Below are positions 1-64,000 of a stretch of 64,000 nt of DNA, piece by piece. This stretch comes from Candidatus Dadabacteria bacterium. GTDB lineage: Bacteria; Desulfobacterota_D; UBA1144; Nemesobacterales; Nemesobacteraceae. The notes under the pieces are model-generated. The model was not told the origin of the DNA. It did no database searches and worked only from the letters and a program-made list of their open reading frames with translations. Position 1 is the first letter of the stretch, and each line of letters starts with the position of its first letter. The stretch covers positions 124,001 to 188,000 of the forward strand of contig VXNX01000005.1 in assembly GCA_009840385.1 (NCBI GenBank), written 5' to 3'. The position numbers and the translations under genes are program-made.

Positions 1-282
1 CGCTCCGATTGAAGGGTTGAGGCTCCTGTCGTAAATGGCTCTGCCTGGGTAGACGCTATCCTTGCTCTTTGAGTAAGTCGTTTTGGCCTGAGATGCTTCG
101 GTTTCCATCTCGGCGAGCTTTTCTTCCATCTTTAAAATCCGGTTCTCATATTCCGATCTCATCTCTTGTATCTCCTTCTTTAAGGCTTCTACCTCCTGGT
201 CGGAAGCGGCGAAAGCGGGGACATGAGAAAACGGCAGAACGGCAAAAAACGCGGTTATGACCGCTAAACGTAATGTATTCAT
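1..282 (-). CDS. N-terminal part of an exported coiled-coil, probable outer-membrane protein (partial)
   Basis: This frame is open from the window edge to an ATG at 282 with a GGAGG about 5 bases upstream. It encodes a signal peptide (hydrophobic core about residues 5-20, cleavage near AFA-AS), then a heptad-rich coiled coil (about residues 28-65, motif EVEALKKEIQEM), then the beginning of a mature domain. This layout is typical of porin-like or TonB-receptor-like barrels of uncultured Gram-negatives that have a periplasmic N-terminal coiled coil, but the barrel lies outside the window. It follows a small Cys-containing exported protein on the same strand and may share its Fur-boxed promoter. 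The function is not proven. Confidence 0.6.
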   Translation of the reverse strand, partial: MNTLRLAVITAFFAVLPFSHVPAFAASDQEVEALKKEIQEMRSEYENRILKMEEKLAEMETEASQAKTTYSKSKDSVYPGRAIYDRSLNPSIGA

Positions 283-360
283 TTTTTCCTCCTTGAATTA
301 AAAAAAACGCTGCTCCCCGCTTATATGCGCGGGAAACCCTAAAAAAACCTCTTTACTTCT

Positions 361-645
361 TTAGGAGGATAGGGGAGGTCCGCGGGTGATTCCCGCGTCA
401 TAAGTGTCCCAAACGATGATAACGCCAATGGGTGGCTGCGGGACGTACTGTGCGTGGCGAATAAGACAAACCCCGCTTGTGACGCCGGAACTTGCGCAGT
501 CCTGATATTTGGCGCTCAGGCAGATCTCGCAGGCAGTTCCCTCATGCTCGTGTTCCAATGAACCGTACTCGGCCGCATGGGCAAAGTAGAGCATCTGTGC
601 TCCCAGAAAGGCGATTGTCAGTAATAAGGAAAGTGCCTTGGTCAT
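361..645 (-). CDS. small exported Cys-motif protein (DUF2946-like)
   Basis: This encodes 94 residues with a clear N-terminal signal peptide (residues 1-24, ending AHA). A CEIC motif sits near residue 40, and two further Cys follow. Small exported proteins with a Cys-x2-Cys motif of this kind (DUF2946-like) commonly accompany TonB receptors or copper/iron uptake genes. The family assignment rests on architecture only. A Fur-like palindrome overlaps its promoter region. The gene lies 78 bp upstream of the coiled-coil outer-membrane protein on the same strand, so a metal-uptake unit is the simplest reading. Confidence 0.5.
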   Translation of the reverse strand: MTKALSLLLTIAFLGAQMLYFAHAAEYGSLEHEHEGTACEICLSAKYQDCASSGVTSGVCLIRHAQYVPQPPIGVIIVWDTYDAGITRGPPLSS

Positions 646-658
646 CCGCGTTGTTAAA

Positions 659-673
659 TGAGAAAGATTCTCA
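659..673. promoter_or_regulatory. Fur-like operator
   Basis: The sequence TGAGAAAGATTCTCA is a near-perfect 7-1-7 palindrome resembling the Fur consensus (TGATAATNATTATCA). It lies between a predicted -10 (677-682) and the start at 645 of the small exported protein, which is a typical repressor position. A related metal regulator (Zur, Mur) is possible. Confidence 0.45.
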
Positions 674-676
674 TCT

Positions 677-706
677 AGTATGCCATAAGGGAAAGTATCG
701 TGTCAA
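677..706 (-). promoter_or_regulatory. sigma70-type promoter for the 645-to-1 unit
   Basis: On the minus strand a perfect -35 TTGACA (701-706) is followed after 18 bp by CATACT (677-682, 4 of 6 matches). Transcription would begin inside or next to the Fur-like box. Confidence 0.45.
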
Positions 707-861
707 TATGTATGTAAGTGAAGTTGTGAAGTTTTCGGTTTCGTCACGGCGGAATTTTATTTTTCTACCGGAATCCGGGAAAAGCCTAGGCTGATGGGCT
801 AGTTGAGTATCCTTGCTGTTTGAGTAACATTACCGCCACACATCGATTTTCGGAGGCTAAA

Positions 862-1863
862 TTGAGTTCAAGACCTATTCTGGTTACAGGGGACCGACCG
901 ACAGGAAAGCTTCATCTGGGCCATTTGGTAGGTTCGCTTCAAAACCGCATCAGGTTCCAGAGCGAATACGAATGTTTCTTTCTGGTCGCCAACCTCCACA
1001 TGCTGACCACGCATTACGACAGGGCCGTTGAGGTAGAGGAAAACACGATCGAGATGGTGTGTGACTGGCTTTCGGTGGGAATGGACCCTGAGTGCTCGGT
1101 TTTCTACGTGCAGTCTCAGGTGCCTCAGATAACTGAACTCTCAACCATACTCTCGATGCTTTGTCCCCTGCCGAGGCTCCAGAGAATCCCCACCCTGAAG
1201 GAGAAAATTCAGGATATGGGGGTGGGGGACAACTATTCGGCCGGACTTTTGGGATACCCTGTGCTAATGGCGGCTGACATACTGATGTTCCGGGCGACCA
1301 AGGTTCCCGTGGGCGAGGACCAGTTGAGCCACGTTGAACTCACGAGGGAGCTTGCCAGGAGGTTTAATTTTCTCTACGGCGACTACTTCGGGGAACCTGA
1401 ACCGCTTATAAGCGAAGCGTCGCGCCTCGTGGGCACTGACGGAAACAGGAAGATGAGCAAGAGTCTTAACAACTGCATATACCTTAGCGACAGCGAGAAG
1501 GAAGTCGAGCAAAAGGTAAGAAGTATGTATACGGACCCGAAGAGAATAAGAGCCGATATACCGGGTACGGTGGAAGGCAACCCGGTTTTTATCTACCACG
1601 ATCTTTTTAACGACGATGCCGCGGAGGTCGAGGACCTCAAGGACCGCTACAGGACCGGAAACGTCGGGGACGTAGAGGTGAAGAAGAAACTCGCCCGCGC
1701 CATAAATCTTCTCCTTGAACCCATCAGGGAAAAAAGGGCGCAGTACGAAAAAAGAACGGACGAGGTTAGGGACATACTCCGCGAGGGGACTCTCAGGGCA
1801 AAACGGATAGCGGAAGAGAACATGGAGGAGATAAAGGAGAGGGTGGGTCTTTTCCGTACGTAG
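862..1863 (+). CDS. trpS: tryptophanyl-tRNA synthetase
   Basis: This class I aminoacyl-tRNA synthetase charges tRNA-Trp in the cytoplasm. The HIGH-type motif is KLHLGH near the N-terminus and the KMSKS motif is exact ([10 protein letters not shown]). The tryptophan-pocket region [10 protein letters not shown] is conserved. I choose the TTG at 862 because a CGGAGG lies 5 bases upstream and the protein then begins SSRPILVTG, as TrpS proteins do. This gives 333 residues, the usual family length. An upstream in-frame TTG at 820 has no ribosome-binding site and would add 14 unusual residues. The gene stands alone ahead of the riboflavin genes. Confidence 0.95.
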
Positions 1864-1877
1864 GGGTCGAGTGTTTG

Positions 1878-1905
1878 TTGACAGAAACGCCATCTATTCT
1901 ATATC
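1878..1905 (+). promoter_or_regulatory. possible promoter for ribB/ribH/nusB/trpDC
   Basis: A perfect -35 TTGACA (1878-1883) is followed after 16 bp by TATATC (1900-1905). It lies about 60 bp upstream of the ribB start. No FMN-riboswitch conserved elements are visible in this leader. Confidence 0.35.
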
Positions 1906-1963
1906 CTGCTTAAAGAAACTGTTTGTATTTATGACGTTTTTAGCTATGGAAGGAATATGAGAA

Positions 1964-3163
1964 ATGAACTCAATTGAAGAAATTATTGAGGACGTAAAAC
2001 AGGGCAAAATCGTAATACTGGTCGATGACGAAGACAGGGAAAACGAGGGAGATTTCGTAATACCCGCGGAGAACGCTACCGCGGAAGCTATTAACTTCAT
2101 GGCCACTCACGGCCGTGGTCTGATCTGTCTCTCCCTTACCCAGGAAGACGCTGACCGCCTGGCGCTTCAGCCTATAAAGCCCGAGTACAACGAAGCTCCC
2201 GAACACACGGCCTTTACCGTTCCCATAGATGCGAAAAAAGGGGTTACAACCGGCATATCGACCCATGACAGGGCCTCGACGATAAGGCAAGCGATATCCG
2301 AAGATTCGAGACCCGAGGATTTCGTGCGTCCCGGACATATCTTTCCGCTGATAGCGAAAAAGGGCGGAGTGCTTGTACGCGCCGGCCATACCGAGGCCTC
2401 GGTTGACATATCGCGGCTAGCGGGTTTTCACCCCGCGTCGGTTATCTGCGAGATAATGAAGGAGAACGGTGACATGGCGCGCCTTGAGGACCTCATGACT
2501 TTCTCGGAAAAGTACGGAATAAAGATCGCCACTATCGCCGATCTCATAAGGTACAGAATAGGCAAAGAGAGTTTCGTTCGCAGGGTGGCCGAGGCGGAAG
2601 TGCCCACCGAGTACGGGGTTTTTCGAACCATCGCTTTTGAAAACGAAATAGATGGCCTCCAACACATGGCTTTTGTCAAGGGGGAGCTCAGTTCCGAGGA
2701 TGACACGCTTGTGAGGGTACACTCCGACTGCGCCATAAGCGATATTTTCGGTTCGCTTTACTGCCACAGCAGGGCGAAACTTACCGAGTCCCTTAAGATG
2801 ATAGAGGCAAACGGTTCCGGGGTTCTTGTCTACATAAACCAGGAGTCAAGCAACGGGGGATTCGCGAAGAAGATAACGCGCTATTCGGACGGAAAAATAG
2901 GGGAGGCGCCTGCGCTGGTTCCTGAAAGGCAGGAGCTCAAGGCGGAGCTCAGGCATTACGGAGTCGGAGCGCAGATACTCAGGGATCTCGGAGTGCGCGA
3001 CATAAGGCTTCTCACGAACAACCCTGTAAGGGTGAAGGGACTTGAAGGGTTCGGACTCAGGATAGTTGGAAGCGTTCCCGTGGACATCTCGGATTACAGG
3101 GAAAAAGAAGCCGCCATAGGAAAAAGCTCGGATTACGGTAATATTCTTTCCATATCGAAATAA
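1964..3163 (+). CDS. ribB: 3,4-dihydroxy-2-butanone-4-phosphate synthase with degenerate GTP cyclohydrolase II domain (RibBX-like)
   Basis: This encodes 399 residues. The N-terminal RibB domain (about 1-200) is intact: acidic metal site DDEDRENEGD, GHIFPL, and HTEASVD. It makes the four-carbon unit of riboflavin from ribulose 5-phosphate. The C-terminal half has the RibA fold but lacks key residues. The third zinc cysteine is Ser (C...YCHS instead of CxC), and the GTP-binding QEGRGIGL loop reads QESSNGGF. The downstream YGVGAQILRDLGVR and LLTNNP segments are kept. Hybrids of this type, with RibB activity but no GTP cyclohydrolase II, are known as RibBX. A separate ribA should exist elsewhere. 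ribH follows 11 bp downstream. Confidence 0.85.
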   Translation: MNSIEEIIEDVKQGKIVILVDDEDRENEGDFVIPAENATAEAINFMATHGRGLICLSLTQEDADRLALQPIKPEYNEAPEHTAFTVPIDAKKGVTTGISTHDRASTIRQAISEDSRPEDFVRPGHIFPLIAKKGGVLVRAGHTEASVDISRLAGFHPASVICEIMKENGDMARLEDLMTFSEKYGIKIATIADLIRYRIGKESFVRRVAEAEVPTEYGVFRTIAFENEIDGLQHMAFVKGELSSEDDTLVRVHSDCAISDIFGSLYCHSRAKLTESLKMIEANGSGVLVYINQESSNGGFAKKITRYSDGKIGEAPALVPERQELKAELRHYGVGAQILRDLGVRDIRLLTNNPVRVKGLEGFGLRIVGSVPVDISDYREKEAAIGKSSDYGNILSISK

Positions 3164-3174
3164 GAGGGGAGCAG

Positions 3175-3642
3175 ATGCCTGAAACAATAGAAGGAAAACT
3201 GAGCGCCGGGAAATTTCGCTTCGCCATCGTGTCAAGCAGGGTTAACAGCTTCGTTACGAACCCGATGACGGAAGGAGCGATCGACACCCTCGTTCGTCAC
3301 GGCGCGAGCGACAGGTCAATAGACGTAATAAAGGTGCCAGGCTCTTTCGAGGTGCCCCTGGCGGTGAAGAAAGCGGCCCTGTCCGGAAAATACGACGCTG
3401 TCGTGGCGATCGGAGCCATAATAAGAGGACAGACTTCCCATTTTGATTTTCTCGCTTCGCAGGTGACAAAGGATTTATCCGCGGTGGCTCTCGAGACCGG
3501 AGTGCCCGTCTGCTCCGGCATAATAACCACGGAAACGACCGAGCAGGCCATTGAGAGGGCAGGGGTCAAGGCCGGGAACAGAGGGAGCGAGGCCGCACTT
3601 AGCGCGCTTGAGATGGTCAATCTCGTAAAAGCGCTTTCCTAG
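3175..3642 (+). CDS. ribH: 6,7-dimethyl-8-ribityllumazine synthase
   Basis: This enzyme condenses the RibB product with the ribitylaminouracil intermediate in the penultimate riboflavin step, usually as an icosahedral shell. The 155 residues are full length. Visible motifs are FNS-like VNSFVTNPM near residue 23, the PGSFEVPLA segment, GAIIRGQTSHFDF with the catalytic His, and a C-terminal NRGSEAALSALEM. A GGGGAG ribosome site lies just upstream of the ATG. It sits between ribB and nusB, a classic bacterial order. Confidence 0.95.
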   Translation: MPETIEGKLSAGKFRFAIVSSRVNSFVTNPMTEGAIDTLVRHGASDRSIDVIKVPGSFEVPLAVKKAALSGKYDAVVAIGAIIRGQTSHFDFLASQVTKDLSAVALETGVPVCSGIITTETTEQAIERAGVKAGNRGSEAALSALEMVNLVKALS

Positions 3643-3651
3643 ATTTTCCAA

Positions 3652-4107
3652 ATGGGGAAGAGAAGGCTATCAAGAAAAACCGCCCTTCAGTTTCTCTATC
3701 AGTTTGACTCGGCGTCCGGCGAAGTTTCCCCCAAGACGTCTGACCTGCGCTCCGATTTCGAATCATTCTGTTCATTTCATCACGAAACGGCGGACGGTGA
3801 AATACTCGAATTCGCGTTTGCGCTCTGCCGGGGGGTTTTTGAGAATCTTGGTACCATAGACGACATCGTTAACAGGTGCTCTGAGCACTGGAAGGTATCG
3901 AGAATGTCCATGATAGACAGAAACATTCTGCGCCTCTCGGTTTACGAGATGGTCTTCTTGAGCGACATACCTCTGCCTGTTACTATAAACGAGGCGATTG
4001 AAGTGGCCAAAGAGTTCGGATCGGAAACCTCCGCAGCGTTTATAAACGGTATTCTCGATAAGATCGGAAAAGGTATGGAAGAAGGCGAGTTAAGCGATGA
4101 TAAGTGA
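3652..4107 (+). CDS. nusB: transcription antitermination factor NusB
   Basis: This encodes 151 residues, the family length. NusB binds boxA RNA with NusE (S10) and supports rRNA antitermination. The sequence starts with the conserved RRLSRKTALQFLYQFD helix. It also has the C-terminal signature with MSMIDRNILRLSVYEM and the ITINEAIEVAKEFG-type segment. It begins 9 bp after ribH, and its end overlaps trpD by 11 bp, suggesting translational coupling. Confidence 0.93.
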   Translation: MGKRRLSRKTALQFLYQFDSASGEVSPKTSDLRSDFESFCSFHHETADGEILEFAFALCRGVFENLGTIDDIVNRCSEHWKVSRMSMIDRNILRLSVYEMVFLSDIPLPVTINEAIEVAKEFGSETSAAFINGILDKIGKGMEEGELSDDK

Positions 4108-5131
4108 AGTAATTTCAAAGCTTGTGGAAGGTGAAGACCTCTCGGAAAAAGAGGTGACCGCGGTCTTTGATCTTATGATGGAAGGGGAACTTCCCGAGAG
4201 CCAGATGGCCGCCTTTCTTACGGCGCTTCGCATGAAGGGGGAAACCGTTTCCGAGATAACCGGCGTTGCCAAGGCCCTCCTGCAGAAGGCAGAAAAGATA
4301 GACTGTGACCGGGAAACCGCCGTGGATCTCTGCGGAACCGGCGGAGACGGAAGCGGGACGTTTAATGTATCCACGACCGCGGCCTTCATAGTCTCTGGTG
4401 CCGGAGCTACGGTCGCAAAACACGGCAACAGGTCGGTTTCAAGCCCGGTTGGAAGCGCGGATGTGCTGGAAGCACTTGGTGTGAAGATAGGCATCTCCCC
4501 GGCTTCAGCTCAGAATTGTCTCTCAGAAGCCGGAATAGCATTTCTTTTTGCTCCCGTCTATCACCCTGCCATGAGGAATGTCGCCAAGTGCAGAAAAGAG
4601 CTCGGAATAAGGACCGTTTTTAACCTGATAGGTCCCGTGGTGAACCCCGCGGGCGTTAGAAACCAGCTTATGGGGGTGTACTCACCGCACCTTCTCGTTC
4701 CTGTCGCCGAGGTGCTTAAGAACCTCGGTTCGCGAACCGTCATGGTGGTTCACGGTGAAGGTTGTCTGGACGAAATAACCGTCACCGGAAGCACGAAGGT
4801 GGCCGAACTTCGCGACGGCGAGATCAGGGAGTACGATCTGCGGCCCGAAGACTTCGCTATGAAAACCCGTTCCCCCGAAGAACTCGGGGGCGGCAGCAAC
4901 GCGGACGAGAATGCCGAGATAACTCTTTCGGTGCTTAGGGGAGAGGAGAACGGCGCGAAAACGGACGCAAGTCTCATAAATGCGATGGCGGCCATATACG
5001 TTTCGGGCAAAGTGGCTAGTCTCGCGGAAGCGCTTCTGCTTGCAGAAGAATCTCTTTCAAGCGGGGCCGCGCTCGGAAAGCTTGAGATGCTCGTTGAAAT
5101 TACTAACCGGAACCAGCCGAATGATTCTTGA
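4097..5131 (+). CDS. trpD: anthranilate phosphoribosyltransferase
   Basis: This transfers phosphoribose from PRPP to anthranilate in tryptophan synthesis. The 344 residues match the family. The glycine-rich PRPP loop DLCGTGGDGSGTFN is at about residue 75, followed by KHGNRSVSS and by NLIGPVVNPAG. The gene overlaps nusB by 11 bp and trpC by 11 bp, so the three are probably read as one coupled unit. trpE, trpG, trpF, trpB and trpA are not in the window. Confidence 0.95.
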   Translation: MISEVISKLVEGEDLSEKEVTAVFDLMMEGELPESQMAAFLTALRMKGETVSEITGVAKALLQKAEKIDCDRETAVDLCGTGGDGSGTFNVSTTAAFIVSGAGATVAKHGNRSVSSPVGSADVLEALGVKIGISPASAQNCLSEAGIAFLFAPVYHPAMRNVAKCRKELGIRTVFNLIGPVVNPAGVRNQLMGVYSPHLLVPVAEVLKNLGSRTVMVVHGEGCLDEITVTGSTKVAELRDGEIREYDLRPEDFAMKTRSPEELGGGSNADENAEITLSVLRGEENGAKTDASLINAMAAIYVSGKVASLAEALLLAEESLSSGAALGKLEMLVEITNRNQPNDS

Positions 5132-5894
5132 CGATATAGTTGCGTACAAAAAACAAGAGCTTGAAGAAGCGAAAAAAAAACTTCCCCTCAGAGAACTTGC
5201 CTCAACTGCTGTGGAGACCCCCCCGGCCATTGATTTTCTGGACCTTCACGCAAAGACTCCGGGGGTGAAGATAATATCGGAAATAAAAAAGGCATCTCCT
5301 TCAAAAGGTGTTATAAGGGATGATTTCGACCATTTCTCTATTGCCCGGGAGTATGAAGCCTCGGGAGCTTTCGCGCTTTCGGTTCTTACCGACCGCAAGT
5401 TTTTCGGGGGCGATATTTCCTACCTCTCCGATATAAGGGCTCACTCCGAGCTTCCGATTCTGAGAAAGGACTTCACCATAGACTCCTACCAGGTTTATGA
5501 GGCAAGGCGCCACGGAGCTGATCTCGTGCTTTTAATAGTTGCCGTATTGGACCGCGGGGAAATAGAGGAATACCTTTCTCTTGCGCGTTCCCTCGGGATG
5601 AACTGCATCGTGGAGGTGCACGGCGAGGAGGAACTCGAAACCGCCCTGTTGGCGGGAAGCGAAATAATCGGCATAAACAACAGGGATCTTCGGACATTTG
5701 ACGTTTCGCTTGACGTGTCAAAGAGACTTTCCGGCATGGTGCCCGAAGGGAAAATCCTAATAAGCGAAAGCGGCATATCCTCTGTTGAGGATATGGCAGG
5801 ACTTATGGACTTCGGTATAGATACTTTTCTTATAGGAGAGACGTTTATGAAGGCGAAGAGCCCGGGGGAGGCACTTCGCGGGTTTCTTTGCTGA
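5121..5894 (+). CDS. trpC: indole-3-glycerol-phosphate synthase
   Basis: This TIM-barrel enzyme closes the indole ring in tryptophan synthesis. I start at the ATG at 5121, inside the trpD end, giving 257 residues beginning MILDDIVAYKKQELEEAK, the typical IGPS N-terminus. An earlier in-frame start only reads trpD out of frame. Catalytic signatures are EIKKASPSKG, ILRKDFTID, EVHGEEE, GINNRDL and ISESGI. No TrpF fusion is present. Confidence 0.95.
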   Translation: MILDDIVAYKKQELEEAKKKLPLRELASTAVETPPAIDFLDLHAKTPGVKIISEIKKASPSKGVIRDDFDHFSIAREYEASGAFALSVLTDRKFFGGDISYLSDIRAHSELPILRKDFTIDSYQVYEARRHGADLVLLIVAVLDRGEIEEYLSLARSLGMNCIVEVHGEEELETALLAGSEIIGINNRDLRTFDVSLDVSKRLSGMVPEGKILISESGISSVEDMAGLMDFGIDTFLIGETFMKAKSPGEALRGFLC

Positions 5895-6238
5895 TGGAGT
5901 CTTTTTGGAGTATGAATAAAGAAGGAAGAAAAAGACCTTGGCTGGCAGTTTTGCTGTCCCTTTTTTTTCCGGGACTGGGCCAGCTTTACAACGGACAGTT
6001 TGCTAAGGCCGTGTCGATATTCGCTCTCGTGATCATCGTTAACATGCTTTCCCGCGAGCCGCTTGAGATTTTCCTTCAGTTTGCGGACGCAGGGGCGCTT
6101 GGCGATGTTCCCCGCGATACCCTTACTCTGGTTGCGGGGTATTCTCTTGCGACGCTTTTTATCGCGGGGATTTCAATTTACGACGCGAACGTGACGGCCA
6201 AGAAAATAAATCTTGAAATTGAAGAAAAACGGTCATAA
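5894..6238 (+). CDS. small TM2/DUF5683-like membrane protein
   Basis: About 114 residues. A basic N-terminus (KRPW) is followed by a first hydrophobic segment containing FFPGLGQLYNGQ, the glycine/Tyr motif typical of TM2-type and DUF5683 proteins. One or two further membrane segments follow, and the tail is charged. The start is uncertain: an ATG overlapping the trpC stop (5894) or the ATG at 5912. The function is unknown. It is probably cotranscribed with trpC. Confidence 0.6.
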   Translation: MESFWSMNKEGRKRPWLAVLLSLFFPGLGQLYNGQFAKAVSIFALVIIVNMLSREPLEIFLQFADAGALGDVPRDTLTLVAGYSLATLFIAGISIYDANVTAKKINLEIEEKRS

Positions 6239-6253
6239 GGAGGAAAAAGGCAA

Positions 6254-6766
6254 ATGGAAAGAGATGACGCTGTAAAAATGAAGGGCAATCCGATCACGCT
6301 TATCGGTCCCGAGCTCAAAAAGGGCGATAAAGCTCCCGATTTCAGGTGCATGGAGGCTTTTGGGAGCGAGGTAGATCTTGGGAGCTTTGGTGACGACGTA
6401 AAGGTTTTCAACGTCGTGGTTTCAGTGGACACTCCGGTCTGCGATGTTCAGATAAAGAGGTTCAACGAGGAAGCCGCGGGGCTTTCGGACTCGGTACAGA
6501 TAATAACGGTGAGCATGGATCTTCCGTTTGCGCAGAGCCGCTACTGCGCGGCCGCCGGAGTGGAGAGGGTAAGAACAGCATCTGATTACCAGTACGCTTC
6601 TTTCGGCGAGGCCTACGGGGTGCTTATAAAGGAAAACCGTCTTCTTGCTCGCTCGATTTTTGTTGTGGGTCCCGATAACACGCTTGCTCATGTTGAATAC
6701 GTAGGCGATATAGTGAACGAGCCCGATTACGAGGCGGCGCTTGCGGCAATAAGATCAATAGGATAG
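6254..6766 (+). CDS. tpx: thiol peroxidase (atypical 2-Cys peroxiredoxin)
   Basis: This reduces hydroperoxides using thioredoxin. The 170 residues are full length. The peroxidatic Cys is in DTPVCDVQ, the resolving Cys in SRYC after the DLPFAQSR segment, both as in Tpx. An AAGGAGGA site lies before the ATG. A second peroxiredoxin (bcp) lies 0.7 kb downstream, giving a small oxidative-defence grouping. Confidence 0.93.
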   Translation: MERDDAVKMKGNPITLIGPELKKGDKAPDFRCMEAFGSEVDLGSFGDDVKVFNVVVSVDTPVCDVQIKRFNEEAAGLSDSVQIITVSMDLPFAQSRYCAAAGVERVRTASDYQYASFGEAYGVLIKENRLLARSIFVVGPDNTLAHVEYVGDIVNEPDYEAALAAIRSIG

Positions 6767-6781
6767 GGGAGAGAACCGATC

Positions 6782-7027
6782 ATGGAGCTTCTTGGACTGG
6801 CCATTGCGTTTATAGTAGCTTTCTGGGTCTACTCGGACGCGAAAAACAGGGGCAAGACCACTGGGAGGGCGTTTTTGTGGTTCCTCGGCGTGTTCTTCAT
6901 CCTGATACTGTTTTTGCCGCTCTGGTTCATTACTAGGCCCAAGGTAAAGCTTTGTCCTCACTGCGGCGAATACTACGAATATGGAGCATCGGATATCTTC
7001 TGTCCCAGATGCGGTGTTGAGTTGTAG
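6782..7027 (+). CDS. small membrane protein with C-terminal zinc ribbon
   Basis: This encodes 81 residues. Two membrane helices (about 1-17 and 28-47) precede a CPHCGEYYEYG...FCPRCG double CxxC zinc ribbon. The ATG follows a GGGAGAG site. The function is not recognised. A second protein with a C-terminal zinc ribbon is encoded at 27163-27690. Confidence 0.65.
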   Translation: MELLGLAIAFIVAFWVYSDAKNRGKTTGRAFLWFLGVFFILILFLPLWFITRPKVKLCPHCGEYYEYGASDIFCPRCGVEL

Positions 7028-7064
7028 GTCGGGGAATGATATTTTTACTTTAAGGTGTACTTTG

Positions 7065-7388
7065 ATGAGCGAGGCAACTGAGAGACCCGAAGTCAGCGAA
7101 GGTGACGTGATGGAGGTGCTCGGCGACATATACGATCCCGAGATACCGATAGATATAGTTAATCTGGGCCTTGTCTACCGGGTTGCCGTAGAAGGTTCCC
7201 ATGTGGATATCGATATGACGATGACATCTCCTGGATGTCCCGCCGCAACACAGATAGTTGCCGAGGCCAAGTACCTTGTCGAAGAGCTTGACGGAGTTTC
7301 CGAGGTGAACATAGAGATCGTGTGGGACCCTCCCTGGGATCCGGGGAAGATGAGCGAAGCGGCAAAGGAAAGTCTGGGGATGTTCTGA
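7065..7388 (+). CDS. sufT: SufT/MIP18-family (DUF59) iron-sulfur maturation protein
   Basis: This encodes 107 residues from the ATG at 7065, which has AAGGTG 8 bases upstream. An earlier in-frame start would read through the upstream zinc-ribbon gene. DUF59 signatures are IYDPEIPIDIVNLGLVY, TSPGCPAA with the conserved Cys, and WDPPWDP near the C-terminus. Relatives assist Fe-S cluster assembly or transfer. The ACIII Fe-S subunit lies a little downstream but no direct link is shown. Symbol by family similarity. Confidence 0.8.
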   Translation: MSEATERPEVSEGDVMEVLGDIYDPEIPIDIVNLGLVYRVAVEGSHVDIDMTMTSPGCPAATQIVAEAKYLVEELDGVSEVNIEIVWDPPWDPGKMSEAAKESLGMF

Positions 7389-7430
7389 TCCGCGCTACTG
7401 TGCTGGCTGGCACGATCAAGGAGGTTGGAA

Positions 7431-7889
7431 ATGGGAAAAGATCTTGAGATAGGGAGCCATGCCCCCGATTTTGAAGCCGAGACCTACGGAGCTGAGAAGA
7501 TAAAACTGAGCGACTTCTATTCAAAAGGGACCGTGGCGCTTTACTTTTACCCCAGGGACAACACTTCAGGCTGTACGAAGGAAGCCTGTTCGCTTCGCGA
7601 CGCGGAGGAGGAGCTTGCGTCCCTTGGAGTGCAGGTCCTGGGGGTAAGCACAGACGGGGTGAAGTCCCATGAGAACTTCAGAGACAAGTTTTCGCTTAAT
7701 TTCCCTCTGCTTAGCGACAAAAGCAGGGAGATAGTGGATCTCTACGGGGCAAGAAGCAAGTTCGGTTCCGCCCGCAGATTCACCTTCCTTATTGAAAAAG
7801 GAGGCAGGATAGCCCATATCTGGAAAAAGGTGAAAACCTCGTCTCACGCCGAAGAGATAGCCGAGAAGGTAAAAGAGCTGGGTTTGTAG
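7431..7889 (+). CDS. bcp: thioredoxin-dependent peroxiredoxin, BCP/PrxQ type
   Basis: This encodes 152 residues from the ATG at 7431, preceded by AAGGAGG with 6-base spacing. A TTG two codons earlier is less likely. The catalytic motif TSGCTKEAC has the peroxidatic Cys and the resolving Cys five residues later, as in BCP. YFYPRDNT and a C-terminal HIWKKVK segment are also typical. It reduces peroxides in the cytoplasm. Confidence 0.92.
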   Translation: MGKDLEIGSHAPDFEAETYGAEKIKLSDFYSKGTVALYFYPRDNTSGCTKEACSLRDAEEELASLGVQVLGVSTDGVKSHENFRDKFSLNFPLLSDKSREIVDLYGARSKFGSARRFTFLIEKGGRIAHIWKKVKTSSHAEEIAEKVKELGL

Positions 7890-7909
7890 TTTTCCCGCCG
7901 CTAATTTTG

Positions 7910-8665
7910 ATGAAAGATCTTCCCAAAGCCGTTTTCATCACCGGCACCGACACGGGAGTGGGTAAAACCGCGGTTACCGCGGCACTTGCGGTCCTCCTCC
8001 GGGGAAAAGGCCTTCTGACCGGGGTAATAAAGCCGTTTCAGACGGGAACGGAACTTGACGGTCTGAGTGACGCTGAATTCATCTACGGATTTTTAGGGGA
8101 GGACTTTGTGCTGTCAGAGGTTTCTCCCTGTCGACTGCGAACTCCTCTTTCCCCCTACCGCGCAGCCTCGATTGAAGGGGTTGAGATTCCCCTCGAGGAT
8201 ATAATAGAACATACGCGGGATTACATATCGCAAAACGACGTGACCCTTATTGAAGGCGCCGGAGGTCTCTCCGTGCCCGTTACCGAAAGCTACATGATGG
8301 CTGATCTTGCTGTTGATCTTGATGCTCCGATGGTTATAGTCGCGCGTCCGGGGCTTGGCACCCTTAACCATATAGCTCTTTCGCTTGAGTACGCGAGGCA
8401 GAAAGACGCCCGTGTGCTAGGGGTCGTGATAAACGGTTTTCCAGAACCTGCGGATGTGGCTTCTGTGACCAACCCGGCCGTTTTGAGGGATGTTTTTTCA
8501 GTGAACATACTGGGGGTTTTGCCCCATTTTCCGGGGCTTAATGTTGAGGGCGGTTCCTTTTCCGAACTCAGCGAGGCAGGGGAGAGCTGTTTTTCCCCGC
8601 TTTTCGGGGGAAATTTCTCGGCGGACGCCTTTTTGGAAGAGCTTTCTCGGAAAACGGGATGGTGA
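7910..8665 (+). CDS. bioD: dethiobiotin synthetase
   Basis: This ATP-dependent carboxylase forms the ureido ring of dethiobiotin in biotin synthesis. The 251 residues include the P-loop variant TGTDTGVGKTAVTAAL at the N-terminus, KPFQTG, EGAGGLSVPV and a VINGF nucleotide-recognition segment. The ATG at 7910 is preferred over an adjacent TTG. No other biotin genes are nearby. It is the last gene before the strong promoter of the ACIII operon. Confidence 0.93.
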   Translation: MKDLPKAVFITGTDTGVGKTAVTAALAVLLRGKGLLTGVIKPFQTGTELDGLSDAEFIYGFLGEDFVLSEVSPCRLRTPLSPYRAASIEGVEIPLEDIIEHTRDYISQNDVTLIEGAGGLSVPVTESYMMADLAVDLDAPMVIVARPGLGTLNHIALSLEYARQKDARVLGVVINGFPEPADVASVTNPAVLRDVFSVNILGVLPHFPGLNVEGGSFSELSEAGESCFSPLFGGNFSADAFLEELSRKTGW

Positions 8666-8744
8666 TTTTTCCGGGCCGGAACTGCTCACTACAGACTTTT
8701 TTCCCTATGAATTTCGCGGTTTCTCCAATGCGACCCCCGAGTGC

Positions 8745-8773
8745 TTGACAGATCGCAAGAACGTGCTAATAAT
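8745..8773 (+). promoter_or_regulatory. strong promoter of the ACIII operon
   Basis: A perfect -35 TTGACA (8745-8750) is followed after 16-17 bp by TAATAAT (8767-8773) with an extended TG just upstream. It is about 60 bp ahead of actA. Confidence 0.6.
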
Positions 8774-8830
8774 ACTAGCCGATCAAATCTGCTTCCTGAT
8801 TGATTAACCCGTTTTTTAGCAAGTCTTAAA

Positions 8831-9433
8831 ATGAAGAGAGAGAGACAGAGATTTCTGCGTATTGCTATAACCGCTTTGTTTATATCGGCAGGCTTTTTCC
8901 TGTACGCAGAAAGCGCCGAGAGCAGGGACAAAGGGCCCGCGCAACCCGTTCTCTTCAGCCACAAGATACACGCCGGGGACAACAAGATAAAGTGTGAGAC
9001 ATGCCACAGTTACACGGAAGTTTCTCCCCATCCCGGTATTCCCTCGATGCAGAAGTGCATGGGATGTCATTCCTATGTTGCCGGAAGGGACGTTGAATAC
9101 ACAACGCAGGGGGGGCAGACGATCAACATAAGAGAGGAGATAAACAAGGTAAAGGGTTACTGGCGAAGGCAGGAACCGATACCGTGGGTAAAGGTTACTG
9201 GAATGTACGGCACGACCTCCGCGGGAATGCCGGAGTTTGTGCGGTTTAACCATAAAAGGCACATAAAGCGCGGATTTGAGTGCAGTACCTGTCACGGGGA
9301 AGTGGAGAAAATGGACGTGGTTCACAAGGCAAAGGACCTTACGATGGGGTTCTGCATATCGTGTCACGAGGAAAATGCTGACGACGAGCAGCACAAAACT
9401 GAGCTTAAGGATTGTCTGACCTGCCATTACTAG
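8831..9433 (+). CDS. actA: alternative complex III, pentaheme cytochrome c subunit ActA
   Basis: This encodes 200 residues with an N-terminal signal anchor (about 8-25) and exactly five CxxCH heme c motifs (CETCH, CMGCH, CSTCH, CISCH, CLTCH). His-rich spacers supply distal ligands. ActA is the periplasmic electron wire of ACIII, a quinol:acceptor oxidoreductase that replaces cytochrome bc1. It is the first gene of the operon, 60 bp after a strong promoter. The last heme motif lies at the extreme C-terminus. Confidence 0.93.
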   Translation: MKRERQRFLRIAITALFISAGFFLYAESAESRDKGPAQPVLFSHKIHAGDNKIKCETCHSYTEVSPHPGIPSMQKCMGCHSYVAGRDVEYTTQGGQTINIREEINKVKGYWRRQEPIPWVKVTGMYGTTSAGMPEFVRFNHKRHIKRGFECSTCHGEVEKMDVVHKAKDLTMGFCISCHEENADDEQHKTELKDCLTCHY

Positions 9434-9447
9434 GGCGGAGGGGATAT

Positions 9448-12387
9448 ATGTCTCGGAAAGAAAAGAAAGGAAAAGAGGGTATGAAAAGAAGGGATTTTCT
9501 GAAGGTGCTCGGAGTGGTGGGCGGTACGGCCGCAGTTGCCGGAAGCTGTTCGGAACCCGTCGAGCAGATAATTCCTTATGTTATTCCTCCTGAAAACGTT
9601 ATTCCCGGAGTGCCGAAGTTCTACACAACGACCTGCAGGGAGTGTTCTTCCGGCTGCGGTCTTGTGGTGAAAAACCGCGAGGGCCGGGCCATAAAGGTTG
9701 AAGGCAACCCTGAGAGCCCGATAAACATGGGCAAGACGTGCGCCGTGGGTCAGGCGTCTCTTCAGGGTCTTTACAATCCCGACAGAGTACGCTCGCCGCT
9801 TGTACGCAACCCTGAAACCCAAAGATTCGAAGCCGCAGGCTGGCAGCGGGGCGAGGAAATACTCGCAGAGAAATTAAATTCTCTCGGCTCGGGAAAGATC
9901 GTCTATCTGAGCAATGACATATCGGGAACTTACTCAAAGTTCGTGGCTGAGTTCCTAAAACCCCTGAGGGGAAAGCATTACGTTTACGAGACTTTTTCCC
10001 ACGAACCCATCAGAAAAGCAAACTCAATAGTTTTCGGAAGAGACGAAATTCCTTCCTACAGGATAGACAAAGCGGACTATCTTCTCTCCTTCGGGGCTGA
10101 TTATCTTGAGACGTGGCTTTCCACGGTTTCAAACTCCATTGGACATTCAAAGCTAAGAGACATAGATCATGGAAAAACCGGCCAGATAGTCCATATAGAA
10201 CCGCGCTCCGGAATGACCGCTTCAAACGCCGACACATGGATCGCGGCAAAGCCGGGTACCGAGCAGTACCTTGCTCTCGGGATCGCCAACGTGATGATCT
10301 CAAAGGGCCTTAACAAGGTTGCCGCCGGGCCTGTAGCGAAAATGGTCTCCGGATACACACCCGAGAAAGTCGCAGCGCTCACCGAAGTGTCCGCAGACAC
10401 GATAGAGAAAATCGCCCGCGACTTCACAGCTTCTAAGAGCCTCGCGATAGGAGGTGGTGCCGCCAACACCGGATCGAACGCCACCGAGACCATGGTTGCC
10501 GTGAACATACTGAACTACCTTGCCGGAAACATCGGCGAGACGGTTGATTTCTCAGATCCGCTCTCAATCTCGGGAGCGAACACTTTCGGCGATATGAAGA
10601 AGCTCGTGGAAGAGATGAGGTCGGGCAAGGTGGAGATTCTCATCGTTCATAACGTGAACCCGGTTTTCACGCTTCCGGGAGAGCTGAAAGTTGCCGAGGC
10701 GCTTGAAAAGGTGCCGTTTATCGTGAGTCTCTCCGCGTTTCTTGACGAAACTTCCGAGAAAGCGCACCTAGTCCTTCCCGAAAGCACTAATTTTGAAAGC
10801 TGGGGCGACTACAGCCCGAAAAAAAGCGTGACCGGCATCGTTCAGCCCGTTATGAGACCCGTTTTCAATACCAAATCCGCGGGAGATACGCTTATATCGG
10901 TTTCAAAGAACGTCGAGGCGCTTAAAAATGCATTTGCCGAGAAAAAATACTACGACTATCTGAGAGGTGCCTGGAAGGAAAGGGCCGCGATAATCGCTCC
11001 CGGAACGGGCTTTGAGAAATTCTGGGAGGATCTTGTCGTAAAAGGTTTGGTAACGACCACTCCCGCGCCCGTCGAGGTCGCTCTTTCACCGAAGGTAAGT
11101 TCCGTTTCGTTCAGTGACCCGAAGTTCAGCGGAGAAGGGAGTTTCCACCTGATCGCTTACCCCTCCTACAGGTTTCTGGACGGAAGGGGAGCGAACAAGC
11201 CGTGGCTTCAGGAACTTCCCGACGCTCTTACCACTTCCGTGTGGGATTCGTGGCTTGAGATAAATCCCGCGGTCGCGGCGAAAATGGGGCTTGAGGACGG
11301 TTCTTACGTGAAGGTTAATGTTCCCGGGGGGAGCTTTGAGGTCCAGGTTTTCGTCTACGAGGGAATAAGGCCTGATACTGTGGCAATTCCTCTGGGGCAA
11401 GGACACACTTCCTACGGAAGGTACGCGAAGGGAAGGGGAGTCAATCCTTTTGCCCTGCTGCCGGCGGCGACCGACGCGCTTTCAGGGGGACTTTCACTGC
11501 TCTCAACAAAGGCGAGCGTTTCATCGCTTAGAAAAAGGGATCTGCTCGTAAGGACACAGTACACGAAGACCCAGGGAGAGAGGCACGTAACAAAGACCGT
11601 CGCTCTTGACCAGCTTGGTCACAACGGCGCCCATCATGGATCGGAGCACTCAAAGCATCCTGATTTCTACCCGGAAAAAGAATACTCGAAATACAGATGG
11701 GGAATGGCCATAGACCTTAACAAGTGTACCGGGTGCGGGGCCTGCGTGACGGCGTGTTCCGCGGAGAACAACATTCCATTCGTAGGAAAGAAGCAGATAG
11801 CGAAACGCCGCGAGATGAACTGGATCCGCATAGAGAGATTTTTTGAGAAGAACAGCGACGGAAGTCTTGACGTGAGATTTCTGCCCATGCTCTGCCAGCA
11901 GTGCGGAAACGCTCCTTGCGAGCCTGTGTGTCCGGTTTTCGCGACTTACCACAACCACGAGGGGCTAAACGGCATGATATACAACCGCTGCGTGGGAACC
12001 AGGTACTGCGCGAACAACTGCACATACAAGGTGAGAAGATTCAACTGGTATACCTACAAGTTCCCCGAGCCGCTTAACTGGCAGCTTAATCCCGACGTGA
12101 CCGTGAGGTCGAAGGGAATCATGGAAAAATGCACCTTCTGCGTTCAGAGAATAAGTTACGGGAAGGACCTCGCCAAGGATGAAGGAAGGCTTCTTCGCGA
12201 CAGAGAGGTTATGACGGCCTGCGAGCAGGCATGTCCGAGCGACGCCATAGTGTTCGGCAACCTGCTTGACGAGAAAAGCGAGGCGTCGGTGCTCTCTGAG
12301 GATGAGAGGGGCTACAAGGTTCTGGAAGTGGTAAACACCAAGCCCGCGATTACCTATCTTAAGAAAGTCAAACAGGAAAGAGTGTGA
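9448..12387 (+). CDS. actB: alternative complex III, iron-sulfur subunit ActB (molybdopterin-fold plus ferredoxin domain)
   Basis: This encodes 979 residues from the ATG at 9448, with GGAGGGG just upstream. An earlier start inside actA is unlikely. A Tat-type signal (MKRRDFLKVLG, near residue 12) ends in a Cys (AGSC). The first ~700 residues have the molybdopterin oxidoreductase fold that in ACIII carries no cofactor, with an N-terminal CRECSSGCG cluster-like motif. The last ~270 residues form an NrfC-like ferredoxin domain with CTGCGACVTAC, CQQCGNAPCEPVC, CANNC and CTFC...CEQAC ligands. It faces the periplasm and links quinol oxidation to the hemes. It overlaps actC at TGATG. Confidence 0.93.
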   Translation: MSRKEKKGKEGMKRRDFLKVLGVVGGTAAVAGSCSEPVEQIIPYVIPPENVIPGVPKFYTTTCRECSSGCGLVVKNREGRAIKVEGNPESPINMGKTCAVGQASLQGLYNPDRVRSPLVRNPETQRFEAAGWQRGEEILAEKLNSLGSGKIVYLSNDISGTYSKFVAEFLKPLRGKHYVYETFSHEPIRKANSIVFGRDEIPSYRIDKADYLLSFGADYLETWLSTVSNSIGHSKLRDIDHGKTGQIVHIEPRSGMTASNADTWIAAKPGTEQYLALGIANVMISKGLNKVAAGPVAKMVSGYTPEKVAALTEVSADTIEKIARDFTASKSLAIGGGAANTGSNATETMVAVNILNYLAGNIGETVDFSDPLSISGANTFGDMKKLVEEMRSGKVEILIVHNVNPVFTLPGELKVAEALEKVPFIVSLSAFLDETSEKAHLVLPESTNFESWGDYSPKKSVTGIVQPVMRPVFNTKSAGDTLISVSKNVEALKNAFAEKKYYDYLRGAWKERAAIIAPGTGFEKFWEDLVVKGLVTTTPAPVEVALSPKVSSVSFSDPKFSGEGSFHLIAYPSYRFLDGRGANKPWLQELPDALTTSVWDSWLEINPAVAAKMGLEDGSYVKVNVPGGSFEVQVFVYEGIRPDTVAIPLGQGHTSYGRYAKGRGVNPFALLPAATDALSGGLSLLSTKASVSSLRKRDLLVRTQYTKTQGERHVTKTVALDQLGHNGAHHGSEHSKHPDFYPEKEYSKYRWGMAIDLNKCTGCGACVTACSAENNIPFVGKKQIAKRREMNWIRIERFFEKNSDGSLDVRFLPMLCQQCGNAPCEPVCPVFATYHNHEGLNGMIYNRCVGTRYCANNCTYKVRRFNWYTYKFPEPLNWQLNPDVTVRSKGIMEKCTFCVQRISYGKDLAKDEGRLLRDREVMTACEQACPSDAIVFGNLLDEKSEASVLSEDERGYKVLEVVNTKPAITYLKKVKQERV

Positions 12388-13721
12388 TGAGCCAGACGCA
12401 GCAGACGCCTTTAACTTACGCGAGAATAACCGAAGACGTAGTCAGGATGGTAGATAAGCCGTCTGCGAAGTGGTGGGCGCTTTTTCTTCCCACGGTGGCG
12501 CTTGTGGGACTCGGTGTCACGTGCTTTTTCTACCAGGTGGCTACGGGACTTGGAGTTGCTGGCTACCGTCACCCGGTCTTCTGGGGAGTCTACATAACCG
12601 ATTTCGTTTTCTGGGTCGGAATAGCGCACTCGGGAACCCTCATCTCGGCCATACTTTACCTGTTCCGCGCGAGGTTCAGGATGTCCATATACAGAATCGC
12701 CGAGGCCATGACGGTTTTCGCGGTTCTAACGGCTGGACTCTTTCCCATAATCCACCTCGGAAGACCATGGAACTTCCTGTGGCTCATACCCTATCCGAAT
12801 TCAAGGGAGCTGTGGATAAACTTCAAGTCCCCGCTTGTCTGGGACGTATTCGCGGTAGGCACCTATCTTACGGTGAGTTCGGTGTTCTTCGTGGTTGGAA
12901 TGATTCCCGACATCGCGGCTATAAGGGACAAGGTGAAGGAAACTCCGAGAAAAATCATATACTCGATTCTTTCCTTCGGATGGAAAGGCTCGAACAGGGA
13001 ATGGCTTCACTACACTAGGGCGTATCTTTATTTCGCGGCCCTCGCCACGCCGCTTGTTCTCTCGGTTCACAGCGTAGTGTCCTGGGACTTCGCCATGGGT
13101 AACGTTCCCGGGTGGCACACCACCATATTCCCTCCGTATTTCGTCGCGGGAGCCATCTTCTCGGGACTCGCGATGGTTATAACGCTTACCATACCGATAA
13201 GGAAGATTTTCCACCTCGAGGACTACATAACGCTTGATAACTACGACGGCATGGCGAAGCTCATAATCCTGACCTCCTGCATAGTCACCTATGCCTATGC
13301 GGCGGAACTTTTCATGGCGTGGTACAGCGGAAGTCCCTATGAGTGGGGACAGTTTGTGTACAGAATGACAGGAGAGTACGCGTTTTTCTACTGGACGATG
13401 GTGGTATGCAACTGCGTAGTTCCGATAGTGCTTTGGTGGGAGAAGGTAAGGAAGAACATAAAGGCCCTTTTCGTCATCTCCATACTGATAAACATAGGGA
13501 TGTGGTTTGAGCGGTTCAACATCATCGTCATATCGCTTTCGAGAGATTTTCACCCTGGCTCGTGGGGCATATACAAGATATCGTTTGTCGAGGCCGGCAT
13601 AACGATCGGAAGTTTTGCGTGGTTCTTCATGTTCTTCTTGCTGTTCGTGAAGACTCTGCCGGCAGTCTCCATAGCGGAGATGAAGGAAATACTTCCGGTG
13701 CCGAAGAAGAAGGGAGGTTAG
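12387..13721 (+). CDS. actC: alternative complex III, NrfD-like membrane subunit ActC
   Basis: This encodes 444 residues with about ten membrane helices. It is an NrfD/PsrC-family quinol-interacting subunit (motifs GIAHSGTLISAIL, LGRPWNFLWL, HSVVSWDFA). It starts with an ATG overlapping the actB stop. With ActF it forms the membrane core thought to oxidise menaquinol or ubiquinol and possibly move protons. Confidence 0.93.
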   Translation: MSQTQQTPLTYARITEDVVRMVDKPSAKWWALFLPTVALVGLGVTCFFYQVATGLGVAGYRHPVFWGVYITDFVFWVGIAHSGTLISAILYLFRARFRMSIYRIAEAMTVFAVLTAGLFPIIHLGRPWNFLWLIPYPNSRELWINFKSPLVWDVFAVGTYLTVSSVFFVVGMIPDIAAIRDKVKETPRKIIYSILSFGWKGSNREWLHYTRAYLYFAALATPLVLSVHSVVSWDFAMGNVPGWHTTIFPPYFVAGAIFSGLAMVITLTIPIRKIFHLEDYITLDNYDGMAKLIILTSCIVTYAYAAELFMAWYSGSPYEWGQFVYRMTGEYAFFYWTMVVCNCVVPIVLWWEKVRKNIKALFVISILINIGMWFERFNIIVISLSRDFHPGSWGIYKISFVEAGITIGSFAWFFMFFLLFVKTLPAVSIAEMKEILPVPKKKGG

Positions 13722-13727
13722 AGAGAG

Positions 13728-14234
13728 ATGGATCAGGGCGTAGTCGGAATTTACTCATATCAGGATTCGGTTCTTTCGGCCGTGGAAAAACTCAAGGAGG
13801 CGGGTTACCGCAACATGAGGGTGTTTTCCCCGTTCCCGAGCCACGAGATTGAGGAGGCGATTGATCTGCCGGAGAGCCCGGTGCGGTTTTTCACCCTCTT
13901 CGGAGGCCTGCTGGGGGCGACCTGCGGAATCGGCTTTACGGTTCTGACTTCAAGTTCGTGGCCCATAGCCGTGAGCGCAAAGCCCATAGTCTCCATAATT
14001 CCCTACATGGTGATTGTTTTTGAGCTTACGGTGCTTTTCGGCGCGCTTTCAACCTTTCTGGGGCTGATAATAAATTCCCTCATAAGAAAAAGAACCCCGA
14101 TAAGGCTCTATGACGAGCGTTTCTCTGATGATAAGTTCGGCATCGCGGTTGTATGCGAAAAGGAGAAAATAGGGGCCGTCGAAGCGATATTAAATTCTAC
14201 GGGAGCTGAAGAGATCAAGTTTGATGAGGCATAG
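13728..14234 (+). CDS. actD: alternative complex III subunit ActD (DUF3341)
   Basis: This encodes 168 residues. The DUF3341 layout is present: a short globular N-terminus with FSPFPSHEIEEA, two hydrophobic hairpin helices (about residues 45-65 and 85-115), and a C-terminal regulatory-like segment. ActD is a membrane subunit of ACIII. It overlaps actE by 11 bp. Confidence 0.9.
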   Translation: MDQGVVGIYSYQDSVLSAVEKLKEAGYRNMRVFSPFPSHEIEEAIDLPESPVRFFTLFGGLLGATCGIGFTVLTSSSWPIAVSAKPIVSIIPYMVIVFELTVLFGALSTFLGLIINSLIRKRTPIRLYDERFSDDKFGIAVVCEKEKIGAVEAILNSTGAEEIKFDEA

Positions 14235-14805
14235 AGAGTTCTTTCGGACAGTTTCGGGAGAAACCCGGTTTTTCAATTTCCTCGGGGGATTGAAGGTGTG
14301 TGCGACGCTCGTTTTTGCGGTAACACTCTCCCTTTCTTCCGCCCATTCGCTTCCGTGGTCTTGGGACATGTGGTCCCAGGACTCGATTCAGCCCTATGAG
14401 GAGCCCGTGCTCTTCCCGCGCAACTCGATCTCCACCGACGGGAAGAAGACAAAGCTTGAAGACAGAAACAGCGTCGAATTGATAGAAAAAGGGCCGGTCC
14501 CGCAAAGCGAAGAGTCGTTTGCCAGGGGAGCGAAGGTTTTCAAGGAGCAGTGCGCCGTGTGCCACGGTCCGGGGGGATTGGGAGACGGAATCATAATAAA
14601 GAAAGGACTCGGTTTTTATCCCGTTAACCTTACCACGCCGGCTGTAAGTCAGAGAAGCGACGGCTATATCTACGCCTATATACGCTACGGGGGCAAAGTG
14701 ATGATGCCTCCTTACAGCGAGAACATATCGGAGCAGGATGCTTGGCACGTGGTCAATTACGTAAGGAAACTTCAGAACCCGGGTTCTGCCAAGGAGAATC
14801 AATAA
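14224..14805 (+). CDS. actE: alternative complex III, monoheme cytochrome c subunit ActE
   Basis: This encodes 193 residues with a signal sequence (about 20-40) and a single CAVCHGPGG heme c motif in a cytochrome c class I fold. The axial Met is probably in KVMMPPY. ActE accepts electrons from ActA and passes them on to a soluble cytochrome c or an oxidase. The ATG at 14224 lies inside the actD end. Confidence 0.9.
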   Translation: MRHREFFRTVSGETRFFNFLGGLKVCATLVFAVTLSLSSAHSLPWSWDMWSQDSIQPYEEPVLFPRNSISTDGKKTKLEDRNSVELIEKGPVPQSEESFARGAKVFKEQCAVCHGPGGLGDGIIIKKGLGFYPVNLTTPAVSQRSDGYIYAYIRYGGKVMMPPYSENISEQDAWHVVNYVRKLQNPGSAKENQ

Positions 14806-14809
14806 AACA

Positions 14810-15988
14810 ATGGATCAGGCCGTAAATCAGGAGATACTCGCGAAGAGAAACCAGATACCCGGATGGGTGTTCATGGTCTTCGTCGCTCTTGCGGTTGTGG
14901 GAGCGGGAGCTTTCGTCGTTAACGCCAAGGGGGAGAACGCCGAGCAGGTCTGGCAGCTTTTCCTGGTGAATTTTCTTTTCTGGACGGGAGTCGCGCAGGG
15001 CGGACTTGTTTTCTCCTGCATACTCAGGATAACCAACGCCAGGTGGGGCAGGGGGCTTCTTCGCATAAGCGAGGGTTTTGCCAGCTTCACGATAGTCTCT
15101 CTGGTGCTCCTGCTGGTTCTTTTCATCGGAAAGGAGTTTATTCTTCCTTACGCGCATCATCACTACCACAGCCCCAAGGACATATGGCTTAACATAAATT
15201 TCGTGATGGCGAGAAACGTAATAGGTTTCGCGATCCTTCTCGTTCTGAATTACTTCTACCTTAAAACATCCATAGAACAGGATCTAAATGGCAGGGAGAG
15301 AATCGTCAGGTTAAAGAAGCTGGCTCCCGCCGTAATTGTGGTTTACGCCCTTGTTTTCTCCCTTTTCGCCTGGGATTTCATGATGTCGCTTGATCCTCAC
15401 TGGTTCAGCACGCTTTTCGGACCCTACTACTTTATTGGAAGCCTCATAGCCGCCATAGGGGCGACGATAATACTTTCGGTTCCCCTCAAGCGTTACCTGG
15501 GGCTTGACGACTACCTCTCCCTTCATCATTACTGGGATATGGGAAAGATACTTCAGGGTTTTTCTCTTTTCTGGGTTTATCTCATGTTCTCCCAGCTCCT
15601 TACGATCTGGTACGCGAACATGCCGGAAGAGACCGGGTTTGTGATAAAAAGAGTGGTGGACGAGCCTTTCCGCTCGCTTGCCTGGGCTATCCTCACCTGC
15701 TGTTTCATATTTCCTTTTGTCTCCCTGTTGCCCCGCACGCACAAGATAGTTACCCCGATAGTCGTCTTTATCGCTACGGTTTCTTTCTCGGGTCTCTGGA
15801 TGGACAAGTTCCTGCTGGTTATCCCTTCGCTTACCGACGAGCTGGTTTTCGGCATCAACCACTTCCTGATCACCCTTGGTTTTCTAGCGGGATTCGTGGC
15901 GACATTCCTTCTGTTTGTAAACAGATTCCCGGTAATACCTTTCGGCGACCCGTACTTTGACGGCAAGTCGAAAGGAGGAGGCCATTAG
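14810..15988 (+). CDS. actF: alternative complex III, NrfD-like membrane subunit ActF
   Basis: This encodes 392 residues and about ten membrane helices, and is a paralogue of ActC. Motifs include LFWTGVAQGGLVFS, HHYHSPKDIW, FAWDFMMSLDPHW and LHHYWDMGK. It ends the canonical actABCDEF set, 4 bp after actE. Its C-terminal stop abuts a further small membrane ORF. Confidence 0.92.
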   Translation: MDQAVNQEILAKRNQIPGWVFMVFVALAVVGAGAFVVNAKGENAEQVWQLFLVNFLFWTGVAQGGLVFSCILRITNARWGRGLLRISEGFASFTIVSLVLLLVLFIGKEFILPYAHHHYHSPKDIWLNINFVMARNVIGFAILLVLNYFYLKTSIEQDLNGRERIVRLKKLAPAVIVVYALVFSLFAWDFMMSLDPHWFSTLFGPYYFIGSLIAAIGATIILSVPLKRYLGLDDYLSLHHYWDMGKILQGFSLFWVYLMFSQLLTIWYANMPEETGFVIKRVVDEPFRSLAWAILTCCFIFPFVSLLPRTHKIVTPIVVFIATVSFSGLWMDKFLLVIPSLTDELVFGINHFLITLGFLAGFVATFLLFVNRFPVIPFGDPYFDGKSKGGGH

Positions 15989-16138
15989 ATGAAACTTACC
16001 CCTGAACAGCTAGACAAACTGACCCTGCTTTTCGCTGTGAAAGTTGCTATCGGCATCGCTGCTTTCATAGGGATAGTGGCGACCGTTGCGCTTTTCGGTA
16101 CCAAGATAGCCCCCCTGATGGGCAAACTTCCCTGGTAA
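15989..16138 (+). CDS. 49-residue single-helix membrane protein, possible extra ACIII subunit
   Basis: This short ORF begins with an ATG immediately after the actF stop and is preceded by AAAGGAGGAGG, a strong ribosome site. It encodes a short polar N-terminus (MKLTPEQLDKL) and one hydrophobic helix (about residues 13-40, rich in Ala, Ile and Val), and ends in GKLPW. Small membrane subunits beyond ActF are known in some ACIII complexes. A role as a complex subunit or assembly factor is inference from position alone. Confidence 0.65.
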   Translation: MKLTPEQLDKLTLLFAVKVAIGIAAFIGIVATVALFGTKIAPLMGKLPW

Positions 16139-16187
16139 TCCCCGCATCTCTTGTGTTGCGCAGAAGCAAGGCGCATTAGAACATGCC

Positions 16188-16218
16188 TTGAGACTCTTTA
16201 ATCGAAACCGGATATAAT
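16188..16218 (+). promoter_or_regulatory. possible gldC promoter
   Basis: A perfect -10 TATAAT (16213-16218) has a TTGAGA 19 bp upstream (16188-16193). The spacing is long, so only the -10 is convincing. It lies 52 bp before the GldC-like gene. Confidence 0.4.
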
Positions 16219-16269
16219 TTCCGCGGGGTTTTTTCCGTTTCTCATAAAAACATCTGTAAGGAGTTTTCC

Positions 16270-16620
16270 ATGTCCAAAGACGCCGAAATCAAGCTGAAGG
16301 TAGTTCTGGGGGACGACAATGTTCCCGAGGAACTTTTCTGGGAGGCTTCCCAATCCGAGGAACCGGGAGAGAAGCGCTGCGAGGCTGCTTTTCTCTCCAT
16401 GTGGGACGCCGAGAAAAAGGAATCCTTGGTAATAGATCTTTGGACCAAGAAAATGGAAGTGGGAGAGATGAACTACCATTTTTACTATACGATGATGAGA
16501 ATGGCCGACACATATGAAAGGGCTACCTCGCAGGAACGTATATCGAACAGAATAAGGGAATTCGCGGGCGAGTTCGCCGAGATGGTTCTTGAGTCTTTCG
16601 GAGACCAGAAGAATTCCTGA
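16270..16620 (+). CDS. gldC: GldC-family protein
   Basis: This encodes 116 residues. It matches the GldC family through VPEELFWEAS, FLSMWDAEKKESLVIDLWTKKM, a MADTYERAT segment and a C-terminal amphipathic helix with FAGEFAEMVLESFG. GldC was named from gliding motility of Bacteroidetes, but homologues occur in non-gliding bacteria and the biochemical role is unclear. AAGGAG lies upstream of the ATG. It follows the ACIII operon on the same strand with its own likely promoter. Confidence 0.8.
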   Translation: MSKDAEIKLKVVLGDDNVPEELFWEASQSEEPGEKRCEAAFLSMWDAEKKESLVIDLWTKKMEVGEMNYHFYYTMMRMADTYERATSQERISNRIREFAGEFAEMVLESFGDQKNS

Positions 16621-16646
16621 CCAACATTCCTAGCGCCTTACAGGCC

Positions 16647-16678
16647 AGGGAAACGTCGGTTTTCCCCGACGTTTCCCT
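16647..16678. terminator. strong hairpin between convergent genes
   Basis: This is a perfect 13-bp inverted repeat (arms 16647-16659 and 16666-16678, 6-nt loop). It lies between the gldC end and the end of the convergent MerT-like gene. There is no clear T-run on either side, so it may act as a bidirectional terminator or an mRNA 3'-end stabiliser. Confidence 0.55.
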
Positions 16679-16699
16679 AATCTTGCGACCCGAGAGAGA

Positions 16700-17095
16700 T
16701 CAGTAAAAAACTCTCACGGCGATAAAGGCGAAGAAAAAGCCCACGCACCATAGAAGCACGGATAACAGATATATCCAGTTGCTCGTCTTTCGCAGCCTGG
16801 TGCACGCCATGGCTTGCGCCGGGTCAATCGGGCAGGGGGCATTTCTTGACTTCCAAAGCGCGACTCCGGCGATCAGAAGCATCGCGCCGGATATTCCGAA
16901 CGTCCAGATCTTGTATTCTGACAACGCAACCAGCCAGGGCGCGGTGCCTACAATTCCCGCCAGAACCGCGCCGGCGCCGATCGTCACCAGTAATGCGGGA
17001 AGGGCGCAGCACACCAGCGTTCCAGCGGACGTAAGCAGGCTGAGCGAGGGGAGAAGCGTTTGCTTCACTCCATAGCCGGAATTTGTGTTATCCAT
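16700..17095 (-). CDS. MerT-like metal-transport membrane protein
   Basis: This encodes 131 residues and four membrane segments. The first carries the Cys-Cys pair (LVCCALPA) characteristic of MerT-type importers. A loop with a second Cys pair (PCPID...ACTRL) precedes the last helix. I use the ATG at 17095 because of the AGGGGG 8 bases upstream, rather than a GTG two codons earlier. It overlaps the HMA-domain gene by 8 bp. Mercury import is the family prototype, but another soft metal is possible because no merA or merR is present. Confidence 0.7.
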   Translation of the reverse strand: MDNTNSGYGVKQTLLPSLSLLTSAGTLVCCALPALLVTIGAGAVLAGIVGTAPWLVALSEYKIWTFGISGAMLLIAGVALWKSRNAPCPIDPAQAMACTRLRKTSNWIYLLSVLLWCVGFFFAFIAVRVFY

Positions 17096-17471
17096 GCTCA
17101 CACCCCCTCTGAATGGCGTTCACGTTATACCCGGAATCCGTAATAAGCTTGGTTAAAGTCTTATCGTCAATGGTCGATCCGGGCTTCATAGCGACCACTA
17201 TGGAACCTTTGCCGAGATCAACATTGATGCCTGCGACATCGCCGCGTTTTAGGAAGACTTTTTCCAGGGAACGGGCGCAGAAATCGCATACAAGCCCGCT
17301 GGCCTTGATGTTGATGATGTCTTCACAGGCGGCGTTTTTCATGTCGCTTGAAGCGGCAGGGAGCTCCAACACCTGGCCTTCATGGTTATGTTCGTGTTCT
17401 CCATGCTGCGCATAGCTTTGGAACGCGAAAAAAAGTGTCATAAAAAGAATTGCGGTGATTGATATTTTCAT
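17088..17471 (-). CDS. periplasmic heavy-metal-associated (MerP-like) protein
   Basis: This encodes 127 residues. A signal peptide (about 1-21) is followed by a His-rich stretch (HGEHEHNHEG) and an HMA fold (about residues 48-120) with a CDFC metal motif in place of GMTCxxC. Like MerP or a copper chaperone, it would pass a metal ion to the MerT-like transporter encoded immediately downstream and overlapping. The His-rich segment could bind Cu, Zn or Ni. It is 10 bp downstream of a barrel-protein gene. Confidence 0.72.
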   Translation of the reverse strand: MKISITAILFMTLFFAFQSYAQHGEHEHNHEGQVLELPAASSDMKNAACEDIINIKASGLVCDFCARSLEKVFLKRGDVAGINVDLGKGSIVVAMKPGSTIDDKTLTKLITDSGYNVNAIQRGCEHG

Positions 17472-17481
17472 AGTTTTCTCC

Positions 17482-18129
17482 TTAAAATCTTATTATTAAA
17501 TTGAACAAAATCCCACCTTTGTCGCTGATTCCGACCTCAGCGAGATATTCGTTCTTAAAAAACCGTACAAAAGGCGTAAACGAGATGTTGTCTCTCTCTC
17601 CCGTGACGTGGTCAACCTGGAGCATGAGCCAGGTGTGGAGATCGCCGTAGTCCCCGAGATAGGGGGCGATTCCCACTCGCGCTTTCTGCCTGAAGAACTT
17701 CGCTATGTCTTCGGCGTAGTAGACGCGGTTCTCATAACTCGTAAAGTACCGTCGAGTTTCCCAGTCAAGGGCGATATCGGTAAATGCGGCAGGTTGGGCT
17801 TTACCGTCAGGCAATCCAAGGTCATCATAAGCCACTCCCAAGCCGCCTTTAAGATAGAAGTTTGCCTGCGAGGCCTGCGCGTTGTGGCGCTTCACCAGAT
17901 AGTTAAGTTGCACGCCGTGGAACTGCCAATCCTCCCCGGGCCAGTATTCGGTCCTGTACCCTACTGAATACCTGGCCGTTGGCGAATAATGAACGTGAAG
18001 AGAATGGGCGTTCTTGTCGTTTTTCTGCATGACCGTCCAGCCGCCCGGATATGACACCGGACGGGAGAGAGACGGGGAAGCGTATCCCATTAGGACCACG
18101 CAGCATAAAGCGAAAACTGTTGATTTCAT
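17482..18129 (-). CDS. exported beta-barrel-like protein of the metal module
   Basis: This encodes 215 residues with a signal peptide (about 1-22). The mature part shows alternating polar/aromatic beta strands (for example SVGYRTEYW, LNYLVKR, GGLGVAYD) and ends in an aromatic C-terminus (FNLIIRF), the signature of an outer-membrane barrel insertion signal. I recognise no named family. Its place between a Cys-rich exported protein and the MerP/MerT-like pair points to a role in metal passage or response. Confidence 0.55.
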   Translation of the reverse strand: MKSTVFALCCVVLMGYASPSLSRPVSYPGGWTVMQKNDKNAHSLHVHYSPTARYSVGYRTEYWPGEDWQFHGVQLNYLVKRHNAQASQANFYLKGGLGVAYDDLGLPDGKAQPAAFTDIALDWETRRYFTSYENRVYYAEDIAKFFRQKARVGIAPYLGDYGDLHTWLMLQVDHVTGERDNISFTPFVRFFKNEYLAEVGISDKGGILFNLIIRF

Positions 18130-18207
18130 GTTTCCTCCTGAAAATCTCGATTATAGCCTGGCGACGCCGAAGCGAAGCCCTTTGCGGCGCGCGAGCGCAC
18201 GAATTGC

Positions 18208-18555
18208 TCAGGAGATGTGTTTCGGAGGCTGGAAGGGGGTTTCGACTTGGCGGGAGGAGAAAAGCTCACCGGCAGGAATTCCGATGGCGATTTTTCCGTA
18301 ATTATCTTTTGATTCTTGAAGCGGTAAAGCGTTCATTTGGACGCAGTGCAGGCAATTGCAACCGTCGCATTGATCTGAATTCTGGTCCTGCGATTCTTCT
18401 GTGTTGTGGCAAGGCATGTCCATGTCGCCGTCCATCTGCATCTTGGCGGGAGCCTCGTGCATATTCATCAGACATATGGAGAAGGCGTTTGCCGTGCCAC
18501 CGGCGAACAACATAATGCACATAAGAAATAGCGTTACCGTTTTCATAAAACTCAT
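18208..18555 (-). CDS. exported Met/Cys/His-rich small protein
   Basis: This encodes 115 residues with a signal peptide (about 4-24). A Met/His/Asp segment (MHEAPAKMQMDGDMDMPCH) is followed by a CDGCNCLHC cluster, both typical of copper- or soft-metal-binding exported proteins. An alternative ATG three codons in is possible. It is the first gene of the minus-strand metal module. No regulator gene is adjacent. Confidence 0.6.
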   Translation of the reverse strand: MSFMKTVTLFLMCIMLFAGGTANAFSICLMNMHEAPAKMQMDGDMDMPCHNTEESQDQNSDQCDGCNCLHCVQMNALPLQESKDNYGKIAIGIPAGELFSSRQVETPFQPPKHIS

Positions 18556-18656
18556 GCCCTAATTATTAAGTTATTACACCTTGGTTCAAGTTTCAAGAGT
18601 AAAACTCTGAAGAATTGGCTGCTTACAAATCGGTGAAGAGATTGTATCAGAGGTTC

Positions 18657-19589
18657 TTATCTGAATTCCGGTATTACCTCTTTTGCGAAAAGTTCTATGG
18701 TCTTGGGATTCATTACGTCGGAGAAGAAAATCGTATACTTGGATATTCCCTTTTCCAGATCCGCGTTGATTTTTCCTATGCAGTCTTCAGGAGTTCCCAC
18801 GATCCCGAGTTTTTCTATGTCTCCGAAGAATCCATAGCGTCTCTGGGCCTTTTCGAGTTTTTCGGGGAGATCTTTTCTGTCCTCAACCAGAACGCAGACG
18901 GTCTGCTGAGATATCGTTATATCTTCTATGTCTCTCCCGACTTCCTCGCAGTGCCCCCGGAGTATCGAGTGCTTGTGGTCAAAATCGATTGCGCTCGTTG
19001 CGGGACAGTTCCATTCATCGGCGAGTTCCGCCACTGCTCTTAAGAGGAATCTTTCCCCTGCACCTCCTATGCATACTGGAATGTGGGGACGTTGAACAGG
19101 CTTGGGGTTGCAAAACGCATTTTCCACCCTGTAATGTTTGCCGACAAAAGAGGCGGTTTCATCCTCCCACATCAGTTTGAGTATCGTGACCGCTTCTTGC
19201 AGCATCTCTATTCTTTCTTTCGTTGAAGGGAAGGGGTATCCGTAAGCGCGAAATTCCTCTTCAAACCATCCGGCTCCTATTGCGAATTCCACGCGCCCGT
19301 TGCTTATCACGTCAAGCGTTGAGGCCATCTTGGCAAGCAGGGGAGGGTGTCTGAACGGGTTGCAGAGAACCATTGTTCCCAGCTTAACGTTCTTCGTTAC
19401 TGTCGAGAGGGCGGACATTAGAGTCCAGGGTTCATAGATGTCGATACCTATTATTCCCTGGCCTAGAACGTGATCGTAGAACCAAACGGAATCGTATCCG
19501 GTCGAGTCGCATAACTGCGCCGTGGCCTTTATCTCTTCAAAATCTATTTTCTGCTGTCTCAGCATTACTCCGAATTCGGGTCTGCCCAT
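18657..19589 (-). CDS. LLM-class flavin-dependent oxidoreductase
   Basis: This encodes 310 residues with a luciferase-like TIM barrel. Signatures are SVWFYDHV near residue 34, KLGTMVLCNPFRHPPLLAK, the SNGRVEFAIGAGWFEEEF flavin-binding segment, and PVCIGGAGERFLLR. Such enzymes use FMN or F420. The specific substrate cannot be told. It stands between the metal module and a cyclophilin gene with no obvious partner. Confidence 0.8.
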   Translation of the reverse strand: MGRPEFGVMLRQQKIDFEEIKATAQLCDSTGYDSVWFYDHVLGQGIIGIDIYEPWTLMSALSTVTKNVKLGTMVLCNPFRHPPLLAKMASTLDVISNGRVEFAIGAGWFEEEFRAYGYPFPSTKERIEMLQEAVTILKLMWEDETASFVGKHYRVENAFCNPKPVQRPHIPVCIGGAGERFLLRAVAELADEWNCPATSAIDFDHKHSILRGHCEEVGRDIEDITISQQTVCVLVEDRKDLPEKLEKAQRRYGFFGDIEKLGIVGTPEDCIGKINADLEKGISKYTIFFSDVMNPKTIELFAKEVIPEFR

Positions 19590-19859
19590 TGGTCTTTATC
19601 TCCGTCTTCTGGTGGTTATTCGCACCTGGATGGCGCACAGGTAATTATCCCTTCAGTCAGTGGCACTGTAAACACGGCAACGGCGCTTTGTTCCCGAGGG
19701 AGGAATAAAAATTCGCGGGATGTTCACTGTTCTGCTTCTTTATGCTATCATTACGGGCGACGGGGAAAAAGAAGGCCGGCAGCGCCCGGAGAACTTCTTA
19801 CCGCCTGTTTTGAATAAGGAAATTCCGTTTCTTCTTAAATCTACGATCCCGAGGTTTCA
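19590..19859. other. intergenic region between divergent genes
   Basis: This 270-bp spacer lies between the flavin oxidoreductase and the cyclophilin gene. A possible plus-strand promoter has TTCACT (19723-19728), 17 bp, and TATCAT (19746-19751) with an extended TG. It would give a leader of about 100 nt. No ORF or RNA gene is evident. Confidence 0.3.
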
Positions 19860-20468
19860 ATGAAAAACGCAACTGTTTTCGCTTTATGCCTTATTTTCGC
19901 TTTTATTGCTTTTCCCGGGGATGGGTACTCTCATTCCGAGCATAACAAAAATACGTCCGCTGAATCGAGCGGTAAAAAAGAAAGGAGAAAACCAATGGTT
20001 CTGATTTCAACTTCGTTAGGTGACATAAAACTTGAGTTATATGAAGAGCAGGCGCCGATCACCGTAGCAAATTTTCTTTCCTACGTGGAAGAAGGTTTTT
20101 ACGACGGCACCATATTTCACAGGGTTATAAATAATTTCATGATACAGGGCGGCGGCATCTCCGCGGACATGAAGCAGAAGCCGACCAAGGCCCCGATAAA
20201 AAACGAGGCTGATAACGGCCTTAAAAATGACCGTGGCACCATCGCGATGGCCAGAACCGCCGATGTTAATTCCGCTACGTCGCAGTTTTTTATAAACCAC
20301 AGGGACAATGCTTTTCTTGACCACGGTGCGCGTGATTTCGGTTATGCGGTGTTCGGAAAAGTGGTTGAGGGAATTGAGGTTGTTGACAAAATCGCTGCCG
20401 TTCAGACCAGGCCGGGGGATGTTCCCGTCGAGACGGTGTCTGTCTTGTCCATGAAGGTCGTCAATTAA
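19860..20468 (+). CDS. exported cyclophilin-type peptidyl-prolyl isomerase
   Basis: This encodes 202 residues. A signal peptide (about 1-24) is followed by a short linker and a cyclophilin domain from about residue 45. Catalytic and substrate-pocket residues are visible in [22 protein letters not shown] and [14 protein letters not shown]. It would catalyse proline cis-trans isomerisation of envelope proteins. The start ATG follows CCCGAGG. Its end is 20 bp before purM. Confidence 0.88.
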
Positions 20469-20488
20469 CAGACGGCCTCTTTTTTTTC

Positions 20489-21532
20489 GTGTCGGAAAAA
20501 ATCACTTATAAAAGCGCCGGTGTTGACGTAGAGGAAGGGGAAAGGTTCGTGCGGCTTATAAAACCTCTTGTCGAGTCGACCTACGGCGGGACGAAAGTAA
20601 GCCCTCTCGGGGGGTTTGCGGGCGCGTTTCCGTTTGATGCGGGCGCTTTCCGGGAGCCCCTGCTGGTATCCGCCACAGACGGTGTCGGCACGAAGCTCAA
20701 GACAGCTTTTTCGGCTCGCAAATTTGATACGATAGGCATAGACCTCGTCGCTATGAGTGTTAACGACGTGGTTACGTGCGGCGCGAGACCCTTGTTTTTT
20801 CTCGACTACCTGGCTACATCCAAGCTTGACTCCCAACAGGCGGCTGAGGTGGTGGAGGGTATCTGCCAAGGATGTATTCAGGCGGGATGTGTGCTTATGG
20901 GAGGCGAGACGGCCGAGATGCCGGAATTTTACGCCCAGGGGGAGTTTGATCTGGCGGGATTCTGCGTGGGAGTAGTGGAGAAGGGTCACTACATTGACGG
21001 TGGCCGGGTAGGGCCCGGCGACTCGGTTATCGGGCTTGCTTCAAGCGGTCTTCATTCAAACGGCTATTCGCTTGCTAGAAAGGTGCTTTTTGACATCGGA
21101 GACTACTCACTGGATTCAAAACCCCCGGGTCTCTCAAGGACACTCGGAGAGGAGCTTCTCACACCCACGGCCATATACTCAAAGGCCGTACTCAGGCTCT
21201 GCGAAGAGTTTGACGTAAAAGCCCTTGCCCACGTAACGGGGGGCGGGATTCCGGGGAACCTCTCAAGGGTCATTCCCGACGGACTTTTCGCGGAGATCCA
21301 AGGCCAAAGCTGGCCGGGTCCTCCGGTTTTTGACCTGATAATGAAAACCGGGAACATAAGTTGTGAAGAGATGTACTCGACGTTTAACTGCGGGATAGGA
21401 ATGATCGCGGTACTGCCCAAGGGGCAGGCCGGAGAAGCTATCTCCCTCGCTGGGGACCTCTCGGAGACGGCTTATCTTATCGGCGAGATAAAAGAACTGG
21501 ATGTCCCGGGGGAGAAGGTCAGCATTCTCTGA
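20489..21532 (+). CDS. purM: phosphoribosylformylglycinamidine cyclo-ligase (AIR synthetase)
   Basis: This encodes 347 residues, the family length. It closes the imidazole ring in purine synthesis. The signatures are YKSAGVDVEEGERFV, TDGVGTKLK, MSVNDVVTCGARPLFFLDY, GGETAEMP and HVTGGGIPGN. The start is a GTG with no strong ribosome site, so coupling to the upstream cyclophilin message is possible. Confidence 0.95.
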   Translation: MSEKITYKSAGVDVEEGERFVRLIKPLVESTYGGTKVSPLGGFAGAFPFDAGAFREPLLVSATDGVGTKLKTAFSARKFDTIGIDLVAMSVNDVVTCGARPLFFLDYLATSKLDSQQAAEVVEGICQGCIQAGCVLMGGETAEMPEFYAQGEFDLAGFCVGVVEKGHYIDGGRVGPGDSVIGLASSGLHSNGYSLARKVLFDIGDYSLDSKPPGLSRTLGEELLTPTAIYSKAVLRLCEEFDVKALAHVTGGGIPGNLSRVIPDGLFAEIQGQSWPGPPVFDLIMKTGNISCEEMYSTFNCGIGMIAVLPKGQAGEAISLAGDLSETAYLIGEIKELDVPGEKVSIL

Positions 21533-21542
21533 GGGCACGGAT

Positions 21543-22442
21543 TCAGTTGTAATATCTTCTTACCCACCTCGGAAGCTTGTAATCGAAAGTGGCGGGTATT
21601 TTTAGCTTCTCTTCATCCCAGCTTTCAGGAAAGGGATTGTATGGGGAAGCCACCCTTATTGTCCGGAGCACTTCCCTGTCCAGATTCTCGAAACCCGAAG
21701 ACTCGATTATCCTCACGCTTTCAAGGTATCCGTCTTTTCTGAGCGTGAAGACGATCCGGAGATTTCCCTGCTCCCTTCTTATCTGCGACTCCTTCGGATA
21801 CTTCCAGACTTGGTAGATCCTCTCTTTCAGCTTCGTGAAATAGGAAATGTATTTGTATTCCGTTGTGTTGAGATCAACGGTAATCTCCTTTTCAACGTTT
21901 TTGGTCCCGAGAAGCTGCTCTTCGGTATTGTAGTCAAAGGGGACATCCGTTATTCTCGGGTTTACCATTTGCGAAGCGGAAGAACCGGGGATGTTTCTCG
22001 ACAGTTCTTTGGGGGCCGCTTTTCTTTTTTCCGGTTTGTTTCTTTCTCCTTCGGGTATCATGGCGACCCGGTCTTTTTCAGGAGAGAATCTCTCCGTGCT
22101 TTTTTCGTGCTCTCCAGGTTGAACTGCCCCTGCGGGTTTTCTCTGAGGCGTGCTTTTCTTCGTTGGCCGGGGGACGGACCTTGAGAGTTTTGTAGTGTCG
22201 TCTATCGTAGTTTCTTTTTTCGCCTTGTGAGATTTATCGGCGAGTCTTGCCGGTTTATCGGGGGGTTCGGTCTCTTCGGTAACGGGTATCTCGATAAGTT
22301 CTATGTATGTTCTCTCAAGCTGGGATTTAAGACTTTCGGGGTCGGGTAGAATCTTCGCGAAGAGAAGCTGAATCAGCACGAAATTCAGAACGGTTGAGAT
22401 CAGAAGAAAAACCGGAAAAGGGACTTTTTTGTTCCTGTTCAT
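21543..22442 (-). CDS. TonB/TolA-like energy transducer
   Basis: This encodes 299 residues with one N-terminal membrane helix (about 8-30). A long Pro/Lys/Glu-rich periplasmic linker (about 45-170) follows, then a C-terminal TonB-type domain (about 205-295; KLKERIYQVWKYP, LRIVFTLRKDGYLESVRI). It would couple inner-membrane energy to outer-membrane receptors. No exbB/exbD is adjacent. Its end faces purM. Confidence 0.8.
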   Translation of the reverse strand: MNRNKKVPFPVFLLISTVLNFVLIQLLFAKILPDPESLKSQLERTYIELIEIPVTEETEPPDKPARLADKSHKAKKETTIDDTTKLSRSVPRPTKKSTPQRKPAGAVQPGEHEKSTERFSPEKDRVAMIPEGERNKPEKRKAAPKELSRNIPGSSASQMVNPRITDVPFDYNTEEQLLGTKNVEKEITVDLNTTEYKYISYFTKLKERIYQVWKYPKESQIRREQGNLRIVFTLRKDGYLESVRIIESSGFENLDREVLRTIRVASPYNPFPESWDEEKLKIPATFDYKLPRWVRRYYN

Positions 22443-22473
22443 CGGGGATTACCAGTGTTTTGCCGTGCCCTGT

Positions 22474-23502
22474 TTATATTTTCAGTATATTCTGTATAAG
22501 AACCCTGGCAAAATCAGCTGTTTTCAGGTCGCCTCCCAGATCTTGGGTCGCATCGCCGTTTGAAAGTGCTATATTGTAAGCTGTTTTTATTTTGTCGGCA
22601 GCTTCTCTCATATTCTCTCTTCCCTCTGAGTCGGCTAGGTGTCTTAGCATCATTACCCCTGACATTATGAGGGCAAGCGGATTCGCTATTTCGAGTCCCG
22701 CTATATCGGGTGCCGAACCGTGCACCGCTTCAAAGACTGAATATTCATCGCTTATGTTGGCGCCGGGAACCACGCCTAGTCCTCCGACAAGACCGGCGCA
22801 GAGATCGCTCATCACGTCGCCGTAGAGATTTTCAAGCAGCAGGGTGTCGAACTGGCTCGGGTCCTGAACCAGTCTCATGCATCCCGCGTCTATGATATAT
22901 TCTTCATACTCGATATCCGGGTACCGTTCGCTTGTCTCTCTTGCCTTTCTTATAAAAAGACCGTCCGTAATCTTCATTATGTTGGCCTTGTGAAATACCG
23001 TCACCTTTTTCCTGTTTCTTCTCGTGGCGTATTCAAACCCCCATCTGGCGATTCTCTCGCATGCCCTCTCGGTTGCGACCTTCATGCTCATCACGACTCC
23101 GGGAGAGACGGTGTTCTCAACGCCGCTGTAAAGACCTTCTGTGTTCTCGCGTACAATAACTATGTTCACGTCGGAGAATCTGGTCCTCACGCCTTCAATG
23201 CTCCGCACCGGTCTTACGGCCGCGTAGAGGTCAAGTTTTTTTCTGAGTTCCACGTTTACCGATGAAAACCCCTCTCCTATGGGCGTCATGCACGGGCCCT
23301 TAAGCGCAACTTTATGTTCCCTTATGGCCTCAAGAGTAACTTCCGGCAGGGTCTCTCCGTATTTTTCGATAGCCGAGACTCCGGCCCTTCTTACGACCCA
23401 TTCGATCTTGGCTCCGGAAGCCGCGATGACATTTTTCGTTGCCTCGGTGATTTCCGGACCGATACCGTCCCCGGGAATTAAAACAACCTTTCTAGTGCTC
23501 AT
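22474..23502 (-). CDS. NAD-type isocitrate dehydrogenase (isocitrate/isopropylmalate dehydrogenase family)
   Basis: This encodes 342 residues. Signatures are PGDGIGPEI at the N-terminus, VRENTEGLYSG, the HKANIMK catalytic Lys, and LYGDVMSDLCAGLVGGLG. The GLYSGVE pattern favours homo-oligomeric NAD-dependent isocitrate dehydrogenase over isopropylmalate dehydrogenase, but tartrate or homoisocitrate specificity cannot be excluded. It would feed 2-oxoglutarate and NADH to the TCA cycle. Confidence 0.82.
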   Translation of the reverse strand: MSTRKVVLIPGDGIGPEITEATKNVIAASGAKIEWVVRRAGVSAIEKYGETLPEVTLEAIREHKVALKGPCMTPIGEGFSSVNVELRKKLDLYAAVRPVRSIEGVRTRFSDVNIVIVRENTEGLYSGVENTVSPGVVMSMKVATERACERIARWGFEYATRRNRKKVTVFHKANIMKITDGLFIRKARETSERYPDIEYEEYIIDAGCMRLVQDPSQFDTLLLENLYGDVMSDLCAGLVGGLGVVPGANISDEYSVFEAVHGSAPDIAGLEIANPLALIMSGVMMLRHLADSEGRENMREAADKIKTAYNIALSNGDATQDLGGDLKTADFARVLIQNILKI

Positions 23503-23582
23503 AATATGTTTTTATGCCGCAAGTTACGTGCCAACAAATCGCTTTCTGTGTCCGCATGTCCGCAAAGCCTTTGCCAGGCACC

Positions 23583-24164
23583 TCAGCCCAGTTTTTTTAG
23601 AAGCAATACCCCAACCAAAAGCAGTATGAAGAATATAACCGTAAATATGTTGAAATATTTATCGATAAGCAATTTCACCCTTGCTCCGAAAACGGAGAGA
23701 AGAGCGGCAATTATCGCGAATCTGGCCGTTCTTCCGATCGCACAGGCGGTTATAAAGGTTGGAAAATCGACCTTGAACACTCCCGCCGTCACGGTAAACG
23801 CCTTAAAAGGTATGGGGGTGAAGGCCGCGGCCAAAACGGCTTCAAACGCGTTTTCCGAATATTTGTCGCTTACGATAGTGAACGTCTCCGAGGTTATTAT
23901 GTGAGAGAGAAAGAAACCGCCGACAAGCTCCCACACCCAGTATCCTATCAGATACCCCGCTGCAGCTCCCAGTATTGAGAAGACGGAGCAGTAAAGAGCG
24001 AAACGATATGATTTTTTGGGGTTCCCGAGACAGAGCGCCATAAGAAGCGGGTCTGGAGGTATGGGGAAAAAAGATGCTTCCGTGAAGGAGACGAGAGAAA
24101 GCGCCCATGGACCATGCTTTCTGTCCGCCCAGCCTAAAATCCAGTCATAGAGACTCTTAAGCAT
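23583..24164 (-). CDS. YqaA/DedA-like (VTT domain) membrane protein
   Basis: This encodes 193 residues and several membrane helices. The FFPIPPDPLLMALCLGNP segment and the AAGYLIGYW helix match the YqaA branch of the SNARE-associated/VTT family. Members of the wider family act in lipid flipping or envelope homeostasis. Its start overlaps the surE end by 8 bp. Confidence 0.75.
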   Translation of the reverse strand: MLKSLYDWILGWADRKHGPWALSLVSFTEASFFPIPPDPLLMALCLGNPKKSYRFALYCSVFSILGAAAGYLIGYWVWELVGGFFLSHIITSETFTIVSDKYSENAFEAVLAAAFTPIPFKAFTVTAGVFKVDFPTFITACAIGRTARFAIIAALLSVFGARVKLLIDKYFNIFTVIFFILLLVGVLLLKKLG

Positions 24165-24915
24165 GATTTTCTAATTTTTCTCTGAGTTTTTCGAGGAACC
24201 CGTAATCAGTCATATCAAGCTTTATGGGAGTTATGGACACGTAGCCTTCAAGGACGGACACTATGTCTGAGTTTTCAATTCTAAGGGAATCAAGTTCATT
24301 TCCGCCTATCCAGTAGTATTTCTTTCCCCTGGGGTCCGTGTTCTCCACTATGGGAGCCTCGTAAACCCTTTTACCCTGGCGCGTAACCCGGATTCCCTTT
24401 ATCTCTTCAAGCGGGAGGTTAGGCACGTTAACGTTTAGCAGGGTGTTCTCTGGGAGACCGGCTTTAAGGACGAATTCCGCTGCAACTCTTGAGTAATGAG
24501 CGGCGGTTGAGAACAGAAAATCCTTTTTTGCCGCAAGCGACACCGCTATGGCGGGGATCTTCATGAGGGTCGCCTCTATGGCGGCGCTTACGGTTCCCGA
24601 ATAGGTTATGTCATCTCCCAAGTTGGCGGCCATGTTTATTCCGGATACTACCAAGTCGGGTTTCTTTTCACCCAGAATTCCGTTTACGGCGAGATTAATG
24701 CAGTCTGTGGGAGTTCCGTCCACGGAGAATACTCTTTCTGAGATTTCCTCAATTCTAAGAGGTCTCATGAGGTTGAGCGAGTGGCTTGAAGCGCTCTGGT
24801 CGCGGTCAGGGGCCACGGTGTAGACCTCTCCAAGGTGAGATAGGGCGTCTCCAAGGGCTTTTAGGCCTTCTGAGTTCACCCCGTCATCGTTTGAGAGCAG
24901 TATTTTGGCTTTCAT
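24157..24915 (-). CDS. surE: 5'/3'-nucleotidase SurE
   Basis: This encodes 252 residues. The metal-binding acidic motif LLSNDDGVNSEG is at the N-terminus, followed by APDRDQSASSHSLN, VDGTPTDCIN and SGINMAANLGDDITYSGTV. It dephosphorylates nucleoside monophosphates and may trim polyphosphate. It lies just downstream of tRNA-Pro and couples to the YqaA-like gene. Confidence 0.94.
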   Translation of the reverse strand: MKAKILLSNDDGVNSEGLKALGDALSHLGEVYTVAPDRDQSASSHSLNLMRPLRIEEISERVFSVDGTPTDCINLAVNGILGEKKPDLVVSGINMAANLGDDITYSGTVSAAIEATLMKIPAIAVSLAAKKDFLFSTAAHYSRVAAEFVLKAGLPENTLLNVNVPNLPLEEIKGIRVTRQGKRVYEAPIVENTDPRGKKYYWIGGNELDSLRIENSDIVSVLEGYVSITPIKLDMTDYGFLEKLREKLENHA

Positions 24916-24924
24916 CTCTGGGAA

Positions 24925-25001
24925 TGGTCGGGGTGACCGGATTCGAACCGGTGACCCCCGGCTCCCGAAGCCGGTGCGCTACCAAGCTGCGCTACACCCC
25001 G
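24925..25001 (-). tRNA. tRNA-Pro(CGG)
   Basis: The cloverleaf reads on the minus strand: a 7-bp acceptor CGGGGTG/CACCCCG, anticodon stem CCGGC/GCCGG with loop TTCGGGA (anticodon CGG), a TTCGAAT T-loop, and an encoded CCA end (24925-24927). Confidence 0.95.
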
Positions 25002-25124
25002 AATAATAAAGTTCCGGCTAGATTTTAACCCATCAGGGATTTCTCGCAACAGAGGGTCTCGGTGTGGAGAGAAAGTCGCAAAAACAACGGAGTTTGCCTT
25101 AAAACCAGACTTGCGAATTTGATT

Positions 25125-25200
25125 TGGTCGGGGTGACCGGACTTGAACCGGTGACCCCCGGTCCCCCAGACCGGTGCGCTACCAACTGCGCCACACCCCG
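25125..25200 (-). tRNA. tRNA-Pro(GGG)
   Basis: The cloverleaf on the minus strand has the same acceptor stem as the neighbouring tRNA-Pro. Its anticodon loop is CTGGGGG (anticodon GGG), the T-loop TTCAAGT, and CCA is encoded. It lies 123 bp from the CGG isoacceptor and probably arose from the same duplication. Confidence 0.95.
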
Positions 25201-25248
25201 TATGAATAGAAGCCGGATCGGAAGCGAACGGGACACGGTGTGGCCCGT

Positions 25249-25617
25249 TTAGAGATCCTTTCTCAGGGATTTTAACTCATTTAGAATTTCCCGCAACAGC
25301 GCTTTGTCCGAGTAGAGGGGGGATATACTGCCGCTTCCGCTTTTTTCGTCCTTAAGTCTCTTCTGCACTCCGGCTATGGTGAATTTCTGATCGTGGAGCA
25401 GGTGCTTTATCTTGTGGAAGAGATAAATTGTGTCCTTGTCGTAAAGTCTCTGGGACTTCCTTCTGATAGGTTGTACCTCTTTGAACTCGGTCTCCCAGTA
25501 TCGCAGGACATAGGGCTTTACTCCTATGATCTCGCTTACTTCTCCTATCTTGAAATAAAGCTTGTCCGGCAAAGACAGATCTGAAAGCATTCCAGACATA
25601 CTTATATTACATTTCAA
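25249..25617 (-). CDS. MerR-family transcriptional regulator
   Basis: This encodes 122 residues. The MerR DNA-binding domain is at about residues 20-90 (KIGEVSEIIGVKPYVLRYWETEF, with the Tyr-Arg-Tyr-Trp core). A short coiled-coil tail follows and there are no obvious metal-binding Cys. This short form is often found beside tRNA-Pro and IHF genes in deltaproteobacteria-like genomes. The target is unknown. Confidence 0.82.
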   Translation of the reverse strand: MKCNISMSGMLSDLSLPDKLYFKIGEVSEIIGVKPYVLRYWETEFKEVQPIRRKSQRLYDKDTIYLFHKIKHLLHDQKFTIAGVQKRLKDEKSGSGSISPLYSDKALLREILNELKSLRKDL

Positions 25618-25654
25618 CAGCAGGAAAAAGTCAAGATATAATTATGTCAATCAG

Positions 25655-26257
25655 TTATAAGACACCTTTAAAGGATTTTCTATGTATGGGGCAGGGCCCA
25701 AGATTTCTCAGGGCGCTAAGATGTTCTTTCGTGGGATATCCTTTGTGACGGGAAAACCCGTATCCGGGATATTCCCTTTCCACCTCGGTCATGATGCGGT
25801 CTCTTGTGACTTTAGCGACAATTGAAGCGGCCGCTATGGAGGCACACTTTGAGTCGCCCTTTACTATCGTCCTTTGCTCGATCGGAAGGGAAGTCTTCGC
25901 GTTGCCGTCTATGAGGACGCAGTCCGGTTTTTTTCGCAACATCAAAACGGCTTCTTCCATCGCGAGAAGCGCTGCCCGCAGAATATTTATGCGGTCGATC
26001 TCCTCGGCTCCGGTCATGCCGACCGAGCAGGCAAGGGCTTTTTCTTGGATTTCCTGAAAGAGCTCGTTGCGCTTTTTCTCGGAAAGCGCCTTGGAATCCC
26101 TGAGTCCGTGAATCGGCCGGTTTTCATCGAGTATGACGGCGGCTGCGACTACCGGCCCCGCAAGACATCCTCTTCCGGCTTCGTCGACGCCGGCCATGAT
26201 CCTCCCGGATATTGAAATTCCACTCTCAGTATCTAGAAGACAGTCTGAATCAGGCAA
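25655..26257 (-). CDS. rnhB: ribonuclease HII
   Basis: This encodes 200 residues. The catalytic acidic motif AGVDEAGRGCLAGPVVAAAV is near residue 22, with LIDGN and a KVTRDRIM segment following. It removes ribonucleotides from DNA. It lies 8 bp downstream of dapA on the same strand. Confidence 0.94.
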   Translation of the reverse strand: MPDSDCLLDTESGISISGRIMAGVDEAGRGCLAGPVVAAAVILDENRPIHGLRDSKALSEKKRNELFQEIQEKALACSVGMTGAEEIDRINILRAALLAMEEAVLMLRKKPDCVLIDGNAKTSLPIEQRTIVKGDSKCASIAAASIVAKVTRDRIMTEVEREYPGYGFSRHKGYPTKEHLSALRNLGPCPIHRKSFKGVL

Positions 26258-26265
26258 TTTTCGTG

Positions 26266-27141
26266 TTAAGTAATCCCGTAGCTTTTAAGTTCCCTTTCCA
26301 GTTTTTCGAGATTTTCTCCAGAAAGCTCATAAAGCGGGGCTCTTATCTCGGGGCCGATTTTTCCCATGACAGCCAAGGCGGCCTTTACGGGTATCGGGTT
26401 TGATTCCACGAAGAGAACTCTGCTAAGCGGAAGAAGGCGATAGTGAAGCTCCTTAGCCTTCTCAAATTCCCCCTTGGCAAAAGAATTGTACATTTCCGAT
26501 ACGTCCGTGGGGGCTATGTTCGCCGTTACGCTTATAAACCCCTTGCCCCCGACTGCTAGAAGAGGATAGTTGACCGCGTCGTCTCCCGAGAGAAGGACCA
26601 AGTCCTCTCCGCAGAGAAAAATGATTCTGCTTGCCTGCTCAAGCGAGCCTGAGGCTTCCTTGATGCCGATTATGCTCTCGCAGTCGAAAAAGAGTCTCTC
26701 CATGGTTTCCGGTTCTATGTTTACGACCGTACGGCTAGGCACGTTGTAGAGTATCAGGGGAACAGAAGTCTCGTCGGCAATGGTGCGGAAATGGCGATAG
26801 ATGCCTTCCTGGGTGGGCTTGTTGTAGTAAGGGGTCACCACCAGGGCCGCATCCGCACCGGCCTTTTCTGCGAATTTGGTGAGTCGCAAGGCTTCCTCGG
26901 TGCTGTTTGATCCCGTGCCCGCGACCACGGGAATCCTTTCCTTTACGGTATCCACGGTGAATTTTATTACTTCTTCGTGCTCTGCGTGAGACAGGGTGGG
27001 GGATTCCCCGGTGGTTCCGACCGGAACTATACCGTGAGTTCCGCTCTCTATGTGGAACTCTATTAACTCTTCGAGCCGCCCGTAGTCAACGGCGCCGTCT
27101 TTAAACGGCGTTACTATCGCTACTATAGAACCGCGTATCAA
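26266..27141 (-). CDS. dapA: 4-hydroxy-tetrahydrodipicolinate synthase
   Basis: This encodes 291 residues. DapA condenses pyruvate with aspartate semialdehyde, the first step specific to lysine and diaminopimelate. Signatures are GTTGESPTLSHAEH, YYNKPTQEGIYRHF with the catalytic Tyr, the Schiff-base Lys in IIGIKEASG, and LLSGDD. With asd (two genes upstream) and lysC near the window end it completes the early aspartate branch. Confidence 0.95.
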   Translation of the reverse strand: MIRGSIVAIVTPFKDGAVDYGRLEELIEFHIESGTHGIVPVGTTGESPTLSHAEHEEVIKFTVDTVKERIPVVAGTGSNSTEEALRLTKFAEKAGADAALVVTPYYNKPTQEGIYRHFRTIADETSVPLILYNVPSRTVVNIEPETMERLFFDCESIIGIKEASGSLEQASRIIFLCGEDLVLLSGDDAVNYPLLAVGGKGFISVTANIAPTDVSEMYNSFAKGEFEKAKELHYRLLPLSRVLFVESNPIPVKAALAVMGKIGPEIRAPLYELSGENLEKLERELKSYGIT

Positions 27142-27162
27142 TTTCTTCTCCGTCCCAAGAGG

Positions 27163-27690
27163 CTATACTCTAACTTTCTTCCCGCAGGAAGAACAGAAGA
27201 CGCTTGCCGCGGGAATTTTTACCCCGCAATGCATGCAGAAAAGAGTTTCTCCACCTCCCGCGGAAAGTTCAAGAGCCTGCGCCATTGCCTCTTCGAATTT
27301 GCCGGAAAGCTCTTCATACTCTTTTCTGTACTGCTGATGAAACATTATTGAGTCTTCCGCGTCGACTGTTTTTATTTCAAGCTTGAGTCCTTTACTTCTG
27401 GTGGAACCGAACTTGTGATGCGTTATGGTGTCAAGCTCTATGTCCCGAAGAACGTTCACTTTGGAACTGTTTTTAAGTATCAGGACCCTCTTTTTCGTAA
27501 GCATCAGGATGCTTCTGAAAAAAGTGTTTCTGTCTACCCAGGCCCTCGGCTTGTACGTGCAACTGAGGGCTTGGACCGTGAGCAGCACGGAATCGTCTTC
27601 CCCGAGCAGCTCCCTGAGTTCATCGGAGTCGATCTTCGGCGGTGCGAGAAAAAAATCCGAAAGCTTTTTCAAAATACCTGTTTCAGACAT
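27163..27690 (-). CDS. protein with PH-like domain and C-terminal zinc ribbon
   Basis: This encodes 175 residues. A beta-rich middle (about 40-115, with LTKKRVLILKNSSKVNVLRDI) resembles bacterial PH-like domains. A helix follows, then a zinc ribbon (FCMHCGVKIP...FCSSCGKK). The function is unknown. Its start overlaps the asd end by 8 bp, so it belongs to the lysine cluster transcript. Confidence 0.6.
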   Translation of the reverse strand: MSETGILKKLSDFFLAPPKIDSDELRELLGEDDSVLLTVQALSCTYKPRAWVDRNTFFRSILMLTKKRVLILKNSSKVNVLRDIELDTITHHKFGSTRSKGLKLEIKTVDAEDSIMFHQQYRKEYEELSGKFEEAMAQALELSAGGGETLFCMHCGVKIPAASVFCSSCGKKVRV

Positions 27691-28714
27691 GGTTTCTAAC
27701 CAGAAGCTCCGCTATCTGCACTGCGTTAAGAGCCGCACCCTTCCTTAATTGGTCTCCGCTCACCCACAGGGAAAGACCGTTTTTGACCGTGTAATCCTCC
27801 CTGATTCTTCCGACAAAGCAGTCGTCTTTCCCAGAACTTTCAACAGGCATCGGGTAGTCGAAGTTTTCCGGGTCGTCAACGAGCGAGACCCCGGGGAAAT
27901 TCCTTATGGCCTCCTTTGCCTCTTCCACAGTGACTTTTTCTTCCGTTTCCAGGTTAAGCGAGACCGAGTGGGACCGGAAAACCGGAACCCTAACGGTCGT
28001 CGCCGTGAGGACTATGGAATCATCGCCCAGTATCTTGCGCGTTTCGTTGTGAAGCTTCATTTCTTCTTTTGTGTAGCCGCTTTCCGTAAAAGAGTCTATG
28101 TGCGGAATCACGTTAAAGGCTATCTGGTGGGGAAACGTGTTTGTTTCCTGCGGGGGCTCTTCGCTCTCAGACCAGCTTCGCACCTGGCTTTCGAGTTCCG
28201 CTATTCCACCGGCTCCCGCTCCCGAGACCGCCTGAAAACTCGTCGCCACCACCCTTTTTATTCTTGATACGTCATGAATGGGCTTAATCGCCATAATGGC
28301 TACCGCGGTCGTACAGTTGGGGTTGGCAACTATACCTTTCTTTTCGTGAAGCGCGGCTGCTTGGGGGTTTATCTCGGGTATTACCAAGGGAATCTCGGGA
28401 TCCATCCGAAACGCCGAACTGTTGTCAATAACCACCGCTCCGCTCGCGACGGCGCAGTCTGCGTATTTTCTGCTTCTCTCGGAGCCTGCGGAGAAAAGAG
28501 CTATGTCTATGCCACGAAAGGAGTCCTCGCCCAGTACTGAAACGGTTATCTCTCTTCCGCAAAAACTGTATTTTCTCCCTCGGGAGCGCTCGGAGGCGAG
28601 AAGGCGCAGTTCTCCCACGGGAAAATTTCTCTCCTCGAGTATCTGCATCATTTCCTGTCCCACGGCACCCGTGGCGCCGGCTATTGCGACGTTGTATTCT
28701 TCTTTTCTTTCCAT
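27683..28714 (-). CDS. asd: aspartate-semialdehyde dehydrogenase
   Basis: This encodes 343 residues. The NADP-binding GATGAVGQEMMQIL motif is at the N-terminus, the catalytic Cys in NPNCTTAVA, and SFQAVSGAGAGG is conserved. It reduces aspartyl phosphate in lysine, threonine and methionine synthesis. It is 8 bp downstream of rpiB. Confidence 0.95.
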   Translation of the reverse strand: MERKEEYNVAIAGATGAVGQEMMQILEERNFPVGELRLLASERSRGRKYSFCGREITVSVLGEDSFRGIDIALFSAGSERSRKYADCAVASGAVVIDNSSAFRMDPEIPLVIPEINPQAAALHEKKGIVANPNCTTAVAIMAIKPIHDVSRIKRVVATSFQAVSGAGAGGIAELESQVRSWSESEEPPQETNTFPHQIAFNVIPHIDSFTESGYTKEEMKLHNETRKILGDDSIVLTATTVRVPVFRSHSVSLNLETEEKVTVEEAKEAIRNFPGVSLVDDPENFDYPMPVESSGKDDCFVGRIREDYTVKNGLSLWVSGDQLRKGAALNAVQIAELLVRNHV

Positions 28715-28721
28715 TTTCCGA

Positions 28722-29174
28722 TCAGTCCGCCCGGTTGCGGTGCTTGGATTCGATCCCGGCTACTTTTTCTATGTTTTCCTTCTCAGAGGGATCCGGTTCG
28801 CTCTGGAACCACGCGTCGAGAATTTCCTTCGCCACGTCAGGGGATACAAGGCGCAGGCTCATGGCGAGTATGTTCGCGTCATTCCACATGCGCGCGCCAG
28901 CGGCCGTCTTTGAGTCCGTGCACAGAGCCGCCCTTATTCCGGGAACCTTGTTCGCGGCGATGCTTACCCCTGTTCCCGTCGAGCAGAACAGGATCCCCTG
29001 GTCGCATTCATTTTCGGAAACCCTCTCGGCCACCTGTTCTGCGACTTCGGCCCACTCGACGTTCTCGTCCGCAAGAGGTCCAAAGAGTTCAACTTCCATA
29101 TCTCTTTTGCGAAGCTCCTCTATTACCTCGTCGGTTAGAGCGTTTTTTTCATCACTTCCAACAGCGATCTTCAT
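28722..29174 (-). CDS. rpiB: ribose-5-phosphate isomerase B
   Basis: This encodes 150 residues from the ATG at 29174, preceded by GGAGG. The longer ORF start at 29216 adds an unlikely 14 residues. Signatures are KIAVGSDEKNALTDEV, ILFCSTGTGVSIAANK with the active Cys, and RAALCTDSKTA. It interconverts ribose and ribulose 5-phosphates. The promoter at 29236-29263 reads into it. Confidence 0.9.
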   Translation of the reverse strand: MKIAVGSDEKNALTDEVIEELRKRDMEVELFGPLADENVEWAEVAEQVAERVSENECDQGILFCSTGTGVSIAANKVPGIRAALCTDSKTAAGARMWNDANILAMSLRLVSPDVAKEILDAWFQSEPDPSEKENIEKVAGIESKHRNRAD

Positions 29175-29235
29175 CTTCGGGCCTCCTTTCTGGGATCGAA
29201 AAACGTGCCGATTCATTTTTATATAAGTCTATACC

Positions 29236-29263
29236 ATAATATGGCGGCAACATCACGGGTCAA
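29236..29263 (-). promoter_or_regulatory. promoter for rpiB-asd-dapA cluster
   Basis: On the minus strand TTGACC (29258-29263) is followed after 16 bp by TATTAT (29236-29241), about 60 bp upstream of the rpiB start. Confidence 0.5.
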
Positions 29264-29545
29264 GCAATCTGCTAATTGGTGTGAATTGCCCTGCTGAGAA
29301 TTTTTGCTCAGTAGAGTAATCTGAAGATGTCTGAGAGCCGAATGGCAAGCGTGTTTTCACTAGTATCTCTGGGCGTTGCACATCTGACCTCACGTCTAAA
29401 CGGCATCTGACAAAGTTGATATAACGCTTAGCTTCTGATTGGCACTGAACTGGGCAGCTTGATCTCGAAACACTCTAAGCGCATGAAGTTGTAACGGGTT
29501 TTGTTTTAGTATAAGATCAATAGCTTGAAGATGGAGGAAGCAGAT
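29264..29545. other. long intergenic region
   Basis: There is no convincing ORF or RNA gene. An 8-bp imperfect hairpin with an AATTTTTG loop lies near 29290-29313. A weak plus-strand promoter (TTGTAA 29489-29494, TATAAG 29510-29515, 15-bp spacer) may serve the solute-binding protein. Confidence 0.3.
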
Positions 29546-31387
29546 ATGTTTAACTGGCGAAATTCTCAAGATTCTATTGGCACTGGCAATCCTTCATGTC
29601 GTGAACCTGAGGGGGCGGGTTGCGTTGCCTACTCACAAAGGCGATGGCAGAAGTCATGTGGCCGGGTCGGCGTCTTTCTCGTCGCCCTTGCGGCTTTTGC
29701 AGTGCTGTCGTTGCTTGCTTGCTTGGACGATAGTTCCGACGAAAAAACACTAACGTTTGCCACTATCTCCGAACCGATTACCCTGAACCTCGCCCTCGCG
29801 AAGGACGCGGCATCGTCGGGTGTCTTGGGGTATCTCTTCGAGGGCCTAACCGAGACCTCGTGGCTGACCAACCAAGTTGAACCGGCGCTAGCCGAGTCCT
29901 GGACACATTCGGATGACGGTCTGACATGGACTTTCTCCCTGCGCGAGGACGTGACGTGGCACGACGGAGCACCTTTTACGGCGCACGACGTGGACTTCAC
30001 CTTCAACCGCATCATTTACAACGAGGAGATCGGGGCAAGTGCCGCTGCGGCGTTTAACTTCCGGTTTCTGGATGAAACTACCGGCGCTTGGACGGAAGCA
30101 AGGATGACTGTTACGGCGCTTGACGACTATACTGTCCAGTGCGTTCTACCGGTGCCGTTTGCTCCCTTCCTTCGTTCCATGGGTACTGCGATCTATCCCA
30201 AGCATATTCTTGAACAATATGTGGATAGTGGCACCTTTGACGAAGTGTGGAATATCGACACTGACCCGACCGAGGTCGTCGGCACCGGCCCCTTTACCAT
30301 CGAGCGCTACGTCCCGGGCGACCGCGTGGTCCTGCGCCGCAACCCGAACTACTGGCTTAGGGATGATGAGGGTCGCAGCCTGCCGTACCTGGACAAAATC
30401 GTTCAACTTATCGTTCCCGACTTGAAGACCGAACTCGCCAAGTTCAAGGCCGGAGAGACAGATGTTCATGGCGTGCTGGGTGAGGAGTTCGCGGAACTTG
30501 AACCGCTGCAGGCGGAGGGAAACTTCACGATCTACAAAAGAGGTCCCGGTTTTGGGTCAACATTTTTGGTCTTCAACATGAACCCCGGCGTGAATCAGGA
30601 CACGGGGCAGAACTACGTTCCGCCGAACAGGCTTAAGTGGTTCCAGAACACGCAGTTTCGCCAGGCTGTCGCACACAGCGTGGACAAAGATGCGATCATC
30701 CGCGACGTACAGCACGGACTCGGGTCCCCGCAGTGGTCCTCGATCAGTCCGTCCGCGGGTGACTTCCACAATCCCGACGTGCGGCGCTACGAGTACGACC
30801 TCGCCGAAGCCAACCGCATTCTCGATAATCTCGGTTGGATGGATGTCGACGGGGACGGGTTTCGCGAAGACGATGCGGGCAATACGATTGAGTTCTCAAT
30901 GATAACCAACACCCAAAACAGTGTACGTGAAAGGGTTGGAATGATCATCCAACAGGGTCTCGAGGAGATCGGCATCAGGGCGGATTTCAGACTGATCGAG
31001 TGGAAACCATTCGTCTCCCGGTTGACAGAGTCCTATGACTGGGAAGCCGTTGTGGTTGGCTTCACTGGCGGAGCGGACCCGCATAGCGGCATTGGTTTAT
31101 GGCACAGCAGCGAGGGCTTTCACCTTTGGTATCCGAACCAATTACAGCCGGCGACGGACTGGGAGGCCGAAATTGACGACCTTTACGTGAGAGCCAGTCA
31201 GGAACTGGACCGTAGCAAGCGCGTGGCGCTCTACCACCGCGCTCAGGAGATCGCGGCCGAGAACGTGCCGCTTATCTACACGACACGTTCCGAACGGCTG
31301 AGTGCCGTCCGAAACGTCTTTGGCGACATAACTCCCACGTTGTACGGACTCTGGGATATTCGCTATCTGGATCGAACTGATCTATAG
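29546..31387 (+). CDS. family-5 (peptide/nickel-type) ABC solute-binding lipoprotein, orphan
   Basis: This encodes 613 residues from the ATG at 29546, with GGAGGA 7 bases upstream. There is an unusually long 40-residue polar N-terminus, then a membrane segment ending in the lipobox LLAC (lipid Cys near residue 59). The SBP family-5 domain follows, with TFSLREDVTWHDGAPFTAHDV and a GTGPFTIERYVPGDRVVLRRN signature. No permease or ATPase genes are adjacent. Codons favour C/G third positions more than the neighbours do, and the gene is isolated by long spacers, suggesting acquisition by transfer. The ligand is unknown. Confidence 0.85.
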   Translation: MFNWRNSQDSIGTGNPSCREPEGAGCVAYSQRRWQKSCGRVGVFLVALAAFAVLSLLACLDDSSDEKTLTFATISEPITLNLALAKDAASSGVLGYLFEGLTETSWLTNQVEPALAESWTHSDDGLTWTFSLREDVTWHDGAPFTAHDVDFTFNRIIYNEEIGASAAAAFNFRFLDETTGAWTEARMTVTALDDYTVQCVLPVPFAPFLRSMGTAIYPKHILEQYVDSGTFDEVWNIDTDPTEVVGTGPFTIERYVPGDRVVLRRNPNYWLRDDEGRSLPYLDKIVQLIVPDLKTELAKFKAGETDVHGVLGEEFAELEPLQAEGNFTIYKRGPGFGSTFLVFNMNPGVNQDTGQNYVPPNRLKWFQNTQFRQAVAHSVDKDAIIRDVQHGLGSPQWSSISPSAGDFHNPDVRRYEYDLAEANRILDNLGWMDVDGDGFREDDAGNTIEFSMITNTQNSVRERVGMIIQQGLEEIGIRADFRLIEWKPFVSRLTESYDWEAVVVGFTGGADPHSGIGLWHSSEGFHLWYPNQLQPATDWEAEIDDLYVRASQELDRSKRVALYHRAQEIAAENVPLIYTTRSERLSAVRNVFGDITPTLYGLWDIRYLDRTDL

Positions 31388-31492
31388 CGGAGATCCTGAG
31401 TTCTGGGACAAAGATATTCCGGGCATACGCAGTGTGAATGGAAATCCGGTTTTTGTCTAGGAAACAACTCTCTCTAGGAGTGCTTCCTGTCC

Positions 31493-31520
31493 TTGACAGC
31501 AACTCCCTAGTATTTATAAT
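31493..31520 (+). promoter_or_regulatory. consensus sigma70 promoter of etfBA
   Basis: TTGACA (31493-31498), 16-bp spacer, TATAAT (31515-31520): both hexamers are perfect. It lies about 95 bp upstream of etfB. Confidence 0.65.
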
Positions 31521-31616
31521 CATACGCTTAGCAAGGAGTCAGAGTCAGCTTTTCTGCTGCTTTTTCCTTAAGATTTACATCTCGATTAAATCAGTCCAGC
31601 ATGGAGGTAGTACCAA

Positions 31617-32459
31617 GTGAAGATAGTGGTTTTTATAACACAGACGCAGGACACTGAAGCAAGAATAAAAGTCGGTTCCTCCGGCGATTCCATAGACACA
31701 GAGGGCATGAAGTGGATCATGAATCCCTACGATGAGTTCGCCGTTGAGGAAGCCATTAAGACCAAGGAAGCATACGGGGGTGAAGTTATTCTGATCACGG
31801 CGGGCCCGCAACGCGCTTCGCAGGCACTGCTTCAGGGGCTTGCAATGGGTGCCGATTCCGCGGTGCATGTTTCGGATGAAGCTCTCGGGGAAACCGTGGA
31901 TTCCCTAGTCATTTCGAAGCTTGTCGCTTCGGAACTTGGAAAGATTGAAGGGGTAGACCTGATTTTCACGGGGATGAAGATTATTGACGAGGAATCCGTG
32001 CAGATTGGCATACAGATAGCCGAAGAACTGGGAATTGCGCATCTTGCGCTTGTAAGCAAAGTGATTGACGTAAAGCCGGATGAGAAAAAGCTTGTCTGCC
32101 AGAAAGAGATTGATGGTGGAAGCGTTTCCGTCGAGGTTTCCCTCCCGGCCCTTATAACCTGTCCAGACGCCATGAACGAGCCCCGCTACGCGTCAGTTCC
32201 GAACATAATGAAAGCGAAGAGAAAACCGATGAAGGTAGTTTCCCTCGATGAAGTGGATTTTGGTTCTCTTGGTATTGGAAGGGATGCAGTGGGTAAGTCA
32301 GGGGCAAAGATAAAAACCGTGAGTCTTGAGGTTCCCGAGGTGGAGAGAAAACTGAGAATAATAAAGGGAAGTGACGAGACCACGGTCAAGGGAGATGAGA
32401 TTGCCGAGTCCGCAAGGGAACTCGTTAAACTTTTGAGAGATGACGCGAAGGTCATATGA
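31617..32459 (+). CDS. etfB: electron transfer flavoprotein, beta subunit
   Basis: This encodes 280 residues from a GTG preceded by GGAGG. Signatures are WIMNPYDEFAVEEA near the N-terminus, ITAGPQRASQALLQGLAMGAD and LIFTGMKIIDEESVQIGIQIAEELG. It binds AMP and pairs with EtfA to carry electrons from acyl-CoA and other dehydrogenases to the quinone pool. That pool could be drained by the ACIII encoded upstream. Confidence 0.94.
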   Translation: MKIVVFITQTQDTEARIKVGSSGDSIDTEGMKWIMNPYDEFAVEEAIKTKEAYGGEVILITAGPQRASQALLQGLAMGADSAVHVSDEALGETVDSLVISKLVASELGKIEGVDLIFTGMKIIDEESVQIGIQIAEELGIAHLALVSKVIDVKPDEKKLVCQKEIDGGSVSVEVSLPALITCPDAMNEPRYASVPNIMKAKRKPMKVVSLDEVDFGSLGIGRDAVGKSGAKIKTVSLEVPEVERKLRIIKGSDETTVKGDEIAESARELVKLLRDDAKVI

Positions 32460-32514
32460 TCCGGGATATCCGGGATTGTTTTATCAGAAAGTATCGCTAG
32501 GAGGCTTGAATTAA

Positions 32515-33498
32515 ATGAGTAGTGAAATCTGGGTTGTTGCTGATATCAAGGCTGACGGACAGATAAGAAAAGTGACGTTTGAGGTTCTTTCCGAGGCCAG
32601 AAGAAAACTTGGGGGTCCGGTCTGCGCGGTACTGCTCGGAAGCGGCGTTTCGGACAAGGCTTCTGAGCTTGCAAGCTACGGAGCGGAGAAAATCTATGTG
32701 GTCGACAATCCCAACCTCAAGGATTTTAATCCCGACGGTTACGTAAAGTCCCTTTGCGAACTTATAAAGAAACACTCTCCCGCGGTTGTGCTCTCTGGCA
32801 ACACGGCCTTTGCGGAGGATTACATGCCTAGGGTCGCTTCGGGTGTGGGCTCGGGGCTTGCCATGGACTGCGTTGACATAGGCATGACCGATGACGGAAG
32901 ACTGAAGATAAAGAGGTATTCCCACTCAAGCAGAGCGATATCCACCCAGGAATTCAGCGGTGATGGAAGCGCGATGATCGCCACAGTAAGACCTAATTCC
33001 TTTAAGGAAGAGGAATCCACCGGTGCGGGACAGTTAGTAAACGAGGATACGGGAGTTACGGATGCCGACATAAAGATCAAAGTGCTTGAGATGAAAACCA
33101 AGGAGTCTGACCGGCCCGAGCTTACCGAGGCCGAGAGGGTGGTTTCCGGGGGCAGGGGTCTTGGGAGCGAGGAGAACTTCAATCACATATACGATCTCGC
33201 GGACCTGCTGGGCGCAGCTGCGGGGGCAACAAGAGCCGCGGTCGACGCGGGATACTGTCCTTACGACATGCAGGTCGGCCAGACAGGAAAGGCGGTCTCT
33301 CCCGTTCTATACGTCGCGGTTGCCATATCCGGATCAGTACAGCATTTCTCCGGCATGGGCTCATCAAAAGTAATAGTTTCCATAAACAAGGATCCCGAAG
33401 CTCCGATCTTCGCGAAGTCGGATTATGGAATCTGCGGAGATCTTTTCCAAGTACTTCCTCCGCTTACAGAAGAACTCAAAAAAGCCCTGTCCGAGTAA
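32515..33498 (+). CDS. etfA: electron transfer flavoprotein, alpha subunit
   Basis: This encodes 327 residues. The FAD-binding C-terminal domain is intact: VVSGGRGLGSEENF, LLGAAAGATRAAVDAGYCP, QVGQTGKAVSPVLYVAVAIS and INKDPEAPIFAKSDYGICGD. An AGGAGG site lies upstream. It follows etfB by 55 bp. No electron-bifurcation partner or ETF:quinone oxidoreductase is adjacent. Confidence 0.95.
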   Translation: MSSEIWVVADIKADGQIRKVTFEVLSEARRKLGGPVCAVLLGSGVSDKASELASYGAEKIYVVDNPNLKDFNPDGYVKSLCELIKKHSPAVVLSGNTAFAEDYMPRVASGVGSGLAMDCVDIGMTDDGRLKIKRYSHSSRAISTQEFSGDGSAMIATVRPNSFKEEESTGAGQLVNEDTGVTDADIKIKVLEMKTKESDRPELTEAERVVSGGRGLGSEENFNHIYDLADLLGAAAGATRAAVDAGYCPYDMQVGQTGKAVSPVLYVAVAISGSVQHFSGMGSSKVIVSINKDPEAPIFAKSDYGICGDLFQVLPPLTEELKKALSE

Positions 33499-33511
33499 GC
33501 CGCGTCAGTCG

Positions 33512-34327
33512 TCACACTATATCGACAACTTCTGTTTTTTCCATGGGCTTGCCGAGAAACCTCGACGCGATTGATGTAAAGGTTTCCGAATCATCGGTAA
33601 GGTAAAACGACATTTCCCGCGCTTTGCCGTTTTCTCTGAGAAGTCCCTGGGTCCTCAGTATGTTTTCAGTCTGCTTTGCGGTCTCTTCCGCCGAATCGAC
33701 AAGCCTTATCGCTTCGCCCATGACTCCGGCGATAGTGTTTTTAAGAAGAGGGTAGTGGGTGCAGCCGAGTATCAGCACGTCTATTTCTGATTTTCTCAGG
33801 TCTCCAAGATATTTCTCGGCCACGAGAGCGGCGGTCTCGTCATTTTCCCATCCTTCCTCGGCCAGCGGAACGAAAAGCGGGCAGGGTTTTGAGTATATCT
33901 CGATCGGAGAGGAGGAGAACTCCCTCAGTTTTTTCTCGTAGGAGCCGCTTTTTATGGTTGCCTGAGTTCCTATGACTCCTATTTTTCCGTTGACGGTGAG
34001 TTCCGAAGCTCTTTTAGCCCCAGGCTCCACAACTCCAACGACGGGAATTTCCAGGCTTTCTTTGAGCATCTCTATTGCGTACGCGGATGCCGTGTTACAG
34101 GCCACGACCAGAAGTTTTATGTTTTTCGAGAGAAGGAAGTTCGTCGTGCTTTCAACGTATTTTCTTACGGTCCTTCGGGATTTCGTACCATAGGGAACCC
34201 GGGCTGTGTCACCGAGATACACGATATTCTCTTCGCAAAGAAGATTCATTATCTCCTTTGAGACAGTAAGCCCTCCTATTCCCGAATCAAAGATCCCTAT
34301 CGCCTGGTTTTTTCTTTCTTCCCTCAT
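33512..34327 (-). CDS. murI: glutamate racemase
   Basis: This encodes 271 residues. It makes D-glutamate for peptidoglycan. Both catalytic Cys are present (VACNTASAYA and LGCTHYPLL), with GIFDSGIGGLTV and YLGDTARVPYG. It converges with etfA, leaving only 13 bp between the two ends. Confidence 0.95.
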   Translation of the reverse strand: MREERKNQAIGIFDSGIGGLTVSKEIMNLLCEENIVYLGDTARVPYGTKSRRTVRKYVESTTNFLLSKNIKLLVVACNTASAYAIEMLKESLEIPVVGVVEPGAKRASELTVNGKIGVIGTQATIKSGSYEKKLREFSSSPIEIYSKPCPLFVPLAEEGWENDETAALVAEKYLGDLRKSEIDVLILGCTHYPLLKNTIAGVMGEAIRLVDSAEETAKQTENILRTQGLLRENGKAREMSFYLTDDSETFTSIASRFLGKPMEKTEVVDIV

Positions 34328-34382
34328 TTGCCCTGCCGTGCCCGCGTATTTACTCCGAGGACGGGAAAAAAACAGATTCTGA

Positions 34383-34398
34383 GTCCTCCGGGGAGGAC
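34383..34398 (-). terminator. possible terminator between the hotdog gene and murI
   Basis: GTCCTC-CGGG-GAGGAC (6-bp stem, 4-nt loop) lies 3 bp after the stop of the hotdog gene. On the minus strand a T7 run follows about 10 nt further on, so the structure is imperfect as an intrinsic terminator. Confidence 0.35.
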
Positions 34399-34400
34399 AA

Positions 34401-35423
34401 TCAACTTTTTTCCTTTGATCTTGAGCTCACTTTTTTGTATTCGTTAAGGTAGTCATCGGCGAAGCGCCTGGCTCTTTTCACCCTCTGTTTTCTTCTTTCC
34501 TTCCTTTTCTCCGCTTCTTTCCAGAGACGGATTTCATAGGGAGTCTCAGGGGTGAATTCCGGGACCGCAATGGGGTTTCCGGCTTTATCAACTCTCACGT
34601 AAGTAAGAAACGCCGTGCACGCGTGGGATGATTCTCCGGACTCGGTATCATACGAATCGACCTTGATCGCAAGCTCAAGCGACTTGCTCCCTACATATGT
34701 GATACCCGCCTTGAATTCGATCAGATTTCCCACGTTAAGCGGGGAGTAGAAGAAAAGATCGTCAAGAGACCCGGTAACCAGAACTCCCTTGGCGAATCTT
34801 TTCGCCAGAATAGCTGCGCTTTCGTCAATATACTTCATGAGCTTTCCGACGGACATGAATTTTCCGTAAAAGGCGTCTTCCGGGAGTACCATCTTGGTGG
34901 TGTTGAAAATAAGCCTCGTGTTTTCCGTCTCGTCCGCTATGTTGGAGACGTTGCTTTTCCTTTTTTTTAATTCGGGAAGTCTCCGCACTTTTCTTTCCTC
35001 GGCCCGGGCTATGAGTTCCCGCTCAACAGTGCTGGATGCACCGAGCTTCGCTTCTATCTTTCTCGGTTTTATGCCTTCGTCTACTGCGACAAAGGCCATG
35101 TAGGAGAGGGTTATGAGTTTCTTTTCGTCGGTCTCGCCGTCTTCTGAGTGCACGCGTACCGCGACTTCGATGGACGAGTCTCCGACATGCTCAACCCAGC
35201 TTTCAAGAACTACTATCTCCCCGATTTTTACCGGGTTAAGAAAATCTATGCTGTCTGTGGCTCCGAGAACCGCTGGCCCGTTTGCGAACTTAAAGGACGT
35301 GATGCTGCCGGTAAGCATGATCCAGTCCATGAGTATCCCCCCGTGCAGGGTCCCGTGGTTGTTCGAGTGTTCCGGAAGAACGTACTGAACCATCTTGTTT
35401 GCGCTTTCACGTATGGAGATCAT
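34401..35423 (-). CDS. acyl-CoA thioesterase with two hotdog domains
   Basis: This encodes 340 residues. Hotdog domain 1 (about 5-120) has NNHGTLHGGILMDWI. Hotdog domain 2 (about 165-290) has the variant FYGKFMSVGKLMKYIDESAA. Each is followed by a typical strand-rich segment. A basic coiled tail (RKERRKQRVKRARR) ends the protein. Two-domain arrangements of this kind hydrolyse long-chain acyl-CoA (cytosolic ACOT/BACH type). The second domain could be structural. Confidence 0.78.
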   Translation of the reverse strand: MISIRESANKMVQYVLPEHSNNHGTLHGGILMDWIMLTGSITSFKFANGPAVLGATDSIDFLNPVKIGEIVVLESWVEHVGDSSIEVAVRVHSEDGETDEKKLITLSYMAFVAVDEGIKPRKIEAKLGASSTVERELIARAEERKVRRLPELKKRKSNVSNIADETENTRLIFNTTKMVLPEDAFYGKFMSVGKLMKYIDESAAILAKRFAKGVLVTGSLDDLFFYSPLNVGNLIEFKAGITYVGSKSLELAIKVDSYDTESGESSHACTAFLTYVRVDKAGNPIAVPEFTPETPYEIRLWKEAEKRKERRKQRVKRARRFADDYLNEYKKVSSRSKEKS

Positions 35424-35469
35424 GGGTTTTCTAGCCGCGCGTCGCCGCGGCGCACGCTCCGGGAGAGGC

Positions 35470-37725
35470 TCAGTCCGACTCTGCCTGGAGAACTATATTT
35501 TCCCCCTCGACGGAGAAAATCGCCTTGCCGCCGCCTGAGAGTTCTCCGAAGAGAATTTCCTTTGAAAGCTTCTCCGCTATCTCGGAGTTTATTACTCTTT
35601 GAACGGGTCTTGCGCCCAGCTGGGGATCGTAGCCCCTGCGGGCGAGGAAAAGTCTTGCCTCGGGCGTAAGGCTGATCGTTACTTTTTTCGGGACGAGCCT
35701 CTGCTGAAGCTCTCCGATCATCTTGTCTACTATTCTCTCTACTATCTCTATATCAAGAGCGTTAAACCTGATGATTTCATTCAGCCTGTTTCGAAATTCG
35801 GGGGAGAAATACCTGTCTATGGCTTCTCCGCTTTTGTCCTCAAACTCTTTTTTCGCAAAGCCGACGTTCCTGTTCATGCTTTCCCTTGAACCGGTGTTTG
35901 TCGTGAGAATCACAATTACCTGGCGGAAGTCCACCTTCCTTCCGTTTGAATCCGTAAGCGTCGCGTGATCCATTATCTGGAGCAGTATGTTGTATATGTC
36001 CTCGTGCGCCTTTTCGATTTCATCGAGCAGAAGGACGCAGTGGGGAGACTTGTATATGGCTTCTGTAAGCTGTCCTCCCTGATCGTAGCCGACATATCCC
36101 GGCGGCGAGCCTATAAGGCGGGAGACGGTGTGTTTTTCCATGTATTCGCTCATGTCGAAACGTATGAATTCGACTCCCAGAAGCTCCGCGAGCTTCTTCG
36201 CGAGTTCCGTTTTGCCGACTCCAGTTGGTCCCGAGAACATGAAAGAACCCACGGGTTTTTCCGGCTCGCTTATGCCGGCGCGCGACATCTGTATGGCGTT
36301 TACGAGCTTATCTATGGCTTCGTCCTGAGCGTAGATGAATTTCTTAAGATTATCCCCGAGGCCGTGGAGAAGATTTCGGTCTTCGACTTTTACCGACTTG
36401 GTGGGTATTTTAGCGACCTTCGCCACAAGCTTTTCCATGTCGGACACTTTTACCTGCCTAGTTACCTCGGGATCAGGATTGCGAAGCTTCACCGCGGCGC
36501 CGGCCTCGTCCATTATGTCAATCGCCTTGTCCGGAAGCTTTCTGTCCATTATGTATCTGTCGGAGAGTTCTATGCACGCCTTTATCGCTCCCCGGGAGTA
36601 TTTCACGTTGTGATAGTTCTCGTAGTGGCGCTTTAGTCCGAACAGGATTTTTCCGCAGTCCTCAACCGACGGCTCGTCCACGCTTATTCTCTGAAATCTT
36701 CTTGAAAGCGCGTGGTCTTTCTCGAAGATGATCCTGTACTCCTTAAGCGTCGTAGTCCCTATGCATTTTATGTCTCCTCCGGCAAGGGCGGGCTTCAGCA
36801 TGTTAGACGCGTCAAGGCTTCCGCCGGAAACCGCCCCGGCGCCTATGACCGTGTGGATCTCGTCTATGAAGAGCACGTTGTTCGGATCCTTCTTGGTTTC
36901 GTCTATGACCGCATTCAGTCTTTCCTCAAAGTCTCCCCTGTATTTTGTTCCGGCCGTGAGGGTTCCTATGTTTAGGAGGTGTATCTGGAGGTCTTTCATG
37001 ACTTCGGGAACTTCTCCCGAGACGACCCGATGAGCCACCCCTTCCACGATCGCCGTTTTCCCCACTCCCGCGTCTCCGACGAGCACGGGGTTGTTTTTCT
37101 TTCTCTTGCCCAGAATATGGATTATCCTCTGGACCTCTTTTTCTCTTCCTATCAGCGGGTCGATATTCCCGTTTCGGGCTTTTTCGATCAGGTCCGTGCA
37201 GTAAAGCTCAAGGGGGTTTTTGGTCTCAGTTTTTTTCGCTTCCTTCGGCTGCTCCTTGCTGCCAGGAGTTCTCTCCTGCTGTTCTTCGGGTTTCTCGCCT
37301 TTTCCGTGGGATACCTGCTTTACGACGGCAAAACGGGTAAGTCCCTGGCGGTTAAGGAAGTACACAGCGTGCGATTCGGGAACCCTGAACATGGCAACCA
37401 GTATGTTGGCCCCGGTTATTTCCTTTCTCTCCGCGCTTTCGGCATGCATCGAAGCCACCCTGAAGATGTACTTGCTTCCTTCGGAGTAGGTCGGTTCCGG
37501 GAGATGGGGAGAATCGACTGAGGATATGTTTTTAGTTAGGTGCTCCTCTACGTCGTTTGCGAGAAGTTCTGTGTCGACGTCGCACTCTATGAGCACCTCC
37601 GCCGCGACTTTGTCTCTGGTGAGTTCAAGGAGTATGTGCTCCGGGGTAATGAACTCGTGCTTGCGGTTCTTTGCCTGCTGGTAAGCCCGGTAAAGGGTTT
37701 TTTCGAGTTCTTCAGATGCTACCAT
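35470..37725 (-). CDS. clpA: ATP-dependent Clp protease ATPase subunit ClpA
   Basis: This encodes 751 residues from the ATG at 37725, one base after the clpS stop. The Clp N-domain is at about 1-145. AAA1 has Walker A GDAGVGKTA and AAA2 has GPTGVGKTELAKK. There is no ClpB-type middle domain, and the C-terminal LGARPVQRVI is present. It unfolds substrates for ClpP and is directed to N-degron substrates by ClpS. Confidence 0.95.
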   Translation of the reverse strand: MVASEELEKTLYRAYQQAKNRKHEFITPEHILLELTRDKVAAEVLIECDVDTELLANDVEEHLTKNISSVDSPHLPEPTYSEGSKYIFRVASMHAESAERKEITGANILVAMFRVPESHAVYFLNRQGLTRFAVVKQVSHGKGEKPEEQQERTPGSKEQPKEAKKTETKNPLELYCTDLIEKARNGNIDPLIGREKEVQRIIHILGKRKKNNPVLVGDAGVGKTAIVEGVAHRVVSGEVPEVMKDLQIHLLNIGTLTAGTKYRGDFEERLNAVIDETKKDPNNVLFIDEIHTVIGAGAVSGGSLDASNMLKPALAGGDIKCIGTTTLKEYRIIFEKDHALSRRFQRISVDEPSVEDCGKILFGLKRHYENYHNVKYSRGAIKACIELSDRYIMDRKLPDKAIDIMDEAGAAVKLRNPDPEVTRQVKVSDMEKLVAKVAKIPTKSVKVEDRNLLHGLGDNLKKFIYAQDEAIDKLVNAIQMSRAGISEPEKPVGSFMFSGPTGVGKTELAKKLAELLGVEFIRFDMSEYMEKHTVSRLIGSPPGYVGYDQGGQLTEAIYKSPHCVLLLDEIEKAHEDIYNILLQIMDHATLTDSNGRKVDFRQVIVILTTNTGSRESMNRNVGFAKKEFEDKSGEAIDRYFSPEFRNRLNEIIRFNALDIEIVERIVDKMIGELQQRLVPKKVTISLTPEARLFLARRGYDPQLGARPVQRVINSEIAEKLSKEILFGELSGGGKAIFSVEGENIVLQAESD

Positions 37726-37726
37726 G

Positions 37727-38062
37727 TCAGCTGTCCGCCTTCTGAACTTCAAGTATGCATTTTAGCGGATGTTCGTATTTTTCCGCAAGATTCTTTACCT
37801 GTTTCACCTTCGTGGTAGCTATGTCGTACGTGTAGCAGTCGACGACGCTTTTCCCCTTCGTGTGAGCCTCAAGCATTATCCTCCTGCTGTCGTTTTCGTT
37901 CTTGAAAAACACCTTCATCAGAACCCAAACTACGAAATCCCTCGGCGTGTAATCGTCGTTCAGGAGGACTATGAGATACATATCCGGCCTTTTTACGCGG
38001 ATATCCTCCCTTACGACCTGTTTGGGATCCTGTGTATGAGTCGGGTTTTCGTGCTCAGACAT
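37727..38062 (-). CDS. clpS: ATP-dependent Clp protease adaptor ClpS
   Basis: This encodes 111 residues from the internal ATG at 38062 (MSEHENP). The longer ORF adds 13 residues not expected in the family. The conserved LLNDDYTPRDFVVWVLMKVF contains the N-end-rule pocket residues, and AHTKGKSVV is the ClpA-contact segment. It is directly upstream of clpA. Confidence 0.93.
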   Translation of the reverse strand: MSEHENPTHTQDPKQVVREDIRVKRPDMYLIVLLNDDYTPRDFVVWVLMKVFFKNENDSRRIMLEAHTKGKSVVDCYTYDIATTKVKQVKNLAEKYEHPLKCILEVQKADS

Positions 38063-38072
38063 GGCGAATATA

Positions 38073-39269
38073 TTATACGATTTTTTGTTGGGATTTGCCA
38101 CTGCGGGCGCGCTTAAGCGGGGAGTGGCGGTTGTACTCCGAGATGAGCGAGCGCATGTAAGGTCTTTCTCCCCGAAGGAAGTTGTCTATGGATCTCTGCG
38201 CCCCCGGATTGAAAAAGAGATGGGAGCTGTAAACGGGCACCGCTTCAAAGCCGCGGAGGAACTTGTGCTCGCCTTGGGCTCCTGCTTCAAAAACGTTTAT
38301 TCCGCTGTTTATGGCAAACTCTATCGGTTTGTAGTAGCAGCACTCAAAGTGAAGATACGGCACCTCGACGTTGCATCCCCAGTATCTTCCGTAAAGCTTG
38401 TCGCCTTTTCTGAAATTGATGGTGCCTCCAACAGGACGCCCGTTCGCCCGGGCGATCATCAAAACCGTCTTTTCCCTGTACGTCTCAAACACCAGGTCGA
38501 AAAATTCCCTGTTAAGATAGGCGCTTCCCCATTTTCTTGAGCTGGTGTCGACGTAGAATTCCCATATGGAATCGATGTGCTCGCGGCGTATCTGTTCTTT
38601 CTCGAGCACTTCGACCTCTATGCCCAGTTCCCCGAGGCGGCGTTTTTCTTTCCTTATCTGTTTCCTTCTCCCCGAGCGCAGGTCTCCGAGAAAGTCGTCG
38701 AAGCATAGGTAGCCCGAGTTACGCCAGTGGTACTGGTGGGTGAGCCTTGAGAGAAACCCGCAGTCAGAAAGCAGTTCCTGTTCCTCTGCCGTTACGAATA
38801 GAAAATGCACTGAAGAGAGGCTCTTAAGGGAACATATCTCAACCAGTTTCTCTACAAGTGCCCGCCCGCATGTTTTGTAATCGTAGTCCCCGCGCACGAT
38901 TATTCTCGGGCCGGTTGTCGGGGTGAACGGTACCCCAACGACCGCCTTAGGATAGTAGCTAAGTCCCGCGTCTTGGTATGCCCGTGCCCACTCCCAGTCG
39001 AATATGTACTCGCCGTAGGAATCGGTTTTCAGATAGAACGTAACCGCCCCGACGAGCTTTTTCCCCTCGCGAAGCAGAAGATGGCGCGGTTCCCATCCGG
39101 TGCCCGGACCCACGCATCCCGATTTCTCAAGGGCGAAAAGAAAATCGAACTCGAAAAAAGGGTTGTTATCGGGCTGAATGGAATCGTATTCTTTTTTTTC
39201 GACCTCGGTTATTGAACGGCATATATGGAATGCCGCCGATTTTTTAGATAGCTTTTTCTGCGTCTTCAT
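38073..39269 (-). CDS. GNAT/FemAB-like protein (DUF482, COG3146 type)
   Basis: This encodes 398 residues from the ATG at 39269. An upstream extension would overlap the divergent ABC-F gene. Recognisable family segments are NPFFEFDFLFALEKSGC, PHLLL-like RHLLLREGKKLVGA, a YYPKAVVGVPFTPTTGPR motif, and HFECCYYKPIEFAI near the end. The family is peptidogalycan/GNAT-like acyltransferases of unknown substrate. Its 3' end is 10 bp from clpS. Confidence 0.78.
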   Translation of the reverse strand: MKTQKKLSKKSAAFHICRSITEVEKKEYDSIQPDNNPFFEFDFLFALEKSGCVGPGTGWEPRHLLLREGKKLVGAVTFYLKTDSYGEYIFDWEWARAYQDAGLSYYPKAVVGVPFTPTTGPRIIVRGDYDYKTCGRALVEKLVEICSLKSLSSVHFLFVTAEEQELLSDCGFLSRLTHQYHWRNSGYLCFDDFLGDLRSGRRKQIRKEKRRLGELGIEVEVLEKEQIRREHIDSIWEFYVDTSSRKWGSAYLNREFFDLVFETYREKTVLMIARANGRPVGGTINFRKGDKLYGRYWGCNVEVPYLHFECCYYKPIEFAINSGINVFEAGAQGEHKFLRGFEAVPVYSSHLFFNPGAQRSIDNFLRGERPYMRSLISEYNRHSPLKRARSGKSQQKIV

Positions 39270-39339
39270 TATCCGAAACAGGTGAATTAAGCATGCATCG
39301 CCGGAAAATAGTATCAGGTTTCTTTTCGTTTTTGTCGAG

Positions 39340-41226
39340 ATGATAAGCTTGTCGGGAATAAGCCATTCTTTTTTGGGAAAGGATCTTTTCCTGAATCTTG
39401 AATGGAGCATAAAAAAAGGAAGAAAATACGGGCTTGTGGGTCCAAACGGCTCGGGCAAGACCACGCTGCTTGAGATCGTTATGGGACTCCTAGAACCGGA
39501 AAAAGGGGGTGTTTCCGTTCCGGGGGCGTTAACAGTGGGTTATCTTCCGCAGATAATGGATTCACACACGGGCGATCTCACGATCCTTTCGGCGGCCCGT
39601 GCGAGCGACCGCGGAAGCGGTGAAGATAACTCCGAAAAACCCATCCACGAAGCCGAGAAAATCCTTTTCGGACTGGGTTTTACGGGAGAGCATCTCTCCC
39701 GGAAAGTCTCTTCTCTTTCAGGCGGCTGGAAAATGCGGGTTGAGCTCGCGAGGATACTTCTTCTGGAACCCAGCGTACTTCTTCTCGATGAGCCGACGAA
39801 TCATCTTGATATAAAAAGCATCGAGTGGCTTGAAGGGTACCTTGGAAGCTACCGCGGAACCGTGGTTCTGGTATCCCACGACAAATACCTGCTTGACCGC
39901 ATGGTTGACACGATAGCTGAGCTTGACGGCGGGGCGATAAGGGAGTTTCGGGGAGATTATTCTTCTTACCTTGAGAGAAAAGAGCAGATTACGGCTGTCG
40001 CGGAGGCAACCGCGAAGAATCAGGAGAAAAAACTCCGTGCACAGCGCCGATTCATAGAGCGTTTCAGGTACAAGGCTTCAAAGGCGAGGCAGGTGCAGAG
40101 CAGGATAAAGATGCTTGAGAAAATGGAGTCCGTCCCGCAACCCTCAGAGACCCAAAGAACCCTTGAGTTTGATTTTCCCGCTCCCGAGCGCGCGGGACGC
40201 GTGGTTTACGAAATAAGCGATTTCTCAAAAGAGTATGAAACTCCCGGCGGCCCGAGAAACATCGTTTTTCGAGACTGCCCCGCGCTTCGCGTTGAGAGGG
40301 GAGACAGGATAGCGATTACCGGGAGAAACGGCGAGGGAAAAACCACCCTCTGCAAGATGGTGGCGGGCGTGGAGAACTTCTCAGGCCAAAGCCGCCTCGG
40401 TCATAACGTGACTCTCGGCTATTATGCGCAGAACCAGGACGAAATGCTCAATCCGCAGAACACGGTTTACGAAGAGTTCATCGAATCTTATCCTCTTTTC
40501 TCTCAGACCGAGGCGAGAACGCTTCTGGGCTCGTTTCTTTTCAGTGCTTCTGACATAACCAAGAAAGTTTCTGTTCTCTCAGGTGGCGAGAAAAGCCGCC
40601 TGTCCCTTCTCAAGATTCTGGTTTCCCGCTCTAATTTTCTGGTTCTTGACGAGCCCACAAACCACCTTGACATGGCTTCCAGGGAAGTGCTTCGCCGCGC
40701 TCTCGAGGAGTATTCCGGCACCTTTCTGCTGATAAGCCACGACAGGTATTTCATTGACAGCCTCGTAAACAGGATATGGTACGTGGAAGGGGGAGGGGTT
40801 GAGACATTTATCGGTAATTACTCGGAATTTCTCGAGAGAAAGGCCCGCGAATCCAGTAACGAACAGGCGCTCGGCGAAGTGCAGGACGACGAACCGAAGA
40901 AAAAAACCGCAAAGGCCCTTGAGGCCGAGCGGCGCAACCGGCTTTACAGGGAACTTCGAGAAAAGGGGATAGAGAACATGGAGAACTGGAGGCTTCTTTC
41001 GAGAAAGCAGATGGAAAATGCCCTTTTGGATCTCGAGAGCAGAATATCAGAATGCGAGACTGAAAAAGAGGATACGGAAAAGTTTCTTGCGAACCCTGAG
41101 ACTTCCCCCCAAGGCACTAACTGGGAAGAAAAAACAAGGCAGCTTGGCGAACTTGAGGAGAAGCTCTCTGCTCTTTACGGCAGGTGGGATGAGGTGAGCG
41201 AGCACATGCGCAAGAATTTCACCTGA
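39340..41226 (+). CDS. ABC-F family ATPase (Uup-like)
   Basis: This encodes 628 residues and no membrane segments. There are two ABC domains: Walker A GPNGSGKTTL and GRNGEGKTTL, signatures LSGGWKMRVELARI and LSGGEKSRLSLLKI, each followed by LDEPTNHLD. They are separated by the interdomain linker rich in Lys/Arg. A C-terminal coiled coil (about 540-620) resembles Uup. ABC-F proteins act on ribosomes or, for Uup, on structured DNA. Antibiotic resistance cannot be inferred. Confidence 0.88.
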   Translation: MISLSGISHSFLGKDLFLNLEWSIKKGRKYGLVGPNGSGKTTLLEIVMGLLEPEKGGVSVPGALTVGYLPQIMDSHTGDLTILSAARASDRGSGEDNSEKPIHEAEKILFGLGFTGEHLSRKVSSLSGGWKMRVELARILLLEPSVLLLDEPTNHLDIKSIEWLEGYLGSYRGTVVLVSHDKYLLDRMVDTIAELDGGAIREFRGDYSSYLERKEQITAVAEATAKNQEKKLRAQRRFIERFRYKASKARQVQSRIKMLEKMESVPQPSETQRTLEFDFPAPERAGRVVYEISDFSKEYETPGGPRNIVFRDCPALRVERGDRIAITGRNGEGKTTLCKMVAGVENFSGQSRLGHNVTLGYYAQNQDEMLNPQNTVYEEFIESYPLFSQTEARTLLGSFLFSASDITKKVSVLSGGEKSRLSLLKILVSRSNFLVLDEPTNHLDMASREVLRRALEEYSGTFLLISHDRYFIDSLVNRIWYVEGGGVETFIGNYSEFLERKARESSNEQALGEVQDDEPKKKTAKALEAERRNRLYRELREKGIENMENWRLLSRKQMENALLDLESRISECETEKEDTEKFLANPETSPQGTNWEEKTRQLGELEEKLSALYGRWDEVSEHMRKNFT

Positions 41227-41285
41227 CAAGAAAGCAATAGCCTTTCCGTTCGAGTCATCTTCGTCCTATATAGTCTGCGGCTTTT

Positions 41286-43763
41286 CTAGGGATGGTCCCC
41301 GTAGTAAAAGCGAAGTCGCCATGATTCCAGACTACCTGTATGATCGGCGGCCAGATCAGCAACTTGAATTGTCCATGTGCCGTTAGGTTTTTCTCCGTAG
41401 AACGCGTTGCTCATCAATTGCCAGTCCCGCATTCCGGGAAATTCGTCGAGAATCACATTGAATGGCGCATTCACGATGCTTTCAGTGCCGCTCGGAGAGG
41501 TTAATTTAACACCTAAATCGGAGCCATATCCGTGATTTACTGTGATATCCAGAATTACGGCTTCGATGTTAGCGGTATTTGGTAAATCTGTAACCGTCAG
41601 AGTATGCGTGACTCCAGCGCCGTCTTCGTCTGGAATGGCTAAGGACAAGTTTGAATTATCTGCCGCTGGGAACCATCGGGATTCAACGAATTCCCCCAGG
41701 CTGTTGGGGGTATAGCCGTTTGTCATAATGATTGCATCATCAACGGAGACCGCGCCAAAGCCATACCAGTTGTGATAGGAGTACCCTGCGGCATTTGTCT
41801 GCCAGGCATGTTGCGCTATGTACGGTTTGCCGTTGAAAGCCGCTCGGACTTCTTTTATGTCCGGATCGATTTTTCGTGCCGAAGTAGCCAAGATATGTTT
41901 TACGTCACGCCACGTCAAATCAGGGTTTACGCCAAGCAGGATGGCGATAGCTCCGGAAGTAGCGGGCGCTGCGGATGAAGTGCCGCCAAAACCGCCGAAG
42001 TAATCACCGTCCAAGTTAGATCGATGGTCAGTAGTCAGTGAATTAACGGGAATTTTGCTAAATCCCGCATGAACTCCAATTTGATCCGTGGTGATGATGG
42101 CCGGCTGTTCTTCGCCATCTTCCCCACCCGGAGCAACGACCCATAAATTGGCGCCTGCGCTCGAATAAGAAGACTTGACGTCTCTAGCGTTAAACGCTCC
42201 CACATTAATCAGATAAGGCAGATTCTGGTCTGGATCCGAGTTGCTACCCACGCATCCGATTTCGATATTGATAGGATGCGGATTTTCGCATACGCCGAAT
42301 TCATTGCCCGCCGCCTTTACATAAAGCGCGCCTCGACCAGACCGAAGATCTGTCGTCCCCATTTTCACGAGGTTAACAAAATCTTCTTCTGAATTTTCTG
42401 AGGGCACCTCGGATCCGAAGCTCATATTGAATATATGCGCGCTGGCCGAATCCGGATTGCTGCTGCTTCCCCCTAAACTGCTCAAGAGTTCGGCTTCGAA
42501 ATCAGCCTCGAGGGTGGTGCCAAGATTGAATCCTCGAAGCTTAACGCCCGGTGCCACGCCACGCCCTCCAAGGCCATTGTTTGCCACTGCCGCGGCTACG
42601 CCGGCAACACTTGTGCCGTGATCCCCGAGTACGCTGTGATTAAATGGATCAGTGGGAAACGAACCTGCGCTATTTTGAAAGGCGTAATTAAATGATTTGC
42701 CCTCTTCAACGGTTGCAGCCAAATCGGGATGGCAAATCTCTAGTCCGCTGTCGACGACCGCCAATTTCACACCGTCGCCATTTTGACCGTTGCTAATGGC
42801 TTCGGTCATTTGCAGATCAGCTCCTGCGACGCCATTGTTGTTCGCAAATCCGGACTGTCCGCTGTTTTTTAAATGCCATTGCTCTCTGAATAATGGATCC
42901 TCGGTACCGCTGGCTGCTCTCACCGGCGCTTCACATCGCGTGACTACCTTCCCTTCAGCATTCGTCGCAAATCCAAACAGGAGAACGTTATCAAATATCT
43001 GCTCGATTGCTTCTTCCGGAACCTCGTCTAGATAGACCCTAATATAGTAGGTTTCGTTTGGTGCCAGATTGCTTAACGGCAGACTAAATTCGTAAGGTTG
43101 AGGAAACTTCTCCTCGCCGGAAACAAATGCGGGAATATCGACAATACCGAGCGAATGAACATCGGTTTCAAAATCCATGTCACTTGACCATTCTGCGAAC
43201 AATTTAGTGGGTGCCACGTTTTGATCCGAGAAATTCAACACCACGACCGCAAAATCAATTGACTCTTCGGTAATAATGTACTGCGTGTTCAGGAGTACAA
43301 GGTTGGCCCCATTTTCCTTTGGGGCTTTATCGACGGTCACTGCCTCGCCGTCGATGATGGTAAAACTGATACTGGACATTGTGCCGGCTTTACCGTTTCC
43401 TTCAATTTCACCCAAGCTAACAGTTATGGTTTCGTCGCCCTCCAGATCGAAGTCCCTGAATACGTCGATATCCACGCTTGCGGATGTCGCATTAGGTGGC
43501 ACAATGATGGAATCGGCACTGGCCGTATAGTCAGCGTCTTGCTCTGCTGAACCGGAAAAGTTCAACGGCACCATTAATCTAGTGGATGTGTTTGAATCGA
43601 GTGAGATAAAAACTCGTACCGTTTGGTTTTCAGCTTCCTGAATGTTTGGGGAAGTCGGCGCTACAAGCGATACATTCACTGGGGGTTCTGATTTGTTATT
43701 ACTGCTGCACCCCACACTTGCTAACAGCAAAAATATGAAAGTGAGAGACCTGAGAGATGTCAT
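41286..43763 (-). CDS. subtilisin-like (S8) lipoprotein protease with Calx-beta and P domains, no own prodomain
   Basis: This encodes 825 residues. The lipobox ASVGC gives a lipid Cys19. A Calx-beta-like domain covers about 40-138, with a second beta domain to about 275. The S8 catalytic domain spans about 290-690 with triad Asp338 (AVVDSG), His382 (GDHGTSVAG) and Ser596 (GGTSSAAP), and oxyanion Asn487 (AAGNEF). A C-terminal P/proprotein-convertase domain covers about 700-825. No I9-type prodomain lies before the catalytic domain. The start ATG overlaps the upstream stop as ATGA. Leu and other codons (TTG, TTA) differ from the core genes, suggesting transfer. Confidence 0.88.
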   Translation of the reverse strand: MTSLRSLTFIFLLLASVGCSSNNKSEPPVNVSLVAPTSPNIQEAENQTVRVFISLDSNTSTRLMVPLNFSGSAEQDADYTASADSIIVPPNATSASVDIDVFRDFDLEGDETITVSLGEIEGNGKAGTMSSISFTIIDGEAVTVDKAPKENGANLVLLNTQYIITEESIDFAVVVLNFSDQNVAPTKLFAEWSSDMDFETDVHSLGIVDIPAFVSGEEKFPQPYEFSLPLSNLAPNETYYIRVYLDEVPEEAIEQIFDNVLLFGFATNAEGKVVTRCEAPVRAASGTEDPLFREQWHLKNSGQSGFANNNGVAGADLQMTEAISNGQNGDGVKLAVVDSGLEICHPDLAATVEEGKSFNYAFQNSAGSFPTDPFNHSVLGDHGTSVAGVAAAVANNGLGGRGVAPGVKLRGFNLGTTLEADFEAELLSSLGGSSSNPDSASAHIFNMSFGSEVPSENSEEDFVNLVKMGTTDLRSGRGALYVKAAGNEFGVCENPHPINIEIGCVGSNSDPDQNLPYLINVGAFNARDVKSSYSSAGANLWVVAPGGEDGEEQPAIITTDQIGVHAGFSKIPVNSLTTDHRSNLDGDYFGGFGGTSSAAPATSGAIAILLGVNPDLTWRDVKHILATSARKIDPDIKEVRAAFNGKPYIAQHAWQTNAAGYSYHNWYGFGAVSVDDAIIMTNGYTPNSLGEFVESRWFPAADNSNLSLAIPDEDGAGVTHTLTVTDLPNTANIEAVILDITVNHGYGSDLGVKLTSPSGTESIVNAPFNVILDEFPGMRDWQLMSNAFYGEKPNGTWTIQVADLAADHTGSLESWRLRFYYGDHP

Positions 43764-44326
43764 CGCCACTTTACTCTCGGTCCGCGAACGCGGATGGATG
43801 CTTTCGGTTGTTCGGGAAGTTGTTCCAATTGTTCGATTGCCTCGACGGGGTGGACTGTATCCGGCAGGTCGATAATGGAAAAGCCTAGTTTTTCAAAGAA
43901 AGTAGCTTTCTCGGCACCGATTGCTTTAGAGATTAAATCCAGTTTAGCGTAATCCTCAAGTTCGACACGAATACTGGGAAGCATCTGAGCAAACTTTCGT
44001 TGAGAGGGGACAAAGACGATTCGCGATGATTTGCCTTCGAGAGGGGTTGAGGCCCTAAAAACCTCTCCGTCAAATGAAACGATGTGAACTCGTTGCGAGG
44101 TCGTTTCATACGAACGTCCGCTTATTGGACCGAGTTCCAATTGCATATGCGCAGAAGTCGCCGCGGAGGGCAGCACTACGACTTCACGACCGTCTGTGAT
44201 CATGACCCTAAATTCGTCGGTAATGGACTCCTGAGCTTCCGCAGACATGCCTAGGGCAAGTGTGAAGTAAAGGCACAGCAATCGAAAAGTCCGGTTTCTC
44301 TGAATTTTGAGTGGGTTAGACCGCAT
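43760..44326 (-). CDS. exported protein resembling a subtilase prodomain encoded in trans
   Basis: This encodes 188 residues with a signal peptide (about 12-32, ending SAEA). The C-terminal 80 residues (about 105-185) have the order of a subtilase prodomain: a VELEDYAKLDLISKAIGAEK helix region, a FEKLGFSIIDLPDT strand, and EAIEQLEQLPEQPKASIRV leading to a basic end. It is coupled by ATGA to the S8 protease that lacks a prodomain. The inferred role is intramolecular-chaperone-like folding or inhibition supplied as a separate chain. No family name is proven. Confidence 0.55.
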   Translation of the reverse strand: MRSNPLKIQRNRTFRLLCLYFTLALGMSAEAQESITDEFRVMITDGREVVVLPSAATSAHMQLELGPISGRSYETTSQRVHIVSFDGEVFRASTPLEGKSSRIVFVPSQRKFAQMLPSIRVELEDYAKLDLISKAIGAEKATFFEKLGFSIIDLPDTVHPVEAIEQLEQLPEQPKASIRVRGPRVKWR

Positions 44327-44486
44327 GGGGATTAAGTTTTTCGAATTCCTTTAACTCTAGCCTTAGCCTGAGGTTCAGATCTTGGACATGCTGCAATTCT
44401 TTTACCTGTTTTGACGCCTGTCTTATTTGCCGCCTCAGGAGTTGCACCTGATCTTGTAATTGTTGAACTCTATCTCGATTGTACAG
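44316..44486 (-). CDS. small coiled-coil ORF lacking a canonical start
   Basis: About 56-58 codons between a TAG (44493-44495) and a TAA (44316-44318). The protein is a strong Leu/Gln/Arg heptad coiled coil (for example VQQLQDQVQLLRRQIRQ). Its stop lies inside the start of the next gene (11-nt overlap), as expected of a coupled operon. No ATG/GTG/TTG exists at the 5' end. A CTG at 44486 is the first candidate, or the 5' part lies in another frame (a 20-codon ORF begins at an ATG near 44552 and runs across the junction). A frameshift, a sequencing error or a non-AUG start are the options. Confidence 0.4.
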   Translation of the reverse strand: MYNRDRVQQLQDQVQLLRRQIRQASKQVKELQHVQDLNLRLRLELKEFEKLNPHAV

Positions 44487-44623
44487 ACCGTTCTAACCTA
44501 ACAGAACCCCCTGCTTTTTCAACTTGCTTCATAACCTTTTTATGTAAATCAAGGCGGGTATTTTGTTAATGCGGAAGAATTTCGGTTGAGGGTAGTGCAG
44601 TTTCTGTCCCGTGGTTTTTTCTT

Positions 44624-44629
44624 TATAAT
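44624..44629 (+). promoter_or_regulatory. -10 element of cstA
   Basis: A perfect TATAAT lies 38 bp before the cstA start. The -35 position (TTTCTG, 44601-44606) is poor, so an activator may be needed. Confidence 0.4.
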
Positions 44630-44667
44630 GATTGAACCTGCGATTTTCTGATTTCAGGGAGTTTTGG

Positions 44668-46323
44668 ATGAACGCAGCCGCAATAGCGATAGTAGTAATA
44701 GCCCTTTACCTGCTCGGGTACAGGTATTACTCAAAATTTATTTCCGAAAAAGTCTACGGGGTAAAAGACGGGGAACCCACGCCGGCTCACCAGATGAGGG
44801 ACGGCGTGGACTACGTACCCGCCGGCAAGCATGTCCTTTTCGGGCACCACTTTGCGTCCATAGCCGGAGCTGCGCCTATAATAGGGCCGGCCATAGCCGT
44901 GTTCTGGGGATGGGTCCCGGCGATTATCTGGGTCGTGTTTGGAACGATCTTCATCGGGGCCGTTCATGATTTCGGAGCTCTGGTTATCTCGGCTAGAAAC
45001 AGGGGAAGATCAGTCGGAGACCTTGCCGGGATATTCATAAGCCCGCGGGGAAGAACTCTTTTTCTTCTTATAGTCTGCTTCCTGGTCTTTTTCGTGATAG
45101 CGGTTTTCGCTTACGCCATCTCGGTTCTTTTCGTCAGTTTCCCCGCAAGCGTTCTTCCAGTGAACTTCCAGATACTGGTAGCGCTTGTACTCGGGTTTCT
45201 TTTCTACAGAAAAGGGGTGTCCATCCTCTGGCCCTCGATAATCGCGCTTGTGCTTCTTTACTTCATGGTCTGGGCGGGAACCAAGTTTCCCCTAACGATT
45301 CCCGAGGTTATGGGAAGCCAGGTGGTGACATGGGTAATCATTCTCATGGTCTACTCCTTCGTGGCCTCGGTTCTTCCCGTGTGGATGCTTCTTCAGCCGC
45401 GAGACTACATAAACGGCATACATCTTTTCGTGGGTCTCGCGATACTTATAACCGGGATAATGGTAGCGCGTCCTGAGATGCAAGCCCCGGCCATTAACTT
45501 TGTCGCCGACGGACTTCCCGTGCTTCCCTTCCTTTTCATAACCGTGGCGTGCGGGGCGGTAAGTGGATTCCACGGCCTTGTCGCAAGCGGCACCACCTCG
45601 AAGCAGCTTGACAGGATGTCGCACTCAAGATTCGTGGGTTACGGGGGGATGCTGGGGGAGGGTACTCTGGCCATGATAGCCACCCTGGCGGTTGCGGCCG
45701 GGATAGAACGCAGCGAATGGCTTAAGCATTATCATTCGTGGGAATCGGCATCGAGCGGCGGCATAGCGAATTTTGTCATGGGAACCTCAACCTTTCTTAC
45801 CTCAATCCATATCCCCGAGGTGCTCGGAACCACTCTTATAAGCGTGATAGTCATAAGCTTTGCGGCGACTTCGCTTGATACGGGGGCCAGGATACAGAGG
45901 ATTGTTATAGGCGAGCTTGGAGAGGCCTACGGTATCAATGCCCTTAAGAACAGGTATATCGGGGCCTTTTTTGCCATAGTACCGCCCCTTGCGCTTGCAC
46001 TTTTCGCTCAGGTCCCGGGCAAGGGACCCGGATCAGGCGGATTCTTGCTCTGGCCTCTTTTCGGGGCGACAAACCAACTCATAGCCGGAATTACGCTGCT
46101 TCTGATAACCCTTTATCTTAGAAGATTGAAAAAACCGTTTATCTATACTCTTGTGCCGATGGTTTTCCTTGTGGGCATGACTACGGCCTCGATATTCTTC
46201 AACCTTAAGTATTTTCTCGACAACACTCTTCTTTTCAGCCTTTCGGCGATAATGCTTGTTCTTGCCGTCTGGCTTGTTCTGGAGGCCATAGTTGTGTCAA
46301 GAAAGGCCTCGGGCGGAGGATGA
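44668..46323 (+). CDS. cstA: carbon starvation protein CstA family transporter
   Basis: This encodes 551 residues with many membrane helices. I start at the ATG at 44668, with GGGAG 8 bases upstream. The upstream 12 codons from a TTG lack a ribosome site. Family motifs are YRYYSKFISEKVYG, HFASIAGAAPIIGPAIAVFWGW, ISARNRGRSVGDL, GFHGLVASGTTSKQLD and LWPLFGATNQLIAG. CstA-family proteins import pyruvate or peptides when carbon is scarce. No CstA-associated small protein is seen. Confidence 0.9.
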   Translation: MNAAAIAIVVIALYLLGYRYYSKFISEKVYGVKDGEPTPAHQMRDGVDYVPAGKHVLFGHHFASIAGAAPIIGPAIAVFWGWVPAIIWVVFGTIFIGAVHDFGALVISARNRGRSVGDLAGIFISPRGRTLFLLIVCFLVFFVIAVFAYAISVLFVSFPASVLPVNFQILVALVLGFLFYRKGVSILWPSIIALVLLYFMVWAGTKFPLTIPEVMGSQVVTWVIILMVYSFVASVLPVWMLLQPRDYINGIHLFVGLAILITGIMVARPEMQAPAINFVADGLPVLPFLFITVACGAVSGFHGLVASGTTSKQLDRMSHSRFVGYGGMLGEGTLAMIATLAVAAGIERSEWLKHYHSWESASSGGIANFVMGTSTFLTSIHIPEVLGTTLISVIVISFAATSLDTGARIQRIVIGELGEAYGINALKNRYIGAFFAIVPPLALALFAQVPGKGPGSGGFLLWPLFGATNQLIAGITLLLITLYLRRLKKPFIYTLVPMVFLVGMTTASIFFNLKYFLDNTLLFSLSAIMLVLAVWLVLEAIVVSRKASGGG

Positions 46324-46332
46324 GACGCCGCT

Positions 46333-46938
46333 CTACATCTCCTTTCTGTCCCGAAGCGCTTTGCCGAGCGTGAGTTCGTCTATGAACTCTATGTCTCCGC
46401 CGACGGGTATTCCGTAGGCTATTCTCGAGATTCTGACCCCAAGCGGTTTTATTGTTCTTGAAAGGTAGACTGCGGTTGCCTCGCCTTCTACGTTTGTGCC
46501 CGTCGCGACTATTATTTCCTTTATGTTATCCCGCCCAGCTTTTGTAACGAGCTCCTTTATCCGAAGATCTTCGGGGCCCACGCCTTCCAGGGGAGAGATT
46601 ACTCCGTGGAGAACATGGTATTTTCCCCGGAACTCCCCGCTTCTCTCTATGGCGAGCAGGTCGAGGGGTTGTTCAACGACGCAGAGAATGCGGCCGTCTC
46701 TTGATGGGTCGGCGCAAATCGCGCACGGATCTTTCTCCGTGAAATTAAAGCACGTGCGACACGTGCTGACGTCGGATTTGGTACTGATTATCGCGCTTGC
46801 GAGGCTGCGCGCGTAGCCTTCGGATGATCGGAATATGTGAAATGCAAGGCGAGTCGCGTTTTTCTCGCCGATTCCCGGAAGTTTAGATAGTTCTTCTATG
46901 AGTCTTGAAATCGGCTCAGGAAGGCCGGATCTTTTCAT
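46333..46938 (-). CDS. recR: recombination mediator protein RecR
   Basis: This encodes 201 residues. An HhH region (LPGIGEKNATRLAFHI) is followed by a zinc finger (CRTCFNFTEKDPCAICAD) and a Toprim domain (LCVVEQPLDLLAIE, ATGTNVEGEATAVYL). It assists RecF-pathway recombinational repair. It follows ybaB by one base, in the classic dnaX-ybaB-recR order. Confidence 0.95.
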   Translation of the reverse strand: MKRSGLPEPISRLIEELSKLPGIGEKNATRLAFHIFRSSEGYARSLASAIISTKSDVSTCRTCFNFTEKDPCAICADPSRDGRILCVVEQPLDLLAIERSGEFRGKYHVLHGVISPLEGVGPEDLRIKELVTKAGRDNIKEIIVATGTNVEGEATAVYLSRTIKPLGVRISRIAYGIPVGGDIEFIDELTLGKALRDRKEM

Positions 46939-46939
46939 C

Positions 46940-47263
46940 TCAGATAAGTCCTGGCGGAAGTCCCATGCCGGCGGTAAAGCGCGAGACTTCGTCTTTCATG
47001 AGCTCCTGTCCCTTGTAAAGGGCCTCGTTTACGGCGGCGGTCACAAGATCCTGGAGCATCTCGATGTCGGTTTCGCTTATTATTTCGGGTTCTATGACTA
47101 TTGACGATATTTCCCCCTTGGCCTTTGCCGTAACCGTAACCATTCCGCCCCCGGAAGAAGCTTCCACGGTCTTTTCTCCGGCCTCGTTCTGAAGCCGCTC
47201 CATCTGCTCCTTCATCTTTCCCATCTGCTTCATGATGTTTTTCATGTTTCCGCCGAGTTTCAT
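46940..47263 (-). CDS. ybaB: nucleoid-associated protein YbaB/EbfC
   Basis: This encodes 107 residues. It has a coiled N-terminus (MKQMGKMKEQMERLQNEAG) and a conserved VEASSGGGMVTVTAKAKGEI core. It is a dimeric DNA-binding protein. The ATG at 47263 follows a GGGGTG. A second ATG six codons in is a possible start. Confidence 0.92.
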   Translation of the reverse strand: MKLGGNMKNIMKQMGKMKEQMERLQNEAGEKTVEASSGGGMVTVTAKAKGEISSIVIEPEIISETDIEMLQDLVTAAVNEALYKGQELMKDEVSRFTAGMGLPPGLI

Positions 47264-47273
47264 TTTTTCACCC

Positions 47274-48962
47274 CTAACTTAGATTTTTTCTTTTTATCAC
47301 GCTTGCGTCAAACTGCCTGATGGCGTAGTTCACTATCTCATCTTCCGCGGGATCAGGCTTTTTCTTAGCATTGCCGGTTCCGTTAATTCCCTCTTCGTTT
47401 ACGGTGTCGATTTCGAGCCTTATTTTCTCGACGCCGAGCATCTCTCTGAGTATTTCTCTGAGTTCTTTCGATTTTTTAAGGTCTTTTTCATAGTTGATGC
47501 CGTTTTTAAGAAATTTTATACTTACCCGGTTCCCGCTGACTTCAAGCAGGTGGGCTTGGGCGAGTTTCTTCGCCAAAAACTTGTTGTCTTTCCCGTTTAC
47601 AAAGTCAACGATCTCCTGTTTTCCGGGGCTGCCGCCCGCCGTCTCTGTCTCGGTCGGAGGTGGTGAAGTTTTCTTCTCCGGTCCCCCCCCTTCGTCTTGT
47701 TGTTTGATCTGTTCGCTTTTTCTCTCTGCGGGTTTTTCTTTCCGTTTTTCCCGGATGTGCTCCGTAGCCTTTCTCTCTCTTCCCGGGGAACCCGGAGTTC
47801 TCTCCGCGCCAGACTTTTGCGGAGAGAGTATCTCAAGCCTTTTCAGAATGTCGTCTATTTTTTCGACTTTTCCGACCGTGCTCATCTTGACCAGCGTGAG
47901 TTCAAGCACGATTTCCGGGTAAAAGGAACTGCGTATTCTCTCTCCACCGTCAATCATTACGTTAAAAAGAAGCTCAACGGTCTCCGTGGACTCGTCTTTT
48001 ATCAAGGAGGCCAGTTCATCTTTTTCATCCGGTGAGAGATCAGAGACAAAGTCCTTGCCGCATATCTTCAGGTAGAGGAGATTTCTGAACATGTAGATTA
48101 TGTCCTGGGCCATTCTCCTCGGGCTTATTCCCTTTGCGGCGGCGTTTCGCACAAGTTCCACGCATTTTGCGGGCTCTTTTGCGAAAACGGACCTAAGGAT
48201 GCTTTTTAGTGACTCGTTATCTGGTATGCCGAGCAGGCTTATCACGTCCTTGTGGGTTATTTTGTCTTCAAAAGACACCGTGAGCTGGTCAAGCAGGCTC
48301 AGGGAATCCCTCATGCTTCCCTCGGATTCCCTTGCGATCAGGTAGAGGGTTTCTGCGTCGATTTTTATCCGCTCCGCCTTTGTTATTTTCTCGAGCGACT
48401 CCTTTATTTTCTCGATGGGTATTTTCTTGAAGTCGTATCTCTGGCAGCGGGACATTATGGTCGGGGGAACCTTGTGCGCTTCCGTGGTAGCGAGTATGAA
48501 AATCGCGTGCTCTGGGGGCTCTTCCATTATTTTCAGAAGGGCATTAAAAGCCGACTGGGAGAGCATGTGCACTTCGTCGATTATGTAGACTTTCTTTCTT
48601 GCGGAAGCCGGTGAGTATTTTACGCTCTCTATGATCTCGCGAACGTCGGCTACGCCCGTGTGCGAGGCGGCGTCGATTTCCTGTACGTCAAGCGATTTTC
48701 CCTCTGATATACCCTCGCAGCTTGAGCACTGGTCGGTTGAGCAGGGGTACTTTCCCTTGTCTTTTTTCTCGCAGTTTACGGCCTTCGCGACGATTCTCGC
48801 CGTAGATGTTTTTCCCGTTCCCCTGGGGCCGGCGAACAGAAGGGCGTGGGCTATTTTCTCGGATTCAATAGAGTTTCTGAGCGTTACGGCTGGGAATTCC
48901 TGACCGACTAGATCTTCGAAAGTCTGGGGTCGCCACTTGCGGGCGAGTACTCTGTATGCCAT
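47274..48962 (-). CDS. dnaX: DNA polymerase III subunits gamma/tau
   Basis: This encodes 562 residues from the ATG at 48962 (MAYRVLARKWRPQTFEDLVGQ). The longer open frame upstream is SRP RNA, not protein. Walker A GPRGTGKTSTAR, the zinc-binding Cys cluster (NCEKK...CSTDQCSSC), DEVHMLS, and an SRC sensor (MSRCQRYDF) are present. A charged linker (about 370-460) precedes a tau-type C-terminal domain. It is the clamp-loader ATPase. No Shine-Dalgarno is seen before the ATG. Confidence 0.95.
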   Translation of the reverse strand: MAYRVLARKWRPQTFEDLVGQEFPAVTLRNSIESEKIAHALLFAGPRGTGKTSTARIVAKAVNCEKKDKGKYPCSTDQCSSCEGISEGKSLDVQEIDAASHTGVADVREIIESVKYSPASARKKVYIIDEVHMLSQSAFNALLKIMEEPPEHAIFILATTEAHKVPPTIMSRCQRYDFKKIPIEKIKESLEKITKAERIKIDAETLYLIARESEGSMRDSLSLLDQLTVSFEDKITHKDVISLLGIPDNESLKSILRSVFAKEPAKCVELVRNAAAKGISPRRMAQDIIYMFRNLLYLKICGKDFVSDLSPDEKDELASLIKDESTETVELLFNVMIDGGERIRSSFYPEIVLELTLVKMSTVGKVEKIDDILKRLEILSPQKSGAERTPGSPGRERKATEHIREKRKEKPAERKSEQIKQQDEGGGPEKKTSPPPTETETAGGSPGKQEIVDFVNGKDNKFLAKKLAQAHLLEVSGNRVSIKFLKNGINYEKDLKKSKELREILREMLGVEKIRLEIDTVNEEGINGTGNAKKKPDPAEDEIVNYAIRQFDASVIKRKNLS

Positions 48963-48972
48963 GATATCAAAA

Positions 48973-49075
<103 letters not shown>

Positions 49076-49372
49076 ATTTATTCTCCAAACAGGTGAACCG
49101 TTGCGGTCCGGTCTAATCAATCTACACAAAAACCGATTTTTTAGAAATGCGGGGTGGCGAAATTCGTTTTATATCAGGGGAAAACGATACGATATACCGG
49201 TTGACGGAATTTCCATTGCGACGCTTTTCCCGTTTGATTCCTGTTCTGTTTACTGTTTAATGTGACTTCACCAGCATTAAACGAAAGATAAATACGATTT
49301 TAATAAATTATCTGTATTTAGAATCATGGGATACTATAAACAAAAGTCGGAATCAGCTGGAGGTAAAAGCGC
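49076..49372. other. intergenic region between SRP RNA and cupin genes
   Basis: This AT-rich spacer of about 300 bp must hold the divergent promoters of the SRP RNA and the cupin pair. I see no ORF. The minus-strand AGAATAAAT just upstream of the RNA 5' end could be a -10. No clear -35 is visible. Confidence 0.3.
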
Positions 49373-49726
49373 ATGCATGTAAAAAAAATAGACGATATAG
49401 AAAGCGAGGTCTTGGAGTCGGCCAACGGCGTTTCAAGACAGATGCTCATAGGCCCCGAGGAGGGTCCGAATTTTTCTATGAGAAAGCTTGTCATTGAGCC
49501 CGGGGGCGGCATTCCTGCTCATACAAGTGGTTCCGAGCATGAGCAGTACGTGCTTGACGGCAGGGCAAGGGTCGGAATCGGGGATCAGGTCTATGAAGTA
49601 GCAAAAGGTGACGTGGTGTTTATTCCCGCCGGAGAGCCGCACTGGTATGAAGCTTACGGAGAGGAACCTTTTGAAATTTTGTCGGTTCTGCCGAATAAAG
49701 ACAACGAGATGGTTTTCGTAAAATAG
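49373..49726 (+). CDS. cupin-domain protein, copy 1
   Basis: This encodes 117 residues. It is a single conserved-barrel cupin: motif 1 PAHTSGSEHEQYVLDG supplies His/Glu metal ligands, motif 2 GDVVFIPAGEPHWYEA supplies the last His. The ATG follows GGAGG. The enzyme activity or ligand is unknown. It shares roughly two thirds of its residues with the next gene. Confidence 0.8.
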   Translation: MHVKKIDDIESEVLESANGVSRQMLIGPEEGPNFSMRKLVIEPGGGIPAHTSGSEHEQYVLDGRARVGIGDQVYEVAKGDVVFIPAGEPHWYEAYGEEPFEILSVLPNKDNEMVFVK

Positions 49727-49797
49727 CCACGGCGGAAGGCAACATTGCCGCTAAATATTTCTAAGATAATCCGTCTTTTCTGTGTTACACTACCATT

Positions 49798-50154
49798 ATG
49801 TACGTAAAAAAAGTTAGGGATGTAGAGAGTACGATTATCGGAGCAGGGCAGGGTACTTCAAGGCAGGTTCTCATCAGTCCGGAGGAAGGTCCGAATTTCG
49901 CGATGAGAAAATTTGTTATGCAGCCTGGAGGCGATATCCCCGCTCATACCAACGCTGTTGAGCACGAGCAGTACGTGCTTGGTGGTAAGGCGCGGATTGG
50001 GATCGGAGACGAAGTCTATGAAGTCGAGAAGGATGACGTAGTCTTTATTCCTGCCGGGGTTCCCCACTGGTATGAAGTTGAGGGCGAGGAGCCTTTTGAG
50101 TTTCTGTGTCTTGTACCGAATCTTGAAGACAAGATAGAGCTTATCAATAAATAA
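49798..50154 (+). CDS. cupin-domain protein, copy 2
   Basis: This encodes 118 residues. It is a tandem paralogue of the preceding cupin, with the same metal ligands (PAHTNAVEHEQYVLGG and FIPAGVPHWYEV). No good ribosome site is visible before its ATG, although a -10-like TACACTAC lies just upstream. The duplicate may have diverged in substrate or regulation. Confidence 0.78.
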   Translation: MYVKKVRDVESTIIGAGQGTSRQVLISPEEGPNFAMRKFVMQPGGDIPAHTNAVEHEQYVLGGKARIGIGDEVYEVEKDDVVFIPAGVPHWYEVEGEEPFEFLCLVPNLEDKIELINK

Positions 50155-50388
50155 GCTTAGAATTTTGGACAGCATTGCTATCTTGACTGACGTAAAGCGT
50201 CAAAGCGGTGCTGTTTACGCCTAACATTATCCCTATAATTAGTAATTGAGATTGATTGCTATACGTCGCCTGAGTTTGTAATTGGTACGTAGGCCACGGA
50301 AACTTTACAAGGTCTGGAATAATCGTTTGCCCAGATATAGTTTTGTCAAAGCGTGTATTAGATCGACAGAGGAGGTTGGAGAAAAAAA
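50155..50388. other. intergenic region at the left edge of the accessory island
   Basis: This 234-bp AT-rich spacer has no recognised gene. Base composition becomes lower in GC from here on. No obvious direct repeat matching the tRNA-Ser 3' end at 55255 was found by eye. Confidence 0.3.
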
Positions 50389-51453
50389 GTGGCTAAAAAG
50401 CAGAAAGAACCAAGGCTCTGGCTTATTCGCTCCGGCAGTCGAGGAGAGCGTGAATTAGATGCCCTTGAGCAAAACAAAGCACTTGTCGGCTGGAGTGAAG
50501 TCGGAGACCTAAGTAATAAGAATCGTAGCGAGATTGTTAGGCGGCTTGAAGAGATATTTCCCGGTAGCAGTAAGAATCGGATTGCGAATTACGCTTCACA
50601 ACTTCACCGGTTTGTGAATATTATTCAGATAGGTGACTTGGTGGTTATGCCCCGCAAGCTTACCGATGGTATTGCAATTGGTGAGGTGACTGGAGATTAC
50701 AACTATATTGATGACCCTAATGATATTTTTCCCAATTCGCGTTCCATTAAATGGCATAAGGAATCCGTACCTCGCGATAATTTTAAGCAGGACTTGCGCC
50801 ACTCATTTGGAGCATTTATGACTGTCTGCGAAATCAAACGAAACAGGGCTATTGACCGCGTGCTAGCGGTTCTTGAAACTGGAAGAGATCCAGGTCCGCT
50901 TCTTGACAAGCCAGGACTCATTCCTACTCAGATTGTAGATGATGAATCAGATGTTGAAGAATACGAAGTTGATATTGAAGAAGTAGCAAATCAGCAAATT
51001 GTTTCGCTGATCAAATCTCAATTTGCCGGTCATGACTTGGCCAAGTTGGTAGCGGAAATACTCGAAACCGAGGGCTACACGACAAAAGTTTCACCTCCGG
51101 GACCGGACGGAGGAGTCGATATCCTTGCCGCGGGAGGCACTCTTGGCCTTGGTGAGGACCGTATCTGTGTTCAGGTCAAATCAAGTGATGGTGAAGCCAA
51201 TCGTGATGTGGTACTCAAGCTTATAGGTTCTGTTTCTCAAAGTGGGGCGCAGACAGGATTGCTTGTAAGTATTGGTGGTGTGAATAAAGCTGCACGGAAG
51301 GACCTTGACGACGATTTTTTCAAACTCCGTCTGTGGCAGATGGATGATCTGCTGAAAGCGCTTTTCAAAAACTACGCTGAATTGCCTGAGTACATGCGTG
51401 CTAAACTTCCACTTAGGCAAATCTGGGCTCCTGTTTCGCAAGATGATTTATAA
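50389..51453 (+). CDS. Mrr-type restriction endonuclease-like protein
   Basis: This encodes 354 residues from a GTG with GGAG 7 bases upstream. The N-terminal half (about 1-170; WLIRSGSRGE, HRFVNIIQIGDLVVMPRK) resembles PUA/EVE-like reader domains found on Mrr-family nucleases. The C-terminal half (about 205-340) is an Mrr_cat PD-(D/E)xK domain: GPDGGVDILAAGG with the catalytic Asp, and CVQVKSS with the Lys. It probably cleaves modified or foreign DNA. No methylase is adjacent, consistent with a type IV (modification-dependent) system. Low GC suggests acquisition. Confidence 0.8.
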   Translation: MAKKQKEPRLWLIRSGSRGERELDALEQNKALVGWSEVGDLSNKNRSEIVRRLEEIFPGSSKNRIANYASQLHRFVNIIQIGDLVVMPRKLTDGIAIGEVTGDYNYIDDPNDIFPNSRSIKWHKESVPRDNFKQDLRHSFGAFMTVCEIKRNRAIDRVLAVLETGRDPGPLLDKPGLIPTQIVDDESDVEEYEVDIEEVANQQIVSLIKSQFAGHDLAKLVAEILETEGYTTKVSPPGPDGGVDILAAGGTLGLGEDRICVQVKSSDGEANRDVVLKLIGSVSQSGAQTGLLVSIGGVNKAARKDLDDDFFKLRLWQMDDLLKALFKNYAELPEYMRAKLPLRQIWAPVSQDDL

Positions 51454-51598
51454 CATGATCTTGTTTTCTAAAGCATCGCTGGTGGAGAAAGTTTCCGTCG
51501 ACATAGCACGGTTTTTATTTCTCGTGAAAAATGGCTGATATGTAGTATGCACTATCGGCACGTTTCTTTAAGGCTTTCAACCGTTCTGTCATTTTCGA

Positions 51599-52099
51599 TT
51601 ACGGCACTGGCCATATAGGCGGAAAACCGAAGCCACGTTTTTCCATCTCTTCTGTATTCAGGCAAATCAATGCCGACGCGAAGCAGAAGAAAATATCTAG
51701 ATCGCGGTCTGAAAGTACGGAACTCTTATTCCGATTCGACTTTCCCTTTGTGCCCACATGGAAGTATTTAAAGTCCATATACGAAGAGCCGTGTCTTTTG
51801 AGACAAGCTATTAACTCATCCTCAGAAATTGGTCTTATGTTTTTGGTTTGACCTAAGACATTGATTTCTCGAATTATATCTTTACAGATTCTTTCCTCGC
51901 CTGCACTCCGGTACTGCAGTTCCTCGTAAAGATTTAACAGATCGTGATTAGGTTTTTTGGGAAAAATGCGGAAGAGAAGAAGAAAAAGAAAACGTAGAAA
52001 TTGTTCTACCGATACAAAAATCAGTTCGAAAGAAACAGCGGAGAGAAGGGAGTAATCTATATAATTACGAATTCCCCGAGCCTGTAAAGCTCTCCGCAA
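51599..52099 (-). pseudogene. 5'-truncated paralogue of the 52857-53459 protein (HEPN-like?)
   Basis: From its residue 17 onward (LLSAVSFELIFVSVEQFLR) this frame aligns through its whole length with the protein at 52857-53459, including the NHDLLNLYEEL and KRHGSSYMDFKYFHV segments. The first 16 codons instead read the antisense of an AlpA fragment, so the original N-terminus (about 40 residues) is lost. It has no ribosome site. It is most likely a gene remnant created by recombination, though a shortened product could still be made. Confidence 0.6.
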
Positions 52100-52197
52100 G
52101 GGCGCGGGGCTGGCGGCTCGCCGACGTGGAAGCCTGGATAGATGCCCGGGAGAATTACAGGGCGGGAAGGTTAACTGATAAGCGGCCGAGTGAGTAA
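52072..52197 (+). pseudogene. C-terminal fragment of an AlpA-family phage regulator
   Basis: This 41-codon frame reads FPEPVKLSARARGWRLADVEAW and on to a TAA. It matches the second half of AlpA/excisionase-type winged helix proteins. The N-terminal HTH is missing: the sequence upstream of FPEP is the truncated paralogue read backwards. It marks a recombination junction near 52070 and a phage or integrative-element origin for this island. Confidence 0.6.
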
Positions 52198-52235
52198 AGT
52201 TAATTTGAAACTAATTATCTGGAGGAAGTTACGAC

Positions 52236-52724
52236 ATGGGATTATCTACATCTGAATTGATTAAAATAGGATTGCTTCAAGGTCTTCCCCTAGTAGTACT
52301 CGTTGGAGCATATCATCTCATTCGAAGCTGGTGGAGAAAACAAAACCAGAAAAAACATCTTCGTAAAATTATCTCTACCCATGTAAAAAAGATTCGGGAG
52401 GCGAAGGATACACCCGACCCGGATCCAAAATCAAAAGTAATATATAAAGCGAGTGAAGTCCGAAAATCGCATTATGATGTTATGTATAAACAAATTGATG
52501 ATTTACTAAGTCACAAAGCTGTCTTGATTGATTATGAAGATGAAGAATTAATTAGAAGGGCATTTTATTACATCAATCGCTTGAACGAAAAAAACAAGTT
52601 CTTTGGTTATTACGAAGTGCTTCTAGACCTTGAAGTTTACGAAGAAAGATTAATTAAGCACTTAAAAAAAATTAAATGGCTGCAACTTGAGAAACCAGAA
52701 CACCCCCTTCCTTTTATGCGGTAG
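52236..52724 (+). CDS. unknown single-TM protein with cytoplasmic helical domain
   Basis: This encodes 162 residues. One membrane helix (about 8-28) is followed by a basic stretch (RSWWRKQNQKKHLRK) and a helix-rich, highly charged domain. The ATG follows GGAGG with good spacing. It is low in GC, like its island neighbours. I recognise no family. Its architecture (N-terminal helix, basic stop-transfer, helical domain) is shared with the unrelated-looking protein at 54464-55138. Confidence 0.6.
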   Translation: MGLSTSELIKIGLLQGLPLVVLVGAYHLIRSWWRKQNQKKHLRKIISTHVKKIREAKDTPDPDPKSKVIYKASEVRKSHYDVMYKQIDDLLSHKAVLIDYEDEELIRRAFYYINRLNEKNKFFGYYEVLLDLEVYEERLIKHLKKIKWLQLEKPEHPLPFMR

Positions 52725-52856
52725 TAAGTAAAAGCCCTGTCAGCTACTTTTCAGTTTTCCGAGCTCTCATCAATAGCGGCGATATCTTATAGGAGAGTAT
52801 ACAGGTATTACTAAGAGAGAAACACATGGCAAGCATAAACCGTTTCTTTTAAGCTT

Positions 52857-53459
52857 TCAATCTTCTGCCGTTTCGTGCTCTATCAGTGAAAGCGCCCTTT
52901 CGGCAGCCTCCTTTATCATCATGTTCTCATTCTGCTCAATCAATGCCGCCGCAAAGCAATAGAGAACCAGTTTTTCGCGTGCGGTAAAGAGGGGTTTATT
53001 ATACAATTTCCCCCCTTTACCCTTCACTCGGAAGTATTTAACGCTCAAATATGAAGACGTGTGTTTTTTGAGGCACTTTATTAATTCCTCCCAGGAAATT
53101 GGACTTATCTTTTCGGTCTCAGCGCAATCGTTAATTCTTGGAGCTATATTTGTACGTATCCATTCTTCGCCTGGACCCTTATCCCGCAATTTCTTGTAAT
53201 CAGAGTACAAATCGTGCTTAAGTTCCTCGGGAAAGTCAGGAAAGAACCAAAGCGAAAGAGTACGTAGAGATTGCTCCACCGACACCAGAGTCAATTCGAA
53301 AGAAACAGTGTGGAGGAGGTCAATATCATAGGAGTGACAAGTACTCGCACACAAAGCCGATGCGAATTTATGGGCTTTCGCGGCGTGCATCAGTCGCATT
53401 TTTGTATCCCTTTTGGTCTCTATTGTTTTTTTAGAGTACCATTCCTCACCTAGCGTCAT
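52857..53459 (-). CDS. unknown helical protein, possibly HEPN-like
   Basis: This encodes 200 residues. The core SFELTLVSVEQSLRTL...LKHDLYSDYKKL has the spacing of HEPN-type helical domains (Glu/Leu helix followed by a HDL turn and helix), and a KKHTSSYLSVKYFRVKG segment follows. HEPN proteins are often toxins or defence RNases, but the catalytic Arg-x4-6-His motif is not clear here, so this is inference. A truncated paralogue lies at 51599-52099. Two in-frame starts each sit in a copy of a 15-bp repeat. The upstream one (53459) has GGAGGG. Confidence 0.55.
   Translation of the reverse strand: MTLGEEWYSKKTIETKRDTKMRLMHAAKAHKFASALCASTCHSYDIDLLHTVSFELTLVSVEQSLRTLSLWFFPDFPEELKHDLYSDYKKLRDKGPGEEWIRTNIAPRINDCAETEKISPISWEELIKCLKKHTSSYLSVKYFRVKGKGGKLYNKPLFTAREKLVLYCFAAALIEQNENMMIKEAAERALSLIEHETAED
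53397..53411. repeat. 15-bp direct repeat, copy 1
   Basis: CATTTTTGTATCCCT recurs exactly 60 bp away at 53457-53471. On the minus strand each copy ends in an in-frame ATG of the same gene. Confidence 0.6.
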
Positions 53460-53471
53460 TTTTGTATCCCT
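53457..53471. repeat. 15-bp direct repeat, copy 2
   Basis: This is the second copy of the 15-bp repeat, carrying the upstream start ATG (53457-53459) and a better ribosome site than copy 1. Confidence 0.6.
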
Positions 53472-53613
53472 CCAACATCAAAGTTGTATAACATTGTATA
53501 TGATTTCCAGAAATGATCCCTCGGGGACCCTGCGAGATTTTTGGCCGCAATGGGGGGGGGCGTTGTGGGGGCCTTTCCGTTAAGAGAGGCCCTTTTCCGG
53601 TACACTGTAAAGC

Positions 53614-54288
53614 ATGGATACAAGGGCCCTGATCACGCATATTGAACCCTTGCCCGTTGGCGATGGCGATCTTTACAGGGAGCCTTACCGCTTACTGAAA
53701 TACCAAAAGCAATTCCTACGGGGAACTTTCAAGCCGGGGATCATGCGGGCGGGTTTCACTTTGGGACGTGGAGGTGGCAAGACTGGATTAGCTTCGACTC
53801 TCGCTCTCTCCGCGTTGCTTCCCGATTCTCCCCTACATAGGCCTGGGTTTGAGACTGCGGTAATCGCGTCGAGTTTTGTGCAAGCGGTGATCTACGGGCA
53901 GGCGGTGAAAACGTCCCTTGAATTGATGGGCAAGAGCTTGGGTACTCACGGGGATTTTCGGGTACTCGATTCCCAGAATACCTTTGAACTGGTAAACTGA
54001 GCGACCGGTTCCCGGCTCAAGGTTTACGGGAGCGATAGGAAGAGGGCCCACGGATTGCGCCCGAATTTGATACTTGCCGATGAGCCCGCGCAATGGGAGA
54101 TCGGCGGGGAAAGGCTTGCCCCGGCGTTGCGTACCGCTCTCGGGAAAAGGAAGGGAACGCGTATGCTTGCCTTCGGTATCCGTCCCGATAGTGAGACTCA
54201 CTGGTTTGAGCGTATGCTTACCGAGAAAGACCCTTCCGTTTTCTCGATGGTTTTCACGGCGTCCCGGGAGCTCCCCTGGGAAGGATAG
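53614..54288 (+). pseudogene. phage terminase large subunit remnant with in-frame stop
   Basis: The N-terminal ATPase part is recognisable: the Walker A variant GRGGGKTGL near residue 52, then after an in-frame TGA (53998-54000) the same frame continues with GSRLKVYGSDRKRAHG and Walker B LILADEPAQW. The frame ends at a TAG (54286-54288), far short of a nuclease domain. It is the packaging motor of a tailed phage, now broken by a nonsense mutation and a 3' deletion. Confidence 0.75.
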
Positions 54289-54452
54289 TAGAGGCCGAGC
54301 TATCGGCAAAACTTTTTCCGATCACTATTGAATGGCAAGAGCTTAGAGCTTCCGACCTTAAAGGGAGAGCTTGAGCAGTTCAAAGCCTAGCGGCGGCCGG
54401 AGTAAATCAGGAAAGGGCCCTAGAGATGGCCGGCCTGATAATTGAAGGTTAG
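54285..54452 (+). pseudogene. phage portal protein C-terminal remnant
   Basis: A frame starting across the terminase end reads IVEAELSAKLFPITIEWQEL, then LRASDLKGRA, TGA (54372-54374), then AVQSLAAAGVNQERALEMAGL. This is the usual C-terminal pattern of HK97-type portal proteins (GRARAVQSL), with the expected Arg codon CGA changed to TGA. The deletion joining terminase to portal lies near 54280. Confidence 0.6.
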
Positions 54453-54463
54453 AAAATTACGTA

Positions 54464-55138
54464 CTATTGTTCCCAAGACCACTTAGGTTTAGGCAGTTCT
54501 TGTTTTAATATATCTTTTTCTAACATATCAAGAAGTTCTTCTATTGAATCGGCAAAATCGTCGTACTGTTTTTTTAGTTCCGGTGCGTATCCTTTAAGTT
54601 TCTGTAGGGCGTGGTCCCTTAATGCTTCGAATCCCGCGGCTTCTGTTCCATACTTAACACTGAGTGATTGTGATTGATAAGCTGATGGATTTGTTTGCTT
54701 AGCTATTGTCTCGTTGTACCTATCATCTGCTTCGTTATACTCAGACAAAAACTCGGTGTTCACCTTAAACCCATCTATAAGAGCTTGTAACAAGATATAC
54801 ACGTTCACTATCTTATCCCTTAGTTCTGGGTCATCAATATGACCGATATGATTAGCATTTGAGCGGTAGATGGTCAAATAATCCGGAGAAAGAAATGAAC
54901 GGAAGTCAAGAAACCTTGTTTCTTCGTACTCCACCCAGAAAGGTTCTACTGGTTTAATAAGTTTTTCCCAGAGTGTATTGAGTTCTTGGTAAAACGCTTT
55001 TTTGACAGCTTTATTTCTATCTTTCCGGCGTTTCTCATCACGTTCTTCTTGTCCTTTAAGCGTTTTGTATACACCTAGAAGAGTGATAAAACCGACTATT
55101 GCAGCACTAATTACGCCAGACCAAAATTCACATCCCAT
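54464..55138 (-). CDS. unknown single-TM protein with long helical domain
   Basis: This encodes 224 residues. One N-terminal membrane helix (about 6-27) is followed by a basic stretch (KGQEERDEKRRKDRNK) and a helix-rich cytoplasmic domain ending in acidic helices (DSIEELLDMLEKDIL). The ATG follows AAGGAG. It lies between the phage remnant and tRNA-Ser, a typical cargo position. No family is recognised. Confidence 0.65.
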   Translation of the reverse strand: MGCEFWSGVISAAIVGFITLLGVYKTLKGQEERDEKRRKDRNKAVKKAFYQELNTLWEKLIKPVEPFWVEYEETRFLDFRSFLSPDYLTIYRSNANHIGHIDDPELRDKIVNVYILLQALIDGFKVNTEFLSEYNEADDRYNETIAKQTNPSAYQSQSLSVKYGTEAAGFEALRDHALQKLKGYAPELKKQYDDFADSIEELLDMLEKDILKQELPKPKWSWEQ

Positions 55139-55254
55139 AAATTTTTCTCCTTATTATTCTTTTATCAAGCTGTTTCTATTGTGGGATATAAAAGGGTATC
55201 CCCTTCCCCAATCCTCCGAAAATCCTTTCTTTTCAGGCAGTTAGAAATTTATAA

Positions 55255-55346
55255 TGGCGGAGAGAGTGGGATTCGAACCCACGAGGGAGCGTAAACCCCC
55301 TACACGCTTTCCAGGCGTGCACCTTCGGCCACTCGGTCATCTCTCC
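55255..55346 (-). tRNA. tRNA-Ser(GGA)
   Basis: A class II tRNA on the minus strand: acceptor GGAGAGA/TCTCTCC, anticodon stem CACGC/GCGTG with loop CTGGAAA (anticodon GGA), a long variable arm, T-loop TTCGAAT, and encoded CCA (55255-55257). It borders the accessory island and could be its integration target. Confidence 0.95.
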
Positions 55347-55433
55347 GTGCAGTTTTCTGTTCTAATGACACTACGGAACTGTCGTTTTTTCGGGAGTTGC
55401 ATAAACAATTTTCCGCAGTTTGTGAAAAACCTT

Positions 55434-55472
55434 CTCTAGTTTAACAAGAGAATCGGGTTTGTTAAACTAGAG
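55434..55472. repeat. 14-bp perfect inverted repeat at the NUDIX start
   Basis: Arms CTCTAGTTTAACAA (55434-55447) and TTGTTAAACTAGAG (55459-55472) flank an 11-nt loop. The right arm ends two bases before the ATG at 55475. It could be an operator for a dimeric repressor or an mRNA hairpin blocking initiation. Confidence 0.6.
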
Positions 55473-55474
55473 AA

Positions 55475-56011
55475 ATGCCGAAGAAATGGAAGCTTCAAAA
55501 AAGCATTCCGCTTAACGATTACAAAATTTTTTCAACGAAAAAGAAAAGCAGCGTTTCTCCCAGAGACGGTGCCGTCCACGACTTCTACGTAGTGGACGCT
55601 CCCGACTGGGTTAACATTATCGCCGTTACGCCCGTCGGTGAAATAGTTCTGATAAAGCAATTTCGCCACGGCACTGGAGAGGTTACCCTTGAGATTCCGG
55701 GTGGAATGGTTGACCCTGGGGAAAGTCCTGTTGAATGTGCGCGCAGGGAACTGCTCGAGGAGACGGGCTTCACATCCACTCAGTGGGAGCAGATAGGGTG
55801 CGTCAGGCCGAACCCGGCTTTTATGTCAAACTCCTGCTATACCTTCCTTGCATCTGGCTGTGAGCGGACTTCGGAACCGTCTTTTGACACTACAGAGGAC
55901 ATAGAAACCCTGCTTGTTTCTTCGCAGGAAGTGAAACGATACATAAGGGAAGGGACCATAGATCACTGCATAGTGATAGCGGCGTTAGGGTTTTACTTTC
56001 TTGCGCAGTGA
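55475..56011 (+). CDS. NUDIX hydrolase, ADP-ribose pyrophosphatase type
   Basis: This encodes 178 residues. The NUDIX box is complete (GGMVDPGESPVECARRELLEETG), preceded by LIKQFRHGTGEVTLEIPGG as in ADP-ribose pyrophosphatases. It would hydrolyse ADP-ribose or related nucleotide sugars. The start is abutted by a 14-bp inverted repeat and has no visible ribosome site outside it, suggesting regulated or leaderless translation. Confidence 0.87.
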   Translation: MPKKWKLQKSIPLNDYKIFSTKKKSSVSPRDGAVHDFYVVDAPDWVNIIAVTPVGEIVLIKQFRHGTGEVTLEIPGGMVDPGESPVECARRELLEETGFTSTQWEQIGCVRPNPAFMSNSCYTFLASGCERTSEPSFDTTEDIETLLVSSQEVKRYIREGTIDHCIVIAALGFYFLAQ

Positions 56012-56061
56012 TTCTGTTGATTTATCCCGGTTTAGTGAGAATAATAGTCCCCTATCTTAAA

Positions 56062-56145
56062 GGGCGGGTGGCGGAATAGGTAGACGCGACGGCCTCAAAA
56101 GCCGTTGGGCTTTGGCCCGTGAGGGTTCGATTCCCTCTCCGCCCA
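56062..56145 (+). tRNA. tRNA-Leu(CAA)
   Basis: A class II tRNA: acceptor GGGCGGG paired to TCCGCCC with a terminal G-U, anticodon stem ACGGC/GCCGT with loop CTCAAAA (anticodon CAA), T-loop TTCGATT. CCA is not encoded, unlike the other tRNAs in the window. Confidence 0.95.
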
Positions 56146-56192
56146 GAAAAAAACATCCGCTTTTTCCTGCTTTCGGTAAAAACCCGCGATTC

Positions 56193-57341
56193 TCAGTACC
56201 TGGCCATGTCGGAGTCGTACTTCTCGGCCCACTCGTCTATGCCGCCTTTTAGGTTCTTAACCTTGCTGAAACCCTGCTCGGCAAGGAAAGTCGCCGCCTT
56301 CATGCTTCTTCCACCATGGTGGCAGTGGATGACTATTTCATCCTGCGGGTCGAGTTCGTCCGTTCTGTCCTTGAGCTCGCCAAGGGGAATCAGTGTTGAA
56401 CCTTCGATGTTGCATATTTCGTACTCATGGGGCTCTCTTACGTCGATCAGAACGACATCGGACTTGTTTTCCTTAATATGGCTGAACTCCTCAACGGTTA
56501 TCTCCTCGACCTTGGGTTTTTCCTCTTCAACCTCTTCGCCTCGGCCGATGCCGCAGAACTCCTGATAGTCTATGAGCTCGGTTACGGTGGCGTTCTCACC
56601 GCAGACGGGGCAGTCGGGATCTTTTCTGAGCTTGAGTATTCTCGGCTCCATATTGAGAACATCAATGAAAAGAAGCCTCCCTATAAGAGGTTCTCCCTCA
56701 CCGATTATAAGCTTCACGACCTCGGATGCCTGCATCGTTCCCACAACTCCCGGCAGTATTCCAAGCACTCCTCCTTCGGCGCAGCTCGGCACCAGTCCCG
56801 GGGGAGGGGGCTCCGGATAGAGACACCTGTAGCAGGGACCTCTTTTCGCGTCGAACACGCTTACCTGTCCCTCGAACCTGAATATGCTTCCGTAGACGTT
56901 CGGAATTCCTAGGAAAACGCAGGCGTCGTTTGTGAGATACCTTGTGGCGAAATTGTCCGTTCCGTCAACGACCACGTCGTAGTCCTTCATGATATCCATG
57001 GCGTTATCCGAATTCAGCATTTCGTTATAGGTAACGATATTGGTATCGGAGTTAAGCTCCAGGAGGCGGTCCCTCGCGGATTCCACCTTGGGCGTGCCCA
57101 CGGTCTTCTCGCTGTGGATCACCTGTCTTTGCAGGTTGCTGAAGTCCACGACGTCGAAATCCAGTATTCCCAAGGTGCCGACCCCCGCGGCCGCGAGGTA
57201 GAGAGCAAGCGGAGACCCAAGCCCTCCGGCGCCGATACACAGGACCCTTGCGTTTTTGAGTTTCTTCTGTCCCTCAATGCCGACTTCGGGCATTATAAGG
57301 TGCCTGCTGTACCTTGTTATCTCCTGATTGCTCAAGTCCAT
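56193..57341 (-). CDS. moeB: MoeB/ThiF-type adenylyltransferase fused to rhodanese
   Basis: This encodes 382 residues. The E1-like domain (about 1-250) has GAGGLGSPLALYLAAAG, the NLQRQV segment, and zinc Cys pairs (CYRCLYP and CPVCG). The rhodanese domain (about 280-375) has the active-site loop CHHGGRS. It adenylates sulfur-carrier proteins such as MoaD or ThiS and may load the sulfur itself (MoeZ type). The exact carrier is unknown. It is a single gene with no molybdopterin genes nearby. Confidence 0.9.
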   Translation of the reverse strand: MDLSNQEITRYSRHLIMPEVGIEGQKKLKNARVLCIGAGGLGSPLALYLAAAGVGTLGILDFDVVDFSNLQRQVIHSEKTVGTPKVESARDRLLELNSDTNIVTYNEMLNSDNAMDIMKDYDVVVDGTDNFATRYLTNDACVFLGIPNVYGSIFRFEGQVSVFDAKRGPCYRCLYPEPPPPGLVPSCAEGGVLGILPGVVGTMQASEVVKLIIGEGEPLIGRLLFIDVLNMEPRILKLRKDPDCPVCGENATVTELIDYQEFCGIGRGEEVEEEKPKVEEITVEEFSHIKENKSDVVLIDVREPHEYEICNIEGSTLIPLGELKDRTDELDPQDEIVIHCHHGGRSMKAATFLAEQGFSKVKNLKGGIDEWAEKYDSDMARY

Positions 57342-57497
57342 TTTGAATACCTTCCTTGTGAATCTGGAATTATAAAATGTTCAAACAGTAAAGTTAGTAC
57401 ATGATTTGTGTATTTTCAAACCACAAACGCAACTGTCCCGTCAGTTTGAGAAACGGGAATTTTTCCCGGGGATCGGAACAACCGGATTCTGAGTTCC

Positions 57498-57701
57498 CTA
57501 GGAAGTCTTTACTACGTTGGTTGCGGTGGGTCCTTTCTTACCTTGAACGATCTCAAAGTTTACTTCATCACCCTCATTGAGAGTCTTGTAGCCTTCGCCC
57601 TCAATAGCGGTGTAATGAACAAAAACATCATCCTGCACTTCGGCGGATGTTATAAATCCATAGCCCTTGGAGCTATTAAACCATTTTACAGTTCCCTGCA
57701 T
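57498..57701 (-). CDS. cold-shock (CspA-family) protein, copy 1
   Basis: This encodes 67 residues. It has the cold-shock domain with RNP1-like KGYGFITS and RNP2-like VFVHYTAI motifs. It binds single-stranded nucleic acid. It differs from the neighbouring copy at only a few positions and the C-terminus. A consensus promoter and a roughly 35-nt leader lie upstream. Confidence 0.93.
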
Positions 57702-57735
57702 TTATAATACCTACCTCTAAATTAATATTTGCGGG

Positions 57736-57764
57736 ATTATCCCACACCTATATTGCTTTGTCAA
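57736..57764 (-). promoter_or_regulatory. promoter of cold-shock gene copy 1
   Basis: Minus strand TTGACA (57759-57764), 17 bp, GATAAT (57736-57741). It is matched at the same distance in copy 2. Confidence 0.6.
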
Positions 57765-57858
57765 ACTGCACTTCCTCCGTTCCCAGAGGAAATTCTGGGT
57801 GCGGAGGAAAACAATAGCAGTTCTCAAAACGTTTCGCAGTATAACTGCGTGCGTATCA

Positions 57859-57877
57859 AATCCGCGCAAAGCGGATT
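57859..57877 (-). terminator. hairpin after cold-shock gene copy 2
   Basis: AATCCGC-GCAAA-GCGGATT, a 7-bp stem with a 5-nt loop, directly after the copy 2 stop. A short T-run (TTT) follows on the minus strand. The same hairpin occurs at 58239-58257. Confidence 0.5.
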
Positions 57878-57878
57878 C

Positions 57879-58079
57879 TCAGACAGGCACAACGTTGGTT
57901 GCGGTGGGTCCTTTTTTACCTTGAGTGATCTCGAAGCTTACTTCGTCACCCTCATTGAGAGTCTTGTAGCCCTCGCCCTCAATAGCGGTGTAATGAACAA
58001 AAACATCATCCTGCACTTCGTCGGATGTTATAAATCCATAGCCTTTGGAGCTATTAAACCATTTTACAGTTCCCTGCAT
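57879..58079 (-). CDS. cold-shock (CspA-family) protein, copy 2
   Basis: This encodes 66 residues. It is nearly identical to copy 1 through [28 protein letters not shown] and [11 protein letters not shown], with differences at [18 protein letters not shown] and the last residues. It has its own consensus promoter in the duplicated leader. Confidence 0.93.
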
Positions 58080-58115
58080 TATAATACCTACCTCTAGAAA
58101 TTTAATATCCGCGGG

Positions 58116-58144
58116 ATTATCCCGGAACTCTATTACTTTGTCAA
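58116..58144 (-). promoter_or_regulatory. promoter of cold-shock gene copy 2
   Basis: Minus strand TTGACA (58139-58144), 17 bp, GATAAT (58116-58121). Transcription would start about 25-30 nt before the ATG. Confidence 0.6.
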
Positions 58145-58238
58145 ACAGTATTTTCTCTGTCTCCGGGAAAAATTCCGGGTGAAGAAGAAAACAATAGTGG
58201 TTCTCAAAACTTTTCGCAGTATAATTACGTGCATCTCA

Positions 58239-58257
58239 AATCCGCGCAAAGCGGATT
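58239..58257 (+). terminator. second copy of the AATCCGC hairpin
   Basis: The same 7-bp stem and GCAAA loop as at 57859-57877. Here TTTTT follows on the plus strand. With no plus-strand gene upstream it is probably a leftover of the duplication unit. Confidence 0.45.
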
Positions 58258-58277
58258 TTTAAGCAGGTATAAGATCA

Positions 58278-58832
58278 ATGGAAGACAGGAAAAGAAAAAG
58301 AATTTACATTTTCTGCGTAGTGCTGTTTCTGCTTGGAGGGGGGCTTTTTTTCTATAACGTCGTGAAAAGTTTCAGCGGGCTTGGCTCAACGCTCAGCGAA
58401 TATACTTTTCCCGGAAGCCACTCCATCCAGCTTGAAGAGAGTGGGCTTTATTCAATCTACCACCAGTACAAGAGCGTTTCCGATGAAGGAAGGACAAGCA
58501 GTGAATCCGTCGAGGAGAGCTCCATAGTCGTTTACCTGAAAAAAGTTCCGGGCACCGAAAACATAGAACTCAAGGTGCCCGATTCAAAGAAAAGATATAG
58601 CTACATGGGAAAGAAGGGAGTTAAGATCCTTGAGTTCGAAAACCCCGAGCCGACGGGTTACCTGATCGAGTCATTCTTAAGCGCTCCTTCCCGGGACGCC
58701 TCTTACACTCTGGTCCTTGAGCACGGATTCGAGATAACGAGGCTTAAGGGAATACTACTCTCCCAGGCGTTTTTGCTCGCCCCGACCCTTTTCGCGATAA
58801 TACTTTTCATGCGCACCTACATAAGGAGCTGA
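58278..58832 (+). CDS. unknown membrane protein with periplasmic domain
   Basis: This encodes 184 residues. There are two membrane helices, one near each end (about 9-27 and 160-178), with a soluble domain of about 130 residues between them that is rich in beta structure (LKVPDSKKRYSY, YTLVLEHGF). The N-terminus is strongly basic (RKRKR). The family is not recognised. The exonuclease gene starts 10 bp downstream, so they may be cotranscribed. Confidence 0.65.
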   Translation: MEDRKRKRIYIFCVVLFLLGGGLFFYNVVKSFSGLGSTLSEYTFPGSHSIQLEESGLYSIYHQYKSVSDEGRTSSESVEESSIVVYLKKVPGTENIELKVPDSKKRYSYMGKKGVKILEFENPEPTGYLIESFLSAPSRDASYTLVLEHGFEITRLKGILLSQAFLLAPTLFAIILFMRTYIRS

Positions 58833-58841
58833 CCACAACGG

Positions 58842-59702
58842 ATGTTCAGAGACGTAAAATCCCGGGTTCTTGCTTTTGATATAGAGTGGGTTCCCGACCC
58901 GGAGTCGGGAAAGGTGGCGTACGAACTTCCGCAGGACATGCCCGACCGCGAGGTGATCGAGTTCATGTGGGAGCAGGGCGGGGCGACCGAGGAAGAGCCC
59001 ATGCCGTTTCTTAAGACGGTTCTCTCCAAGATAGTCTCGATCTCGATGGTCTTCCGGGAATCTGATAGGGACGGAGCCGCGGCAAGACTCAAGCTTCACT
59101 CCATCCCGTCGATTCCGACTTCCGGCGAAGACTGTTCCGAGAGAAGAATCATAGAAGACTTTTTCAAGATTCTCGACAAGCACCACCCGCAGCTTGTGGG
59201 GTACAACACCTCGGGGGCCGACATACCGATTCTGGCGCAGAGAATGATCAAGCACGGGCTGCAGGGCGGTTTTTTCACGGAAAGGCCTAACAGGCCGTGG
59301 GAAGGCGCTGATTTCTTCGCCAGGGGAAGCGACTGGAACGTCGATTTGATGCGCTGCGTAAGCACGTGGGGGAAGGGCACCCCGTCTCTTCACGAGATAT
59401 CGGTTGTTAGCGGAATCCCGGGAAAAATGGGGGGCGTTGACGGAAAGCAGGTCGCTCCAATGTGGCTTGAGGGCCGACTTGACGAAATAGTCGCCTATAA
59501 CGAGTGCGACGCACTTACGACCTATCTGCTTTGGCTCAGGATGGCCCATTCGATTGGACATTTTCACTCCGAGCAGTACGCAGAGGAGCAGCGGTTGCTT
59601 CGCGGCATGATAAAAAAAGAGTCAGAAAGTCCCCATAGGAGCCACCTTCAGGATTACCTCTTAAAGTGGAAGAGTCTGAGCGGGGGTGCGGCCGATGAGT
59701 GA
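58842..59702 (+). CDS. PolB-like DEDD 3'-5' exonuclease
   Basis: This encodes 286 residues. Exo I is LAFDIEWVPD (Asp, Glu), Exo II lies in VGYNTSGADIPIL (Asp), and Exo III is IVAYNECDALTTYLLW (Tyr, Asp). Together they match the family of predicted DNA-polymerase-B-type exonucleases without a polymerase domain (PF10108 type). It probably acts in repair or nucleic acid processing. Its end overlaps trhO by 8 bp. Confidence 0.85.
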   Translation: MFRDVKSRVLAFDIEWVPDPESGKVAYELPQDMPDREVIEFMWEQGGATEEEPMPFLKTVLSKIVSISMVFRESDRDGAAARLKLHSIPSIPTSGEDCSERRIIEDFFKILDKHHPQLVGYNTSGADIPILAQRMIKHGLQGGFFTERPNRPWEGADFFARGSDWNVDLMRCVSTWGKGTPSLHEISVVSGIPGKMGGVDGKQVAPMWLEGRLDEIVAYNECDALTTYLLWLRMAHSIGHFHSEQYAEEQRLLRGMIKKESESPHRSHLQDYLLKWKSLSGGAADE

Positions 59703-60657
59703 GCGACAGGACAACTGCGGAGTCGCCGTTCTCTCTTTCTACAAGTTCGTGGACCTTGACGATCTTGTGGAGATAAAGAACTCTCTGCTTTTGCTTTGCG
59801 AGAAAAACGGGATAAACGGCACCTTCATCCTGACATCGGAGGGAATAAACGCCACGGTTGCCGGTCCGCCCGAATCCATAGACCGGCTAATCGCCTATCT
59901 TGAGAACGCCCCTAGGTTCTCAGGCATGCAGTACAAGCTCAGTTACAACGAGAAAAGCCCCTTTCACCGCCTCAAGGTTAAATTCAAAAAGGAACTGGTA
60001 CCTATGGGAGTCGGCGGAATAAAGCCGCAGCGCCTCTCGGGGCAACGCGTTTCGCCTGAGCGGTGGAACGAGCTTATAAGCCGCCCCGACGTGCTTGTTA
60101 TAGACACGAGAAACGATTACGAAAACCGCGTCGGAACCTTCAGGGGGGCCGTAAACCCGGAGACTGACCATTTCAGGGAGTTTCCCGAGTACGTAGAGAA
60201 GAACCTCGACCCCCGCGAGCACACGGAGATAGCGATGTTCTGCACGGGCGGGATAAGGTGCGAAAAAGCGACCTCGTATCTTCTTGAGAGGGGGTTTAAG
60301 CGGGTGTATCAGCTTGAAGGGGGAGTGCTTTCATACCTCGAGCAGGTTTCTAGGGAACAGAGTCTCTGGGAAGGGGAATGTTTTGTGTTCGACGACCGTA
60401 CCTCAGTCGGCCACGATCTTGTGAAGGGAACATGGAGCACGTGCAGGAACTGCAGGGAGCCGGTATCTGCGGAGGAGAGGAGGTCCGAGGGGTTCCGGGA
60501 GGGGGTATCCTGTCCCCGCTGCCACGCGGAGCTTACTCCCGAGAGAATTTCGTCACTTGAAGAGAGACAGAAGCAGATGAGACTTGCCCGGGAGAGGAAC
60601 CAGAAACACCTCGGGGCCGTTATAAGAAGGGGAAACACAAGACTGGCGCAGGGATGA
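59695..60657 (+). CDS. trhO: tRNA uridine(34) hydroxylase, rhodanese family
   Basis: This encodes 320 residues from the ATG at 59695 with GGGGGTG upstream. The N-terminal YceA domain (SFYKFVDLDD, GINGTFILTSEGINATV) is followed by a rhodanese domain with CTGGIRCEKAT catalytic loop and a C-terminal zinc-like Cys set (CRNC, CPRC). TrhO hydroxylates U34 of certain tRNAs using oxygen. It is coupled to the exonuclease gene by an overlap. Confidence 0.9.
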   Translation: MSERQDNCGVAVLSFYKFVDLDDLVEIKNSLLLLCEKNGINGTFILTSEGINATVAGPPESIDRLIAYLENAPRFSGMQYKLSYNEKSPFHRLKVKFKKELVPMGVGGIKPQRLSGQRVSPERWNELISRPDVLVIDTRNDYENRVGTFRGAVNPETDHFREFPEYVEKNLDPREHTEIAMFCTGGIRCEKATSYLLERGFKRVYQLEGGVLSYLEQVSREQSLWEGECFVFDDRTSVGHDLVKGTWSTCRNCREPVSAEERRSEGFREGVSCPRCHAELTPERISSLEERQKQMRLARERNQKHLGAVIRRGNTRLAQG

Positions 60658-60659
60658 CC

Positions 60660-62246
60660 TCAGCCGCTCAGCTCGTCTTTTAGAATCTTGTAGTCTATGC
60701 TGTCGACAAGAGCTTTCCAGCTTGCTTCCACTATGTTGTCTGAAACCCCCACGGTGCTCCACGTCTTCTCCCCGTCTCCCGACTCGACAAGCACCCTCAC
60801 CACGGAATCCGTTCCGCCCGACCTCGACACGACCCTTACCCTGTAATCCAGCAGCCGCAGGGTCTTTAGCCCGGGGAAGAATTTCTCAAGCGATTTCCGA
60901 AGCGCTCCGTCTATCGCGTTTACGGGACCTGTTCCTCTTGCCACCGTGTATTCCGTAATGCCGTTTACCTGAACCTCCGCGGTTGCTTCCGAGAGAGGTT
61001 CTTCGTCTTCTTCTCTCTTTTCGACCAGAGTCCTGGTGTTCTTGAGATAGAACCGCTTCTTGTAGGTTCCCAAGGTTTTTCTCACGAGCAACTCAAAAGA
61101 CGCGTCCGCCCCCTCGAATTCGTAACCCTGGTTCTCAAGAACCTTAAGCTCGTTCAGTATCTCGAGGATTCTTTCGTCCTTGGGGTCTATTTCCACTCCC
61201 AGTTCCTGGGCCTTGTAGGCTATGTTTGCCCGGCCGGAGAGGTCCGAGACCAGCACCCGCCTTCTGTTGCCGACGCTCTGGGGTTCCACATGCTCGTAGG
61301 TGTCGGAATTCTTCATCACGGCGCTTACGTGAATCCCCCCTTTGTGCGCGAAGGCGCTTTCACCGACGAAGGCCTGCTTTTTAAGAGGGGGAAGGTTGGT
61401 GAGTTCATGGATGAAATGCGACACGGAATAAAGCTTTCTAAGGTTTTGCTTGGAAAGGGTCTTCATCCCGAGCTTAAGCGCTATATTGGGGATTATGGCG
61501 CAGAGATTGGCGTTTCCGCACCGCTCTCCGTAGCCGTTCATGGTTCCCTGTACCTGGGACGCTCCTTCCCTTACCGCGTAAAGCGTGTTCGCGACCCCGA
61601 CCTCGCTGTCGTTATGGGTATGTATTCCCAGGCTCGGGTTATCGAACATGCCGTTGACTTCCCTTATGGCGCCTTCGATATCCCATGGCATCGAACCGCC
61701 GTTTGTGTCGCATAAAACGACCGTGTCGACCCCCGCTCCGTAAGCGGTCTCGAGAACTTTCGCCGAGTACTCAGAGTTTCTCTTCCATCCGTCAAAGAAA
61801 TGCTCGGCGTCGAAAAACACCTTGTCCACATGGCGTTTCAGGTACTCGATCGAGTCGTGTACGAGCTCCAGGTTCTCTTCAAGCTCTATTTTGAGAGCTT
61901 CCGTTACCTGGAAATCCCAGCTTTTACCTACGATCGTCACAACGGGGGTTTCAGCCTGCAAAAGGGCCTGGATGCTAGAGTCCTCATCGCAGGTTTTCCT
62001 TGCGCGTCTTGTGCTTCCGAAAGCCGCGACGCTCGCGTTTTTAAGCCCCAGTTTTTTGGCTTCCTCGAAGTACCCCTTGTCCCTTTCGTTGGAACCCGGC
62101 CATCCTCCCTCGATGTAATGCACCCCGAGGTCGTCAAGTCTCTTGGTTATACGGATCTTGTCGTGTATGGAAAAGGATATGTTTTCCCCCTGGGTTCCAT
62201 CACGCAGGGTCACGTCGTATATTTCAACGGTCCTTGATTTACTCAT
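60660..62246 (-). CDS. cimA: citramalate synthase
   Basis: This encodes 528 residues from the ATG at 62246, overlapping the lysC stop. The HMGL-like catalytic domain (TLRDGTQGENISFS, GVDTVVLCDTNGG, HTHNDSEVGVANT, NGYGERCGNAN) is followed by a LeuA allosteric dimer domain in the last ~110 residues. The long form and YIEGGWPGSN fit CimA, which condenses pyruvate and acetyl-CoA for threonine-independent isoleucine synthesis. Confidence 0.92.
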   Translation of the reverse strand: MSKSRTVEIYDVTLRDGTQGENISFSIHDKIRITKRLDDLGVHYIEGGWPGSNERDKGYFEEAKKLGLKNASVAAFGSTRRARKTCDEDSSIQALLQAETPVVTIVGKSWDFQVTEALKIELEENLELVHDSIEYLKRHVDKVFFDAEHFFDGWKRNSEYSAKVLETAYGAGVDTVVLCDTNGGSMPWDIEGAIREVNGMFDNPSLGIHTHNDSEVGVANTLYAVREGASQVQGTMNGYGERCGNANLCAIIPNIALKLGMKTLSKQNLRKLYSVSHFIHELTNLPPLKKQAFVGESAFAHKGGIHVSAVMKNSDTYEHVEPQSVGNRRRVLVSDLSGRANIAYKAQELGVEIDPKDERILEILNELKVLENQGYEFEGADASFELLVRKTLGTYKKRFYLKNTRTLVEKREEDEEPLSEATAEVQVNGITEYTVARGTGPVNAIDGALRKSLEKFFPGLKTLRLLDYRVRVVSRSGGTDSVVRVLVESGDGEKTWSTVGVSDNIVEASWKALVDSIDYKILKDELSG

Positions 62247-63477
62247 CGGTTTTTCCAAGATTAAAAGCGTCGTGGAGAGTTCTCACGGCGTTTTCCGCAT
62301 CTTTTTCCTCAAGCACGCATGAGATTTTTATTTCCGAAGTGCTTATCATCATAATGTTAATTCCCTCGTTTGCAAGCGCCCCGAACATGCGCGACGCCAC
62401 TCCCGAATGGGTTTTCATCCCGACTCCCACCAGGGAGATCTTGGCGATAAGGTTGTCTGAGAGCACTTGCTTTCCCCCGAGTTCCTGGGCCATTTTCTCC
62501 GAGAGCTCTATTGATTTCTTGAAATCCGACTTGGGAACCGTGAACGTGAGGTCGGTAAACCCCTCAGTGCTCACGTTCTGAACGATCATGTCGACCACTA
62601 TGTTCTTGTCCGCAAGCGACGAGAAAAGCATAGCGGCTATGCCGGGCTGGTCGGGCACCTGCGTCACCGTGATTTTCGCCTGATCCCTGTCGTATGTGAC
62701 TCCCGATACGACAACATTTTCCATGGATTCCATAACTTTTTCCTCATCCAGAACCCAGGTTCCCTCGTCCCCGGGCCTTGGAGTTGACTTAACATGTATA
62801 GGCACTTTAAATTTTTTTGCAAATTCAACCGCGCGGGCCTGAAGCACTTTCGATCCCAAAGACGCCATCTCGAGCATTTCGTCATAGGAGATACGGCTGA
62901 GCTTCCTTGCGTCGGGACAGACCCCGGGGTCCGTGGTGTAAACCCCGTCTACGTCGTCTTTGTAAAGTTCACACGCATCGGCGCCCAGCACCGCCGCCAG
63001 CGCCACCGCGGTGAGGTCTGAGCCTCCCCGCCCGAGCGTTGTGAGGTTTCCGTCCTCGTCGACTCCCTGGAATCCTGCTATAACGACCGCCTTTTTTCCC
63101 TCGAGAGCAAGACGGATGTTCCTGTCGTCAATCGATTTTATCTTCGCCTTCGAGTAAATGTTGTCGGTGGTGATCCTTATCTGGTGTCCCTGGAACGATA
63201 TTGCCTCCTCGCCGAGCGATTTTATCGTCATCGCCAGAAGGCCGGAAGAGACCTGTTCCCCGCTTGAGGTTATCACGTCAAACTCCCTTTCATCGGGGGG
63301 ATCCATAATTTCCTTTGCAAGGCCGACCAGCCTGTCGGTTTCGCCCGCCATGGCGGAAACCACCGCTATCACGTCGTTTTTCTGCTTTTTCGTAGCTACT
63401 ATGTGCTCGGCCACGCGTCTTATCTTTTCGATGCTAGCAACGCTTGTTCCGCCGTATTTTTGAACGACAAGAGCCAT
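62239..63477 (-). CDS. lysC: aspartate kinase
   Basis: This encodes 412 residues. The kinase domain starts with VQKYGGTSVASIEKI and includes GFQGVDEDGNLTTLGRGGSDLTAVALA and a YTTDPGVCPDARKL segment. Two ACT domains follow (about 270-400; VGVGMKTHSGVASRMF). It phosphorylates aspartate and is probably feedback-regulated by lysine or threonine. Its start lies 58 bp inside the tsaE coding region. Confidence 0.95.
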   Translation of the reverse strand: MALVVQKYGGTSVASIEKIRRVAEHIVATKKQKNDVIAVVSAMAGETDRLVGLAKEIMDPPDEREFDVITSSGEQVSSGLLAMTIKSLGEEAISFQGHQIRITTDNIYSKAKIKSIDDRNIRLALEGKKAVVIAGFQGVDEDGNLTTLGRGGSDLTAVALAAVLGADACELYKDDVDGVYTTDPGVCPDARKLSRISYDEMLEMASLGSKVLQARAVEFAKKFKVPIHVKSTPRPGDEGTWVLDEEKVMESMENVVVSGVTYDRDQAKITVTQVPDQPGIAAMLFSSLADKNIVVDMIVQNVSTEGFTDLTFTVPKSDFKKSIELSEKMAQELGGKQVLSDNLIAKISLVGVGMKTHSGVASRMFGALANEGINIMMISTSEIKISCVLEEKDAENAVRTLHDAFNLGKTDE

Positions 63478-63914
63478 TGTCCCTCACCTGTCACCTTTAT
63501 TGTTCTCGATTCCTCAGCCCCTTGGGGCGGAGATTGGATATCAATTATAACAGCGTTTGCCGGTAATACATCCCGGATATTGTCCGCCCATTCAACGACG
63601 GAGACACCGTCTCCGTAAAAGAATTCCTCATATCCCGTATCCTCGAACTCGGCACCGCCCGAGAGCCTGTAGACGTCGAAGTGAAAAAGAGGCACGCTGC
63701 CTTCATAGCAGCTCATTATGACGAATGTGGGGCTGTTGGGTTCCTCCTCTATTCCTAGGCCGCGGGCAAGACCCTTGGCGAAAACCGTTTTCCCCGCGCC
63801 GAGATCTCCAGTGAGCCCTACGATCGAGCCTCGGGGGATCAGTTTCCCCATTATCTCGCCGCAAAGCATGGTTTCTTCAGGCTTGCCGACTTCTAGGAGG
63901 AATCCATGTTCCAT
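63420..63914 (-). CDS. tsaE: tRNA threonylcarbamoyladenosine biosynthesis ATPase TsaE
   Basis: This encodes 164 residues. The P-loop LTGDLGAGKTVFAKGLARGLG, the SPTFVI segment and FHFDVYRLSG are TsaE hallmarks. The WADNI segment follows. It works with TsaB and TsaD to make t6A37 in tRNA. Its C-terminal 19 codons overlap lysC in another frame. Confidence 0.93.
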   Translation of the reverse strand: MEHGFLLEVGKPEETMLCGEIMGKLIPRGSIVGLTGDLGAGKTVFAKGLARGLGIEEEPNSPTFVIMSCYEGSVPLFHFDVYRLSGGAEFEDTGYEEFFYGDGVSVVEWADNIRDVLPANAVIIDIQSPPQGAEESRTIKVTGEGQWLLSFKNTAEQALLASKR

Positions 63915-63919
63915 TGGGC

Positions 63920-64000
63920 TTATCTTACCGTAGTGAAGTGCTTTTCTTCCGTGGATGAAATGATGGAATTTATTGAAGCGGGGATTTTACGCGATATTTC
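63920..64000 (-). CDS. C-terminal end of an upstream gene (partial)
   Basis: The minus-strand frame is open from the window edge to a TAA at 63920-63922, five bases before the tsaE start. It would give a 26-residue C-terminus containing IPASINSII. NAD(P)H-hydrate dehydratase (nnrD) often precedes tsaE, and a helix of this kind would fit its end, but the fragment is too short to identify. Confidence 0.35.
   Translation of the reverse strand, partial: EISRKIPASINSIISSTEEKHFTTVR

Follow-up and report, generated by a model that had tools for sequence, protein, structure and literature searches.

The locus analyzed here raises the question of where a subtilase (peptidase S8) whose own chain carries no prodomain could obtain one, and whether the small exported protein encoded directly upstream supplies it in trans. 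The two genes lie in a 64,000-nucleotide stretch of DNA (the window) from the genome, a 1.66-Mb MAG, of an apparently sponge-associated Candidatus Dadabacteria bacterium, and their coordinates, strand and ATGA overlap agree with the preliminary description of this DNA (Table 1). The TGA of the small ORF (43762-43760) overlaps the ATG of the protease gene (43763-43761), and this type of overlap, of 4 or 10 nt, is common to many of the homologous gene pairs in our locus survey; an alternative in-frame GTG start for the protease at 43769 would give a protein of 827 aa. We propose that the two genes very probably encode two separate chains, a kexin-like surface protease and its prodomain, the latter being an external chaperone and temporary inhibitor, as in the ASP/ORF2 pair of Aeromonas sobria. 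The domains, the prodomain fold, the pairing of the genes, their natural fusion, the fixed C-terminus and the co-occurrence described below were all obtained by sequence or structure computation.

Table 1. Features of the two-gene locus (positions in the window; residues numbered along each protein)
Feature	Position	Strand	Basis
Small gene, 188 aa, exported, putative external prodomain/chaperone	43760..44326	-	ORF, AF2, Foldseek, 42 aligned free-standing homologues
Signal peptide of small protein, residues ~1-31, no lipobox	44234..44326	-	AF2 helix 11-26, AEAQ end; lipobox scan
N-terminal beta domain of small protein, residues 40-106	44009..44209	-	AF2 strands E40-E106
C-terminal prodomain-fold region of small protein, last 78 residues	43763..43996	-	AF2 pLDDT ~96 over most; PF22148; hhalign; invariant end column
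ATGA stop/start overlap of small gene and protease gene	43760..43763	-	Sequence
Protease gene, 825 aa, without cis prodomain	41286..43763	-	ORF, domain search, PDB alignment
Lipoprotein-type signal peptide of protease, to Cys19 (LLLASVG-C)	43707..43763	-	Lipobox scan; congeners align Cys as L-A-G-C
Calx-beta domain, residues 39-137	43353..43649	-	PF03160 E 1e-5, 26 of 27 bits (1 bit below cutoff)
Peptidase S8 catalytic domain, residues 329-637	41853..42779	-	PF00082 E 1e-37
P-domain, residues 734-819	41307..41564	-	PF01483 (P_proprotein) E 9.3e-19

The protease was previously described as a lipoprotein with a complete triad and with Calx-beta in place of a prodomain ahead of the S8 domain, and domain search, lipobox scan and alignment bear this out. 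No prodomain family was found on its chain by domain search, the Calx-beta domain and a further beta domain preceding the S8 domain, and alignment to congeners, ASP and furin shows the triad D338/H382/S596 to be intact, with N487 at the oxyanion position. The S1 loop carries D510 and D512, of which D510 corresponds in our own alignment to D306 of furin and to the subtilisin 166 position. A C-terminal P-domain, absent from the earlier account, is a hallmark of kexin, furin and ASP and places the enzyme with the proteases of that type; its best relatives in the PDB are the ASP entries 3hjr and 3wqb_A (E 1e-80).

The small protein had been assigned a signal peptide and about 80 C-terminal residues following the prodomain pattern, and both assignments hold. 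No lipobox was detected in it by the lipobox scan. Its AlphaFold2 model, built with 41 homologues (pLDDT 86.6), has the subtilase-prodomain fold in the last 78 residues (E111-122 H127-135 E140-144 E149-153 H160-168 E176-180, pLDDT ~96), and the beta domain that precedes this fold is conserved in the alignment of free-standing and fused forms. A single-sequence search of the PDB with the small protein gave no match, and residues 121-171 match PF22148, the fervidolysin prodomain, at E 0.013, below the cutoff; 36 of the 42 homologues match the same family, the best at 6e-6, far beyond chance. As regards the I9 comparison named in the preliminary description, the region has a prodomain fold by the AF2 model and PF22148, and none of the 42 family members matches PF05922 (Inhibitor_I9) at E 1. 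Foldseek against the PDB ranks 3wqb_B, which is ORF2, first (probability 1.00, target TM 0.68, with an E of only 0.043), and hhalign aligns the small-family profile with 18 ORF2-like proteins (probability 95.2, E 2.6e-8) through the last residue of both. ORF2 itself was matched by sequence with neither the small-family nor the ORF2-like-family profile and was found by structure alone. The small protein thus points to 3wqb_B and the protease to 3wqb_A, each independently indicating one chain of the same solved complex.

That complex, ASP/ORF2, is the closest characterized relative of the window pair. ASP lacks a propeptide, and the gene directly downstream of it encodes ORF2, a chaperone that is required for active ASP, whose C-terminal Lys lies at the ASP active site and which inhibits ASP with an IC50 of 84 nM; a prodomain acting in trans has been detailed for this pair, with reports of it from four further genera (PMC5638518). 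The two systems share a propeptide-less S8 protease with a P-domain, a separate exported partner with a prodomain fold, and a basic partner C-terminus of fixed position (Lys in ORF2, Arg in the window protein). They differ in that the window partner gene lies upstream with an ATGA overlap, whereas the ORF2 gene lies downstream, in that the window partner has an extra beta domain at its N-terminus and can be detected only through its profile or fold, and in that the window protease, a lipoprotein, contains Calx-beta and a second beta domain; the two also form sister clades in the tree, the window-type clade including cis-fused and unlinked relatives. The preliminary description named stand-alone I9-type inhibitors as the nearest precedent, a place that we now give to the ASP/ORF2 external-chaperone pair (PMC5638518; 3wqb). 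The stand-alone inhibitors (POIA1, yeast proteinase B inhibitor, SUB1-ProM, TgMIC5) likewise have a prodomain fold and a gene of their own and are described as inhibitory independent of chaperone activity (PMC6993865), but they are not paired obligately, one to one, with a protease that lacks a prodomain. The fervidolysin and classical subtilisin prodomains (PF22148, PF05922), to which the PF22148 matches attest a likeness, are encoded in cis directly ahead of the catalytic domain. In clostridial CspB, too, access to the active site is gated by the C-terminus of the prodomain, which works in trans if co-expressed, although CspB is naturally a single chain and the trans form was engineered (PMC3567191).

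A scan of the genome collection with the protease returned 80 relatives, and the pairing of the two genes proved to be conserved among them. In the window-type clade, counted over the 55 loci whose upstream sequence is readable, the small gene lies directly upstream of the protease in 36 and downstream in convergent orientation in three (L039, L043, L046), where the arrangement is accordingly not one operon. In a further ten loci (L042, L045, L047, L048, L051, L053, L058, L060, L062 and L064) prodomain and protease are fused in cis, in that order, in one ORF. The small gene is non-adjacent in four loci (L033, L035, L037, L049), and in each of their genomes a single small gene lies elsewhere, not adjoined by a protease. 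Two loci have no local partner (L056, L080); the genome of L080 holds one small gene together with L035, and for L056 and the truncated L054 no partner was detectable anywhere in their genomes. A different small lipoprotein-like gene follows the protease in L054 and L056, and at two loci a second protease copy lies beside the first (L069:7666-9600; L031:2-3316). In the sister ASP-type clade an ORF2-like gene adjoins the prodomain-less protease in 19/21 loci, 18 times downstream and once upstream (L087), the exceptions being cut off (L075) or ambiguous (L078). Partner gene order varies inside both clades, and for this reason we do not treat the downstream position as defining the ASP/ORF2 type. 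The unlinked small proteins L091 and L092 match both the small-family and the ORF2-like profiles. No relatives were found in viral contigs. The family is broad, spanning Dadabacteria, Gamma- and Alphaproteobacteria, Entotheonella, Opitutales and Desulfobacteraceae, and from isolate naming most homologues appear to come from sponge-symbiont MAG series. We conclude that the two-gene protease system in the window is real and conserved, and that it is a variant form of the ASP/ORF2 kind.

The two genes also occur together at the level of whole genomes. Within the Dadabacteria genus both are present in 4/14 genomes (including G010, whose pair is split over two contigs) and a single gene alone in 0/14, and among 245 genomes of the order to which the L033 genome belongs, the four that carry the small family are the same four that carry a close protease (E <1e-150, the weaker protease matches being of other types). 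Frequent occurrence of each gene without the other, named earlier as an observation that would speak against a paired system, was not seen in either sample. In a mirror-tree comparison, the distance matrices of the two proteins correlate with r 0.91 (0.84 and 0.93 within subclades), a value that none of 2000 permutations reached but that is inflated by shared ancestry. The closest relative of the window pair is the gammaproteobacterial pair L011 (63% in the small protein, 77% in the catalytic and P-domain region) rather than those of its congeners, so the pair appears to move as a unit, and its presence at three different genomic sites within one genus likewise suggests transfer as a cassette. 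The window pair is flanked by an ABC-F type ATPase gene and a CstA-like gene (39340-41226 and 44632-46323), and congeners carry theirs at aspS/sucA or at another site.

The small proteins share a fixed end point. All 42 aligned free-standing forms end at one column, 28 residues past the conserved Pro of the HP/NP motif and without a gap, and the four unlinked proteins keep the same spacing, giving 46/46 free-standing partners. This column is the pro/mature junction of the fused forms, which read through it, commonly as ..RPM or ..VPQ, into a Pro-rich linker, and the ORF2-like proteins likewise have one common end column. A product-like tail placed in the active site would require such an invariant C-terminal position. 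The tail residue also appears matched to the S1 loop: an extra acid in that loop (DPD/DPE/DGE; D512 in the window) is present in 23/23 loci with an Arg/Lys tail and in 0/29 with a neutral tail, a covariation that is perfect in the sponge clade and suggestive only, as it rests on two changes on the tree, where it is not significant, and is not strict in the ASP clade. The pair was modelled on the homologue L015, whose genes are in frame across one TGA and could be joined as a read-through chain (pLDDT 78.5, global pTM 0.82). Foldseek with this model returned ASP (3hjr/3wqb_A) as the top two matches and also found furin and kexin. The L015 model is compatible with a tail inside or outside the cleft, and neither shows nor excludes insertion; pLDDT is <50 along the tail and linker (160-215) as well as in parts of the catalytic domain, including some loops.

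On these grounds we put forward the following mechanism. The two chains would be exported separately, and in the periplasm the prodomain would template folding of the catalytic domain. Its C-terminal ...VKWR would then stay in the S-subsites like a cleavage product, with Arg188 as P1, keeping the enzyme silent. The protease would be lipid-anchored by its own N-terminal Cys19, and later loss or degradation of the soluble prodomain would leave the enzyme active at the envelope surface. In this scheme the dependence of folding on the small protein would be as in the ASP/ORF2 precedent, and we infer the inhibition, the site of release and the surface exposure of the protease. The three roles suggested in the preliminary description, folding, silencing and immunity, cannot be separated by sequence; its central proposal, a prodomain provided in trans by the upstream gene, is supported by the conserved pairing, the prodomain fold, the co-occurrence in genomes and the natural single-chain fusions.

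The alternative closest to this mechanism is that the small protein is a protective inhibitor only, immunity-like and of the I9 type, and that the protease folds without it. A prodomain fold and a fixed, product-like C-terminus fit inhibition equally well, and some stand-alone propeptide mimics are known to act solely as inhibitors (SUB1-ProM, POIA1, yeast IB2; PMC6993865). We consider this unlikely all the same, as the protease chain offers no other prodomain candidate, natural cis fusions put the same domain at the position of a folding prodomain, co-occurrence is strict even where the genes are unlinked, as befits an obligate partner, and in the closest characterized pair the partner is required for active enzyme (PMC5638518).

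It is very improbable that the small protein has a structural or targeting function, such as that of a surface-assembly subunit, and resembles a prodomain in fold by coincidence: the extra N-terminal beta domain would suit such a function, but the homology to ORF2-like chaperones, the PF22148 matches and the in-cis fusions argue against it. Nor do we accept that a frameshift or assembly error has cut a normal prodomain-protease gene in two, a reading that has next to no probability even though both parts do share one ORF at related loci. Each chain has its own signal peptide, the protease lipobox is absent in the fused forms, dozens of unrelated MAGs show the split, with the overlap conserved and the C-terminal residue at an identical position, and some partners are convergent or unlinked; gene decay was rejected on account of the separate signal peptides, the recurrent split and these partners.

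If prodomain and protease are separate chains, the question becomes why they separated. Among the split proteases of the sponge-symbiont clade, 41 of 43 scanned have their own lipobox, as does the window protein, and the other two (L034, L040) have a signal peptide ending AGVC. The cis-fused forms, which lack the convincing lipobox and the Calx-beta seen in most split forms, have ordinary signal peptides, lipobox-like in 1/10 and ambiguous there, and the scan found no convincing lipobox in the chaperones. Cleavage of an N-terminal prodomain would take the acylated Cys along, and splitting would therefore permit lipid anchoring. It is possible, though we hold the idea tentatively, that these subtilases can be lipid-anchored because the prodomain has been split off; the cis/trans state changed at least 2-3 times on the tree, and the association of lipobox and split form rests on three changes, too few independent contrasts. 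A trans arrangement does not require lipidation, for ASP is released into the medium.

What is new relative to ASP/ORF2 is the upstream gene order, the extra beta domain, the recurrent fusion and fission, and a split form that is correlated with lipidation. With natural cis, trans, reversed and unlinked versions, the family lends itself to comparative work on what makes a prodomain part from its protease and on lipid anchoring as a possible driver of that step. For many uncharacterized small exported proteins that adjoin subtilases in sponge symbionts, it also indicates a likely role. Elsewhere in the window, two small cupin-type paralogues of ~118 aa each lie in tandem (49373-49726 and 49798-50154).
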